Source of the DNA: Spirochaetales bacterium
Lineage (GTDB): Bacteria; Spirochaetota; Spirochaetia; SZUA-6; JAFGRV01
Length of the DNA: 36,531 bases
Direction: 5' to 3'
NCBI GenBank assembly: GCA_016934975.1
Contig: JAFGRV010000587.1
Span: forward strand, 1 to 36,531
Of the stretch, positions 1-36,531 are shown piece after piece. The translations under genes were made by a program, and so were the position numbers. The notes under the pieces are model-generated. The model had not been told where the DNA came from and did no database searches. It worked only from the letters and a program-made list of their open reading frames with translations. Positions within the stretch are counted from its first letter, which is position 1; each line of letters begins with the position of its first letter.

Positions 1-279
1 ATTTCATGCTTTTCCGATATTATCTCGTATGTCCGGCTTTTTGCGGTCGGACTGGCCACGGTAAAGGTTGCGGAGGCGTTTAATGAAATGGCGGCCGGCG
101 CCGGATTTGGTCCCTTCGGTGTTATCATAGCTGTTTTAATTTTGATTTTGGGGCATTCTCTTAATATGACGATGGCTGCCTTGTCCGTCATGGTGCACGG
201 TATACGATTAAATATGCTTGAGTTTTCCGGACACATGGATCTGCAATGGGCCGGAACGAAATATAAACCATTTTCCTAA
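1..279 (+). CDS. ntpI: V-type ATP synthase subunit I, C-terminal part (5' end outside window)
   Basis: The frame is open from base 1 to the stop at 277-279 and continues upstream out of the window. The visible 92 residues contain the conserved end of V/A-type ATPase subunit I: a segment reading SDIISYVRLFAVGLATVKVA, then a glycine-rich loop and a hydrophobic helix (residues about 41-55) ending in LNMTMAALSVMVHGIRLNML. In this family the C-terminal membrane domain forms the stator half-channel next to the proteolipid ring and carries ions across the membrane. The next gene, 51 bases downstream, is the ring subunit K, the order usual for spirochaete V-type operons. The last residues (around FSGHMDLQWAGTKYKPFS) match the typical end of the family. 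Identification is secure; only the 5' boundary is missing. Whether H+ or Na+ is moved cannot be told from this part. Confidence 0.93.
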   Translation: MSCFSDIISYVRLFAVGLATVKVAEAFNEMAAGAGFGPFGVIIAVLILILGHSLNMTMAALSVMVHGIRLNMLEFSGHMDLQWAGTKYKPFS

Positions 280-330
280 AAATTTATATAGTTTGATAAA
301 AAATATTTGTTTTCAAAGAGAGGAGATAAC

Positions 331-762
331 ATGTTAGATATAGGACAATTGGCATTTTCAGCCGCGCTTTCTTTCGCGGCAATAGGATCCGCCTGCGGAG
401 TAGGTGTCGCCGGTATGGCTGCTGTAGGCGCCTGGAAAAAATGTTTCGCCCAGAATAAAAACGCTCCGTTTTTACTCATTATTTTTGTGGCTGCGCCATT
501 AACACAGACACTCTATGGTTTTCTTTTAATGAACGCACTTAAAGACGCGGCAACTGCGGATGCTCTGGCTAAAGTAGGCATAGGTATGCTCGGTGGAATT
601 GCCATGGGATTTTCCGCTTATTTCCAGGGAAAAGTCGGAGCTAATGCCTCTGATGCATTAGCAGAGACCGGTAAAGGCTTTGGAAATTATATCCTCACGG
701 TTGGTATGGTAGAAACCGTAGCGCTTTTTGTTATGATTTTTTTGATTACTGCTTTGGGATAA
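331..762 (+). CDS. ntpK: V-type ATP synthase subunit K (proteolipid ring subunit)
   Basis: This is a 143-residue membrane protein with four hydrophobic helices arranged as two related hairpins (about residues 6-34, 46-70, 80-100, 119-142). Such doubled proteolipids form the rotating ring of V-type ATPases. The ion-binding glutamate is Glu128 in the last helix (GMVETVALF); the equivalent place in the first hairpin holds Gln59 (PLTQTLYGF), as in other prokaryotic K subunits that bind one ion per double hairpin. I chose the ATG at 331 because an AGAGAGGAG ribosome binding site lies at 317-325; an in-frame TTG at 307 would start before this site. It follows ntpI directly and is probably the last gene of the operon, since a long hairpin lies 50 bases after its stop. 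The Gln59 plus Glu128 pattern resembles Na+-type rings, but the coupling ion is inference. Confidence 0.95.
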   Translation: MLDIGQLAFSAALSFAAIGSACGVGVAGMAAVGAWKKCFAQNKNAPFLLIIFVAAPLTQTLYGFLLMNALKDAATADALAKVGIGMLGGIAMGFSAYFQGKVGANASDALAETGKGFGNYILTVGMVETVALFVMIFLITALG

Positions 763-811
763 TGAAAACGAAGCAGGAACAGTTCTTTTTTATGACCCTG
801 ATTTAAGCGAG

Positions 812-853
812 TTTTCCGCATAATCTTCTTTAAAAACAAGATTATGCGGAAAA
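812..853. terminator. Perfect 16-bp hairpin after ntpK
   Basis: The arms TTTTCCGCATAATCTT (812-827) and AAGATTATGCGGAAAA (838-853) are perfect reverse complements around a 10-base loop. The hairpin sits 50 bases after the ntpK stop and is the natural end of the ATPase operon. There is no clear T-run after it on either strand, apart from the A/T ends of the stem itself, so it may be an RNA-stabilising stem or an operator rather than a true intrinsic terminator. Confidence 0.5.
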
Positions 854-1020
854 ATGGCGAAGCTCACCCTCGCAAGAAATCAGAAGTGTTCATAACTGCA
901 ACCTTTAATAAGATTAATATTTTTGGCTGCGGGCCTATCCTGGATAATAAACTTCAATGAGGTTAAATACCCTATAACTCTAAAAGTATAATTCCTTAAA
1001 TACTTCAAGGTTAAAGTCTG

Positions 1021-1476
1021 ATTGATTCCTCCTCTTATTCATGGTACTATCTTTTATATGTTGATGATTTTTTACAGGATTTCTTAAGCATAGATTGCGG
1101 CCCCTATCCGGGTGTTGATTCTGAAGCTCTCTGTAATAAAGATGGAAGAACCGGATTGGAATATGTCCTCAACAGGACGGAAGCCGCCGGAATGTACGTT
1201 TTATTAGATTTTCATACATGCAGCTCCTCTGCACTTGGCAGTGGTTTACCCGGGACTCCTTAGGCTGTTCCGGGTACTCTTTAAGCAGCTGATTTTACGA
1301 TAATTCGAATAAATCTCAGGATAATACACTCTGGCAGGATACCTTTGTTTCTTATTTGATAAACAGGGGTATAAGGAGTAGTTTCTACTGGTGGTATTGA
1401 TGGTGATGACTGGATAACCTGGAAAAGGAACAAACTCACGTTACTCCGGCGTCTGATGAACAAAAAACAGACTTGA
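1021..1476 (+). pseudogene. Decayed glycoside hydrolase family 5 (cellulase) remnant
   Basis: Three pieces in two frames read like parts of a GH5 endoglucanase. Frame 1, 1021-1260, ends with GLEYVLNRTEAAGMYVLLDF followed by HTCSSSALGSGLPGTP, the beta-strand that in GH5 reads YVLLDYH. It stops at TAG 1261. Frame 3, 1326-1400, gives TLWQDTFVSYLINRG and SSFYWWY, and frame 1, 1390-1473, gives GGIDGDDWITWKRNKLTLLR before TGA at 1474, matching the C-terminal part of GH5 (a Y-x-W strand, a Gly-Gly turn, DDW, then a basic helix and Leu-Leu). Stops, frameshifts and a large deletion of the middle (including both catalytic Glu regions) show that it is dead. There is no start codon with a ribosome binding site. 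The family call rests on motif reading only; an alternative is another clan GH-A hydrolase. Confidence 0.65.
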
Positions 1477-1555
1477 AGGGAACTGTGTTCTTAATAAGTC
1501 AGGTCTGGTATTTTTTCATCACAGGTATTCACTTTTTAAATGAAGCAGAAGAATA

Positions 1556-4147
1556 TCAGAGGTTTCCATTTAATACATTCCGGATTACCCGGCTTAACTC
1601 TTCAATTCTGAAAGGCTTCCGGACCATTCCGCAAAAACCATATTCTCTGTATCCGGATAAAACATTGTTTTCAGAATATCCACTGCATACGATCGCTTTC
1701 ACCTCCGGATCAATTTCTTTCAGGTTTGTAAGAGTTTCTTCTCCACCCATACTCCCGGGGACTATAAGGTCGAGTATAACTGCGTCGTATTTTACTTTTT
1801 CCACGAGTGATCGGGTATATAATTCTAAAGCTTCATGTCCATTGGGTGCACTATCAACCTCATATCCCAATTCCATCAGCATCTTCTGAATAGTGGTCCG
1901 GACGATGTCATCATCATCCATGATAAGGAGTTTCCCACTGCCTTTCACCGTGGTTTCAACTTTTACCTGGGCTTTTACAGGATTTTCTGTTGATACCGGG
2001 AGATAGATACTGAAGGTTGTACCTTCTCCTTTTTTTGATGTCACTTCTATCGTGCCTTTATGTTTTCTTACTATTGAATATGCAATGGAAAGCCCGAGTC
2101 CGCTCCCGAAATTTTTAGTCGAAAAATAAGGATCAAATATTTTCGAAAGATTTTTTTTCTCGATTCCTTCACCAAAATCCCGCAATTCAATCTTCACATA
2201 TTTCCCCGGTAGTAAATCGGGAATGGTATAATTTTCAATAATACTATTATAAGCCTTGATTTCAATCTTTCCTTTGTCACGCATAGCTTCTTTAGTATTT
2301 ATGAGAAGATTTTGAAGTACTCTGCTCATTAATTTTTTATCGATACTCACCATCCATAGATCCCCGGGAATTCGGATTTCAAAATAAATGCCTGATCCGC
2401 TAAGAAAAAACGAACATGTTTCTTTAAGCCAGGTATTAATGTGATGTGTTTCCAAAAGAGGGGTACCGCCCTTGGAGAACGTGCTGAGTTGGGAGGTGAG
2501 GTCTTTTGCGGCAAGACCGGCTTTTTCCACTGATTCCAGTATTTCGAATAAGAATTCATTCTCTTCTGCATAACGTTTTCCGATACCAATGTTGCCGAGG
2601 ATACTGGTAAGAATGTTGTTGAAATCATGAGCAATACCGCCGGAAAGAAGACTAATAGAATCCGCAAGCCCCGATTTTAATTTATAATCTTCCATTTTTT
2701 TTCTATCAGTAATATCTGTGCTTATAATGAGTACTTTCTCGATATAATTATTATTGAAAACAGGAATAAACTGAGTTTCGGACCAAAATTCCTGATTATC
2801 ATTTTCAATTTTCTCTACGATCATCGATTGTTCTCCATTATTAAAAACATTATGAATAGATTCGATAACATTGTTTTTAAAAATGGTCTTTATTTCACTT
2901 AATTTTGTTTCACCTACTTCTATTTTAATTCCTCCTATTGAAGTATGATTACGGAGAGCTTTGTTCATGAGCGTTATTTTCATATCCCGGTCTACAACGA
3001 TAAGAAATGCATTCAGGGCATCTATTGTCGCCTTGTATTCTGTTGATGTTTTTTTTAATTCTGCTTCTGCAAGATATCTTTTGTCAACCTCGTTTCTCAG
3101 TTCCTTTTTTTCTCTTTCATCATGTCCGACGAATACATATCCGATTATATCCCCGGTCCTGTTCATTATCTTTGAAATCGATAATATAACCGGGACTTCA
3201 TTGCTTCCGGAGGTTGTAATACTGTTTTCAATATTATGCACGGTATTTTCTTTACTTCGTAACAAATTCATGATTTTGAGAACAGGAGCAGGATGAATAA
3301 ATACTTCGCCGATAGACATATTTATCAGTTTATTAGGTGAAAAATCAAGGAGTAATTCTGTCTGCTTATTTGCTTTCAGTATTTTGCCTTCCGCATCAGT
3401 AATAATTGCAAAATCCATCATACTCATTATAATTTTTTCCGATGCCATTTGTGGTGTGACGATGAGGAGATTATATTTGACCATCGCATACCAGGTTCCC
3501 GTTATCCAGATTATACCGATGAGATGTGAAAATTCCGGAATAAAAATAGTGTCAATGTTCTTAAAAATAAAATCCAGTACAAGAGTGAGGATAAAAGAAA
3601 GACTAATACATATGAAAATAATACTCGCTTGTTTTTTAATGATTTTTAATTCAGTTTTTTTTGCATAGGAAATCAGAATAATCATAGAAAAAATATGTAC
3701 AAAAGTATTATAGATAAAATATCCGACAGACCAGAAAGAAATATCGAGTACTGTTTTCCAGCCAAATTTTACATTAATGATGTCCGAGTATCCTACAAAA
3801 CCTGTCATGTTTTTTATCAGGAGAATAAATGCAAAAATATATGCTCCACCTGAGATAATGCGGAATATTTTCTTCTTTGTTCCGGATACAATGTTAATAC
3901 AAAAATGGATTATTATGGCCGGAATCACGAGAGGGCCGACTAAACCTATTCTAAACAATACGAAGGCAGTATTTTTATCCCTGGTGATGTATAAAAATGC
4001 GGCCATCATACACCATATGAAACCGAGGGTTACTATAGTGAAGAATAACCTGTTTTTAATAGCTTTCGGATTTTGTTTTAAAACATAGGCTCCTTGAAGC
4101 AAGTGAATAAGCCCCACGGTATATGATATAAGAAAAAATGTGTGCAT
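1556..4147 (-). CDS. Hybrid sensor histidine kinase: 7TM, PAS, PAS, HisKA, HATPase, receiver
   Basis: This 863-residue membrane kinase has seven N-terminal hydrophobic segments (residues about 1-228), the layout of the 7TM histidine-kinase input module. Two PAS domains follow (about 240-345 and 370-482). The dimerisation helix carries the phospho-acceptor His507 in GGIAHDFNN, then come the ATP-binding boxes: N box around Asn613/Asn617, G1 DFGEG at 657-661, an F box at FDPYFST, and G2 GSGLGLS at 681-687. A linker leads to a C-terminal receiver with the acidic pocket DDDD 744-747, phospho-acceptor Asp793 in ILDL, Ser822 and Lys844. The protein should sense a membrane or cytosolic signal, autophosphorylate, and pass the phosphate to its own receiver and then to an unseen partner. 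No response regulator gene is adjacent. No clear ribosome binding site precedes the ATG at 4147, so the start could lie slightly differently. Confidence 0.93.
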   Translation of the reverse strand: MHTFFLISYTVGLIHLLQGAYVLKQNPKAIKNRLFFTIVTLGFIWCMMAAFLYITRDKNTAFVLFRIGLVGPLVIPAIIIHFCINIVSGTKKKIFRIISGGAYIFAFILLIKNMTGFVGYSDIINVKFGWKTVLDISFWSVGYFIYNTFVHIFSMIILISYAKKTELKIIKKQASIIFICISLSFILTLVLDFIFKNIDTIFIPEFSHLIGIIWITGTWYAMVKYNLLIVTPQMASEKIIMSMMDFAIITDAEGKILKANKQTELLLDFSPNKLINMSIGEVFIHPAPVLKIMNLLRSKENTVHNIENSITTSGSNEVPVILSISKIMNRTGDIIGYVFVGHDEREKKELRNEVDKRYLAEAELKKTSTEYKATIDALNAFLIVVDRDMKITLMNKALRNHTSIGGIKIEVGETKLSEIKTIFKNNVIESIHNVFNNGEQSMIVEKIENDNQEFWSETQFIPVFNNNYIEKVLIISTDITDRKKMEDYKLKSGLADSISLLSGGIAHDFNNILTSILGNIGIGKRYAEENEFLFEILESVEKAGLAAKDLTSQLSTFSKGGTPLLETHHINTWLKETCSFFLSGSGIYFEIRIPGDLWMVSIDKKLMSRVLQNLLINTKEAMRDKGKIEIKAYNSIIENYTIPDLLPGKYVKIELRDFGEGIEKKNLSKIFDPYFSTKNFGSGLGLSIAYSIVRKHKGTIEVTSKKGEGTTFSIYLPVSTENPVKAQVKVETTVKGSGKLLIMDDDDIVRTTIQKMLMELGYEVDSAPNGHEALELYTRSLVEKVKYDAVILDLIVPGSMGGEETLTNLKEIDPEVKAIVCSGYSENNVLSGYREYGFCGMVRKPFRIEELSRVIRNVLNGNL

Positions 4148-4261
4148 TTTTTAAGTATATAAATAATAGGACGGTTATTTCAAGGGGGATGTCTCTTAAA
4201 CCTTGAAATTTGCGGCTAAGAAAATTATACATAGGGCATTTTTCATCAACAGGCCGGAGCG

Positions 4262-4441
4262 ATGAAGAAGAAGTTAAATTACCTGGAAGTTACTGAAAAT
4301 CAGGAGAACCTGGAGAATTCTGCCGGTGTAGATCCGAAAAGGTATGCGGCGATACAGCGAGGAAATGTCAATTATGAATCCACATTTCTTTCACTTTTTT
4401 ACAGACCAAGGTTTGTTGATGCCATTGTGGCTCTTTTTTAA
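4262..4441 (+). CDS. Small hypothetical ORF (59 residues), uncertain
   Basis: An ATG at 4262 opens 59 codons to a TAA at 4439-4441. The product is charged at the N-terminus (MKKKLNYLEV, then several Glu and Asn), has a middle reading DPKRYAAIQRGNVNYESTFL, and ends in a short hydrophobic stretch, VDAIVALF. A GGAG lies only 2-3 bases before the ATG, too close for a good ribosome binding site. It sits alone on the plus strand between two long minus-strand genes whose 5' and 3' ends face it. I do not recognise it. It could be a small real protein, or the remains of a longer gene; the amino-acid make-up is protein-like rather than random, which is the main reason for listing it. Confidence 0.3.
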   Translation: MKKKLNYLEVTENQENLENSAGVDPKRYAAIQRGNVNYESTFLSLFYRPRFVDAIVALF

Positions 4442-4450
4442 TAATTCCTT

Positions 4451-6619
4451 TTATCCATGAACCCTGAAAACCCCGGACCAGTTTTGAGGGGGCGGATTTT
4501 TCAGATAGGTAACGCACCGTTTAATATAGAGGAGTGGAATGATGTCATTCGGGAACACACCTCGTGCTTCTTTAAAATAAGTGAGGGCTTCTTTAAACTT
4601 TTGATCCTTAAATCTCCTCATTCCCGCATCAAGGATATCTCTTGTTTTCAGTTTTAATTCCTTAATATCGTCGGGATCGACTTCAAAGACTTCAAAAATT
4701 CTACATGGCTCTGTTCTTCCCTTTACGATAACAAGATCGATTTCCCGCATCAAAATCGATTGAGGCTGCGTAATATTCTGATAGGTCCATTCCGAAATAA
4801 TAATCGAGGCTTTATAGAACTGTGTCAGTTTTTCCAATCTGGAAGCAAGATTCACGGAATCTCCGATAACTGTGGTATCAAGCCGTGTGGTACTCCCGAC
4901 GGTTCCGAGCATCAAAGGACCGGTATTGATTCCGATTCCCATGTTTAAGGGCTCGTCCTGGTTATGTTCATGTGTGCTGTTAAACTCATCCAATTGGGAT
5001 CTCATCCCGATCGCTGCTTTCACCGCCCTGTCTGCGGAAGAATTCGGCTCATTTTCATTTATTTCAAGGGGGGATTCGGAAAAAAGAGCCATGATCGCGT
5101 CACCGACATATTTATCAACAAAACCCTCATTCGCATTTATCGGGGACTCCATTCGTAACAAATATTTATTTAATAGATGAAAGCTATCCTCCGGGGACAT
5201 TTCTTCCGAAAGATTGGTAAATTTCCGGATATCAGAGAAGAGAACAGACATACTCCGGGCAGAACTATCCCCGAGGGTAATGTCGATGGCAGATTCTTTG
5301 CCCAGGAGAGATAAAAATTGTGTGGGAACAAAACGAAAAAAGGCGTTTTTTTGCTGGGTGAGTTCTATGTTGAGCTTATCAACTTCTTTTTTGGTATCGA
5401 CGAATCTGTATGCCGAGGTGAGGAACATGGAAAGTATATAGAGAACAACTCCTGTATTGGTAAGCCACATCGGGGGTTCATTTGCCAGATTAACAAAAAT
5501 AATATCATAGGACGCGGTAATGACCACGAGACTTATACCGATAAGCAGGATCTTCGCATAGGTGTTTCCTTTTTTTACCGCGTATATAGTGAGTATAAGG
5601 AGATAAAAATTAATCGGGCTTACTAATGCGAGGAATAATACATTATTAATGAGAAAATATGCATCATTTACGGAAGGAGTCAAAATAAGGACAATACAAC
5701 AGGCGGTAGTAATAATGGCAAGAACTCCTTTTACAATCCGGTTGGAATGGATGCGGTAAAAATCCTGAAAGAAAAAAGCTAAAAACATTTGGGCGAGGAA
5801 TAATCCCGTGTACCATAATTTGGTTCCCATAAGGTATCCCAGAGGAAAGTCCTCGATGAAGAGACCTGTGGAATAGATTGATATTAAAAAAAATGCAATA
5901 CAAATGTAGAGATTAAACCGCTCTTCCTTATTCCTGAGGTACATAAGTAAGAAATAAGAAGCAACAAGACTCGAAAGGAAAAAAAGTATCATCGGGATAA
6001 GAACATTAATCGTATACTGAAAAGAATAGTCATTGAGCCTGTCTTTATTGTTTGTTATAAAAGGAAGTTTCAGATCCCCGGCATCTTTTTCCGTATACAC
6101 CCGCATAGAGATAACATTTTTGTCTCCGAAACGTATCAGCCCTTCCGGTATTATGTAAGTCCTGGGTATTGCCGAGGTCCCGAAATAATGGTCCGGGGGC
6201 ATTGAACCGGATGTGCCGATGAGAGAACCATTAAAATAGAGATGAGTCGCGTCGGGAAGTTTTTGGGCAGCATATCCCAAGGCTTGTCCTCTGATATTCA
6301 TGGAAACATAAAAACTTTTTCTGAACCAGAAGAAATTGGATGATGTAATATCAAAAGGAAAATTGGAAGCGGGAAAATCGACCCTTTCCCACGTCGAGTC
6401 ATCATAATCCGGTAAAGCAAACTCCTTATTATCACCGACCCGGAATTTCCAATTATGTGAAAGATATGTACGTGAATCAAGGGTTTCCACCAGTTCATAT
6501 TTTTTTTGAGATGAACTATCATCTGATGAACTATCATCTGATGAAGTATCATCTAAAAAAAATAGTGAATAAAAGCAGAGGTTGATGAGAAGAAGGGTAT
6601 ATAAAAATTTTTTATTCAC
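4451..6619 (-). CDS. Membrane class III adenylate cyclase with 7TM and extracytoplasmic jelly-roll domain
   Basis: A signal-anchor helix is followed by a Asp/Ser-rich repeat, an extracytoplasmic jelly-roll domain (about residues 45-190, with DYDDSTWERVDFP resembling sugar-binding modules), seven hydrophobic segments (about 200-410), a short coiled coil and a class III cyclase domain (about 450-645). Metal-binding aspartates are in LFSDIRKF and YVGDAIMALF, and the adenine-selecting Lys (FVDKYVGD) and Asp (RLDTTVIGD) are both present, so ATP rather than GTP is the likely substrate; NLASRLEK gives the transition-state Asn and Arg. A helical, TPR-like tail (ALTYFKEARGVFPND) closes the protein. 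I prefer the GTG at 6619, 12-13 bases after an AGAGGAG site and just before the hydrophobic anchor (722 residues). An ATG at 6730 in the same frame would add 37 residues with no ribosome binding site. The layout is that of 7TM-DISM receptors, so it may sense an external ligand, perhaps sugar. Confidence 0.88.
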   Translation of the reverse strand: MNKKFLYTLLLINLCFYSLFFLDDTSSDDSSSDDSSSQKKYELVETLDSRTYLSHNWKFRVGDNKEFALPDYDDSTWERVDFPASNFPFDITSSNFFWFRKSFYVSMNIRGQALGYAAQKLPDATHLYFNGSLIGTSGSMPPDHYFGTSAIPRTYIIPEGLIRFGDKNVISMRVYTEKDAGDLKLPFITNNKDRLNDYSFQYTINVLIPMILFFLSSLVASYFLLMYLRNKEERFNLYICIAFFLISIYSTGLFIEDFPLGYLMGTKLWYTGLFLAQMFLAFFFQDFYRIHSNRIVKGVLAIITTACCIVLILTPSVNDAYFLINNVLFLALVSPINFYLLILTIYAVKKGNTYAKILLIGISLVVITASYDIIFVNLANEPPMWLTNTGVVLYILSMFLTSAYRFVDTKKEVDKLNIELTQQKNAFFRFVPTQFLSLLGKESAIDITLGDSSARSMSVLFSDIRKFTNLSEEMSPEDSFHLLNKYLLRMESPINANEGFVDKYVGDAIMALFSESPLEINENEPNSSADRAVKAAIGMRSQLDEFNSTHEHNQDEPLNMGIGINTGPLMLGTVGSTTRLDTTVIGDSVNLASRLEKLTQFYKASIIISEWTYQNITQPQSILMREIDLVIVKGRTEPCRIFEVFEVDPDDIKELKLKTRDILDAGMRRFKDQKFKEALTYFKEARGVFPNDIIPLLYIKRCVTYLKNPPPQNWSGVFRVHG
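6510..6554 (-). repeat. Three 15-bp tandem units inside the cyclase gene
   Basis: The unit GATGAACTATCATCT occurs at 6510-6524 and 6525-6539, with a one-base variant at 6540-6554. In the cyclase frame it encodes Asp-Asp-Ser-Ser-Ser repeats just after the signal anchor. The length, a multiple of three, keeps the frame, so unit number may vary by slippage without breaking the gene. Confidence 0.85.
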
Positions 6620-6921
6620 CTTTTTATTAATACTCCTCTGTTTCGTTACATTATTTCCAATTGAGGTTGTCCTGCAAACTCCTTTGCGTACAAAAACGCA
6701 GCTTATTTTTTTTACATACAGGAACATCATGTAATAAAATAATGTAATTAAAGAAAAGTCAAGTATAAGAATATTTTTTTAATTATTCTCATTTTTTTTT
6801 CAGTTTTATTAAAAAAAGAGAACTTCCGGCATGCTATAAAAATATAAGTACAAAGAAACTGACAAACCTAAAAAAGTGGAATATATTGTATTAATGGCAT
6901 CTCAAAAAACTCCTTTTTTAA

Positions 6922-7068
6922 ATAGAGAAGTTTTTAGAGTTCCCCTTAATAGAAATCCCTTATCCGAAGGCGATTCTCTATCGAGAATATGAACAGGGAC
7001 CCGAAGAAAAAAGTGTATCGGGTTACATTGAGGAATACTATGAGATGAAACAGGGAGATATATGTTGA
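6922..7068 (+). pseudogene. Short open frame without start, possible gene remnant
   Basis: After a TAA at 6919 a frame stays open for 48 codons to a TGA at 7066, overlapping the start of the next gene. It reads KFLEFPLIEIPYPKAILYRE and then EYEQGPEEKSVSGYIEEYYE, which looks like real protein sequence, but it has no ATG, GTG or TTG near its beginning. I do not recognise the family. It is most likely the tail of a lost gene. The rest of the 330-base gap on its left is AT-rich and shows nothing I can name. Confidence 0.3.
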
Positions 7069-8231
7069 TAACGACTACAAATAGAAATTTTTTAAAATAT
7101 ATTGTTTTTATGGCATATTTGTGCTGCTTTCTTTACTATCCGGCTTTTACCGAAGATGTTGCAGTAGAAGGATATGACTACAGCCTCGATATTCCCGAAG
7201 GCTGGGAACTCTATGACGCGGAAGATCTGTCACGGATAACTTTTACAGATCCGACACATTCTATTATTCTACAGACAATCGTTTATCCCGGTGATAAATA
7301 TTTTAAAGCATTGGAGATTTTTGATACAATAAAGAAGCAGCTTAAGGCAGAAGGGGAGGGAGCACGCTTTCTTTTTAATATGAAAGACTCTGTTATCGCT
7401 GAATTATCATTTAATACGAAAACCATTGCGACAAAGGGGTATTTTATTTTTATTAATGGGACCGACTATGATTATGTGATCTTTTGCTTTACCTCGGTTG
7501 ATCAATATGACTCTTCTTTGGCCTTTATTTTATCCTCTCTTGATTCCTTTTCATTAAATAAACAAGGAAAGTTGCTGCCGGGACCAATAAGCCAATTTGT
7601 GTATCCCTTTCCCGGACCCCAACAAAAAGAGGTGGATCTTCCTTTTCAAAAAAAGAATCTTTCTCTTTTAATCGATGAGAATGAGTTTGAAGCGTCTCAG
7701 ACGGTCATTGAACGGGAAGCTATCATACTTGCCACATATCAGGAATATAACCCGGAAGCGTGGGAGCGTTTTTTCAGGATGATATACAGGGATACCTATC
7801 ACCGGCTGGATGTGCTTTATACAGCCCTTGAGATTGAATTCCAGAAACAGGGGAAAAATAAAAAAGAGATGATAGTAGCTATCCTCTCATGGTTACAGGA
7901 TTTTACCTATACACGGACGGAAACCCTTGCAGACTTTCTTTCCCCTCTTACCGCTGCTTTCAGGCATGAAGGGGATTGCGATTCCCGGGCAATACTGTAT
8001 CTCATACTTCTCCATCATATGAAGGCAGATGCCGTACTTTTTGTCTCTTCCAAATATTCTCATTCTGCCGTGGGGATTCACTATGATATTTTGAACCAAC
8101 AAGGTGCATTTATGGAATTCGAAGGAAAAAAGTACCTTTATGCCGAACTTACTGCAAAAGTAGATATTGGGAAAATAGCCGCGGATGTTGCGGATCCATC
8201 GGGTTGGGTTATTTTCAGAGTTGGATATTGA
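7062..8231 (+). CDS. Exported transglutaminase-like (cysteine protease fold) protein
   Basis: The 389-residue product begins with a basic stretch and a hydrophobic helix (residues 10-29), a likely signal peptide ending before AFTED. Residues about 35-165 resemble a small secreted alpha/beta domain of unknown function. The C-terminal half (about 240-385) has the transglutaminase-like triad pattern: Cys306 in EGDCDSRAI, His334 in YSHSAVGIH, and an acidic residue, Glu362, in KYLYAELTA. Such domains act as peptidases or peptide cyclisers, often on the cell envelope; the substrate is unknown. A GGGAG lies 4 bases before the ATG. The gene stands alone, convergent with the NagB-LmbE gene. The triad is intact, so I expect activity. 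An alternative is a non-catalytic structural role, since this superfamily has many such members. Confidence 0.75.
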   Translation: MLITTTNRNFLKYIVFMAYLCCFLYYPAFTEDVAVEGYDYSLDIPEGWELYDAEDLSRITFTDPTHSIILQTIVYPGDKYFKALEIFDTIKKQLKAEGEGARFLFNMKDSVIAELSFNTKTIATKGYFIFINGTDYDYVIFCFTSVDQYDSSLAFILSSLDSFSLNKQGKLLPGPISQFVYPFPGPQQKEVDLPFQKKNLSLLIDENEFEASQTVIEREAIILATYQEYNPEAWERFFRMIYRDTYHRLDVLYTALEIEFQKQGKNKKEMIVAILSWLQDFTYTRTETLADFLSPLTAAFRHEGDCDSRAILYLILLHHMKADAVLFVSSKYSHSAVGIHYDILNQQGAFMEFEGKKYLYAELTAKVDIGKIAADVADPSGWVIFRVGY

Positions 8232-8285
8232 TAACAGCTCTTCTACCGACATATAAGGAATTATCTGCCTTAGTCCGGGGAGGAA

Positions 8286-8393
8286 TTAACGGTCATCTCC
8301 TCCGCCATGAATAATCCCGCTTCCGTTATGACAGGCGCTGCATTTTTTAATATATGTGGCGTCTCCGGTGATACTCACAGGTAATTCATTATG
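8286..8393 (-). pseudogene. Short CxxCH-containing fragment, possible cytochrome c-like remnant
   Basis: On the minus strand just after the NagB-LmbE stop, an open frame reads HNELPVSITGDATYIKKCSA, then CHNGSGIIHGGGDDR, and stops at 8286-8288. CSACH fits the haem-attachment motif CxxCH, and the preceding Ala-Thr-Tyr and following Gly-Ser-Gly fit small c-type cytochromes. The only in-frame start near it is a GTG at 8378 without a ribosome binding site. The piece is far too short for a cytochrome (about 35 residues), so it is probably the tail of a lost gene, or chance. The remainder of the gap between the two convergent genes holds only a weak GGAGGA/TCCTCC inverted repeat. Confidence 0.3.
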
Positions 8394-10743
8394 CCCTGTC
8401 TTCAATAAACTTTTTCAGATCAATCGTATGTTGAAAGAACTCAGGTAAAGTCATCCGGCAAAGAAAAACCAATCCGTGTGCCGCCCTGACCCTGGGACTT
8501 TCATGAAAAGAGAAAAAATCTCTTCCCAGGCAGGTCTTTATAGATTGATATTGTTCCACCATAATTTTTTGTGAGAGCTTATAAAAGGGGCCGTCCAGTT
8601 CAGGGCTTGGAAAAGAAGCCTCCCGTTGTGACCCAAAGCAGTTTTCAAAGGTATGTTCTAAAATAGCCATTGAATTTAAAGAGACCGGGACATAGATATT
8701 CGCTTCCGCGGGATGGAAACGGTACCACACATTTCTATATCCCCATACTTCTATGTCAGGACGTTTTTTCTCGAACATCTTTAATGCCTCTGATATTCCC
8801 TGAAGCACTTTGTAATGAGTATCCGGTCCGCTTCCCTCCGGGTCAAGGGCAACTGTCACAATATCGGGATTCGTTTCTTCAAGGAGGGTGTAAATACGCA
8901 AGACATCATGCTGTTTTGATGGCATTTCTGAAAAAATATCACCTTTATAAAATCCCAATTGTAAATGCTTTACGGAATCCGAATGAAATCCGAAATGAGC
9001 CCACATCAGATCCGCTTCCCATTCTCTCATCATTCCCTTTAATTCCTGAATATAACCGATATCTTTCTTGCCCGGATATTGTGTGGAGCAGTATTGTTTC
9101 ATTTCCGATATCCTGTTGGAAATCTGGGTGACATTGTTCTCTTCCAGAAGAATTGATAAATTTCTTAATAAACGCCGGGCTTCACCCGCGTCTTTCATGG
9201 ATTGAGACCGGGCCGCAACGCCATCAAGATACTGATGAACATCCCTGTCTTTTCCGGTCTTGTTATGAGGCTGGAAATATCCCTCTTCCTGTAATTCTTT
9301 ATATTCCCCGGTGAGCAGCCATTGTTCGAGCTTTGTCAGTAAATTAAGAACATACGAATTCGTCACCGCGGTGAATCCGCTGGTAGCGTAGGCAAAGGTA
9401 TGCTTATTCGAATCAGGACGTACCAGATGGGCGATATAGGGAAGATAACCAAGCATGATGTCATCGTGATGAGGGGCCATGTGGAGAAAATTTTTGTCTG
9501 TGATTCTCATCCGCCCAGCATTTAATTTGTCAATGATCCCCTTTTTCACGTTGAGTAGTAATGTTCCGGGATCTCCGTCATATTTTTCACATATCACCGT
9601 GGTAAAAGGATCCGTTTTCAATTCTTCAATTTTAATATCCTCCAGCCGTTTATCCTTTCCCAGGGCATAATCGATAATATACTGGTCTTTCTGTACGCTC
9701 GAAAGTGTTGCTGATTTCTTTAAATTTTCGTATTGCCCTGCCACAAGTCTGCATCCTGCACCTTTGGTAATATAAAATCGTGCATTTTTCAGGTTGTTAA
9801 GAATCGTTGCGGGATACACATTATCTTTCGGGTGTTGAATCGCATCTGCCACTATACCTGCTTTTGCCTCACCGGCAGCAAAAATAAGGGCGGTAACATT
9901 GGGATTAAAGGTAATCGTAGAAAGTCCGATGGTAATCACAAGGCGTTTTCTCGCTATCTCCATGCCCCCCAAATCGGACGCCGCTGCTGCCTGGGTTTCA
10001 TAATTGGTCTTTGTGAGTCTGGTCACCGAATAATAACTTGATCCCCGTACATTAAAAGCAATATGTCCATCCGGGCCGATTCCTCCTAAGAAAAAACCTA
10101 TACCACCAAGGGAGCGAATCGAGTTTTCATAATTCATACACCATCTGTCAATCTGATGTATCGCTTCTTTCTGGAGTCTTTCTAAATTCGTTTTCGGTTG
10201 GTTCGTTCGTAAGGAGAGATCGACAATCTGATCCGGGAAGATATCCCCAATAGTTTTACCCTGAATAAAACCCATGGTTGAGATATCAATAAAAAGAGCT
10301 TTGTTCCTGTCTAAGCCGAAGTTTTCTATATAGAATTTATTTACGTAATAATAAAAACTATTTCTCTGTTCGGGATTAATGGGAAAAAATTCATCCATCT
10401 GAACAAAGTGCAGGTTTTTCAGACTTGGTTTCTTTGATATTTCGATACCGCTCGCTTCCAGTTCCTGTTTCACTTTCTTGTCTTCCCAATTGTTAAGGTA
10501 ATGGGTCACCCACTTTATAAAATATTCGGGGGTTTTTCCCGTCGGCAGAGAAATCACTCCATCGGGATTTTCCAATACCCATTCCAGGAAACGTTGAGCC
10601 GTCATTTTCCCCAGGGAAGGGTAGTTATCAACCTCTATGACCGGTATATATTCATAATCAGGGTATATGAGTTTCCGTTTTGATGTGGTAAGCCAGAAAT
10701 TTTCCACTTTCGAAGGAGTGGTTTCTCGTATATTTTTTTTCAT
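8389..10743 (-). CDS. Glucosamine-6-phosphate deaminase (NagB)-LmbE/PIG-L deacetylase fusion
   Basis: This 784-residue cytosolic protein joins two enzymes. Residues about 40-340 form a NagB isomerase/deaminase domain with TGKTPEYF (phosphate loop), MDEFF (Asp117), a GLDRNK segment and GGIGPDGHIAFN with the ring-opening His227. Residues about 415-760 form an LmbE/PIG-L deacetylase domain with the zinc motif APHHDD at 423-428 and the later DPEGSGPDTHYK with a metal His643. NagB turns glucosamine 6-phosphate into fructose 6-phosphate and ammonia. PIG-L-type domains remove acetyl from N-acetylglucosamine derivatives. The fusion could therefore do both steps normally split between NagA and NagB; that is inference, though similar fusions are annotated as NagB-like proteins in other phyla. 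The ATG at 10743 follows an AAAGGA site. It appears to be a single-gene unit. Confidence 0.88.
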   Translation of the reverse strand: MKKNIRETTPSKVENFWLTTSKRKLIYPDYEYIPVIEVDNYPSLGKMTAQRFLEWVLENPDGVISLPTGKTPEYFIKWVTHYLNNWEDKKVKQELEASGIEISKKPSLKNLHFVQMDEFFPINPEQRNSFYYYVNKFYIENFGLDRNKALFIDISTMGFIQGKTIGDIFPDQIVDLSLRTNQPKTNLERLQKEAIHQIDRWCMNYENSIRSLGGIGFFLGGIGPDGHIAFNVRGSSYYSVTRLTKTNYETQAAAASDLGGMEIARKRLVITIGLSTITFNPNVTALIFAAGEAKAGIVADAIQHPKDNVYPATILNNLKNARFYITKGAGCRLVAGQYENLKKSATLSSVQKDQYIIDYALGKDKRLEDIKIEELKTDPFTTVICEKYDGDPGTLLLNVKKGIIDKLNAGRMRITDKNFLHMAPHHDDIMLGYLPYIAHLVRPDSNKHTFAYATSGFTAVTNSYVLNLLTKLEQWLLTGEYKELQEEGYFQPHNKTGKDRDVHQYLDGVAARSQSMKDAGEARRLLRNLSILLEENNVTQISNRISEMKQYCSTQYPGKKDIGYIQELKGMMREWEADLMWAHFGFHSDSVKHLQLGFYKGDIFSEMPSKQHDVLRIYTLLEETNPDIVTVALDPEGSGPDTHYKVLQGISEALKMFEKKRPDIEVWGYRNVWYRFHPAEANIYVPVSLNSMAILEHTFENCFGSQREASFPSPELDGPFYKLSQKIMVEQYQSIKTCLGRDFFSFHESPRVRAAHGLVFLCRMTLPEFFQHTIDLKKFIEDRA

Positions 10744-11183
10744 GATCTGTTTTTTTCCTTTCTCGTTTCTTTATATCGTATATGGAACCTCAAAGATTTA
10801 ATTATTCCTTATAAATAGCAGGAATTATGGAGAAAGTCCCTTCTTCCTCCGGGATTACCTCATCTAAAAATGGTAATTTTTAGAATTCTTCTCTATTATA
10901 AGATGAGAGTGTATATTGTGCAATAAAATAGAAAAAATAATAAGATACACTCTTGGAATAAATAGTATAATACTATTACGCAGGCTACGCCCGCAACCCA
11001 AACAATTTTTTATTTGATAGTACGATTCACTATCACTTTCCCCTCGATGCGGTCCTTGCCTTAGTCAACACAATAATGCGAAAGTTTCTTGATTCCATAT
11101 AAAAGGGCCTTGTTTTTTAATGTAAAAACAAGGCCCCCGATAGTATTGCAACCTATGAATTGATTCCGCCGGGTAAAATCTCG
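10744..11183. other. Gene-free stretch with inverted repeats
   Basis: This stretch has no credible gene. It holds the upstream region of the NagB-LmbE gene, a 9-bp inverted repeat (AGAGTGTAT at 10906-10914 and ATACACTCT at 10945-10953), a small TGATAGT/ACTATCA hairpin (11015-11035), and the terminator listed separately. No clear sigma-70 promoter stands out for the minus-strand gene. Confidence 0.5.
11097..11136 (-). terminator. Intrinsic terminator closing the GH9/dockerin-array transcript
   Basis: GGGCCTTGTTTTT (11105-11117) pairs perfectly with AAAAACAAGGCCC (11124-11136) around a 6-base loop. Read on the minus strand the stem is followed by TTTTATAT, so it works in the direction of the GH9 gene. 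No other minus-strand gene ends nearby, so the three dockerin-end copies probably lie in the 3' untranslated part of the GH9 mRNA. Confidence 0.75.
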
Positions 11184-11249
11184 CTAGCAGAATTCACTTA
11201 TCAAACCGACATAGTATTGCGCTATCAATAATGCATCCACTATATCTGC
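11184..11249 (-). pseudogene. Dockerin-end copy A (distal)
   Basis: Twenty-one codons plus TAG encode ADIVDALLIAQYYVGLISEF and a final Cys. Against the same codons of the GH9 gene it has three codon differences (GCC to GCG, GTG to GTC, TGT to TGC), all synonymous. There is no start codon with a good ribosome binding site in this frame. Confidence 0.85.
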
Positions 11250-11325
11250 GCACGCCCTTCGGGCTTTGCGTGCCCACGTCGTTTCACTCCTTTGGGCTTG
11301 GAGTTTTCTTCGAAAACTCCACACA

Positions 11326-11391
11326 CTAACAGAATTCACTTATTAAACCCACATAATACTGTGCAACTAATAGGGCGTCCACTATATCTGC
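11326..11391 (-). pseudogene. Dockerin-end copy B (middle)
   Basis: It encodes ADIVDALLVAQYYVGLISEF and a final Cys, then TAG. Against the GH9 gene it has eight synonymous codon differences and one conservative replacement (Ile to Val). It is the most diverged copy, yet still keeps every dockerin core residue. Confidence 0.85.
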
Positions 11392-11467
11392 GCACGCCCT
11401 TCGGGCTTTGCGTGCCCACGTCGTTTCACTCCTTTGGGCTTAGAGTTTTTTTCAAAAACTCTATACG

Positions 11468-11533
11468 TTAACAGAATTCACTTATCAAACCCACATAATA
11501 TTGCGCTATCAATAGCGCATCAACAATGTCTGC
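11468..11533 (-). pseudogene. Dockerin-end copy C (proximal)
   Basis: It encodes ADIVDALLIAQYYVGLISEF and a final Cys, then TAA. Against the GH9 gene it has seven codon differences, all synonymous. The frame is open upstream into the spacer as far as the end of the GH9 gene but offset by one base, so only a -1 frameshift near the GH9 stop could join them. Confidence 0.85.
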
Positions 11534-11583
11534 GCACGCCCTTCGGGCTTTGCGCTTGGAGTTTTTTTCAAAAACTCCACATA

Positions 11584-14500
11584 CTAACAGAATTCACTTA
11601 TCAAACCCACATAGTATTGGGCTATCAATAATGCATCCACTATATCCACACCACCGTCGCAGTTGACGTCGGCATTGTCAGGATTAAAAGTGGCCGGATT
11701 TAATCCGACGTATTCCTGGGCCACAAGCAAGGCGTCTACAATGTCGATGTTTCCGTCGTTATTAACATCCCCGGGACTTCCGCCGGTGGGAGGTGAGGTT
11801 GGGGTCGGAGTAGGTGTGGTTGTCGGGACCGGTGTCGCCGTGGGGAGGGGTGTTGCCGTCGGATCAGGGGTGGGTTCGGTTCCGCCGGGACCGTATCCCC
11901 AGCAGATAACGTCTCCCTGGTAATGAACCGTCATGTGATCCCAATCCGCAGGATTCAGTTTTCCCGGATCAAAGGACCAGTCATTTGCCTGGTTAAAAGT
12001 GACATGATTTGCCTGGTCAAAAAAACGGTTCTGGATCTGTCCGGTATTAGCCCCCGGTGGAAGGAGATTGCTTGCACCGGTTCCGCCGACCCATGTTGGG
12101 ACATTAACCGTGGATTTAAACCCGATGTCCATGTATTGATAGGATCCCTCGCTTCCGAAGGAATAGGTGATGTTTGTTTGTCCCGAATCGGCATAATCGG
12201 AAATACCGGTGAGATTGCCGAGCTGTGGTTCCGAGGTAAACCAATACCGCAGAGTCACATCGGTGAGGGTTACACTTTCAATATCATCATTAAACAAGTA
12301 GGCGTCGAAACGTATTTCTCCGGTGGAACTGCCGGTATTCGTACATTTGTACCGGGCCCTCAGTTTGAGAGGAGGCGGGGGAAGGGTTGTTCCCGAGACT
12401 TCTTCCGAAGGAGTGCTCTGGTTTGAGCTTGTGTCAACGGAACAGACTTTATAATAATAGGTGGTTTGGGAATTCAGGCCTGTATCAATAAAATTACTCA
12501 CAAGAGTATCTCCTGCATAGGTAGTGCTTCCCACGGAAAAGCCCGGCGATGGAGAGCGGTACACACGGTATTTGGAAAGATCGGCTTCGGAATTATCATA
12601 CCAGTCGAGAGTGATACTGAATGAATCCACAGATGAAATGAGAAGGCCCCGGGGTGCACCCGGGGGGTCGGGGTCCGGGGTAAGGGTTGTTGCCGAGACC
12701 TGGGACGAAGGGGTTCCTTCATTAAAACTGTCGTCAACCGCTGTTACCCTGAAATAGTACACGGTCTGTGCCTGAAGGTCTGTAGCGGAAAAAGAACTTA
12801 CAGTCGAAGTTCCAATCAGGGTTGATGCGCCCGGTGTAAACCCCGAAGTCCGGGATTGATAGATATTATAATGATCAAGATCGCTTTCACTGTTATCCTG
12901 CCAGTCCAGGTTCACCTGTGAACTCCCGATGGCAGTCGCCGAAAGACCCTGGGGCCGGGCCGGCGGCTCCTGATCTTTATACGGTTCATTTCCCCAGATA
13001 CGGACTCCATCCCGGTATACCGGCATATTGGAATTCTTTGCAAGAGTGCTCCCCATACCTTGTAAAGAAAAATCATTTGATGAATCAAGTTTTCCTAAAA
13101 AGTTCGGGGTAGTAAAAATAATCCCGAATTGAAACTCCCTCTTGTTATAGAGTTGGACTCCATTATAATCTACTTCGAGATAATAAATCCGGTTAAGCTC
13201 ATCCCACGGCTGAAAAGAAGTGGTGACAGTCCCGTCGCCCTTTTCATTCGTTACCGTCTCTATTTTCAGGTTGCTGAAATCATATCCCTGGTCAAATACA
13301 TCCGAGAGGTCTGCGAAATAGCGGTAACTTAATGAACTCTCGAAATGAGGCGGATGCACCGAATGATTATGGATGTAGGCGGTCACCTGGAGCCTGTCAT
13401 CAGCTTCTTTCTCTATTTTGGATTCCACATAAAATGCTTCGATCGGGGGCTCGGGGGTCGGTTCGGGATCGGGCATTGTGTCCGGACCAAAGAACCGGCG
13501 CATCCCTGCCATAGCCCCGACACATGCGGCGTTAAAATCGATGGAGACTTCGTTCTGTATGAAATCTTCCGTCGCGTCATTATGTTGATCATCTTCTCCC
13601 GGTCCGCCGACAAGTGCGCCGTAAAGCAGGTGTTTGTGTTCAGGCGGGTCATCCAGAAATCCGGTGTCAGATCCGTGCGCCGCGTCGTGGTGGGGGTGCC
13701 GGGGAGAATTGTTTCCGCATCCTACAATATAACAGCGGTTTAATGGGTTGGAGCCGAGGGCATAGGACATCTGGCTCGCCCCGAAATCCCGGTAAATTTC
13801 ATTTTCTGCTGCCGGGAAATTGTTGTAAAATGCAAGTCCTGTAAGACCCATGGCTGTGGCATAGCGTAATGAACCCCACTCGTGAAGGTAGACTAATCCG
13901 GCAGGTGATTCCGCAATGTCATACATCATGGTTTCCAGGTTGAATTTCACTTGTTCTATAAATGCCGGATGTCCCGTAGCCCCGGCAGCAGCGATAAACG
14001 CTCCTGCCCAGACAGCGTCCCAGCATTGAGTCCATTGGTTTTCCCAGCTAATGCCGTTTTCGCGGTTTGTGTCATTGTCCAGGCCCGCGCATCCCGGGCT
14101 AATGATGGTATTAAAATCGTCAAGATAATACTCATCACCCGTGGCAATATAGAGCCAGATCGCTCCCCAGGCAAGGTCATCCCAGTAAATACTCGGGGGA
14201 TAAAATGAAAGGCCGTCACTAAGGCCCAGGTTATTTCGTCCGAGGTTGAAGAGATCGATGGCATGGTCCAGGCATTCTGCGGAATAAGCCATATCGATAT
14301 CCCGGTAATTAATGTACATTAACGCAAGGGCGGCTGCCGTTGAGCCGCAGACATCGGATGCAGGGTTTGATGGTGTACAGACGATAAGGTCCCTGGGGCA
14401 TTTTTCATCGGATTGGAGTTCCGGGGGACCCCAGAAGGAGTGGTCTTTATCGGAACCGACGGAATAAAGAAACGTATTCGGTTCCGGGTGGCAGCGTATA

Positions 14501-14955
14501 AAGTAATCGGTTGCCCATTTTACGGCACGGAGAAGCCACTCTGCCTGTCCGGTTTCTTCGTATTCCGATTTAAACTCATAATATCCCCATCCAAGGGTGG
14601 ATGCGGCATAAGCATTGGTAATGCCGAACTTAATATGGTCTCCCGCGTCATGATACCCTCCGCGGGCATCAATATACACGGATCCCCCTGAACTTAATGT
14701 GACTGTTCCGCCGTCGTTAACGTGGCAGTCACCCCGCCAGTTAAAACGGTTCTGCCCGGTAATATTGATTCCGCAAAAATTCGCATCATAAAAATTGATG
14801 GTCGCGGCAAGCATGGTAGCGTAATTATAAAGAGGTGCGCCCCCTGAGCCTGTCAACGGGATATCCTGCCAGGCCTGACCCCGTAGTGTAGCCAGGGGTA
14901 TCATGATAAGCAGGAATAAAAAACAGGTTGATAAATACAGAGATTTTTTTTTCAT
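11584..14955 (-). CDS. Secreted GH9 endoglucanase: GH9-CBM3c-FN3-FN3-CBM3-linker-dockerin
   Basis: This 1123-residue cellulase starts with a signal peptide (MKKKSLYLST, hydrophobic to about residue 25). The GH9 domain (about 28-490) shows GGYHDAGDHIKFG with the base aspartates 103 and 106, the SPRHPHHDAAHGS loop, and the catalytic acid Glu469 in QNEVSIDFNAA. A CBM3c-like module (about 505-655, with FDQGYDFSNLK and VYRDGVRIWGNEP) follows; in theme-B GH9 enzymes it feeds the chain and gives processivity. Two fibronectin III domains (about 665-760 and 770-858), a second CBM3 (about 863-1020), a Pro/Thr linker and a two-repeat type I dockerin (about 1060-1123) complete it. The dockerin has GDVNNDGNIDIVDALL and VNCDGGVDIVDALL calcium loops and ends in Cys. 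I chose the ATG at 14955 for its GAAAGGA site and signal peptide; an ATG at 15030 overlaps a -10-like box. It should act outside the cell, attached to a cohesin protein. Confidence 0.95.
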   Translation of the reverse strand: MKKKSLYLSTCFLFLLIMIPLATLRGQAWQDIPLTGSGGAPLYNYATMLAATINFYDANFCGINITGQNRFNWRGDCHVNDGGTVTLSSGGSVYIDARGGYHDAGDHIKFGITNAYAASTLGWGYYEFKSEYEETGQAEWLLRAVKWATDYFIRCHPEPNTFLYSVGSDKDHSFWGPPELQSDEKCPRDLIVCTPSNPASDVCGSTAAALALMYINYRDIDMAYSAECLDHAIDLFNLGRNNLGLSDGLSFYPPSIYWDDLAWGAIWLYIATGDEYYLDDFNTIISPGCAGLDNDTNRENGISWENQWTQCWDAVWAGAFIAAAGATGHPAFIEQVKFNLETMMYDIAESPAGLVYLHEWGSLRYATAMGLTGLAFYNNFPAAENEIYRDFGASQMSYALGSNPLNRCYIVGCGNNSPRHPHHDAAHGSDTGFLDDPPEHKHLLYGALVGGPGEDDQHNDATEDFIQNEVSIDFNAACVGAMAGMRRFFGPDTMPDPEPTPEPPIEAFYVESKIEKEADDRLQVTAYIHNHSVHPPHFESSLSYRYFADLSDVFDQGYDFSNLKIETVTNEKGDGTVTTSFQPWDELNRIYYLEVDYNGVQLYNKREFQFGIIFTTPNFLGKLDSSNDFSLQGMGSTLAKNSNMPVYRDGVRIWGNEPYKDQEPPARPQGLSATAIGSSQVNLDWQDNSESDLDHYNIYQSRTSGFTPGASTLIGTSTVSSFSATDLQAQTVYYFRVTAVDDSFNEGTPSSQVSATTLTPDPDPPGAPRGLLISSVDSFSITLDWYDNSEADLSKYRVYRSPSPGFSVGSTTYAGDTLVSNFIDTGLNSQTTYYYKVCSVDTSSNQSTPSEEVSGTTLPPPPLKLRARYKCTNTGSSTGEIRFDAYLFNDDIESVTLTDVTLRYWFTSEPQLGNLTGISDYADSGQTNITYSFGSEGSYQYMDIGFKSTVNVPTWVGGTGASNLLPPGANTGQIQNRFFDQANHVTFNQANDWSFDPGKLNPADWDHMTVHYQGDVICWGYGPGGTEPTPDPTATPLPTATPVPTTTPTPTPTSPPTGGSPGDVNNDGNIDIVDALLVAQEYVGLNPATFNPDNADVNCDGGVDIVDALLIAQYYVGLISEFC

Positions 14956-15029
14956 CACTTTTTTTCCTTTCTTTCTTATTGTAGCGAAGTTTTCGCAACT
15001 TCTTGTTTTATTTGATTTGTTGTTCCTCA

Positions 15030-15035
15030 ATTATA
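15030..15035 (-). promoter_or_regulatory. Likely -10 box of the GH9 gene
   Basis: TATAAT on the minus strand lies 75 bases before the chosen ATG. The -35 at the proper distance is poor (TAACAA at 15053-15058), which may mean an activator is needed. Downstream, the leader has a small GAAGTT/AACTTC stem-loop around 14990-15003. Confidence 0.4.
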
Positions 15036-15157
15036 TCATGTTTCATTAAAAATTGTTACTTTTTTTTCCATGAATAGTACTCCTTTTTATTTTGGCAGCT
15101 TTTATCTATTTCATAAGCTTTTACTTAATTACATAACTATTTTATGTTGGAGGTATT

Positions 15158-15667
15158 ATGAAATATGTTTTTTTGATTACCGGTCTTTTTTTAATACTAT
15201 TCATTACTGGGTGTCCTGTTACTGATGATGATTCGTCCGGTGATGGTTATCTTATTATTATTACTCATCATCTGGATTCCATAGGTTCTTACACCAACGT
15301 TGATATATACGAAGGTACATCTATTTATGTCGAAGGAGCAGATGTCCGGATTAATGATAAGCTACTTCCCGAGATCACATATCCCGGATATATCTATTAC
15401 ACGGGTTTTAATGTGGCAGGTAATAACTACGGTGATGAGGTCACCTTCACGATTTCCATCGATGGAGAAAGTATTTTGGAACAAACGATGAGAGTCCCTT
15501 CCTCCGAAGTAACGCTTACTGCTCCTGATTTCGATTGGTTTAACTTGGAAGTTTATGCAGTGAATACCATGGATCTTGATGATTTTAACGCTGGAAGTAG
15601 AAAACCAAATAACATTTCCCGTAATATGATATTTTTTTTGCTGTGCTTTTATAAATTGTCCTGTTAG
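15158..15667 (+). CDS. Hypothetical lipoprotein
   Basis: The 169-residue product has a basic start, a hydrophobic helix and the lipobox FITGC, so it should be lipid-anchored at Cys19. The mature part opens with a Asp/Ser tether (VTDDDSSGDG) and then appears as a beta-rich domain of roughly 110 residues (IITHHLDSIGSYTNVDIYEG and onward). The last 20 residues (after GSRKPNN) are hydrophobic and Cys-containing, unlike the rest, and may come from a frameshift near the 3' end. A GGAGG site lies 5 bases before the ATG. The gene is divergent from the GH9 cellulase, so a shared role is possible, but I do not recognise the family. Confidence 0.75.
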   Translation: MKYVFLITGLFLILFITGCPVTDDDSSGDGYLIIITHHLDSIGSYTNVDIYEGTSIYVEGADVRINDKLLPEITYPGYIYYTGFNVAGNNYGDEVTFTISIDGESILEQTMRVPSSEVTLTAPDFDWFNLEVYAVNTMDLDDFNAGSRKPNNISRNMIFFLLCFYKLSC

Positions 15668-15680
15668 AAATAAATTTATA

Positions 15681-15719
15681 AAAAAAGGAGCTGCCCCGGC
15701 CAACCGGCAAGGGCAGCTC
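15681..15719 (-). terminator. Intrinsic terminator of the small minus-strand unit
   Basis: GAGCTGCCC (15688-15696) pairs with GGGCAGCTC (15711-15719). Reading the minus strand, the stem is followed by eight T residues with one interruption by C (CTTTTTTT TATAA). In the plus direction the tail is only TGTTAAATTT, so the main direction is minus, although it could also help to end the lipoprotein transcript. Confidence 0.75.
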
Positions 15720-15727
15720 TGTTAAAT

Positions 15728-15760
15728 TTAAGCTGATCTAACTCCTGTTATTTCTTCCAT
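15728..15760 (-). CDS. Micro-ORF encoding a 10-residue peptide
   Basis: ATG at 15758-15760 opens MEEITGVRSA and ends at TAA. A near-perfect ribosome binding site, AAGGAGGT (complement at 15767-15774), lies 6 bases upstream, far better than for most genes in the window. The terminator begins about 10 bases after the stop. Its last codons take part in the 9-bp pairing with the predicted 5' end of the RNA. The strong site suggests real translation, as a leader or signalling peptide, but this is inference. Confidence 0.4.
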   Translation of the reverse strand: MEEITGVRSA

Positions 15761-15795
15761 ATATGTACCTCCTTATAAAAATGAATTTTTAAAAA

Positions 15796-15809
15796 CGTAA
15801 CGCGTTACG
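15796..15809. promoter_or_regulatory. 14-bp perfect palindrome, LacI-type operator candidate
   Basis: CGTAACGCGTTACG is a perfect palindrome with a central CG, the layout of LacI/GalR-family operators. It lies in the predicted leader of the small minus-strand unit, 22 bases before its ribosome binding site. As RNA it could also form a short hairpin. No LacI-type regulator gene is in the window. Confidence 0.4.
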
Positions 15810-16206
15810 GAATTTGTAGTCTTATCTATAGTTTCTCTATTAATTATTTTATTGGGATTTGTCTCGGATCAGCTTGATCAAAGTATCGCATATTTCAATT
15901 TATATGTCAAGTATATTAATACGAAACTTATAAAAAAATAATCATCTGATTGCAGGACATCATCTATTTTATGCAGTGTTTTGATTATACCCTTTTTAGA
16001 TCCTTTTTTTAAATAGCAGCAATTTAAAAAAAATAGTAAAATTGTCAAAACAATTAGGTTTTAACCGGAGTATAAAATAATTTGGGGATTTTAAAAAGTT
16101 TAAAATACTTTCGCTTAACCATTATTCATCAAAATAGTATGTTTTATCCTTGAAAATACATTACGATTGTCTTAATCTTGTATACATACCCTTGTGGTTT
16201 CACATA
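15810..16206. other. Gene-free AT-rich stretch
   Basis: Apart from the promoter of the small minus-strand unit (15882-15910), I see no gene, repeat or hairpin of note here. The right part is the upstream region of the next plus-strand gene and shows no clear promoter. Confidence 0.5.
15882..15910 (-). promoter_or_regulatory. Sigma-70-like promoter of the small minus-strand unit
   Basis: Minus-strand TTGACA (15905-15910), a 17-base spacer and GATACT (15882-15887) make one of the best promoter matches in the window. The predicted start, about seven bases on, falls on the first base of the self-complementary AAGCTGATC. Confidence 0.6.
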
Positions 16207-16830
16207 ATGGATGATTTAAGCGTACTAATAAAAGATGTAATCTCTGATGATAATTCCCTCGCACGCAAAAGTTTCTTTGAAATAGAGAAAGGAATAAAGA
16301 GTGATCTGTACTCTCAAGGGGAATTGGAAGAAATAGTACCGATCCTTGCCGAAGCAATCCCGGAAAAGACCATGAAATTCTGGCCTGTATTTTTACTTGC
16401 ATTACTCGCTAAAAATAGAATAGATATCGGCGCTGCCGTTCCCAATCTGGAATTAAAATTGAATGTGTCATATCAAGAGGGGGGGAGAGATTTTGTGGTC
16501 CGCGCCCTGGATTCATATTATTATCACATTAAAAACGAACCGCAACTCGGTCCTCTCCCGGAATTAATTAAAATTAATGATTGGGAATTAAAAAAATACA
16601 GTAGAAGACCTTTTTATTCTTGCCTGGATATGGATTTAGCGGCTCAACACAAATCATTATTACCGTGTCCAATCTGCGGCGGTGTTGATACTAAAAAGAC
16701 ATTTTATTCGGAAGAAACTGTCGGGACGAATATAAGCGGGGCGGATATTTTTACCTATGAAATAGTATGTATGAGTTGTTTTATTTTTTCCGTATTTAGC
16801 ACTGTAGATTCCTTCGGACCTACAGGATAA
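16207..16830 (+). CDS. Hypothetical protein with C-terminal zinc ribbon
   Basis: From the ATG at 16207 the product has 207 residues. The first 110 are helical and repeat-like (IKDVISDDNSLARKSFFEIE, then a second helix pair), possibly HEAT-like. The C-terminus carries CPICGG and, about 35 residues later, CMSC, a four-Cys zinc-ribbon pattern. There are no membrane segments or signal peptide. No ribosome binding site is evident; a TTG at 16150 in frame would add 19 residues and has none either. I do not recognise the family. Its role could be protein or nucleic-acid binding. It stands alone, with a 200-base gap on the right that holds a near-perfect 14-base direct repeat (GTTCACGTAACGGA and GTTCACGGAACGGA, around 16863-16890). 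Confidence 0.65.
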   Translation: MDDLSVLIKDVISDDNSLARKSFFEIEKGIKSDLYSQGELEEIVPILAEAIPEKTMKFWPVFLLALLAKNRIDIGAAVPNLELKLNVSYQEGGRDFVVRALDSYYYHIKNEPQLGPLPELIKINDWELKKYSRRPFYSCLDMDLAAQHKSLLPCPICGGVDTKKTFYSEETVGTNISGADIFTYEIVCMSCFIFSVFSTVDSFGPTG

Positions 16831-17065
16831 TATTCACTATCAAAAGGAAGCCACCGCCGCCGTTCACGTAACGGAGTTCACGGAACGGACTTTGCAGGTG
16901 GTCTTTTACTCAGTCGTTCTGATACGAATGGACATATGATCCGTCATTTTTTTGTATGAAATTGTGTTAAAAATGTGAAAATTTTAAGATTCCCTGTAAT
17001 GTTATTGGTGAATTCGGAAAAAAGCGTTACACTTACTAGTGAGATATTATGTAAGGAGAGAACTG

Positions 17066-17611
17066 ATGGAGAAGAATGAAAAGGATAGTAATACAAAAAC
17101 AAGACTCACCCGGATAGTATTAGGTGCTTTCACCGCCCTTTTTTATGGTATATTTTTCTTTATGGATTCGTTGCATTTGAATATCGATGCCGGGATCCCT
17201 CTTTTCGCAATGTGGGGAATTTATATTCCGGCAGTTGTGCTCACCGGTTTCAGGGCAAAACAACTTGGCAGATCCGCCGGGGGATGGGCGGTGGGAAGTT
17301 TTTTTACTGGCCTCATTCCTTCAATTGTCCTTTTATTTCTCGGGAAGAAGAAAACCGTATTAATTGCAGAAACCATTCAAAAACAGGTGAAAGAAGCGGA
17401 TTCAAGGAAGGTAGAGCGGGCGATTTTAGCCTTTGCAAAAGAGAACAAAGGGTATGTATCGGTAAGCAATGCTGCTTTGGAAGCAGGTATTACAATGGAA
17501 GAAGCCCAGAAAGTCATGGATGAACTTGTTAAGAAAGGGTTTGCCCAATTGGAAGTAAAGTCTTCTGGTATTCTCATGTATGTTTTTCAGGATTTTCTGG
17601 AGGATGATTAA
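17066..17611 (+). CDS. Membrane protein with C-terminal winged-helix domain
   Basis: The 181-residue product has hydrophobic segments at about 19-35, 44-60 and 70-92, then a cytoplasmic tail of about 85 residues. The tail (VERAILAFAKENKGYVSVSN, followed by AALEAGITMEEAQKVMDELV) has the pattern of a small winged helix: a helix, a helix-turn-helix and a two-strand wing ending in ILMYVF. Similar tails occur on small membrane proteins of unknown function that may sense a signal and bind DNA or a partner. GGAGAG lies 9 bases before the ATG. Its TAA overlaps the stop of the convergent methyltransferase gene within a shared TTAA. Function unknown. Confidence 0.7.
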   Translation: MEKNEKDSNTKTRLTRIVLGAFTALFYGIFFFMDSLHLNIDAGIPLFAMWGIYIPAVVLTGFRAKQLGRSAGGWAVGSFFTGLIPSIVLLFLGKKKTVLIAETIQKQVKEADSRKVERAILAFAKENKGYVSVSNAALEAGITMEEAQKVMDELVKKGFAQLEVKSSGILMYVFQDFLEDD

Positions 17612-18312
17612 GAAGTAAACCGGGAGATCCTTAACATTTCATTTCCGTTTTTTTGAAATTCGTATGCTACCCGTTCTATTGTACACGAAAAAGCCTTATT
17701 CGAAGAAAAAGAATTATTATATCTTTTTATTATTTCCCCGACATATGAAGAGACCCGGGCATTCATATCCAATAATGGAAAGATACGGACTTCTTCCGAG
17801 ACCCTGAGCATCTCATCAATCGCTTCAATATGAAAATCGAGGGTTAAATTATCAGTATATAAAAACAGGAAATGGGAAGATAATGCGAGTTCAAACTCTT
17901 TATCTTTAAAGGGGAGATGGGGCAATTCGGCAGAAATATATCGATTCTCTTTTTTACCATTTTCGAAATCAGCTAAGAATTTTTTCATGGAATCCATTCG
18001 TATCCGGCCCAACTCATCAACATCCTTTATTATGGTCCAATTAAATTTTTGAGTATTTTTTCTCGTCTGGCTTATAACATCCGCATATGTCTCGTTGATT
18101 CTCTGTTCAATATCTTTTGCAGATAATGAATAAATCGGATCGATTGATATGACACGCTTTCCTTTTTGGTTCATTATACTATTAAAACAAGCAGGACCAT
18201 CACCGCAACCTAAAATTGCTTTATTCAGATCTGCCTGCGTCAGATGAAACATAGCTGTGTATTCCTCAAAGGATCTCCCCCAGGGGACAATTGTCGTATA
18301 TTTAAAAGCCAT
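17608..18312 (-). CDS. SAM-dependent methyltransferase-like protein
   Basis: The 234-residue product has a class I methyltransferase layout: motif I ILGCGDGPACF (about residues 33-43), an acidic end of strand 2 in ISIDPIY (Asp at about 59), an active-site-like segment LALSSHFLFLYTDNL, and a motif like EMLRVSEEVRIFPLL near the end. The usual Gly-x-Gly-x-Gly reads GCGDGP, a common variant. The substrate is unknown; the SSHFLFLY strand resembles small-molecule methyltransferases. It is convergent with the membrane protein gene, sharing TTAA at their stops, and its 5' flank carries two near-identical AT-rich palindromic units. No partner gene suggests a pathway. Confidence 0.7.
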   Translation of the reverse strand: MAFKYTTIVPWGRSFEEYTAMFHLTQADLNKAILGCGDGPACFNSIMNQKGKRVISIDPIYSLSAKDIEQRINETYADVISQTRKNTQKFNWTIIKDVDELGRIRMDSMKKFLADFENGKKENRYISAELPHLPFKDKEFELALSSHFLFLYTDNLTLDFHIEAIDEMLRVSEEVRIFPLLDMNARVSSYVGEIIKRYNNSFSSNKAFSCTIERVAYEFQKNGNEMLRISRFTS

Positions 18313-18339
18313 TTCCGGTTGTCACTTTCTTACGGACTG

Positions 18340-18412
18340 TACCGTAAATTTTACGGATTATATGCTAAATCTTTCGTATTTTACCGTAAAATCTACGGAT
18401 TATATCGTAAAT
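18340..18412. repeat. Two palindromic units in the upstream region of the methyltransferase gene
   Basis: Two 31-base units, at 18340-18370 and 18382-18412 (period 42), share TACCGTAAA, TACGGATTATAT and GTAAAT-like ends. Each holds an inverted repeat (CCGTAA and TTACGG, or CCGTA and TACGG). Their place just before the minus-strand gene and the period of about four helical turns fit a tandem operator. Confidence 0.55.
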
Positions 18413-18678
18413 TTGAATTGATAACGAATTTATATTCAAGGCTGATGTTATCTTGTTGCTACTATAGAGGAGGAAGCGTGTTGTGTCAATAATGCTTTTT
18501 CATGGGTTTATAGGGATTCCCCCATACGTAAATCTTCTTGCTTTTTCGCGGTTCTCTCGTATACTTTTACCTTATGAGTCAATTTTACTCAGTAATATTC
18601 CATTGTGCTTCATTTTATGATCTTTTGGGCCGAAAATTACATAGAGTAATATTTCAAAGATTATAGAGAACGAGGATT
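18413..18678. other. Gap between divergent genes
   Basis: No gene found. A GAGGAGGA stretch at about 18468-18475 resembles a ribosome binding site, but only a four-codon frame (GTG to TAA) follows it. The stretch should hold the promoters for both neighbours; I cannot place them. Confidence 0.4.
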
Positions 18679-19605
18679 ATGAATAGTAATCAGGAAAAAG
18701 CAGTCATATTTATTAAACGCCTTCTCATGAATCCGGCTTTAAAACAATTTGAAATACTCAGGAAAGAGGAACAGATTATTAATTTCCTTAATATGAATGC
18801 CAATAATCTTCTCCCAACACTCTCTTCGGATCAATTTTTTCCAAATATGACCTGGCAGCAGATATTTACCATTCTTTACACCTCGTTAGTTCTCATTATA
18901 AATGATTCTCTTTTTAAGGAACTTGAACTTCTTCTTAACAAAATTAATTACACCTTTGTTTCGTTTTTACGCCAGACAAATTATCCGCTTTCCAAATGCA
19001 GGGACCAGATATTCGATTTTGAAAAAAAGATATTGAATAAATTCGAGGCACGGAATTCCTTCCGAGGATCTTTCACCGCGGTAAAATTAAATATTACAGA
19101 TAAATATATTGAACAAATTTTCAGGCGAAGGGAATACATACATTTTGAGCTTATAAAAGTACAGCGCTTAAAAATGAGTAAAGAGGAAATAAAGGACTTC
19201 ATTAAGGCAACACTTCTGTTAAAGAATGGAATTCACCTCATTACAGTGGGTGGAGCGGACATGAGTGTGGGAAATGTCACGGATATTGTCCAGCGTCCTT
19301 TTGCAGATAAAGTAAGCACGATGCTTCAGGAGCAGTTGCGTCTCCTTCCTCCCGAACTTATTTCAAGTGCCGTGAACAGTAATCTCTCATTTTTGGAAAA
19401 TAAGGATATGGAAACCACCTCACGTATAGCATCAGTCTTTTCCATGCGCTGTAAAAACTTTAATGAGTACAATAAAATCGACAGGGGGGCAGAGTCACCG
19501 GATAAAAGCTGGTTTAATATTGCACGGAGAAATTATAAGTTTTATGGGTTTGATATCAAACTTCTCGATGAATTATATAAAATTGCCGCGGAAAATAATT
19601 GGTAA
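18679..19605 (+). CDS. Hypothetical helical cytosolic protein
   Basis: This 308-residue protein lacks a signal peptide and membrane segments. It is strongly helical, with short amphipathic stretches (ALKQFEILRKEEQIINFLNM, then QIFTILYTSLVLIINDSLFK) and a basic middle (IFRRREYIHFELIKVQRLKM). A small glycine motif, VGGADMSVGN, occurs at about 194-203. I do not recognise the family. A GAGG lies just before the ATG. The next gene starts 48 bases after its stop and the one after overlaps that, so the three may be one operon (this gene, the voltage-sensor protein, ylxP). No function should be inferred. Confidence 0.65.
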   Translation: MNSNQEKAVIFIKRLLMNPALKQFEILRKEEQIINFLNMNANNLLPTLSSDQFFPNMTWQQIFTILYTSLVLIINDSLFKELELLLNKINYTFVSFLRQTNYPLSKCRDQIFDFEKKILNKFEARNSFRGSFTAVKLNITDKYIEQIFRRREYIHFELIKVQRLKMSKEEIKDFIKATLLLKNGIHLITVGGADMSVGNVTDIVQRPFADKVSTMLQEQLRLLPPELISSAVNSNLSFLENKDMETTSRIASVFSMRCKNFNEYNKIDRGAESPDKSWFNIARRNYKFYGFDIKLLDELYKIAAENNW

Positions 19606-19653
19606 GGATGCAGCGATTACAAAGTATAAGGTTATAAGATTGGTAAGGAAAAT

Positions 19654-20805
19654 ATGGAAAAAAATAAAATAAATATTTTTGAAGCCATTGTCACCGCAGT
19701 CATAGGTCTGGTGGTTATTCAGACTTTTTTGGAAGACTTCGCTGTTGTGATGAACTGGGACCTTACTGCCGCGAGAATCTTAATGATCACCGGTTTTTGT
19801 TTTGATCTCTTTTTTACCATCGAATTTCTTGTCCGGTTATATAATTCACGCTTCGAAAAAGGTGCTCTTTTTTATTTAATCCATGGTCAAGGGTGGGTTG
19901 ATTTTTTCGCTTCCATACCCCTGCTGATTCTTGTCTCGGGACCCGTCATGATTTCATTCATCAGCTCCGAGACCGGCATGATGAATGGTCTTTCTTTTGC
20001 CGGTTTTTTGAGCATGTTAAAGCTCATTAAAACAATCCGTATTGCACGAATTTTACGGCTTTTACGAGTCATAAAAATATTTAAGAGCATCAAATACGCC
20101 GATTCTTCTATGGCCCAGCGGCATGTAAGGAAAATTATTACTATCGGTGTTTCCTGTCTTGTCATTTCTCTCCTCGTTTTTACGTTGATCTTTGAATCCT
20201 CTGTTCTCTCAAAAACCAGCGGATTGTACGATGTGCAGAAAAGTAAGATAGAATCATCCTTGGAAAAATCGGAAAAAGAAGGGAATTTTGATAAAATAAT
20301 TTCGGGACTTTCACGATTTGATGCTTTTCACTCTATTTTAATTATCAAGCGAAATGGCCGTACACTCTATACACGGTATTCTAAAGAGATCTATGATTCC
20401 GAATTTAGTCAGGATGACTACGAATATAGAAAAAAAGGTGATCTGGAGATCTTTTTTGAGATCAAAGAAGAAAATAAAGCGATTGGGCGTATTCAGTCCG
20501 GAGACAGCCTTATTTTCTTCTTTATTGTTCTTGTCCTTATTCTCAGTCTTCTTTTCTTGTACAGTCCCCATTTTGCACTTACTATTTCAGATCCGGTATA
20601 TGTCATGAAACGAGGGCTTGAAGAAAAAAGCTATAATCTGGAAGTCAAGATCCCCGAATTATACAAGGATGATGATATTTTTAAACTTGCAGCGCTCTAC
20701 AATGAAGGGTATTTACCTTTAAAAGACAGGAATTTAAGTAGTGAAGAACACTCGGTTCTTGACGTCGGTCTTGCAGATTTAAAAACATTAATAGATGAAA
20801 CGTGA
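19654..20805 (+). CDS. Voltage-sensor-domain protein with extracytoplasmic sensor loop, no pore
   Basis: The first 150 residues match the voltage-sensor (S1-S4) module of ion channels: S1 about 10-33, S2 about 40-62 with Asp51 and Glu57, S3 with WVDFFASIP (Asp83), and S4 with a basic residue at every third place: Lys123, Lys126, Arg129, Arg132, Arg135, Arg138, Lys141, Lys144, Lys147. A fifth helix (about 158-181) follows, but instead of a pore loop there is a region of about 100 residues that looks like an extracytoplasmic PAS-like or dCache-like domain, then a last helix (about 286-303) and a HAMP-like tail (TISDPVYVMKRGLEE). So it may be a voltage- or tension-responsive sensor rather than a channel. 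AAGGA lies before the ATG. Its stop overlaps the GTG of ylxP. Confidence 0.8.
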   Translation: MEKNKINIFEAIVTAVIGLVVIQTFLEDFAVVMNWDLTAARILMITGFCFDLFFTIEFLVRLYNSRFEKGALFYLIHGQGWVDFFASIPLLILVSGPVMISFISSETGMMNGLSFAGFLSMLKLIKTIRIARILRLLRVIKIFKSIKYADSSMAQRHVRKIITIGVSCLVISLLVFTLIFESSVLSKTSGLYDVQKSKIESSLEKSEKEGNFDKIISGLSRFDAFHSILIIKRNGRTLYTRYSKEIYDSEFSQDDYEYRKKGDLEIFFEIKEENKAIGRIQSGDSLIFFFIVLVLILSLLFLYSPHFALTISDPVYVMKRGLEEKSYNLEVKIPELYKDDDIFKLAALYNEGYLPLKDRNLSSEEHSVLDVGLADLKTLIDET

Positions 20806-21089
20806 TAGTATCAATGCTCCAGGTCCTCATAGAAGTACACGGTCTCACCTCTCTCAAGGATAAAAGGCGAATTGTAAAGTCCCTGAAAGATAAACTTATC
20901 TCGAAATATAAACTTTCCGTCGCCGAGATCGATTACCATGATTCTTTACGTTTCATTCAGATTGGGGCCGCTTTGGTCTCGAACTCAAAAGTCCATGGTG
21001 AGGCAGTTCTTACTAAGATATTCAGGTATATAGAAGATAATGTTCCCGGACGGTTAATTGACTCATCTATGATGAGTGAAAAATATTAA
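20802..21089 (+). CDS. ylxP: DUF503 family protein (YlxP-like)
   Basis: The 95-residue protein has the DUF503 signature: MIVSMLQVLIEVHGLTSLKD, then KRRIVKSLKDKL, and later a strand reading SLRFIQIGAALVSN. Family members are small proteins near translation and ribosome-maturation genes; their exact role is not settled. The GTG at 20802 gives the usual start of the family (Met-Ile-Val) and overlaps the previous stop as GTGA, which suggests translational coupling. An ATG four codons later would also be possible. Confidence 0.85.
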   Translation: MIVSMLQVLIEVHGLTSLKDKRRIVKSLKDKLISKYKLSVAEIDYHDSLRFIQIGAALVSNSKVHGEAVLTKIFRYIEDNVPGRLIDSSMMSEKY

Positions 21090-21100
21090 AGTGATACCTA

Positions 21101-21129
21101 TTGACTTTTTTTTATAGCCTCTATACTAT
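21101..21129 (+). promoter_or_regulatory. Sigma-70-like promoter of rpmB
   Basis: TTGACT (21101-21106), a 17-base spacer and TACTAT (21124-21129) match the consensus well. The predicted start near 21136 gives a leader of about 130 bases that contains the inverted repeat at 21160-21226. Confidence 0.6.
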
Positions 21130-21159
21130 ATCCCAATAATATGTTTTTCCAATTGTAGT

Positions 21160-21226
21160 AAGTTTGTCATTTCCTGAGAATATCACTCATGACGCGGACA
21201 CATGTTATAAGAGGAAATAACAAACT
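21160..21226 (+). repeat. Long inverted repeat in the rpmB leader
   Basis: AGTTTGTCATTTCCT (21161-21175) pairs with AGGAAATAACAAACT (21212-21226) with one mismatch. CAATTGT (about 21150-21156) and ACAATTG (about 21230-21236) extend it after a short internal loop. The arm AAGTTTGTCATTT is also the arm of the inverted repeat at 29563. It may be a structured leader for L28 control or a dispersed repeat. Confidence 0.65.
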
Positions 21227-21267
21227 CAACACAATTGAGTATACAAATATAGATAATTGGAGTGATC

Positions 21268-21495
21268 ATGGCTAGAGTATGTGAATTATGTGGTAGAGGC
21301 ACAATATCCGGTCAAAATGTACCCAGAAAGGGACTTTCCCGAAAAAAAGGCGGAGGCGGTGTAAAGATAGGAGTCAGAACAAAACGGACTTTTAAAGTAA
21401 ATTTGTTTTCCAAAGTGATTGACCGGGATGGATCCCGTCGAAAGACTAGAATTTGCAGCCGGTGTCTTCGTTCTCATTTTAAAGAAAAAGTATAA
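21268..21495 (+). CDS. rpmB: 50S ribosomal protein L28
   Basis: The 75-residue protein has the L28 pattern MARVCELCGRGTISGQNV, then a Gly- and Arg-rich loop, KRTFKVNLFSKVI and a basic end. It belongs to the zinc-binding form, with Cys5 and Cys8 (CELC) and a second pair ICSRC near residues 64-67. It sits in the large ribosomal subunit near the E site. I chose the ATG at 21268, 5 bases after TGGAG; an in-frame GTG six bases earlier is inside the spacing and unlikely. It has its own promoter and a structured leader. Identity is certain. Confidence 0.97.
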   Translation: MARVCELCGRGTISGQNVPRKGLSRKKGGGGVKIGVRTKRTFKVNLFSKVIDRDGSRRKTRICSRCLRSHFKEKV

Positions 21496-21803
21496 TATAA
21501 GGGATACTGTCTTTTAACCCTTGTATGTTACATCAATTTTATGAGAGGTTCTTGCAAAAATTCTCTATTGCTATAACAAAAAATCGTAATGAAAACGAAG
21601 TAATTTCAAAAGCATTTTTTCGTGTAGCGAATATCCTTGTTTTGTAAAAGAATAAAAATACGCATGGTGAATAGTATTGCCGCGGCTTGTGTAAAAAGAG
21701 CTATGAGCACGGGCAGTGCATAAGTGATTATTTTTGTATAAGGTTGATGAGTTTCACGGGTTAGCTGGTGCAATGAAAACAGAGGCAGCCGAAGGCGGAG
21801 TAC
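21496..21803. other. Gap between rpmB and comFB-like gene (convergent)
   Basis: No gene found. AAGGG and CCCTT (about 21503-21527) could form a weak terminator after rpmB. A 19-codon ATG frame at about 21664-21723 (MVNSIAAACVKRAMSTGSA) has no ribosome binding site, so I do not call it. Confidence 0.4.
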
Positions 21804-22505
21804 TTATTTAGCCGAGATAAGGTGTATATCTTTCAGGTCATAATAGTTTTTATAATTAAAATAATCTTCAAAAATATTCTCTGAAATAAGATTAAGCTTG
21901 AAATAATAGGTGAGGGGATTGTATTGCTTGTGATCTGTTGTTAATTCGAGCTCTATTTCTTTTTGAATGCCGCTTTTATGAGCCTCTAGAGGAAAAGGAA
22001 AAAAAGAAAATATTCCCGGTGTAATGGATGAGATGACATATGGATTCTGCCAGTTGGGATTTATCATTTTCATAAGATTTCCTTTTAAATAGAGGGAAAT
22101 CCCAATATCATTCACCGGGGCAAAGGTTTTACTATCGAGCATTTTACCTGAAATGATCGGGAAATTGAAATAAAATCCTTCTTTCATGTCGGTTTTTGAT
22201 ATCTCTTTTCCATCGTGGGGAAAATGGGGGCGTTTTACTTTAATAACACGCTCAATCCCCTTATGGATAAGGGCGACAATATCCGCTTTCCGTTGAAGAT
22301 TATCAAGGTAGTTCATTTTAAAGTGCGAAGCACCTCTGCTGGAAAATACATAGACCGGTTCAATTCTGTTAAGAACAAAACATACTGCATCTTTTAAACA
22401 TTGCGAGCATGTACAAAAATGTGCTTTTTTTGACACTTCTTCATCCTGAAAAATCTCAAGAGCTGTTTCATGCACTATATCTTCAACAATGTTATGAATT
22501 TCCAT
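21804..22505 (-). CDS. ComFB-domain protein (late competence protein family)
   Basis: The N-terminal 60 residues match ComFB: HNIVEDIVHETALEIF, then CTCSQCLKDAVCFVLNRIEP and VYVFSSRG, with Cys31, Cys33 and Cys36 placed as in the family (Cys-x-Cys-x-x-Cys, Asp39, Asn46, Pro50). ComFB domains have been reported to bind cyclic dinucleotides in cyanobacteria and other phyla. Residues about 65-233 are an extra domain of unknown function with a beta-rich look (KEGFYFNFPIISGKMLDSKT). The gene begins 5 bases after the stop of the upstream 147-residue gene and has its GAGAAGGG site inside it, so the two form an operon. It should be a cytosolic signalling adaptor; the ligand is inference. Confidence 0.75.
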   Translation of the reverse strand: MEIHNIVEDIVHETALEIFQDEEVSKKAHFCTCSQCLKDAVCFVLNRIEPVYVFSSRGASHFKMNYLDNLQRKADIVALIHKGIERVIKVKRPHFPHDGKEISKTDMKEGFYFNFPIISGKMLDSKTFAPVNDIGISLYLKGNLMKMINPNWQNPYVISSITPGIFSFFPFPLEAHKSGIQKEIELELTTDHKQYNPLTYYFKLNLISENIFEDYFNYKNYYDLKDIHLISAK

Positions 22506-22510
22506 TCTTT

Positions 22511-22954
22511 TTATTTTCCCTTCTCAGGTTTTGTATTTATATCAAAATCAAGGATTTTGGTTATAATTACTATACATTTTCTAAAATCTTTAAGAGTATC
22601 ACGCAAAGAATAATAGTTAAGACCAGTATAGTATAATTTTGTATAAATTGAAAATAAAATTTCTTTATCGGCTTCAATAAAATTACAATAAGAACCGTAT
22701 TCGTAGCAGATACGAAGGATTTCCTCTATCCGGGATTTTAAAAAGGAGATCGTTTTCAGTGAAAAAGAATAGGTATACGCAATTTCAATAAACCGTGAGT
22801 TCACATCAATATAAACACCACCGAGGAATTCCGTATTATTTTGCACTTCACATGTAAAGATACCATCGAGCTGTTCCGGGTTACGTACGGTAAACCCCAG
22901 TTCTTTAAAAAGAACTTTCGTCCTCTGTATCCGCTCTTCCAATTTATTTTTCAT
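22511..22954 (-). CDS. Hypothetical protein, operon partner of the ComFB-like gene
   Basis: The 147-residue cytosolic product has an N-terminal helix (LEERIQRTKVLFKELGF) and an alpha/beta pattern with a central strand set (GIFTCEVQNNTEFLGGVYID) and a later helix pair, similar in outline to YbjN or secretion-chaperone folds. I do not recognise the family and give no function. It lies 5 bases before the comFB-like gene, so the two proteins may act together. Upstream is a 118-base gap after the HD gene's stop, which probably holds the promoter of this two-gene operon. Confidence 0.65.
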   Translation of the reverse strand: MKNKLEERIQRTKVLFKELGFTVRNPEQLDGIFTCEVQNNTEFLGGVYIDVNSRFIEIAYTYSFSLKTISFLKSRIEEILRICYEYGSYCNFIEADKEILFSIYTKLYYTGLNYYSLRDTLKDFRKCIVIITKILDFDINTKPEKGK

Positions 22955-23072
22955 TTATACTCCTCGGTAACCGGTTTTCCCCGGCAAGCACATCAACCTT
23001 TTCGTTTAACGGTTTTCGTTATACTTATCCTTTTTTGTGGTACTCTCCTTGTTTATAACGTAAATGTTAATA

Positions 23073-24371
23073 TCATGCAACCCCATCACGAAGGATAACT
23101 TCAAGATCTATACCTTTGACAGCTTCGAGAAGAGAGTCATCTCTTTTCACTGAAATAGAAATATGCCGCAGGGTCCTGACGAAATTTGATATGGTTTCCG
23201 GGGTAAAGACACTCCCGGAATCCTGAAACCGGATCTCCTCTCCTCCTTTAACATTTAGAACAGGGACATCTATTTCAAAAGAGATTCTTTCGGGTATATC
23301 AATAATAATATCTTCCGGATGAATTATTTTATGTGCTTTTTTCGACAATTCTTCGGCAATAATATTTTCCAGACCAATACGGGCTTCGAGTTTTTCAAGA
23401 TGCTCATGTGAGGGATTATGGGGATTAAAGGGTGCGGAAAAAACCTGTTTGTACAGTATACGGGATGATACAAGGGTCAGCAAGGTGAAAGGGGGAAAAT
23501 TATACTGTTGTGCAAGGGCAAAAAGAGAATGGTCCGTTACATGATAAAGGTGTTCCGGTTGTATTATCCGGTGAGTTAATCCGAGGAAAATTGCTTTTTT
23601 TACCATTGCCGTTGCGATGCGTACGGTTTTATGCCAGTAAACGGTTTTATACATAATATATTTGGAAAAAAGAAGGCTTTCTACAGATGAAAGTCCCTGT
23701 TCGGTGATGGTGAATCCTTTTTCCGTGTGAGGATGAATATCATTCATAATATAATCAACATCCTGTCTTCCATAGGGAATTCCACAAAAAAAAGCATCTC
23801 TGTTAAGATAATCGAGTTTATCCGGATCAAGGACCCCGGAGAGGAGATTGCGGAAAATGACAATGGATTGATTGTTATGGTTATGATAGTCTCTATCGAT
23901 AATTCCCGCAACTGTTTCCGGATCAATAGAAAGCTCTTGTTTTATTCGGGATGAAAGACCAGGGGATAGAATCTTTTCCCTTGTAAGGCTCTCATGATTC
24001 CTGACAGAAAGTTCTTTTAAGGAATGAGCAAAGGGATAATGTCCAAGATCATGGAAAAGGGCTGCGCAGAGAAAGGCTTTTACCCCTTCCAGGGTAAGGG
24101 ATAGAGATGGTGAACTTTTCAGGAGCCGGAGAATCATCTGTTTTGCCAGGTGAAAAACACCCAGGCTGTGATTAAACCGTGTATGAGTTGCTCCGGGATA
24201 AACGAGGTAGGCGGGACCGAGCTGTTTAATATGGTGGAGATTCTGGAATTCTTTGCATTGTATGAGATTGATGAGAGGACGGGAGAGATATATATGTTTC
24301 CATACGGGATCTCTGATCGGTTCCGTATAATCGTTTTCCAGATGTGTCAGTATTTTTGTTTTTTCACCCAT
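23073..24371 (-). CDS. HD-domain phosphohydrolase (SAMHD1/dGTPase-like)
   Basis: The 432-residue cytosolic protein has the pattern of the COG1078 HD family: RDPVWKHIYLSRPLINLIQC, then HHIKQLGPAYLVYPGATHTR (His63), FNHSLGVFHLAKQM, and the metal motif ALFHDLGHYPFAH (His107, Asp108). A later DPDKLDYLNRDAFFCG segment supplies the final metal Asp. Related enzymes hydrolyse deoxynucleoside triphosphates or (p)ppGpp-like substrates; the substrate here is unknown. It begins 21 bases after the hisG stop and likely belongs to the hisI-hisG transcript. No clear ribosome binding site precedes the ATG at 24371. Confidence 0.88.
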   Translation of the reverse strand: MGEKTKILTHLENDYTEPIRDPVWKHIYLSRPLINLIQCKEFQNLHHIKQLGPAYLVYPGATHTRFNHSLGVFHLAKQMILRLLKSSPSLSLTLEGVKAFLCAALFHDLGHYPFAHSLKELSVRNHESLTREKILSPGLSSRIKQELSIDPETVAGIIDRDYHNHNNQSIVIFRNLLSGVLDPDKLDYLNRDAFFCGIPYGRQDVDYIMNDIHPHTEKGFTITEQGLSSVESLLFSKYIMYKTVYWHKTVRIATAMVKKAIFLGLTHRIIQPEHLYHVTDHSLFALAQQYNFPPFTLLTLVSSRILYKQVFSAPFNPHNPSHEHLEKLEARIGLENIIAEELSKKAHKIIHPEDIIIDIPERISFEIDVPVLNVKGGEEIRFQDSGSVFTPETISNFVRTLRHISISVKRDDSLLEAVKGIDLEVILRDGVA

Positions 24372-24392
24372 ATATGTTACGTTATAATAATA

Positions 24393-25292
24393 CTACATGA
24401 TAACGGAATCATTTCTTGATACGATTTTATTCAGGGAGTACTCGATTATTCCATCTGCCCCTGCTTTTATGAGTTGAGGTATTATTTCCCGGACCACCGA
24501 TTCTTTCACCACCGATTCTATGGAGACCCAGTTCATATTATAGAGATTCGCAATGGTCGGGGCGTTTAATGAGGGAAGGATATTGATGGTTTCATCAAGC
24601 TTCTCTTTCGGGACATTCATTTTAATTCCCACCATGTTTTCCGCTTTGAGGGCGCCATTTAAAAGCATGGTAAGTTGACTTATTTTATTACGTTTCCATG
24701 AATCCTTCATGCTCGTGGTATTTGCTATGAGCTTTGTGTTTGTTTCCAGGAGTGTTTCGATTATTTTTAATCCGTGGGCGCGGATAGTGCTCCCTGTTTC
24801 AGTTACTTCAACGATTGCATCAACCAAACCTTCAACGACCTTTGCTTCAGTCGCTCCCCAGGAAAATTCAATATTAACAGGTATATTTCTATCCTTAAAA
24901 TAATTTTTTGTAAAGTTTACAAGCTCGGTGGAAATGGTTTTACCTTGACAATCTGCAAGGGTTCTGATATCTGAATTCTCAGGTACTGCCAGAACCCATC
25001 GTGCTTTTTTTGTACTTACCTTTGAATAAATAAGATCGGAAATAATCTGTACTTCCGCGTTATATTCAAGTATCCAGTCCAATCCGGTAAGGCCGATGTC
25101 TAAAACGCCGCTTTCTACATAGCGCGCCATCTCCTGAGCCCTGACAAGAGAACACTTTATTTCATTATCATCGATTGTGGGAAAATAATTCCTTGAGGAA
25201 ACTTTAATTTTCCATCCGGCGTGCTCAAATAGTTCGATCGTTGCGTCCTGGAGGCTCCCTTTGGGTATTCCAATTTTAATAAATTTATCCAT
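24393..25292 (-). CDS. hisG: ATP phosphoribosyltransferase, long form
   Basis: The first enzyme of histidine synthesis joins ATP and phosphoribosyl pyrophosphate. At 299 residues it is the long HisG form with a C-terminal ACT-like regulatory domain (about 220-299) that binds histidine for feedback control, so it needs no HisZ. Family motifs include IKIGIPKGSLQDATIELFEH at the start, DIGLTGLDWI, and the phosphate-binding VDAIVEVTETGSTIRAHGL. The ribosome binding site GGAG lies in the end of hisI, 3 bases upstream, so the two genes are coupled. The rest of the his genes must be elsewhere. Confidence 0.96.
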   Translation of the reverse strand: MDKFIKIGIPKGSLQDATIELFEHAGWKIKVSSRNYFPTIDDNEIKCSLVRAQEMARYVESGVLDIGLTGLDWILEYNAEVQIISDLIYSKVSTKKARWVLAVPENSDIRTLADCQGKTISTELVNFTKNYFKDRNIPVNIEFSWGATEAKVVEGLVDAIVEVTETGSTIRAHGLKIIETLLETNTKLIANTTSMKDSWKRNKISQLTMLLNGALKAENMVGIKMNVPKEKLDETINILPSLNAPTIANLYNMNWVSIESVVKESVVREIIPQLIKAGADGIIEYSLNKIVSRNDSVIM

Positions 25293-25295
25293 GTT

Positions 25296-25673
25296 CTAAA
25301 CTCCATATATATCTTCAGGATTAAATATTTTTTCACCGGAAATGGTAAGGACATCATTTTTAATAACCCGGTAAAAACAGCTTCTATATCCGGTATGACA
25401 TGCGGCATCCCCGACCTGATGAATTTTTACAAGAATACAATCATTATCACAATCAATACGGATTTCCTTCACTTCCTGTATGTTTCCCGATGTTTCGCCT
25501 TTTTTCCATAAAGCATTTCTTGACCTGCTGAAATAGTGAACAATTCCGGTAGAGAGTGTTTTTTCCCAGGCCTCTTCGTTCATATACGCTAACATGAGGA
25601 CCTCTCCGGAATCAGCATCCTGTGCAATTGCCGGAATCAGCCCTCCTGATTTTTTAAAATCCAGATTAATCAT
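25296..25673 (-). CDS. hisI: Phosphoribosyl-AMP cyclohydrolase
   Basis: HisI opens the adenine ring of phosphoribosyl-AMP in the third step of histidine synthesis. The 125-residue product carries the family motifs [35 protein letters not shown], the metal loop IDCDNDC and [11 protein letters not shown]. It lacks the HisE half of the HisIE fusion seen in enterobacteria. I chose the ATG at 25673 since AAAGGAG lies 5 bases upstream of it; the ATG six codons earlier would put this site inside the gene. It is 3 bases from hisG and 80 bases after glgC. Confidence 0.95.
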
Positions 25674-25753
25674 TCGTACTCCTTTGCTCATGTAATAAGA
25701 ACCACCGTATCATATTACCGGTAAGAATTCTATCATATTTATTCGATTTTTTT

Positions 25754-27034
25754 TTAAATAACAGTACCGGAAGGAATTACCGCATTTTTGGGAATGATGA
25801 TAATATTGTCTTTTATATAATAATCTCCAAAATCACCATCTTCTCTGGTAAAGTTATCGATTCCAATCCTGCAGACTTCACCGATCCGGGCGTTCTTATC
25901 AATGATTGCCCGCTTAACAATTGTCCCTTTCCCGATACCGATATCGGGAATCCCCGATTTTTTATTCCATTTCGTCTGTTCATCCGTTTCATAATAATCC
26001 GCACCCATACAAACAGCATTATCCAGGTGAGCCCCCGATTCGATAATAGTCCGTATTCCCACAATAGAATTCATGATTGTCGCGTTTGTAATAATACAGC
26101 CATCTGCCGTAAGAGACTGACTTGTCGTGCAAAAGTTAATCTTTGAAGCAGGGAGATCCCGCCTTCTGGTATAAACCGGCTTCTTTTCATTATAAAAATT
26201 AAATTTCGGCCGTATATCCGCAAGATTAATATTTGCTTCAAAAAAAGACTTTATCGATCCTATATCCACCCAATAATGATTAAATATATACGTATAGACA
26301 TTTAATGTATCGATGCAGCAGGGTATTATTTCTTTACTTAAATCGGCCATCGTATTATCCAGAGAATTTTCCAAAACCCCTGCATTGAATATATAAATTC
26401 CCATGGAAGCGAGATATTCATTTTCAGGATATTTTACCGTCTGCCGGAAGTCTCTATCCTCGGGGATTTTCATCTCGGAAAAATCAACATTATGACCCGG
26501 TTTTTCCATGAATTTGGTGACTTTGAAATTTTTGTCCGCATGTATGAGTCCCAAATCAGCGGCTTTCTGTTTGGGAACCGGGGTTGATGCCAGGGTAATA
26601 TCGGCTTTTTTTTCTATATGATATCTAAGAAACTTCATGAAATCCATGCGGTAGAGCTGATCTCCGGATAATATAATATAATAATCCGGAGAATGATCGT
26701 GAAGGTGAAGAAAGTTTTTGCGGACAGCATCGGCTGTTCCCTGATACCAGCCGGAATGTTCGTAGGTCTGTTCCGCGGCAAGGATTTCTACAAACCCGTG
26801 AGAAAAACTATCGAATGTATAGGTATGGGTAATATGATTATGAAGGGAGGATGAATTAAACTGTGTCAGAAGATAGATCTGTTTGTATCCGGAGTTAATA
26901 CAGTTTGATATCGGTATATCTACTAAACGGTACTTGCCTCCAAAGGGGACAGCAGGCTTCGCTCTCATTTTTGTAAGGGGATACAACCGGGTCCCCTTCC
27001 CACCACTTAATACGACACATACAACTTGAGCCAC
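25754..27034 (-). CDS. glgC: Glucose-1-phosphate adenylyltransferase
   Basis: GlgC makes ADP-glucose from ATP and glucose 1-phosphate, the committed step of bacterial glycogen synthesis. The 426-residue product has the nucleotide loop LSGGKGTRLYPLTKMRAKPA, VPFGGKYRLVDIPISNCINS, the catalytic GDQLYRMD, GLIHADKNFKVTKFMEKPG, and a C-terminal left-handed beta-helix with hexapeptide repeats (GIRTIIESGAHLDNAVCMGA). All active-site elements are present. The start is a GTG at 27034 with GGAG 5 bases upstream. It is divergent from mrfA and may be cotranscribed with hisI, although that link seems accidental. Glycogen storage fits a fibre-degrading anaerobe. Confidence 0.95.
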   Translation of the reverse strand: MAQVVCVVLSGGKGTRLYPLTKMRAKPAVPFGGKYRLVDIPISNCINSGYKQIYLLTQFNSSSLHNHITHTYTFDSFSHGFVEILAAEQTYEHSGWYQGTADAVRKNFLHLHDHSPDYYIILSGDQLYRMDFMKFLRYHIEKKADITLASTPVPKQKAADLGLIHADKNFKVTKFMEKPGHNVDFSEMKIPEDRDFRQTVKYPENEYLASMGIYIFNAGVLENSLDNTMADLSKEIIPCCIDTLNVYTYIFNHYWVDIGSIKSFFEANINLADIRPKFNFYNEKKPVYTRRRDLPASKINFCTTSQSLTADGCIITNATIMNSIVGIRTIIESGAHLDNAVCMGADYYETDEQTKWNKKSGIPDIGIGKGTIVKRAIIDKNARIGEVCRIGIDNFTREDGDFGDYYIKDNIIIIPKNAVIPSGTVI

Positions 27035-27259
27035 ATATTCTCCTTTAAAAATATTCTAAAGGATAGGGCCCTGCAAGTCAAGATAAGGAGGGAATAAAAG
27101 CGATTTTAAGTGATTATCCCCTTAAATCACCTTGATTGGCGAGCAAAACGAAATACTGCCCCGGATATATATTGATTCTCCCCCGGAATGATGATAGTAT
27201 TACGAGTCGAGGCCGGGTATCTTCGATTGTATAAAAATGAGTTACAGATATGTGGAACG

Positions 27260-29545
27260 ATGATAAATAAAATTATAGATGAATTAAAAAATGACAAGGT
27301 GTTTCTTAACTCTGTGGAGCATTGGGAAATCATTCCTCCAAAGCCGGGAAATTTCGTTGCTATTCCGGCGGATCTTGATGAGAGACTCAAGAATTCTCTC
27401 GTCAAACGCGGCTTAATGAGTCTTTATAGCCATCAGAAGATGTGTTACGATTCCGTGCGGGAAGGAAAAAATGTTGTTGTTGTCACCCCCACAGCCTCGG
27501 GAAAAACCCTCGCCTATAATCTTCCTGTTATGCAAACACTTTTGGAAGAACCGGAGGCACGTGCGCTGTACCTTTTTCCCACCAAGGCCCTTTCCCAGGA
27601 TCAGCAGGCGGAACTGAATGACGTTGTCCTGGGGGGAGAAATACCGGTCAGGATTTTTACCTACGACGGAGATACCCCCCGGTCAATCCGAATGTCAGCG
27701 AGACAGGAGGGAAGAATTGTCATTACAAATCCCGATATGCTTCATACCGGAATCCTCCCGAATCATCCCAAATGGATTAAATTTCTTAAGTCCATCCGCT
27801 TTGTCGTTATCGATGAGGTTCATATTTACAGGGGGGTTTTCGGTTCTCACTTTTGCAATGTTGTGCGGCGCCTGAAAAGAATACTTTCGTTTTACGGCGC
27901 ACACCCCCGGTTTATCTGCTGTTCGGCGACCATCGGTAATCCTCTGGAGCTTGCCCGGAAGATTATCGAAGAGCCTGCGGTCCTGATCGATGAAAACGGT
28001 GCCCCTTCCGGGGAACGGCATTTTATCCTCTATAATCCCCCGGTGGTGGATGAGGTCCAGGGAATTCGCCGGGGTGTTGTTCTGGAAGCACAAAAAATAG
28101 CGACAAACCTCCTTAAAAAAGGAGTAAAAACGATAGTCTTCGCGCGGTCCAGGGTCCGGACGGAACTGATCGTTTCATATATCAGGGATTCATTAAAAAA
28201 TTTTTATACGGATAACGGAAGAATTACCGTTGCTTCCTACAGGGGCGGATACCTCCCCCATGAACGGCGGGCCATCGAAAAGGGATTGCGGGACGGTGAG
28301 ATAAACGGGGTTGTTTCGACAAACGCCCTTGAACTCGGTATTGATATCGGGGGACTCGACGCCTCGGTCCTCGCCGGATTCCCCGGTTCCATTTCTTCGT
28401 CCTGGCAGCAGGCGGGGAGGGCAGGGCGAAAAAATACTCTCTCGTTTTCAATACTCATCGCCTCTGCCTCTCCTATCGATCAGTACATGGTGGGACATCA
28501 CGGTTATTTCTTCGGTAAATCACCGGAGTCCGGTTTTATCGATCCCGATAACATATTTATTCTCATGGATCAACTGAAATGCGCGCTATTTGAACTTCCT
28601 TTTGAAGGAAACAGGTTTATTAATAAAGATGTCTCCGAATTACTCACCTATCTGGAAGAAAAGGGAGTGATCCGGTTTACCGGGAATAAATGGTATTGGT
28701 CGGACCGGACATACCCTGCGGAAAATGTATCCCTGCGGTCTGCATCACAGCACAATGTGATTATTATAAATACGACAAACGGCCGGAACCAGGTAATCGG
28801 GGAGATGGATATTCCTTCGGCAAAAATGCTCATCTTCGATCACGCGATTTATCTCCACGGCGGGGATCAATATATCGTGAAAAATCTTGATGTGGAAAAT
28901 CTGAAGTGCTTTGTGGAAGAAACAAAGGTAAATTATTATACCGATTCAATCGTAAAAACGGATTTAAAAGTGCTTCATAAAGACAGTGAAATTCGTAAAG
29001 GAGCAATTCACTGTGCCATCGGCGATATTCTCGTACGGACACAGGTGATGAAGTTTAAAAAATTGAAATTTAAAACCCATGAGAATATCGGGTTTGGGGA
29101 AATTTCCCTTCCCCCGGAAGAGATGCACACCCGGAGTATCGTGCTTCTCTATAGCGAAGAGACAAAACCGGGAGAGACCTTTCTCTCACTCTCGGAGAAT
29201 GAACAGGGAAATGTGATGCAGCGCCTCGGATATCTGATCAGGAATGTGGCCCCTCTTTTTCTTCTCTGTGATCCCCGGGATATCGGAGTCTCGGAACGGG
29301 TAAAAGACCCTTTCTTTAATACTCCCTGTCTTTATATTTACGATACCTATGCCGGTGGTACCGGGCTTTCCGAGGTTTTTTTAGAGAAACTCGAATCTAT
29401 ATTTGCAGCGGCCCACGGTCTTGTCTCCCGGTGTTTATGTGCCCATGGATGTCCCTCATGTATCGGTCCTGTGGGCCGGGATGATGTGAGTGAACATATC
29501 AAAGAACTGGTAACCGGTTTTCTTAAAAGTATGGGACAAGGCTGA
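27260..29545 (+). CDS. mrfA: DEAH-box DNA-repair helicase, MrfA (YprA) family
   Basis: The 761-residue helicase has motif I TPTASGKT at about 76-83, DEVH at 185-188, SATIGNP, a second RecA-like lobe with STNALELGIDIGGLD and QQAGRAGR at about 383-390, and a C-terminal zinc-binding module with CLCAHGCPSC near residue 720. This layout is that of MrfA/YprA, which with the exonuclease MrfB repairs mitomycin-type DNA damage in Bacillus. The next gene is MrfB-like, which supports the call. I chose the ATG at 27260 since the product then starts right before the family's usual beginning; an upstream ATG at 27188 would add 24 residues that overlap the divergent glgC promoter region. Neither has a strong ribosome binding site. 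Confidence 0.9.
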   Translation: MINKIIDELKNDKVFLNSVEHWEIIPPKPGNFVAIPADLDERLKNSLVKRGLMSLYSHQKMCYDSVREGKNVVVVTPTASGKTLAYNLPVMQTLLEEPEARALYLFPTKALSQDQQAELNDVVLGGEIPVRIFTYDGDTPRSIRMSARQEGRIVITNPDMLHTGILPNHPKWIKFLKSIRFVVIDEVHIYRGVFGSHFCNVVRRLKRILSFYGAHPRFICCSATIGNPLELARKIIEEPAVLIDENGAPSGERHFILYNPPVVDEVQGIRRGVVLEAQKIATNLLKKGVKTIVFARSRVRTELIVSYIRDSLKNFYTDNGRITVASYRGGYLPHERRAIEKGLRDGEINGVVSTNALELGIDIGGLDASVLAGFPGSISSSWQQAGRAGRKNTLSFSILIASASPIDQYMVGHHGYFFGKSPESGFIDPDNIFILMDQLKCALFELPFEGNRFINKDVSELLTYLEEKGVIRFTGNKWYWSDRTYPAENVSLRSASQHNVIIINTTNGRNQVIGEMDIPSAKMLIFDHAIYLHGGDQYIVKNLDVENLKCFVEETKVNYYTDSIVKTDLKVLHKDSEIRKGAIHCAIGDILVRTQVMKFKKLKFKTHENIGFGEISLPPEEMHTRSIVLLYSEETKPGETFLSLSENEQGNVMQRLGYLIRNVAPLFLLCDPRDIGVSERVKDPFFNTPCLYIYDTYAGGTGLSEVFLEKLESIFAAAHGLVSRCLCAHGCPSCIGPVGRDDVSEHIKELVTGFLKSMGQG

Positions 29546-29562
29546 TATACTCAACTGTTTTT

Positions 29563-29645
29563 AAGTTTGTCATTTTCTATCATTATATAAGTGTAATTAA
29601 TTCCACCTTTCTATGAAAGGATTAGTAACAGAAAATGACAAACTT
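29563..29645. repeat. Perfect 16-bp inverted repeat between mrfA and mrfB
   Basis: AAGTTTGTCATTTTCT (29563-29578) and AGAAAATGACAAACTT (29630-29645) pair without a mismatch. The 51-base inside holds a smaller hairpin, CCTTTC-TAT-GAAAGG (about 29606-29620). The arm repeats the sequence found in the rpmB leader (21160). It begins 18 bases after the mrfA stop. Confidence 0.75.
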
Positions 29646-29658
29646 ACGATGATCGGAA

Positions 29659-29687
29659 ATACGGACAATTTATAAAATTGTCCGTAT
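29659..29687. promoter_or_regulatory. 13-bp hairpin/operator before mrfB
   Basis: ATACGGACAATTT (29659-29671) and AAATTGTCCGTAT (29675-29687) are perfect reverse complements around a 3-base ATA. It ends 23 bases before the mrfB ATG and just before the ribosome binding site. It may be an operator for a damage-responsive repressor or a translation-controlling hairpin; AT-rich bases follow but no T-run. Confidence 0.5.
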
Positions 29688-29710
29688 AATTATATCCGCA
29701 GGAGAAAATT

Positions 29711-30865
29711 ATGGGGGATTATTCTTCTTCCTCATTTAAAAGCAAACTCGCATATTTGGGTCTCCTTACCCCGAAACATTCGACAGACGAGGAAAAATCA
29801 AAACAGAAAAGATCAGTCTCCTTTATTCTTCCCAAATCATGGGACAAGGTGGGGGAATTTACCTATACAAAAATCGAGGGTGTAAAGAATCCCATCACTT
29901 TTTCCGATTATTCGATCTGTCCCCTTATTCCTCCGGAGAGTGAACCCGGGGAACTCCTTTTTTTCGATCTTGAGACTACCGGGCTTTCCGGCGGCGCGGG
30001 AACTCTTTGTTTTCTTATCGGGATCGGGAGAATACGTGAGGATATGTTTGAAATACGACAGATTTTTTTGTCCGACTTTCCCGGGGAAGGGGAGTTCCTC
30101 TCCGAGATTGCGCCTTTTTTCCGCAAAGAGAATCTCTTTGTGTCATTTAACGGGAAGAGTTTCGATTCCCATTTTATTAAAACCAGGTTTCTCATGAACC
30201 GGATGAAATGTGAAATCGAAAAGCAATTCGACCTCCTTCATGTTTCCCGCAGATTTTTTAAACATACCATCGGGAGTTGTTCCCTGGGCGATATAGAAGA
30301 AAAAGTTCTCTCTATTCACCGGGATAATGATGTGGACGGTTTCGAAGTGCCGGATATCTATTTTAATTTTCTCCAAACCGGAAATACTGCCGACTTAACC
30401 CGGGTTTTTGAACATAATTTTCAGGACATACTCTCTCTTGCACATCTCTTTCAGTGTATCTTAACCCTCTCCACCCCGGGGTCTCATCACTCTCTTTTAA
30501 ATGTTGATGACTTTGCCCTGGGGCAATATTTTTTGGAATCGGGAAATGACGATGGCATCAACCTCCTCACCCGTGCGTATGAGAAGGGTGATATCCGGGC
30601 GGGAAAATATTTAAGTCTCTATTTTAAAAAAAAACAAGAGTGGGATAAAGCTGTTTTGATCTGGGAGAGAATGGTTTGTGATGTAAAAAGTTGTTTTGCC
30701 GTGATAGAGCTTGCAAAATATTATGAGCACCGGGAAAAAGACTACAAAAAAGCCCTTGTATGGGTGGAAAAGGTCTCTGATTTTAAGCTGCCCCTTTCGA
30801 TGCAGGACCGGATTGAACTCATAAAGCGGAAAGAAAGAATATTAAAAAAAGTGGAAAACTCCTGA
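29711..30865 (+). CDS. mrfB: Exonuclease of the MrfB (YprB) family with TPR-like tail
   Basis: The 384-residue protein has a DnaQ-like RNase H fold: exonuclease motif I FFDLETTGLSGG with Asp86 and Glu88, motif II VSFNGKSFDSHF (Asp152), and motif III FEHNFQDILSL (His235, Asp239). A helical, TPR-like region follows (about 290-384, YFKKKQEWDKAVLIWERM). In Bacillus MrfB is the 3'-5' exonuclease partner of the MrfA helicase in nucleotide-excision repair independent of UvrABC. AGGAG lies 7 bases before the ATG. The 165 bases between mrfA and mrfB carry two hairpins, so the two may be differently expressed. Confidence 0.88.
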   Translation: MGDYSSSSFKSKLAYLGLLTPKHSTDEEKSKQKRSVSFILPKSWDKVGEFTYTKIEGVKNPITFSDYSICPLIPPESEPGELLFFDLETTGLSGGAGTLCFLIGIGRIREDMFEIRQIFLSDFPGEGEFLSEIAPFFRKENLFVSFNGKSFDSHFIKTRFLMNRMKCEIEKQFDLLHVSRRFFKHTIGSCSLGDIEEKVLSIHRDNDVDGFEVPDIYFNFLQTGNTADLTRVFEHNFQDILSLAHLFQCILTLSTPGSHHSLLNVDDFALGQYFLESGNDDGINLLTRAYEKGDIRAGKYLSLYFKKKQEWDKAVLIWERMVCDVKSCFAVIELAKYYEHREKDYKKALVWVEKVSDFKLPLSMQDRIELIKRKERILKKVENS

Positions 30866-30927
30866 TCTTGACTTTTATTCACATCGGTATATTCTTTAAG
30901 GAGAGAACGTACGAGGAGGACTAATAT

Positions 30928-31446
30928 ATGAAATATCTGATTTTGGGGCTCATTACAGCCATCATGTTTACCGGATGTGTCTCGAAGAACAGTAATAGCG
31001 GCAGAGTGAACGTATCGATTATAAAGACATATAAAGGAATGATTTCAGCCGGGTATGATGAGGATTTTAATGTACGAAAATTAGAACCCCTGGTGATAAA
31101 AACAGAGGAAGATTATGATAATTTTATCAGCCTGATCCCTGAATTTGAGATGACACCCGTATCCCCCGCACCGAAAAGTGATGATCCCCTGCTGAAAAAA
31201 CCGGATATCGATTTTACAAAAGAGATGATCCTCGTCATTTTTTCATATGATGTCAATACGTTTATACCATGTGAGATAACGGCAGTGACTATTCAGAATA
31301 ATGTTATGAAGGTTGATGCCGAGTATGCGGATCCGGACGAGGTTGATAGTGTTCAGAAAATAATTGATTACGGGCTGTATTTCGCTGTTGTTGTGCCGCT
31401 TTTTAACGGTGAAGTAATATATAATCTTGATACCGGAATGACGTGA
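30928..31446 (+). CDS. Hypothetical lipoprotein (PrcB-like tail)
   Basis: The 172-residue product has a short signal with the lipobox MFTGC (Cys17). The rest contains a conserved-looking APKSDDPLLKKPDIDFTKEM followed by a beta-rich domain ILVIFSYDVNTF and FAVVVPLFNGEVIYNL, which resembles the C-terminal part of PrcB-type proteins (a strand-rich domain starting with Asp-Phe-x-Lys-Glu-Met). That similarity is weak and by eye. GGAGG precedes the ATG. It may be cotranscribed with the phosphatase gene, 15 bases downstream. A fragment of a paralogue lies at 32355. Confidence 0.7.
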   Translation: MKYLILGLITAIMFTGCVSKNSNSGRVNVSIIKTYKGMISAGYDEDFNVRKLEPLVIKTEEDYDNFISLIPEFEMTPVSPAPKSDDPLLKKPDIDFTKEMILVIFSYDVNTFIPCEITAVTIQNNVMKVDAEYADPDEVDSVQKIIDYGLYFAVVVPLFNGEVIYNLDTGMT

Positions 31447-31461
31447 AGGAGCAAAAATAGT

Positions 31462-32268
31462 ATGCATTGGAATAAAATAAAAACTCATACACATTGTTTT
31501 TTAAGCGGTAGGGATTTTGAGACATCAGAAGTCGTTGGACTCTGTACTATTGAAGATGATGTGGCGGCATTAGCTCTCTCTGTTGGAAAAAATAACCGGT
31601 TCCATCAGATCGGCAGACCAAATGAAGATAGTGTCGGAGCCGTTTATTCCGGTGAAAAACACCTCTTTTTAGGTGTGGCAGCAGATTCACACTTTGGAGG
31701 ACTTATGTCCGATGCCGTAGTGAAAACCTTTGTTGATACGGCCCTGGAGGGGGATTTTCCCGGATTTTTAAAAGATAATGATGCCAGGCAAAACCTGGCC
31801 ATTTTTAAAAATTATGTGGTGGAACATATCAACATTGCCCTTGGAACAACCTTGGTGCACCTCACCACACAAAATCCCGGCCCTCCTGGGGCAACGACCT
31901 TGATTGTTGTTGTCGTGTGGAATGACAGATTCTATTTTGCTTCTATCGGTGATTCGGTTCTCTACTATGGCGGTCAGGGCTCCCTCAGGATTATAAATCC
32001 CAGGGAAAATAATTATCTTGATAATCATCGATTGAATCCCGGGATGCTTAATTTCGGAACCGGAGAAATAAACCAGGGTGCTGCAATTGTTTTAGCCACC
32101 GATGGGCTTCCGGAGTGTATTTATGGGGTGAATACCCTTACGCCCCGGGATATTGCTGCAAAACTGGACGCGTCTCCTACTGTCTCTGTGGGTAAATTGG
32201 TGGAACTTGCATTCTCAAAAGGCGGGGAGGATAACCTTGGCCTGGTGGTGTACCGTCACCGGGAATAA
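31462..32268 (+). CDS. PP2C-type (PPM) protein phosphatase-like protein
   Basis: The 268-residue product has the PPM motifs in order: GRPNEDSVGAV (Asn54, Glu55, Asp56), GVAADSHFGG with the metal Asp75 (the usual Asp-Gly-His-Gly-Gly is here Asp-Ser-His-Phe-Gly-Gly), GATTLIVVVV, FASIGDSVLYY, VLATDGLPE, and GGEDNLGLVVY. These phosphatases remove phosphate from Ser or Thr with two metal ions. The Ser for Gly change in motif 2 is unusual, but all metal aspartates are kept. No signal peptide, so it is cytosolic. The ribosome binding site AAGGAG lies 10 bases before the ATG. A PP2C suggests Ser/Thr kinases elsewhere in the genome. Confidence 0.88.
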   Translation: MHWNKIKTHTHCFLSGRDFETSEVVGLCTIEDDVAALALSVGKNNRFHQIGRPNEDSVGAVYSGEKHLFLGVAADSHFGGLMSDAVVKTFVDTALEGDFPGFLKDNDARQNLAIFKNYVVEHINIALGTTLVHLTTQNPGPPGATTLIVVVVWNDRFYFASIGDSVLYYGGQGSLRIINPRENNYLDNHRLNPGMLNFGTGEINQGAAIVLATDGLPECIYGVNTLTPRDIAAKLDASPTVSVGKLVELAFSKGGEDNLGLVVYRHRE

Positions 32269-32354
32269 TATTTTTTGGAAGATTTACCCGAAGGGTTTCC
32301 CCCGGGAAATTGAATTCATCACCAATCGACCGGGAAATAGTCGTTTAGAAATTG

Positions 32355-32408
32355 ACCGCGCCAAAAACCGATGATCCTCTGTTTAAAAAACCTTGCATCG
32401 ATTTATGA
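32355..32408 (+). pseudogene. Fragment of a paralogue of the lipoprotein gene at 30928
   Basis: The frame TAPKTDDPLFKKPCIDL, then TGA, matches the lipoprotein segment APKSDDPLLKKPDIDF at about 30928+250. The DNA is also alike (GATGATCC, CTG, AAAAAACC, ATCGATTTA shared). Only about 17 codons remain. Confidence 0.6.
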
Positions 32409-32459
32409 CTTTAGCTATCATGAGTGACAAAGACCGATTATAAAAAAGAGGAAAAAGAT

Positions 32460-34253
32460 ATGAAAAAGATTTACCGATTTCTAGTGCTTGTGATTCTCAT
32501 TCTGCCTGTGTCTTTACTATCAGTGTGTAAAAATCCACCGTCCGTACCATGGGAACAAACCAACGGACCATATGGCGGTTATATCCATTGCTTTGCAATT
32601 AATGGTAAGGATATTTTTACCGGCACCGAAGGCGGCGGCATTTTTCATTCTTCAAACAATGGTGCAAGCTGGAAAGAGATCAATTCCGGTTTAACAAACA
32701 AAAATGTCTATTCCCTTGCTGTCAGCAACAGGAATATCTTTGCAGGAACCGGCGGTGGTATTTTTGTTTCCACAAACAATGGTGTAAGTTGGGAGTTGAT
32801 CGATCCGGAATTAACAAATACCCAGACTTTTTCTCTTGTTGTCAGTGGTCCGAATATTTTTGCCGGAACCAACAGCAGTGTATTTATTATTACCAACAAT
32901 GGCACAACCTGGCGTGTTGTCGATTCCGGTTTGACAGTCAGTTCAGTCTATTCTATCGCCATAAGCGGCAAAAATATCTTTGCGGGAACTGAAAGAGGCG
33001 GAGTTTTTCTTTCTACCGACAATGGCACAACCTGGAGACCAGTTAATTCAGGACTGACAAATTCCTATATCACGTCCCTCGTGATTCACGGTTCAACAAT
33101 TTTTGCAGGAACCTATGGCAGCGGTGTTTTTATGTCCACAAATAATGGCGCACACTGGGATGCGGTGAATTCAGATTTGACCGACCTTAATGTTATATCT
33201 CTTGCCGTCAGTGGTACGAGTATCTTCGCCGGCACCGGCAGCGGTGTTTTTATGTCCGGCAACAACGGCAGAAGTTGGAGTCTTCATAATTCAGGATTGA
33301 TAAATACCTATGTCTACTCGCTTGCTGTCAGCGGCACGAATGTTTTCGCCGGAACGAATGGCGGGGGTGTTTTTCTTACCGAAAACAATGGTATACGCTG
33401 GACTGCGGTCAATTCAGGTCTGGCAAATACTTTTGTCGGATCTCTTGCGAAAAACAATACATATATTTTTGCAGGAACGAATGGAGCGGGTGTATTTCTT
33501 TCCGGCGACAGTGGCAAAACCTGGAAAGAAATTAATTCAGGTTTGACTCACCCTCATGTCTTCTCTCTTGCCGTAAGGGATGATAATATTTTTGCAGGAA
33601 CGAATGGAGGGGGTATTTTTCTTTCTACTGATAATGGCACACATTGGAAGGAGGTCAATTCCGGTTTGACAAATACTCACGTTTACTCACTCGCTGTGAG
33701 CGGCACGAATATTTTTGCCGGAACCTTTGGGGATGGTGTTTTTCTCTCTACTGATAACGGCACAAACTGGAAAAGAATCTCTTCGGGTATGACAAATTCT
33801 AATGTCGGATCTCTTGCTGTCCGGGGAAAGAGTATCTTCGCCGGAACCTTTGGGGGGGGTGTTTTTCTTTCCACCGACAATGGCGCAAGCTGGCGTGCAA
33901 TTAATTCAGGATTGACAAACACGCAGATTTTCTCTCTTGCCGTGACCAACGAAAAGATTTTTGCCGCAACCCCCGGCAATGGTGTTTTTCTCTCCACCAA
34001 CAATGGCACAAGCTGGCGTGGGGTTAATAGTGGTCTGAGAAACAAAAGTATCAATGCACTCGTTGCCGGCGATAGAGCAATCTTCGCCGGAACTTATGGT
34101 GGCGGTGTATTTCTTTCCACCAACAATGGCGAACGCTGGAGTGCGGTGAATACAGGATTGATAAATATTGATGTCTATTCTCTTCTCCTGAGTAATGCGG
34201 ATGTTTTTGCCGGAACGAATGGCAGGGGTGTGTGGAAACGGCCATTAAACTAA
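32460..34253 (+). CDS. Lipoprotein with 14 BNR/YCF48-like beta-propeller repeats
   Basis: The 597-residue product has a signal with a lipobox-like end (VSLLSVC, permissive spirochaete type) and then 14 repeats of about 40 residues. Each repeat has an Asn-Asn-Gly-x-x-Trp turn, an NSGLTN strand and a IFAGTxGGGVFLST strand. Fourteen units fit two seven-bladed propellers, or one bigger one. The last unit ends in RGVWKRPLN. Similar repeats occur in sortilin-like and sialidase-like surface proteins that bind sugars or proteins. It should be exposed on the cell envelope. I chose the ATG at 32460 with GAGGAAA 8-12 bases upstream; an ATG at 32424 would put the signal deep inside. It may not be an enzyme: no sialidase Arg triad is visible. 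Confidence 0.82.
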   Translation: MKKIYRFLVLVILILPVSLLSVCKNPPSVPWEQTNGPYGGYIHCFAINGKDIFTGTEGGGIFHSSNNGASWKEINSGLTNKNVYSLAVSNRNIFAGTGGGIFVSTNNGVSWELIDPELTNTQTFSLVVSGPNIFAGTNSSVFIITNNGTTWRVVDSGLTVSSVYSIAISGKNIFAGTERGGVFLSTDNGTTWRPVNSGLTNSYITSLVIHGSTIFAGTYGSGVFMSTNNGAHWDAVNSDLTDLNVISLAVSGTSIFAGTGSGVFMSGNNGRSWSLHNSGLINTYVYSLAVSGTNVFAGTNGGGVFLTENNGIRWTAVNSGLANTFVGSLAKNNTYIFAGTNGAGVFLSGDSGKTWKEINSGLTHPHVFSLAVRDDNIFAGTNGGGIFLSTDNGTHWKEVNSGLTNTHVYSLAVSGTNIFAGTFGDGVFLSTDNGTNWKRISSGMTNSNVGSLAVRGKSIFAGTFGGGVFLSTDNGASWRAINSGLTNTQIFSLAVTNEKIFAATPGNGVFLSTNNGTSWRGVNSGLRNKSINALVAGDRAIFAGTYGGGVFLSTNNGERWSAVNTGLINIDVYSLLLSNADVFAGTNGRGVWKRPLN

Positions 34254-34341
34254 AATGATCATTATAATCAGGAGATTTTGTAATTATTCAGCTTATGTAA
34301 TTAAAATCTTGATTGGAGTTTTAGAGTTTATATTTTTTTGG
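34254..34341. other. Start of gap between the propeller and CE4 genes
   Basis: The full gap runs 34254-34627 (374 bases). It holds the inverted repeat and the minus-strand terminator listed separately; nothing else is recognisable. Confidence 0.4.
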
Positions 34342-34433
34342 AACCGCAGATGCACGCAAATACACACGGATATTTTGATTCCACAAGGAAAGACCATTAC
34401 TTTATTTGCGTTTATCAGCGTGAATCTGCGGTT
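34342..34433. repeat. 92-bp element with terminal inverted repeats (MITE/REP-like)
   Basis: AACCGCAGATGCACGC (34342-34357) and GCGTGAATCTGCGGTT (34418-34433) match as inverted repeats at 15 of 16 bases. AACCGCAGAT-CACGC with A/C-rich insides is a motif I recall from dispersed repeats in many bacteria; that is memory, not a search. It lies between the propeller gene and the CE4 terminator. Confidence 0.6.
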
Positions 34434-34500
34434 ACTTCTCAAAGCTAGATAGTTACAAGATTTTTAATAATTACCGGATTACATCTCCGGGATTGTCGAT

Positions 34501-34533
34501 AAAAAAAGCCGCCCGCTGTTAAAAACGGGCGGC
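34501..34533 (-). terminator. Intrinsic terminator of the CE4 gene
   Basis: GCCGCCCG (34508-34515) pairs with CGGGCGGC (34526-34533) around a 10-base loop. On the minus strand the stem is followed by seven Ts. It lies about 95 bases after the CE4 stop. It is the strongest terminator in the window. Confidence 0.9.
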
Positions 34534-34627
34534 TTGATCAATTCTATCAGTAATCTCACTTAAAAATGTGGTTGTGTTGCCGCCTTATTCAAAACACAAT
34601 CGGTGCTCAACGCAACTCCCTGCAATT

Positions 34628-35878
34628 CTAATATTGCGTAAAACCAAGATTACGGTTTTTGAGATTCTGAACGATAGTAGTAATAGCCGCAAGAGTATTC
34701 GCCTGATTTTCATGGAGCAATGGGTTTTGGCCCGCGCTCAAGTTGTTACACGAGTTAATGATTGACTGGGTGCTGGCACCGTTCCAGTCCTGTGGATCAA
34801 TGCTCGGGGAAATGATCTGCAGTCCGAGATCTGAACACGCAGACTGTATGGTGGAGCTGCTTTCCAGATAAGGAAGCCGGATGACCCTGGGCTTTGGAAA
34901 GCCTGCATTCATGATAGCCTGGTTGCACTGGTTGAGGTCGTTATAAACCTGCTGATAGCCCCAGCTGCCCATGTGGGAGTGAGTTTGGCTATGGTTCTGG
35001 ACGCTGAAGCCGGCGTTCTTATAGGCAGATGAGTTGCCGGGCATATTTTGGCCGATGACGAACATGGTGGCTTTACAGGCGCCCGCACTTGTAAGGGAAT
35101 TGCAAAGGGATTGTGCATTACCGGTTGGGCCGTCATCAAAGGTGAGGTAAACATTACCGTTCGAGCCGCTGCATTCACTGCTGCCCGGGGGGGTTGTTGG
35201 TGCGGTTGTGGGTGCGGGAGTTGACGAGCCGGTATAAAATTCGATATATCCGTTACAGTGCAGCCATTCGCTGTATTCTCCCCCGCAGGCACCATTCATA
35301 TAAACACCAGTATTAGTTACCTGATCTTCTGCCTGATATATTGTACCGTTAATAGTAGCAGAATCAACCTGAATATCCATACCGGTCTCAAGCTGATCAT
35401 CATTCGTAAAAGCAACCCGGATTGTTCCGGTACCATTTGCACTGTAATCTGCATAACTTGTCGACATGGAGTATGTTGCTACTGCAGTTCCGTTTACCTG
35501 GATTTCCAGGTTTTCACCACCCATAGTACCTCTTGCCCGGACAGTAATATTACCACTGACTGATGTTGGTGCTGATGTTGGTGCTGATGTTGGGTCTGGT
35601 GTGCCTGGAACCGGTGTCGTCGAGCATGGGAAACTCGATATAAGGTTCACATAATACTGGGAGATGAGTAGCGCATCCACAATGTCAACATCTCCGGAAC
35701 AGTCCACGTCCGCTTCACTTGCATAATAATTCGCAGGATTCAATCCCACGTACGCCTGGGCAATAAGAAGGGCGTCGACAATGTCGATTCCACCGCTGTG
35801 ATTCGTGTCGCCCAGTGACTGGCCGAACGCCGCGAATGATGCGAGGATCAATGTCAGGACCAATAAAATTCTTTTCAT
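34628..35878 (-). CDS. Secreted dockerin-CBM60-CE4 acetylxylan esterase/polysaccharide deacetylase
   Basis: After a signal peptide (residues 1-19) comes a type I dockerin (about 21-85; GDTNHSGGIDIVDALL and VDCSGDVDIVDALL), a linker, a CBM60-like xylan-binding module (about 108-215; ITVRARGTMGGENLEIQV, then WLHCNGYIEF), another linker and a NodB-type CE4 domain (about 240-416). CE4 motifs are TFDDGPT (Asp248/Asp249), NHSQTHSHM (His296, His300), RLPYLE (Arg334), DPQDW, and PLLHE (His389). This order resembles xylanase-linked CE4 modules of Cellvibrio. It should remove acetyl groups from xylan, outside the cell, on the same scaffold as the GH9 enzyme. The dockerin is at the N-terminus, unusual since most sit at the C-terminus. 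AGGAG lies 7 bases before the ATG. Confidence 0.92.
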   Translation of the reverse strand: MKRILLVLTLILASFAAFGQSLGDTNHSGGIDIVDALLIAQAYVGLNPANYYASEADVDCSGDVDIVDALLISQYYVNLISSFPCSTTPVPGTPDPTSAPTSAPTSVSGNITVRARGTMGGENLEIQVNGTAVATYSMSTSYADYSANGTGTIRVAFTNDDQLETGMDIQVDSATINGTIYQAEDQVTNTGVYMNGACGGEYSEWLHCNGYIEFYTGSSTPAPTTAPTTPPGSSECSGSNGNVYLTFDDGPTGNAQSLCNSLTSAGACKATMFVIGQNMPGNSSAYKNAGFSVQNHSQTHSHMGSWGYQQVYNDLNQCNQAIMNAGFPKPRVIRLPYLESSSTIQSACSDLGLQIISPSIDPQDWNGASTQSIINSCNNLSAGQNPLLHENQANTLAAITTIVQNLKNRNLGFTQY

Positions 35879-36399
35879 AATTTACTCCTTTAATTTTTAC
35901 TTGTATTCCTCATGCGTTTTATACCTTTCATTTGAGTTATAAAACCGTAAAAAATAATCAACATAGCAGAAAGCCGGAATGCATCCCACAGAGGGAGGCT
36001 CATGATTCCTCTTTCCCCGGGTACTATAATATACTTTACGGAAAATAATTACTTTCAAAACTAGGGTAAAAAAATAAAAATTTTAAGTTAAATGGGAAAA
36101 ATTGCAGCTGTAAAGGAATCTTATTCTCATCATTTGCATTCAAAAAACCGGTGGAATATCAGGCAAGTAATGGATTTTCTTACATGATTATAAGTCATTT
36201 ATCTTAAGTTGTTTTTAATTTTTTAATTTTTCGAAAAAAAATAGATCGAAGGTTTACTAGTTACCAGATTGTATATCCGATAACCTCCAACTCCGAGTTA
36301 TTTGTTTTATGCAGTACTCATTCAAATTATGCCCATACCGAATATGGCAATAGACCATCCCCCTCCGGCATTAAGTATATGCCATACAGCAGTCTCAGC
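35879..36399. other. Gene-free stretch
   Basis: This 521-base stretch holds no gene. Its left part is the promoter region of the CE4 gene; a TTGATT and TATAAC pair (about 35938-35963) has too short a spacer (14) to trust. The right part is the 3' flank of the partial gene at 36400 and shows only a weak GGCAT/ATGCC stem. Confidence 0.45.
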
Positions 36400-36531
36400 T
36401 TATTGTTTTGTCTCATTCTTCCGCGTAGTGTATCCCTCCGGGAGTTCATTGGGTGGACAATTTATTACGTCATCCCTGTCAGGACCGCAATCTTCAATAA
36501 AGGTTATATCAGCAAACTCATCCACAATGTA
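36400..36531 (-). CDS. C-terminal part of an unidentified protein (5' end outside window)
   Basis: On the minus strand the frame is open from the window edge at 36531 to TAA at 36400-36402, giving 43 residues: YIVDEFADITFIEDCGPDRD, then DVINCPPNELPEGYTTRKN and ETKQ. It is acidic, with two Cys (15 and 25) and a Pro-rich turn, and reads like real protein. No family is recognised. The two Cys could form a disulfide in an exported protein. It lies upstream of, and in the same direction as, the CE4 gene but 520 bases away, so it is probably a separate unit. Confidence 0.55.
   Translation of the reverse strand, partial: YIVDEFADITFIEDCGPDRDDVINCPPNELPEGYTTRKNETKQ

Follow-up and report, generated by a model that had tools for sequence, protein, structure and literature searches.

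A candidate lineage-specific small transcription unit with an occluded 10-codon ORF in a Spirochaetales genome

In FourU-type RNA thermometers, a run of U residues pairs with the AGGA of the Shine-Dalgarno (SD) sequence. Bacterial small RNAs that are dual-function or encode peptides have been surveyed (PMC5521070), and expression has been shown for VcdRP, which codes for a 29-aa protein (PMC8672173). In the mRNAs of the type I toxins Hok, AapA1 and AapA3, a 5′-3′ long-distance interaction is formed and the SD is hidden (PMC6733600). The present analysis concerns a locus on the minus strand of the window (the whole stretch of 36,531 nucleotides that was analyzed), where a promoter-like site, a perfect SD, a 10-codon ORF and a strong terminator are found, as far as sequence can tell, in working order and beyond what chance produces (Table 1). 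Our preferred explanation, to which we give a probability of about 0.42, is that this locus may be a lineage-specific small transcription unit producing a structured RNA with an occluded micro-ORF.

Table 1. Positions of the elements of the candidate unit
Feature	Position	Strand	Remark
Promoter-like site	15882..15910	-	TTGACA, 17-base spacer with TG, GATACT; assigned by consensus match only
Predicted RNA 5′ end AAGCTGATC, 5′ arm of the 9-bp closing stem	15867..15875	-	
58-nt local hairpin over SD and AUG	15755..15812	-	predicted fold
Perfect 14-bp palindrome CGTAACGCGTTACG	15796..15809	.	one of three such in the window
Perfect SD TAAGGAGGT (9 nt)	15767..15775	-	six bases before ATG
10-codon ORF MEEITGVRSA, TAA stop	15728..15760	-	translation
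3′ arm of the closing stem GATCAGCTT	15730..15738	-	overlaps the ORF end
Intrinsic terminator	15680..15719	-	10-bp outer and 3-bp inner stem, then T7

Transcription and translation signals

The draft genome comprises 665 contigs (6.8 Mb), of which the window is contig 77. The unit lies in a gap between two plus-strand ORFs, one lipoprotein-like (15158-15667) and the other zinc-ribbon-like (16150-16830). The former could not be annotated and is unique to the source genome; its C-terminal residues, MIFFLLCFYKLSC, resemble read-through into non-coding DNA, and it may be truncated. The latter likely starts at 16213 and displays the pattern CPxCGG...CMSC; searches of 25 near genomes and of the species genome collection gave no relative. 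These flanking ORFs are absent from all near relatives, and the contigs of two genomes carrying an orthologue of the nearby GH9 cellulase gene (G001 and G004) share only that orthologue with the region of the unit, which, by gene content, makes the 15.1-16.8 kb interval a lineage-specific patch.

All the parts described by the sequence-only reading were found on the minus strand at or near the places it had given. The order along this strand is promoter-like site, 5′ arm, 14-bp palindrome, SD, 10-codon ORF and terminator. The promoter is near-consensus, as had been proposed: its -35 (15910-15905) and -10 (15887-15882) elements match the consensus at 10 of 12 positions and the -10 is extended by a TG. 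Transcription is predicted to start around 15875 and to yield a minus-strand RNA of about 195 nt ending near 15680. As a class, promoter-like sites are not significant in this 1.4 kb region (eight found for 7.4 expected from shuffles), but those with a 10/12 match and an extended -10 are rarer, with 0.025 per kb in random sequence. Two further promoter-like sites lie upstream of this one, so that the 5′ end, and the closing stem that depends on it, are uncertain.

The best evidence for the unit is the SD, which had been described as nearly perfect and is in fact perfect. The ORF that it precedes reads ATG GAA GAA ATA ACA GGA GTT AGA TCA GCT TAA. The sequence TAAGGAGGT, located 4-9 bases before an ATG, occurs 21 times in the genome: 17 occurrences start ORFs of at least 34 aa, three overlap other long frames, and the last is that of MEEITGVRSA, the only micro-ORF in a gap. 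This combination of the 9-nt SD and ATG never occurred in the chance model, a first-order random sequence of 2 Mb matching the local composition. Given this absence by chance and the nature of the 20 other sites, the start site of the micro-ORF is very likely real, or was real until recently. The latter case corresponds to the main rival explanation, namely a relic left by deletion or truncation of a gene whose promoter, leader, SD and first codons would have remained together with an old or chance stop and an old terminator, the codons being functionless. It is the main rival because all other gap sites with an SD of this kind open a longer gene, as do the other perfect SD/ATG sites of the genome in general; its further merits depend on the homologue searches reported below.

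The predicted terminator with its T-run was also recovered on the minus strand, as a strong hairpin, GAGCTGCCCTTGCCGGTTGGCCGGGGCAGCTC (stem 15719-15688), followed by C and by T7 (15686-15680). Such strong GC-rich terminators occur 0.003 times per kb in random sequence. Since the hairpin begins about 22 bases past the plus-strand stop of the gene 15158-15667, it could belong to this gene as its (possibly bidirectional) terminator, and the promoter, SD and micro-ORF would then be accidents at the approximately 28% GC found near the unit. That promoter-like sites are no commoner than in shuffles and that the fold apart from the terminator is modest would agree with such an incidental origin. However, the T-run follows the hairpin on the minus-strand side only and the SD with its ATG has zero chance occurrences in 2 Mb, and we regard this explanation as improbable. 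The sequence signals for a promoter and a terminator are both present and jointly exceed chance, as a discrete transcript would require, and the complete order of parts was not encountered in the 2 Mb of random sequence, even when the SD was relaxed to AGGAGG. Overall, a self-contained small transcription unit with a realistic translation start, as initially proposed, is well supported at the sequence level.

Predicted fold of the RNA

The whole RNA has a predicted folding energy of -52.4 kcal/mol (z about -5), a value driven by the terminator, since z is -2.8 (uncorrected for multiple tests) once the latter is removed. The 3′ arm of the closing stem, GATCAGCTT, covers the last two sense codons of the ORF together with flanking bases on both sides, as far as the T of TAA. 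The pairing of nine bases between the RNA 5′ end and the ORF end, on which the claim of a self-closing RNA was based, is present, but the claim is weaker than it had appeared: shuffled versions of this RNA give the pairing P ~0.02 per transcript (0.07 if a pairing of that length may lie anywhere in the RNA), it hangs on the predicted start, and the SD is hidden without it. Given a start at 15875, the stem is modelled with a probability of about 0.98. In the whole window, inverted repeats of at least 9 bases within 200 nt are numerous (71 compared to 28-43 in shuffles). A self-closing regulatory RNA, predicted here from single-sequence folding and a presumed start, is plausible.

The palindrome and the hairpin that covers the SD and AUG are additions to the earlier observation. 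In this 58-nt predicted hairpin, UUCCGUA pairs with UAUGGAA, which includes the start codon, and UUUUUA pairs with the UAAGGA of the SD. Its energy is unexceptional (z -1.8, uncorrected for multiple tests), but among the 18 SD starts in gaps only that of the micro-ORF has both its SD and its AUG hidden (SD unpaired 0.16, AUG 0.00), a joint occlusion equalled in 0.4% of shuffles. Whichever start site was modelled, both elements are hidden, and the hairpin stays after removal of the 5′ arm; SD occlusion would therefore be independent of the closing stem. A FourU thermometer was also considered and rejected, since the SD hairpin is predicted not to melt at physiological temperatures (SD unpaired 0.15 at 20 °C, 0.16 at 37 °C and 0.38 at 60 °C).

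The palindrome CGTAACGCGTTACG is possibly an operator, a nascent RNA hairpin or both. During modelled synthesis, it first forms a short hairpin of its own, which is displaced by the 58-nt hairpin as the AUG region emerges. No palindrome regulon was detected, sites with at most two mismatches numbering five in the own genome compared to 11 reversed-control sites per strand.

Under the preferred explanation of a structured RNA with an occluded micro-ORF, the transcript would fold into a closed and stable molecule. The local hairpin would hide the SD and AUG, keeping the micro-ORF off or poorly translated by default, while the stem between the 5′ end and the ORF end, beside the terminator hairpin, would offer nucleases few free ends. 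The main role of the transcript would be that of a stable small RNA, its micro-ORF being translated only when the hairpin is opened by processing, by a partner RNA or during early transcription, i.e., before the AUG-region sequence that closes the hairpin has been made. A dual-function RNA is possible.

A closed fold and a hidden SD are also found in the Hok and AapA mRNAs (PMC6733600), and by analogy the locus could encode a type I toxin-like message kept inert through 5′-3′ pairing. This seems highly improbable, because the peptide has only 10 aa and is hydrophilic, no antisense promoter-like site was found on the plus strand within the unit (by a consensus scan only) and the hiding of the SD does not depend on the long-range stem. 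An inert, self-closed small mRNA with the build of a type I toxin message, encoding instead this hydrophilic 10-residue peptide and activated through processing or by a partner RNA, is also very unlikely. The idea of a peptide signal is unsupported, since MEEITGVRSA is short and hydrophilic, carries no export signal and has no homologue found; while the SD of its ORF is perfect, the predicted fold hides it.

Neighbouring genes and homologue searches

Upstream of the terminator, the minus strand has no other gene for about 1.7 kb. The next gene on this strand after the unit, approximately 650 bases away and beyond an opposite-strand gene, encodes the GH9 cellulase (start near 14955). The unit could therefore be imagined as its conditional leader, acting by terminator read-through and possibly controlled by a repressor bound to the 14-bp palindrome, which lies inside the transcribed region. 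Several observations make this very unlikely, besides the distance and the intervening gene: GH9 has its own promoter-like site (15059-15030), the genome is not enriched in the palindrome, and the loci of the GH9 orthologues in G001 and G004 do not have such a unit. Furthermore, the closing stem and the terminator are not mutually exclusive and coexist in the predicted fold, so that no attenuator or switch logic emerges. The suggestion of a riboswitch-like leader is likewise unsupported, with no same-strand gene for about 650 bases and a 5′ pairing that does not compete with the terminator.

The GH9 gene itself (11584-15030, minus strand) carries CBM3, fn3 and type I dockerin domains. When used as a query, it gave nearly 150 matches in each of the genomes G000, G001 and G002, mostly to the C-terminal dockerin region, pointing to an extensive cellulosome-like set of enzymes in this lineage. 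Ahead of this gene, a strong SD, AAAAAGGAG, precedes an 11-codon ORF, MEKKVTIFNET (15085-15034, minus strand). In G001, a similar SD, AAAAGGAGTACGTAGTATG, seems to serve the start of the orthologue itself, so that in the source genome the GH9 start has apparently moved or been frameshifted. Elsewhere in the window, an AAGGAG with a 10-codon ORF is found at 6915 on the minus strand, about 150 bases before an adenylate/guanylate cyclase-like gene (4451-6730); this could be due to chance. The minus-strand ORF 34628-35878 displays, by eye, an N-terminal dockerin-like region, a carbohydrate-binding-like part and a polysaccharide-deacetylase-like end, the dockerin being backed by matches to other dockerin regions.

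The unit is single-copy in its own genome, where no second copy or paralogue was found, the weak matches being AT-rich stretches, SD regions or parts of other genes. This also rules out the inverted repeat as the ends of a mobile element. No homologue of the unit was detected in 98 relatives or in 395 genomes of the same class, with only chance-level E-values for short matches over the SD/leader or AT-rich stretches, and phage and plasmid collections likewise gave chance-level matches only. The back-translated MEEITGVRSA was found neither in 84,980 species genomes nor in viral contigs, and the exact terminator sequence was absent from viral contigs. One match in G096, in the first codons of a 314-aa frame (MEEIKGV), was rejected as due to chance, MEEI(x)GV occurring in none of the others among the 26 near genomes. 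Comparison of the window with Rfam (release 15) found no family at or above its gathering cut-off, which bears out the earlier statement that no known RNA family is recognizable; the best weak match, SurA (24.6 bits compared to a cut-off of 100), rests mainly on the terminator hairpin. The sequence-only reading had held that a lack of conservation in relatives would refute the unit. No homologue was indeed found, but this is weak evidence, since the flanking genes are likewise missing, the neighbourhood is not syntenic and the same-genus comparison is limited to one other genome.

These searches also bear on the relic of a lost gene. The lack of homologues of the unit and its peptide, and the evident gene turnover in the 15.1-16.8 kb interval with its lineage-specific genes, are in its favour. 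However, no homologous intact gene start was found in the own genome, in 25 relatives or in the 84,980 species genomes, the deletion borders were not identified, and the intact SD, spacing and terminator imply that the event must be recent. We consider a relic less likely than our preferred explanation.

Significance and comparison with known systems

If expressed, the unit would rank among the smallest self-contained coding units so far described, its own RNA fold blocking translation, and would offer a simple model for the rise or persistence of very short ORFs in DNA specific to one lineage. If instead it is a relic, it shows that a full set of expression signals mimicking a micro-gene can outlast gene loss, which calls for caution in the annotation of small ORFs. 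Should the self-closed toxin-like mRNA be true, it would represent a new use of that RNA architecture.

As in FourU elements, a U-run is predicted to pair with the AGGA of the SD; however, the AUG of the unit is tightly paired too, the SD stays mostly closed up to 60 °C in the predictions, and the unit has neither an Rfam match nor a full-length gene behind it. It shares with Hok and AapA a full-length RNA closed end to end (here by prediction) and a hidden SD, but the unit has no hydrophobic toxin, no sign of an antisense RNA and a long-range stem that does not itself hide the SD. VcdRP is expressed and encodes a 29-aa protein, while the ORF of the unit has 10 codons and is predicted from sequence. 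Like dual-function small RNAs such as VcdRP, it would nevertheless combine its own promoter, an intrinsic terminator, a short length and a short ORF with an SD.
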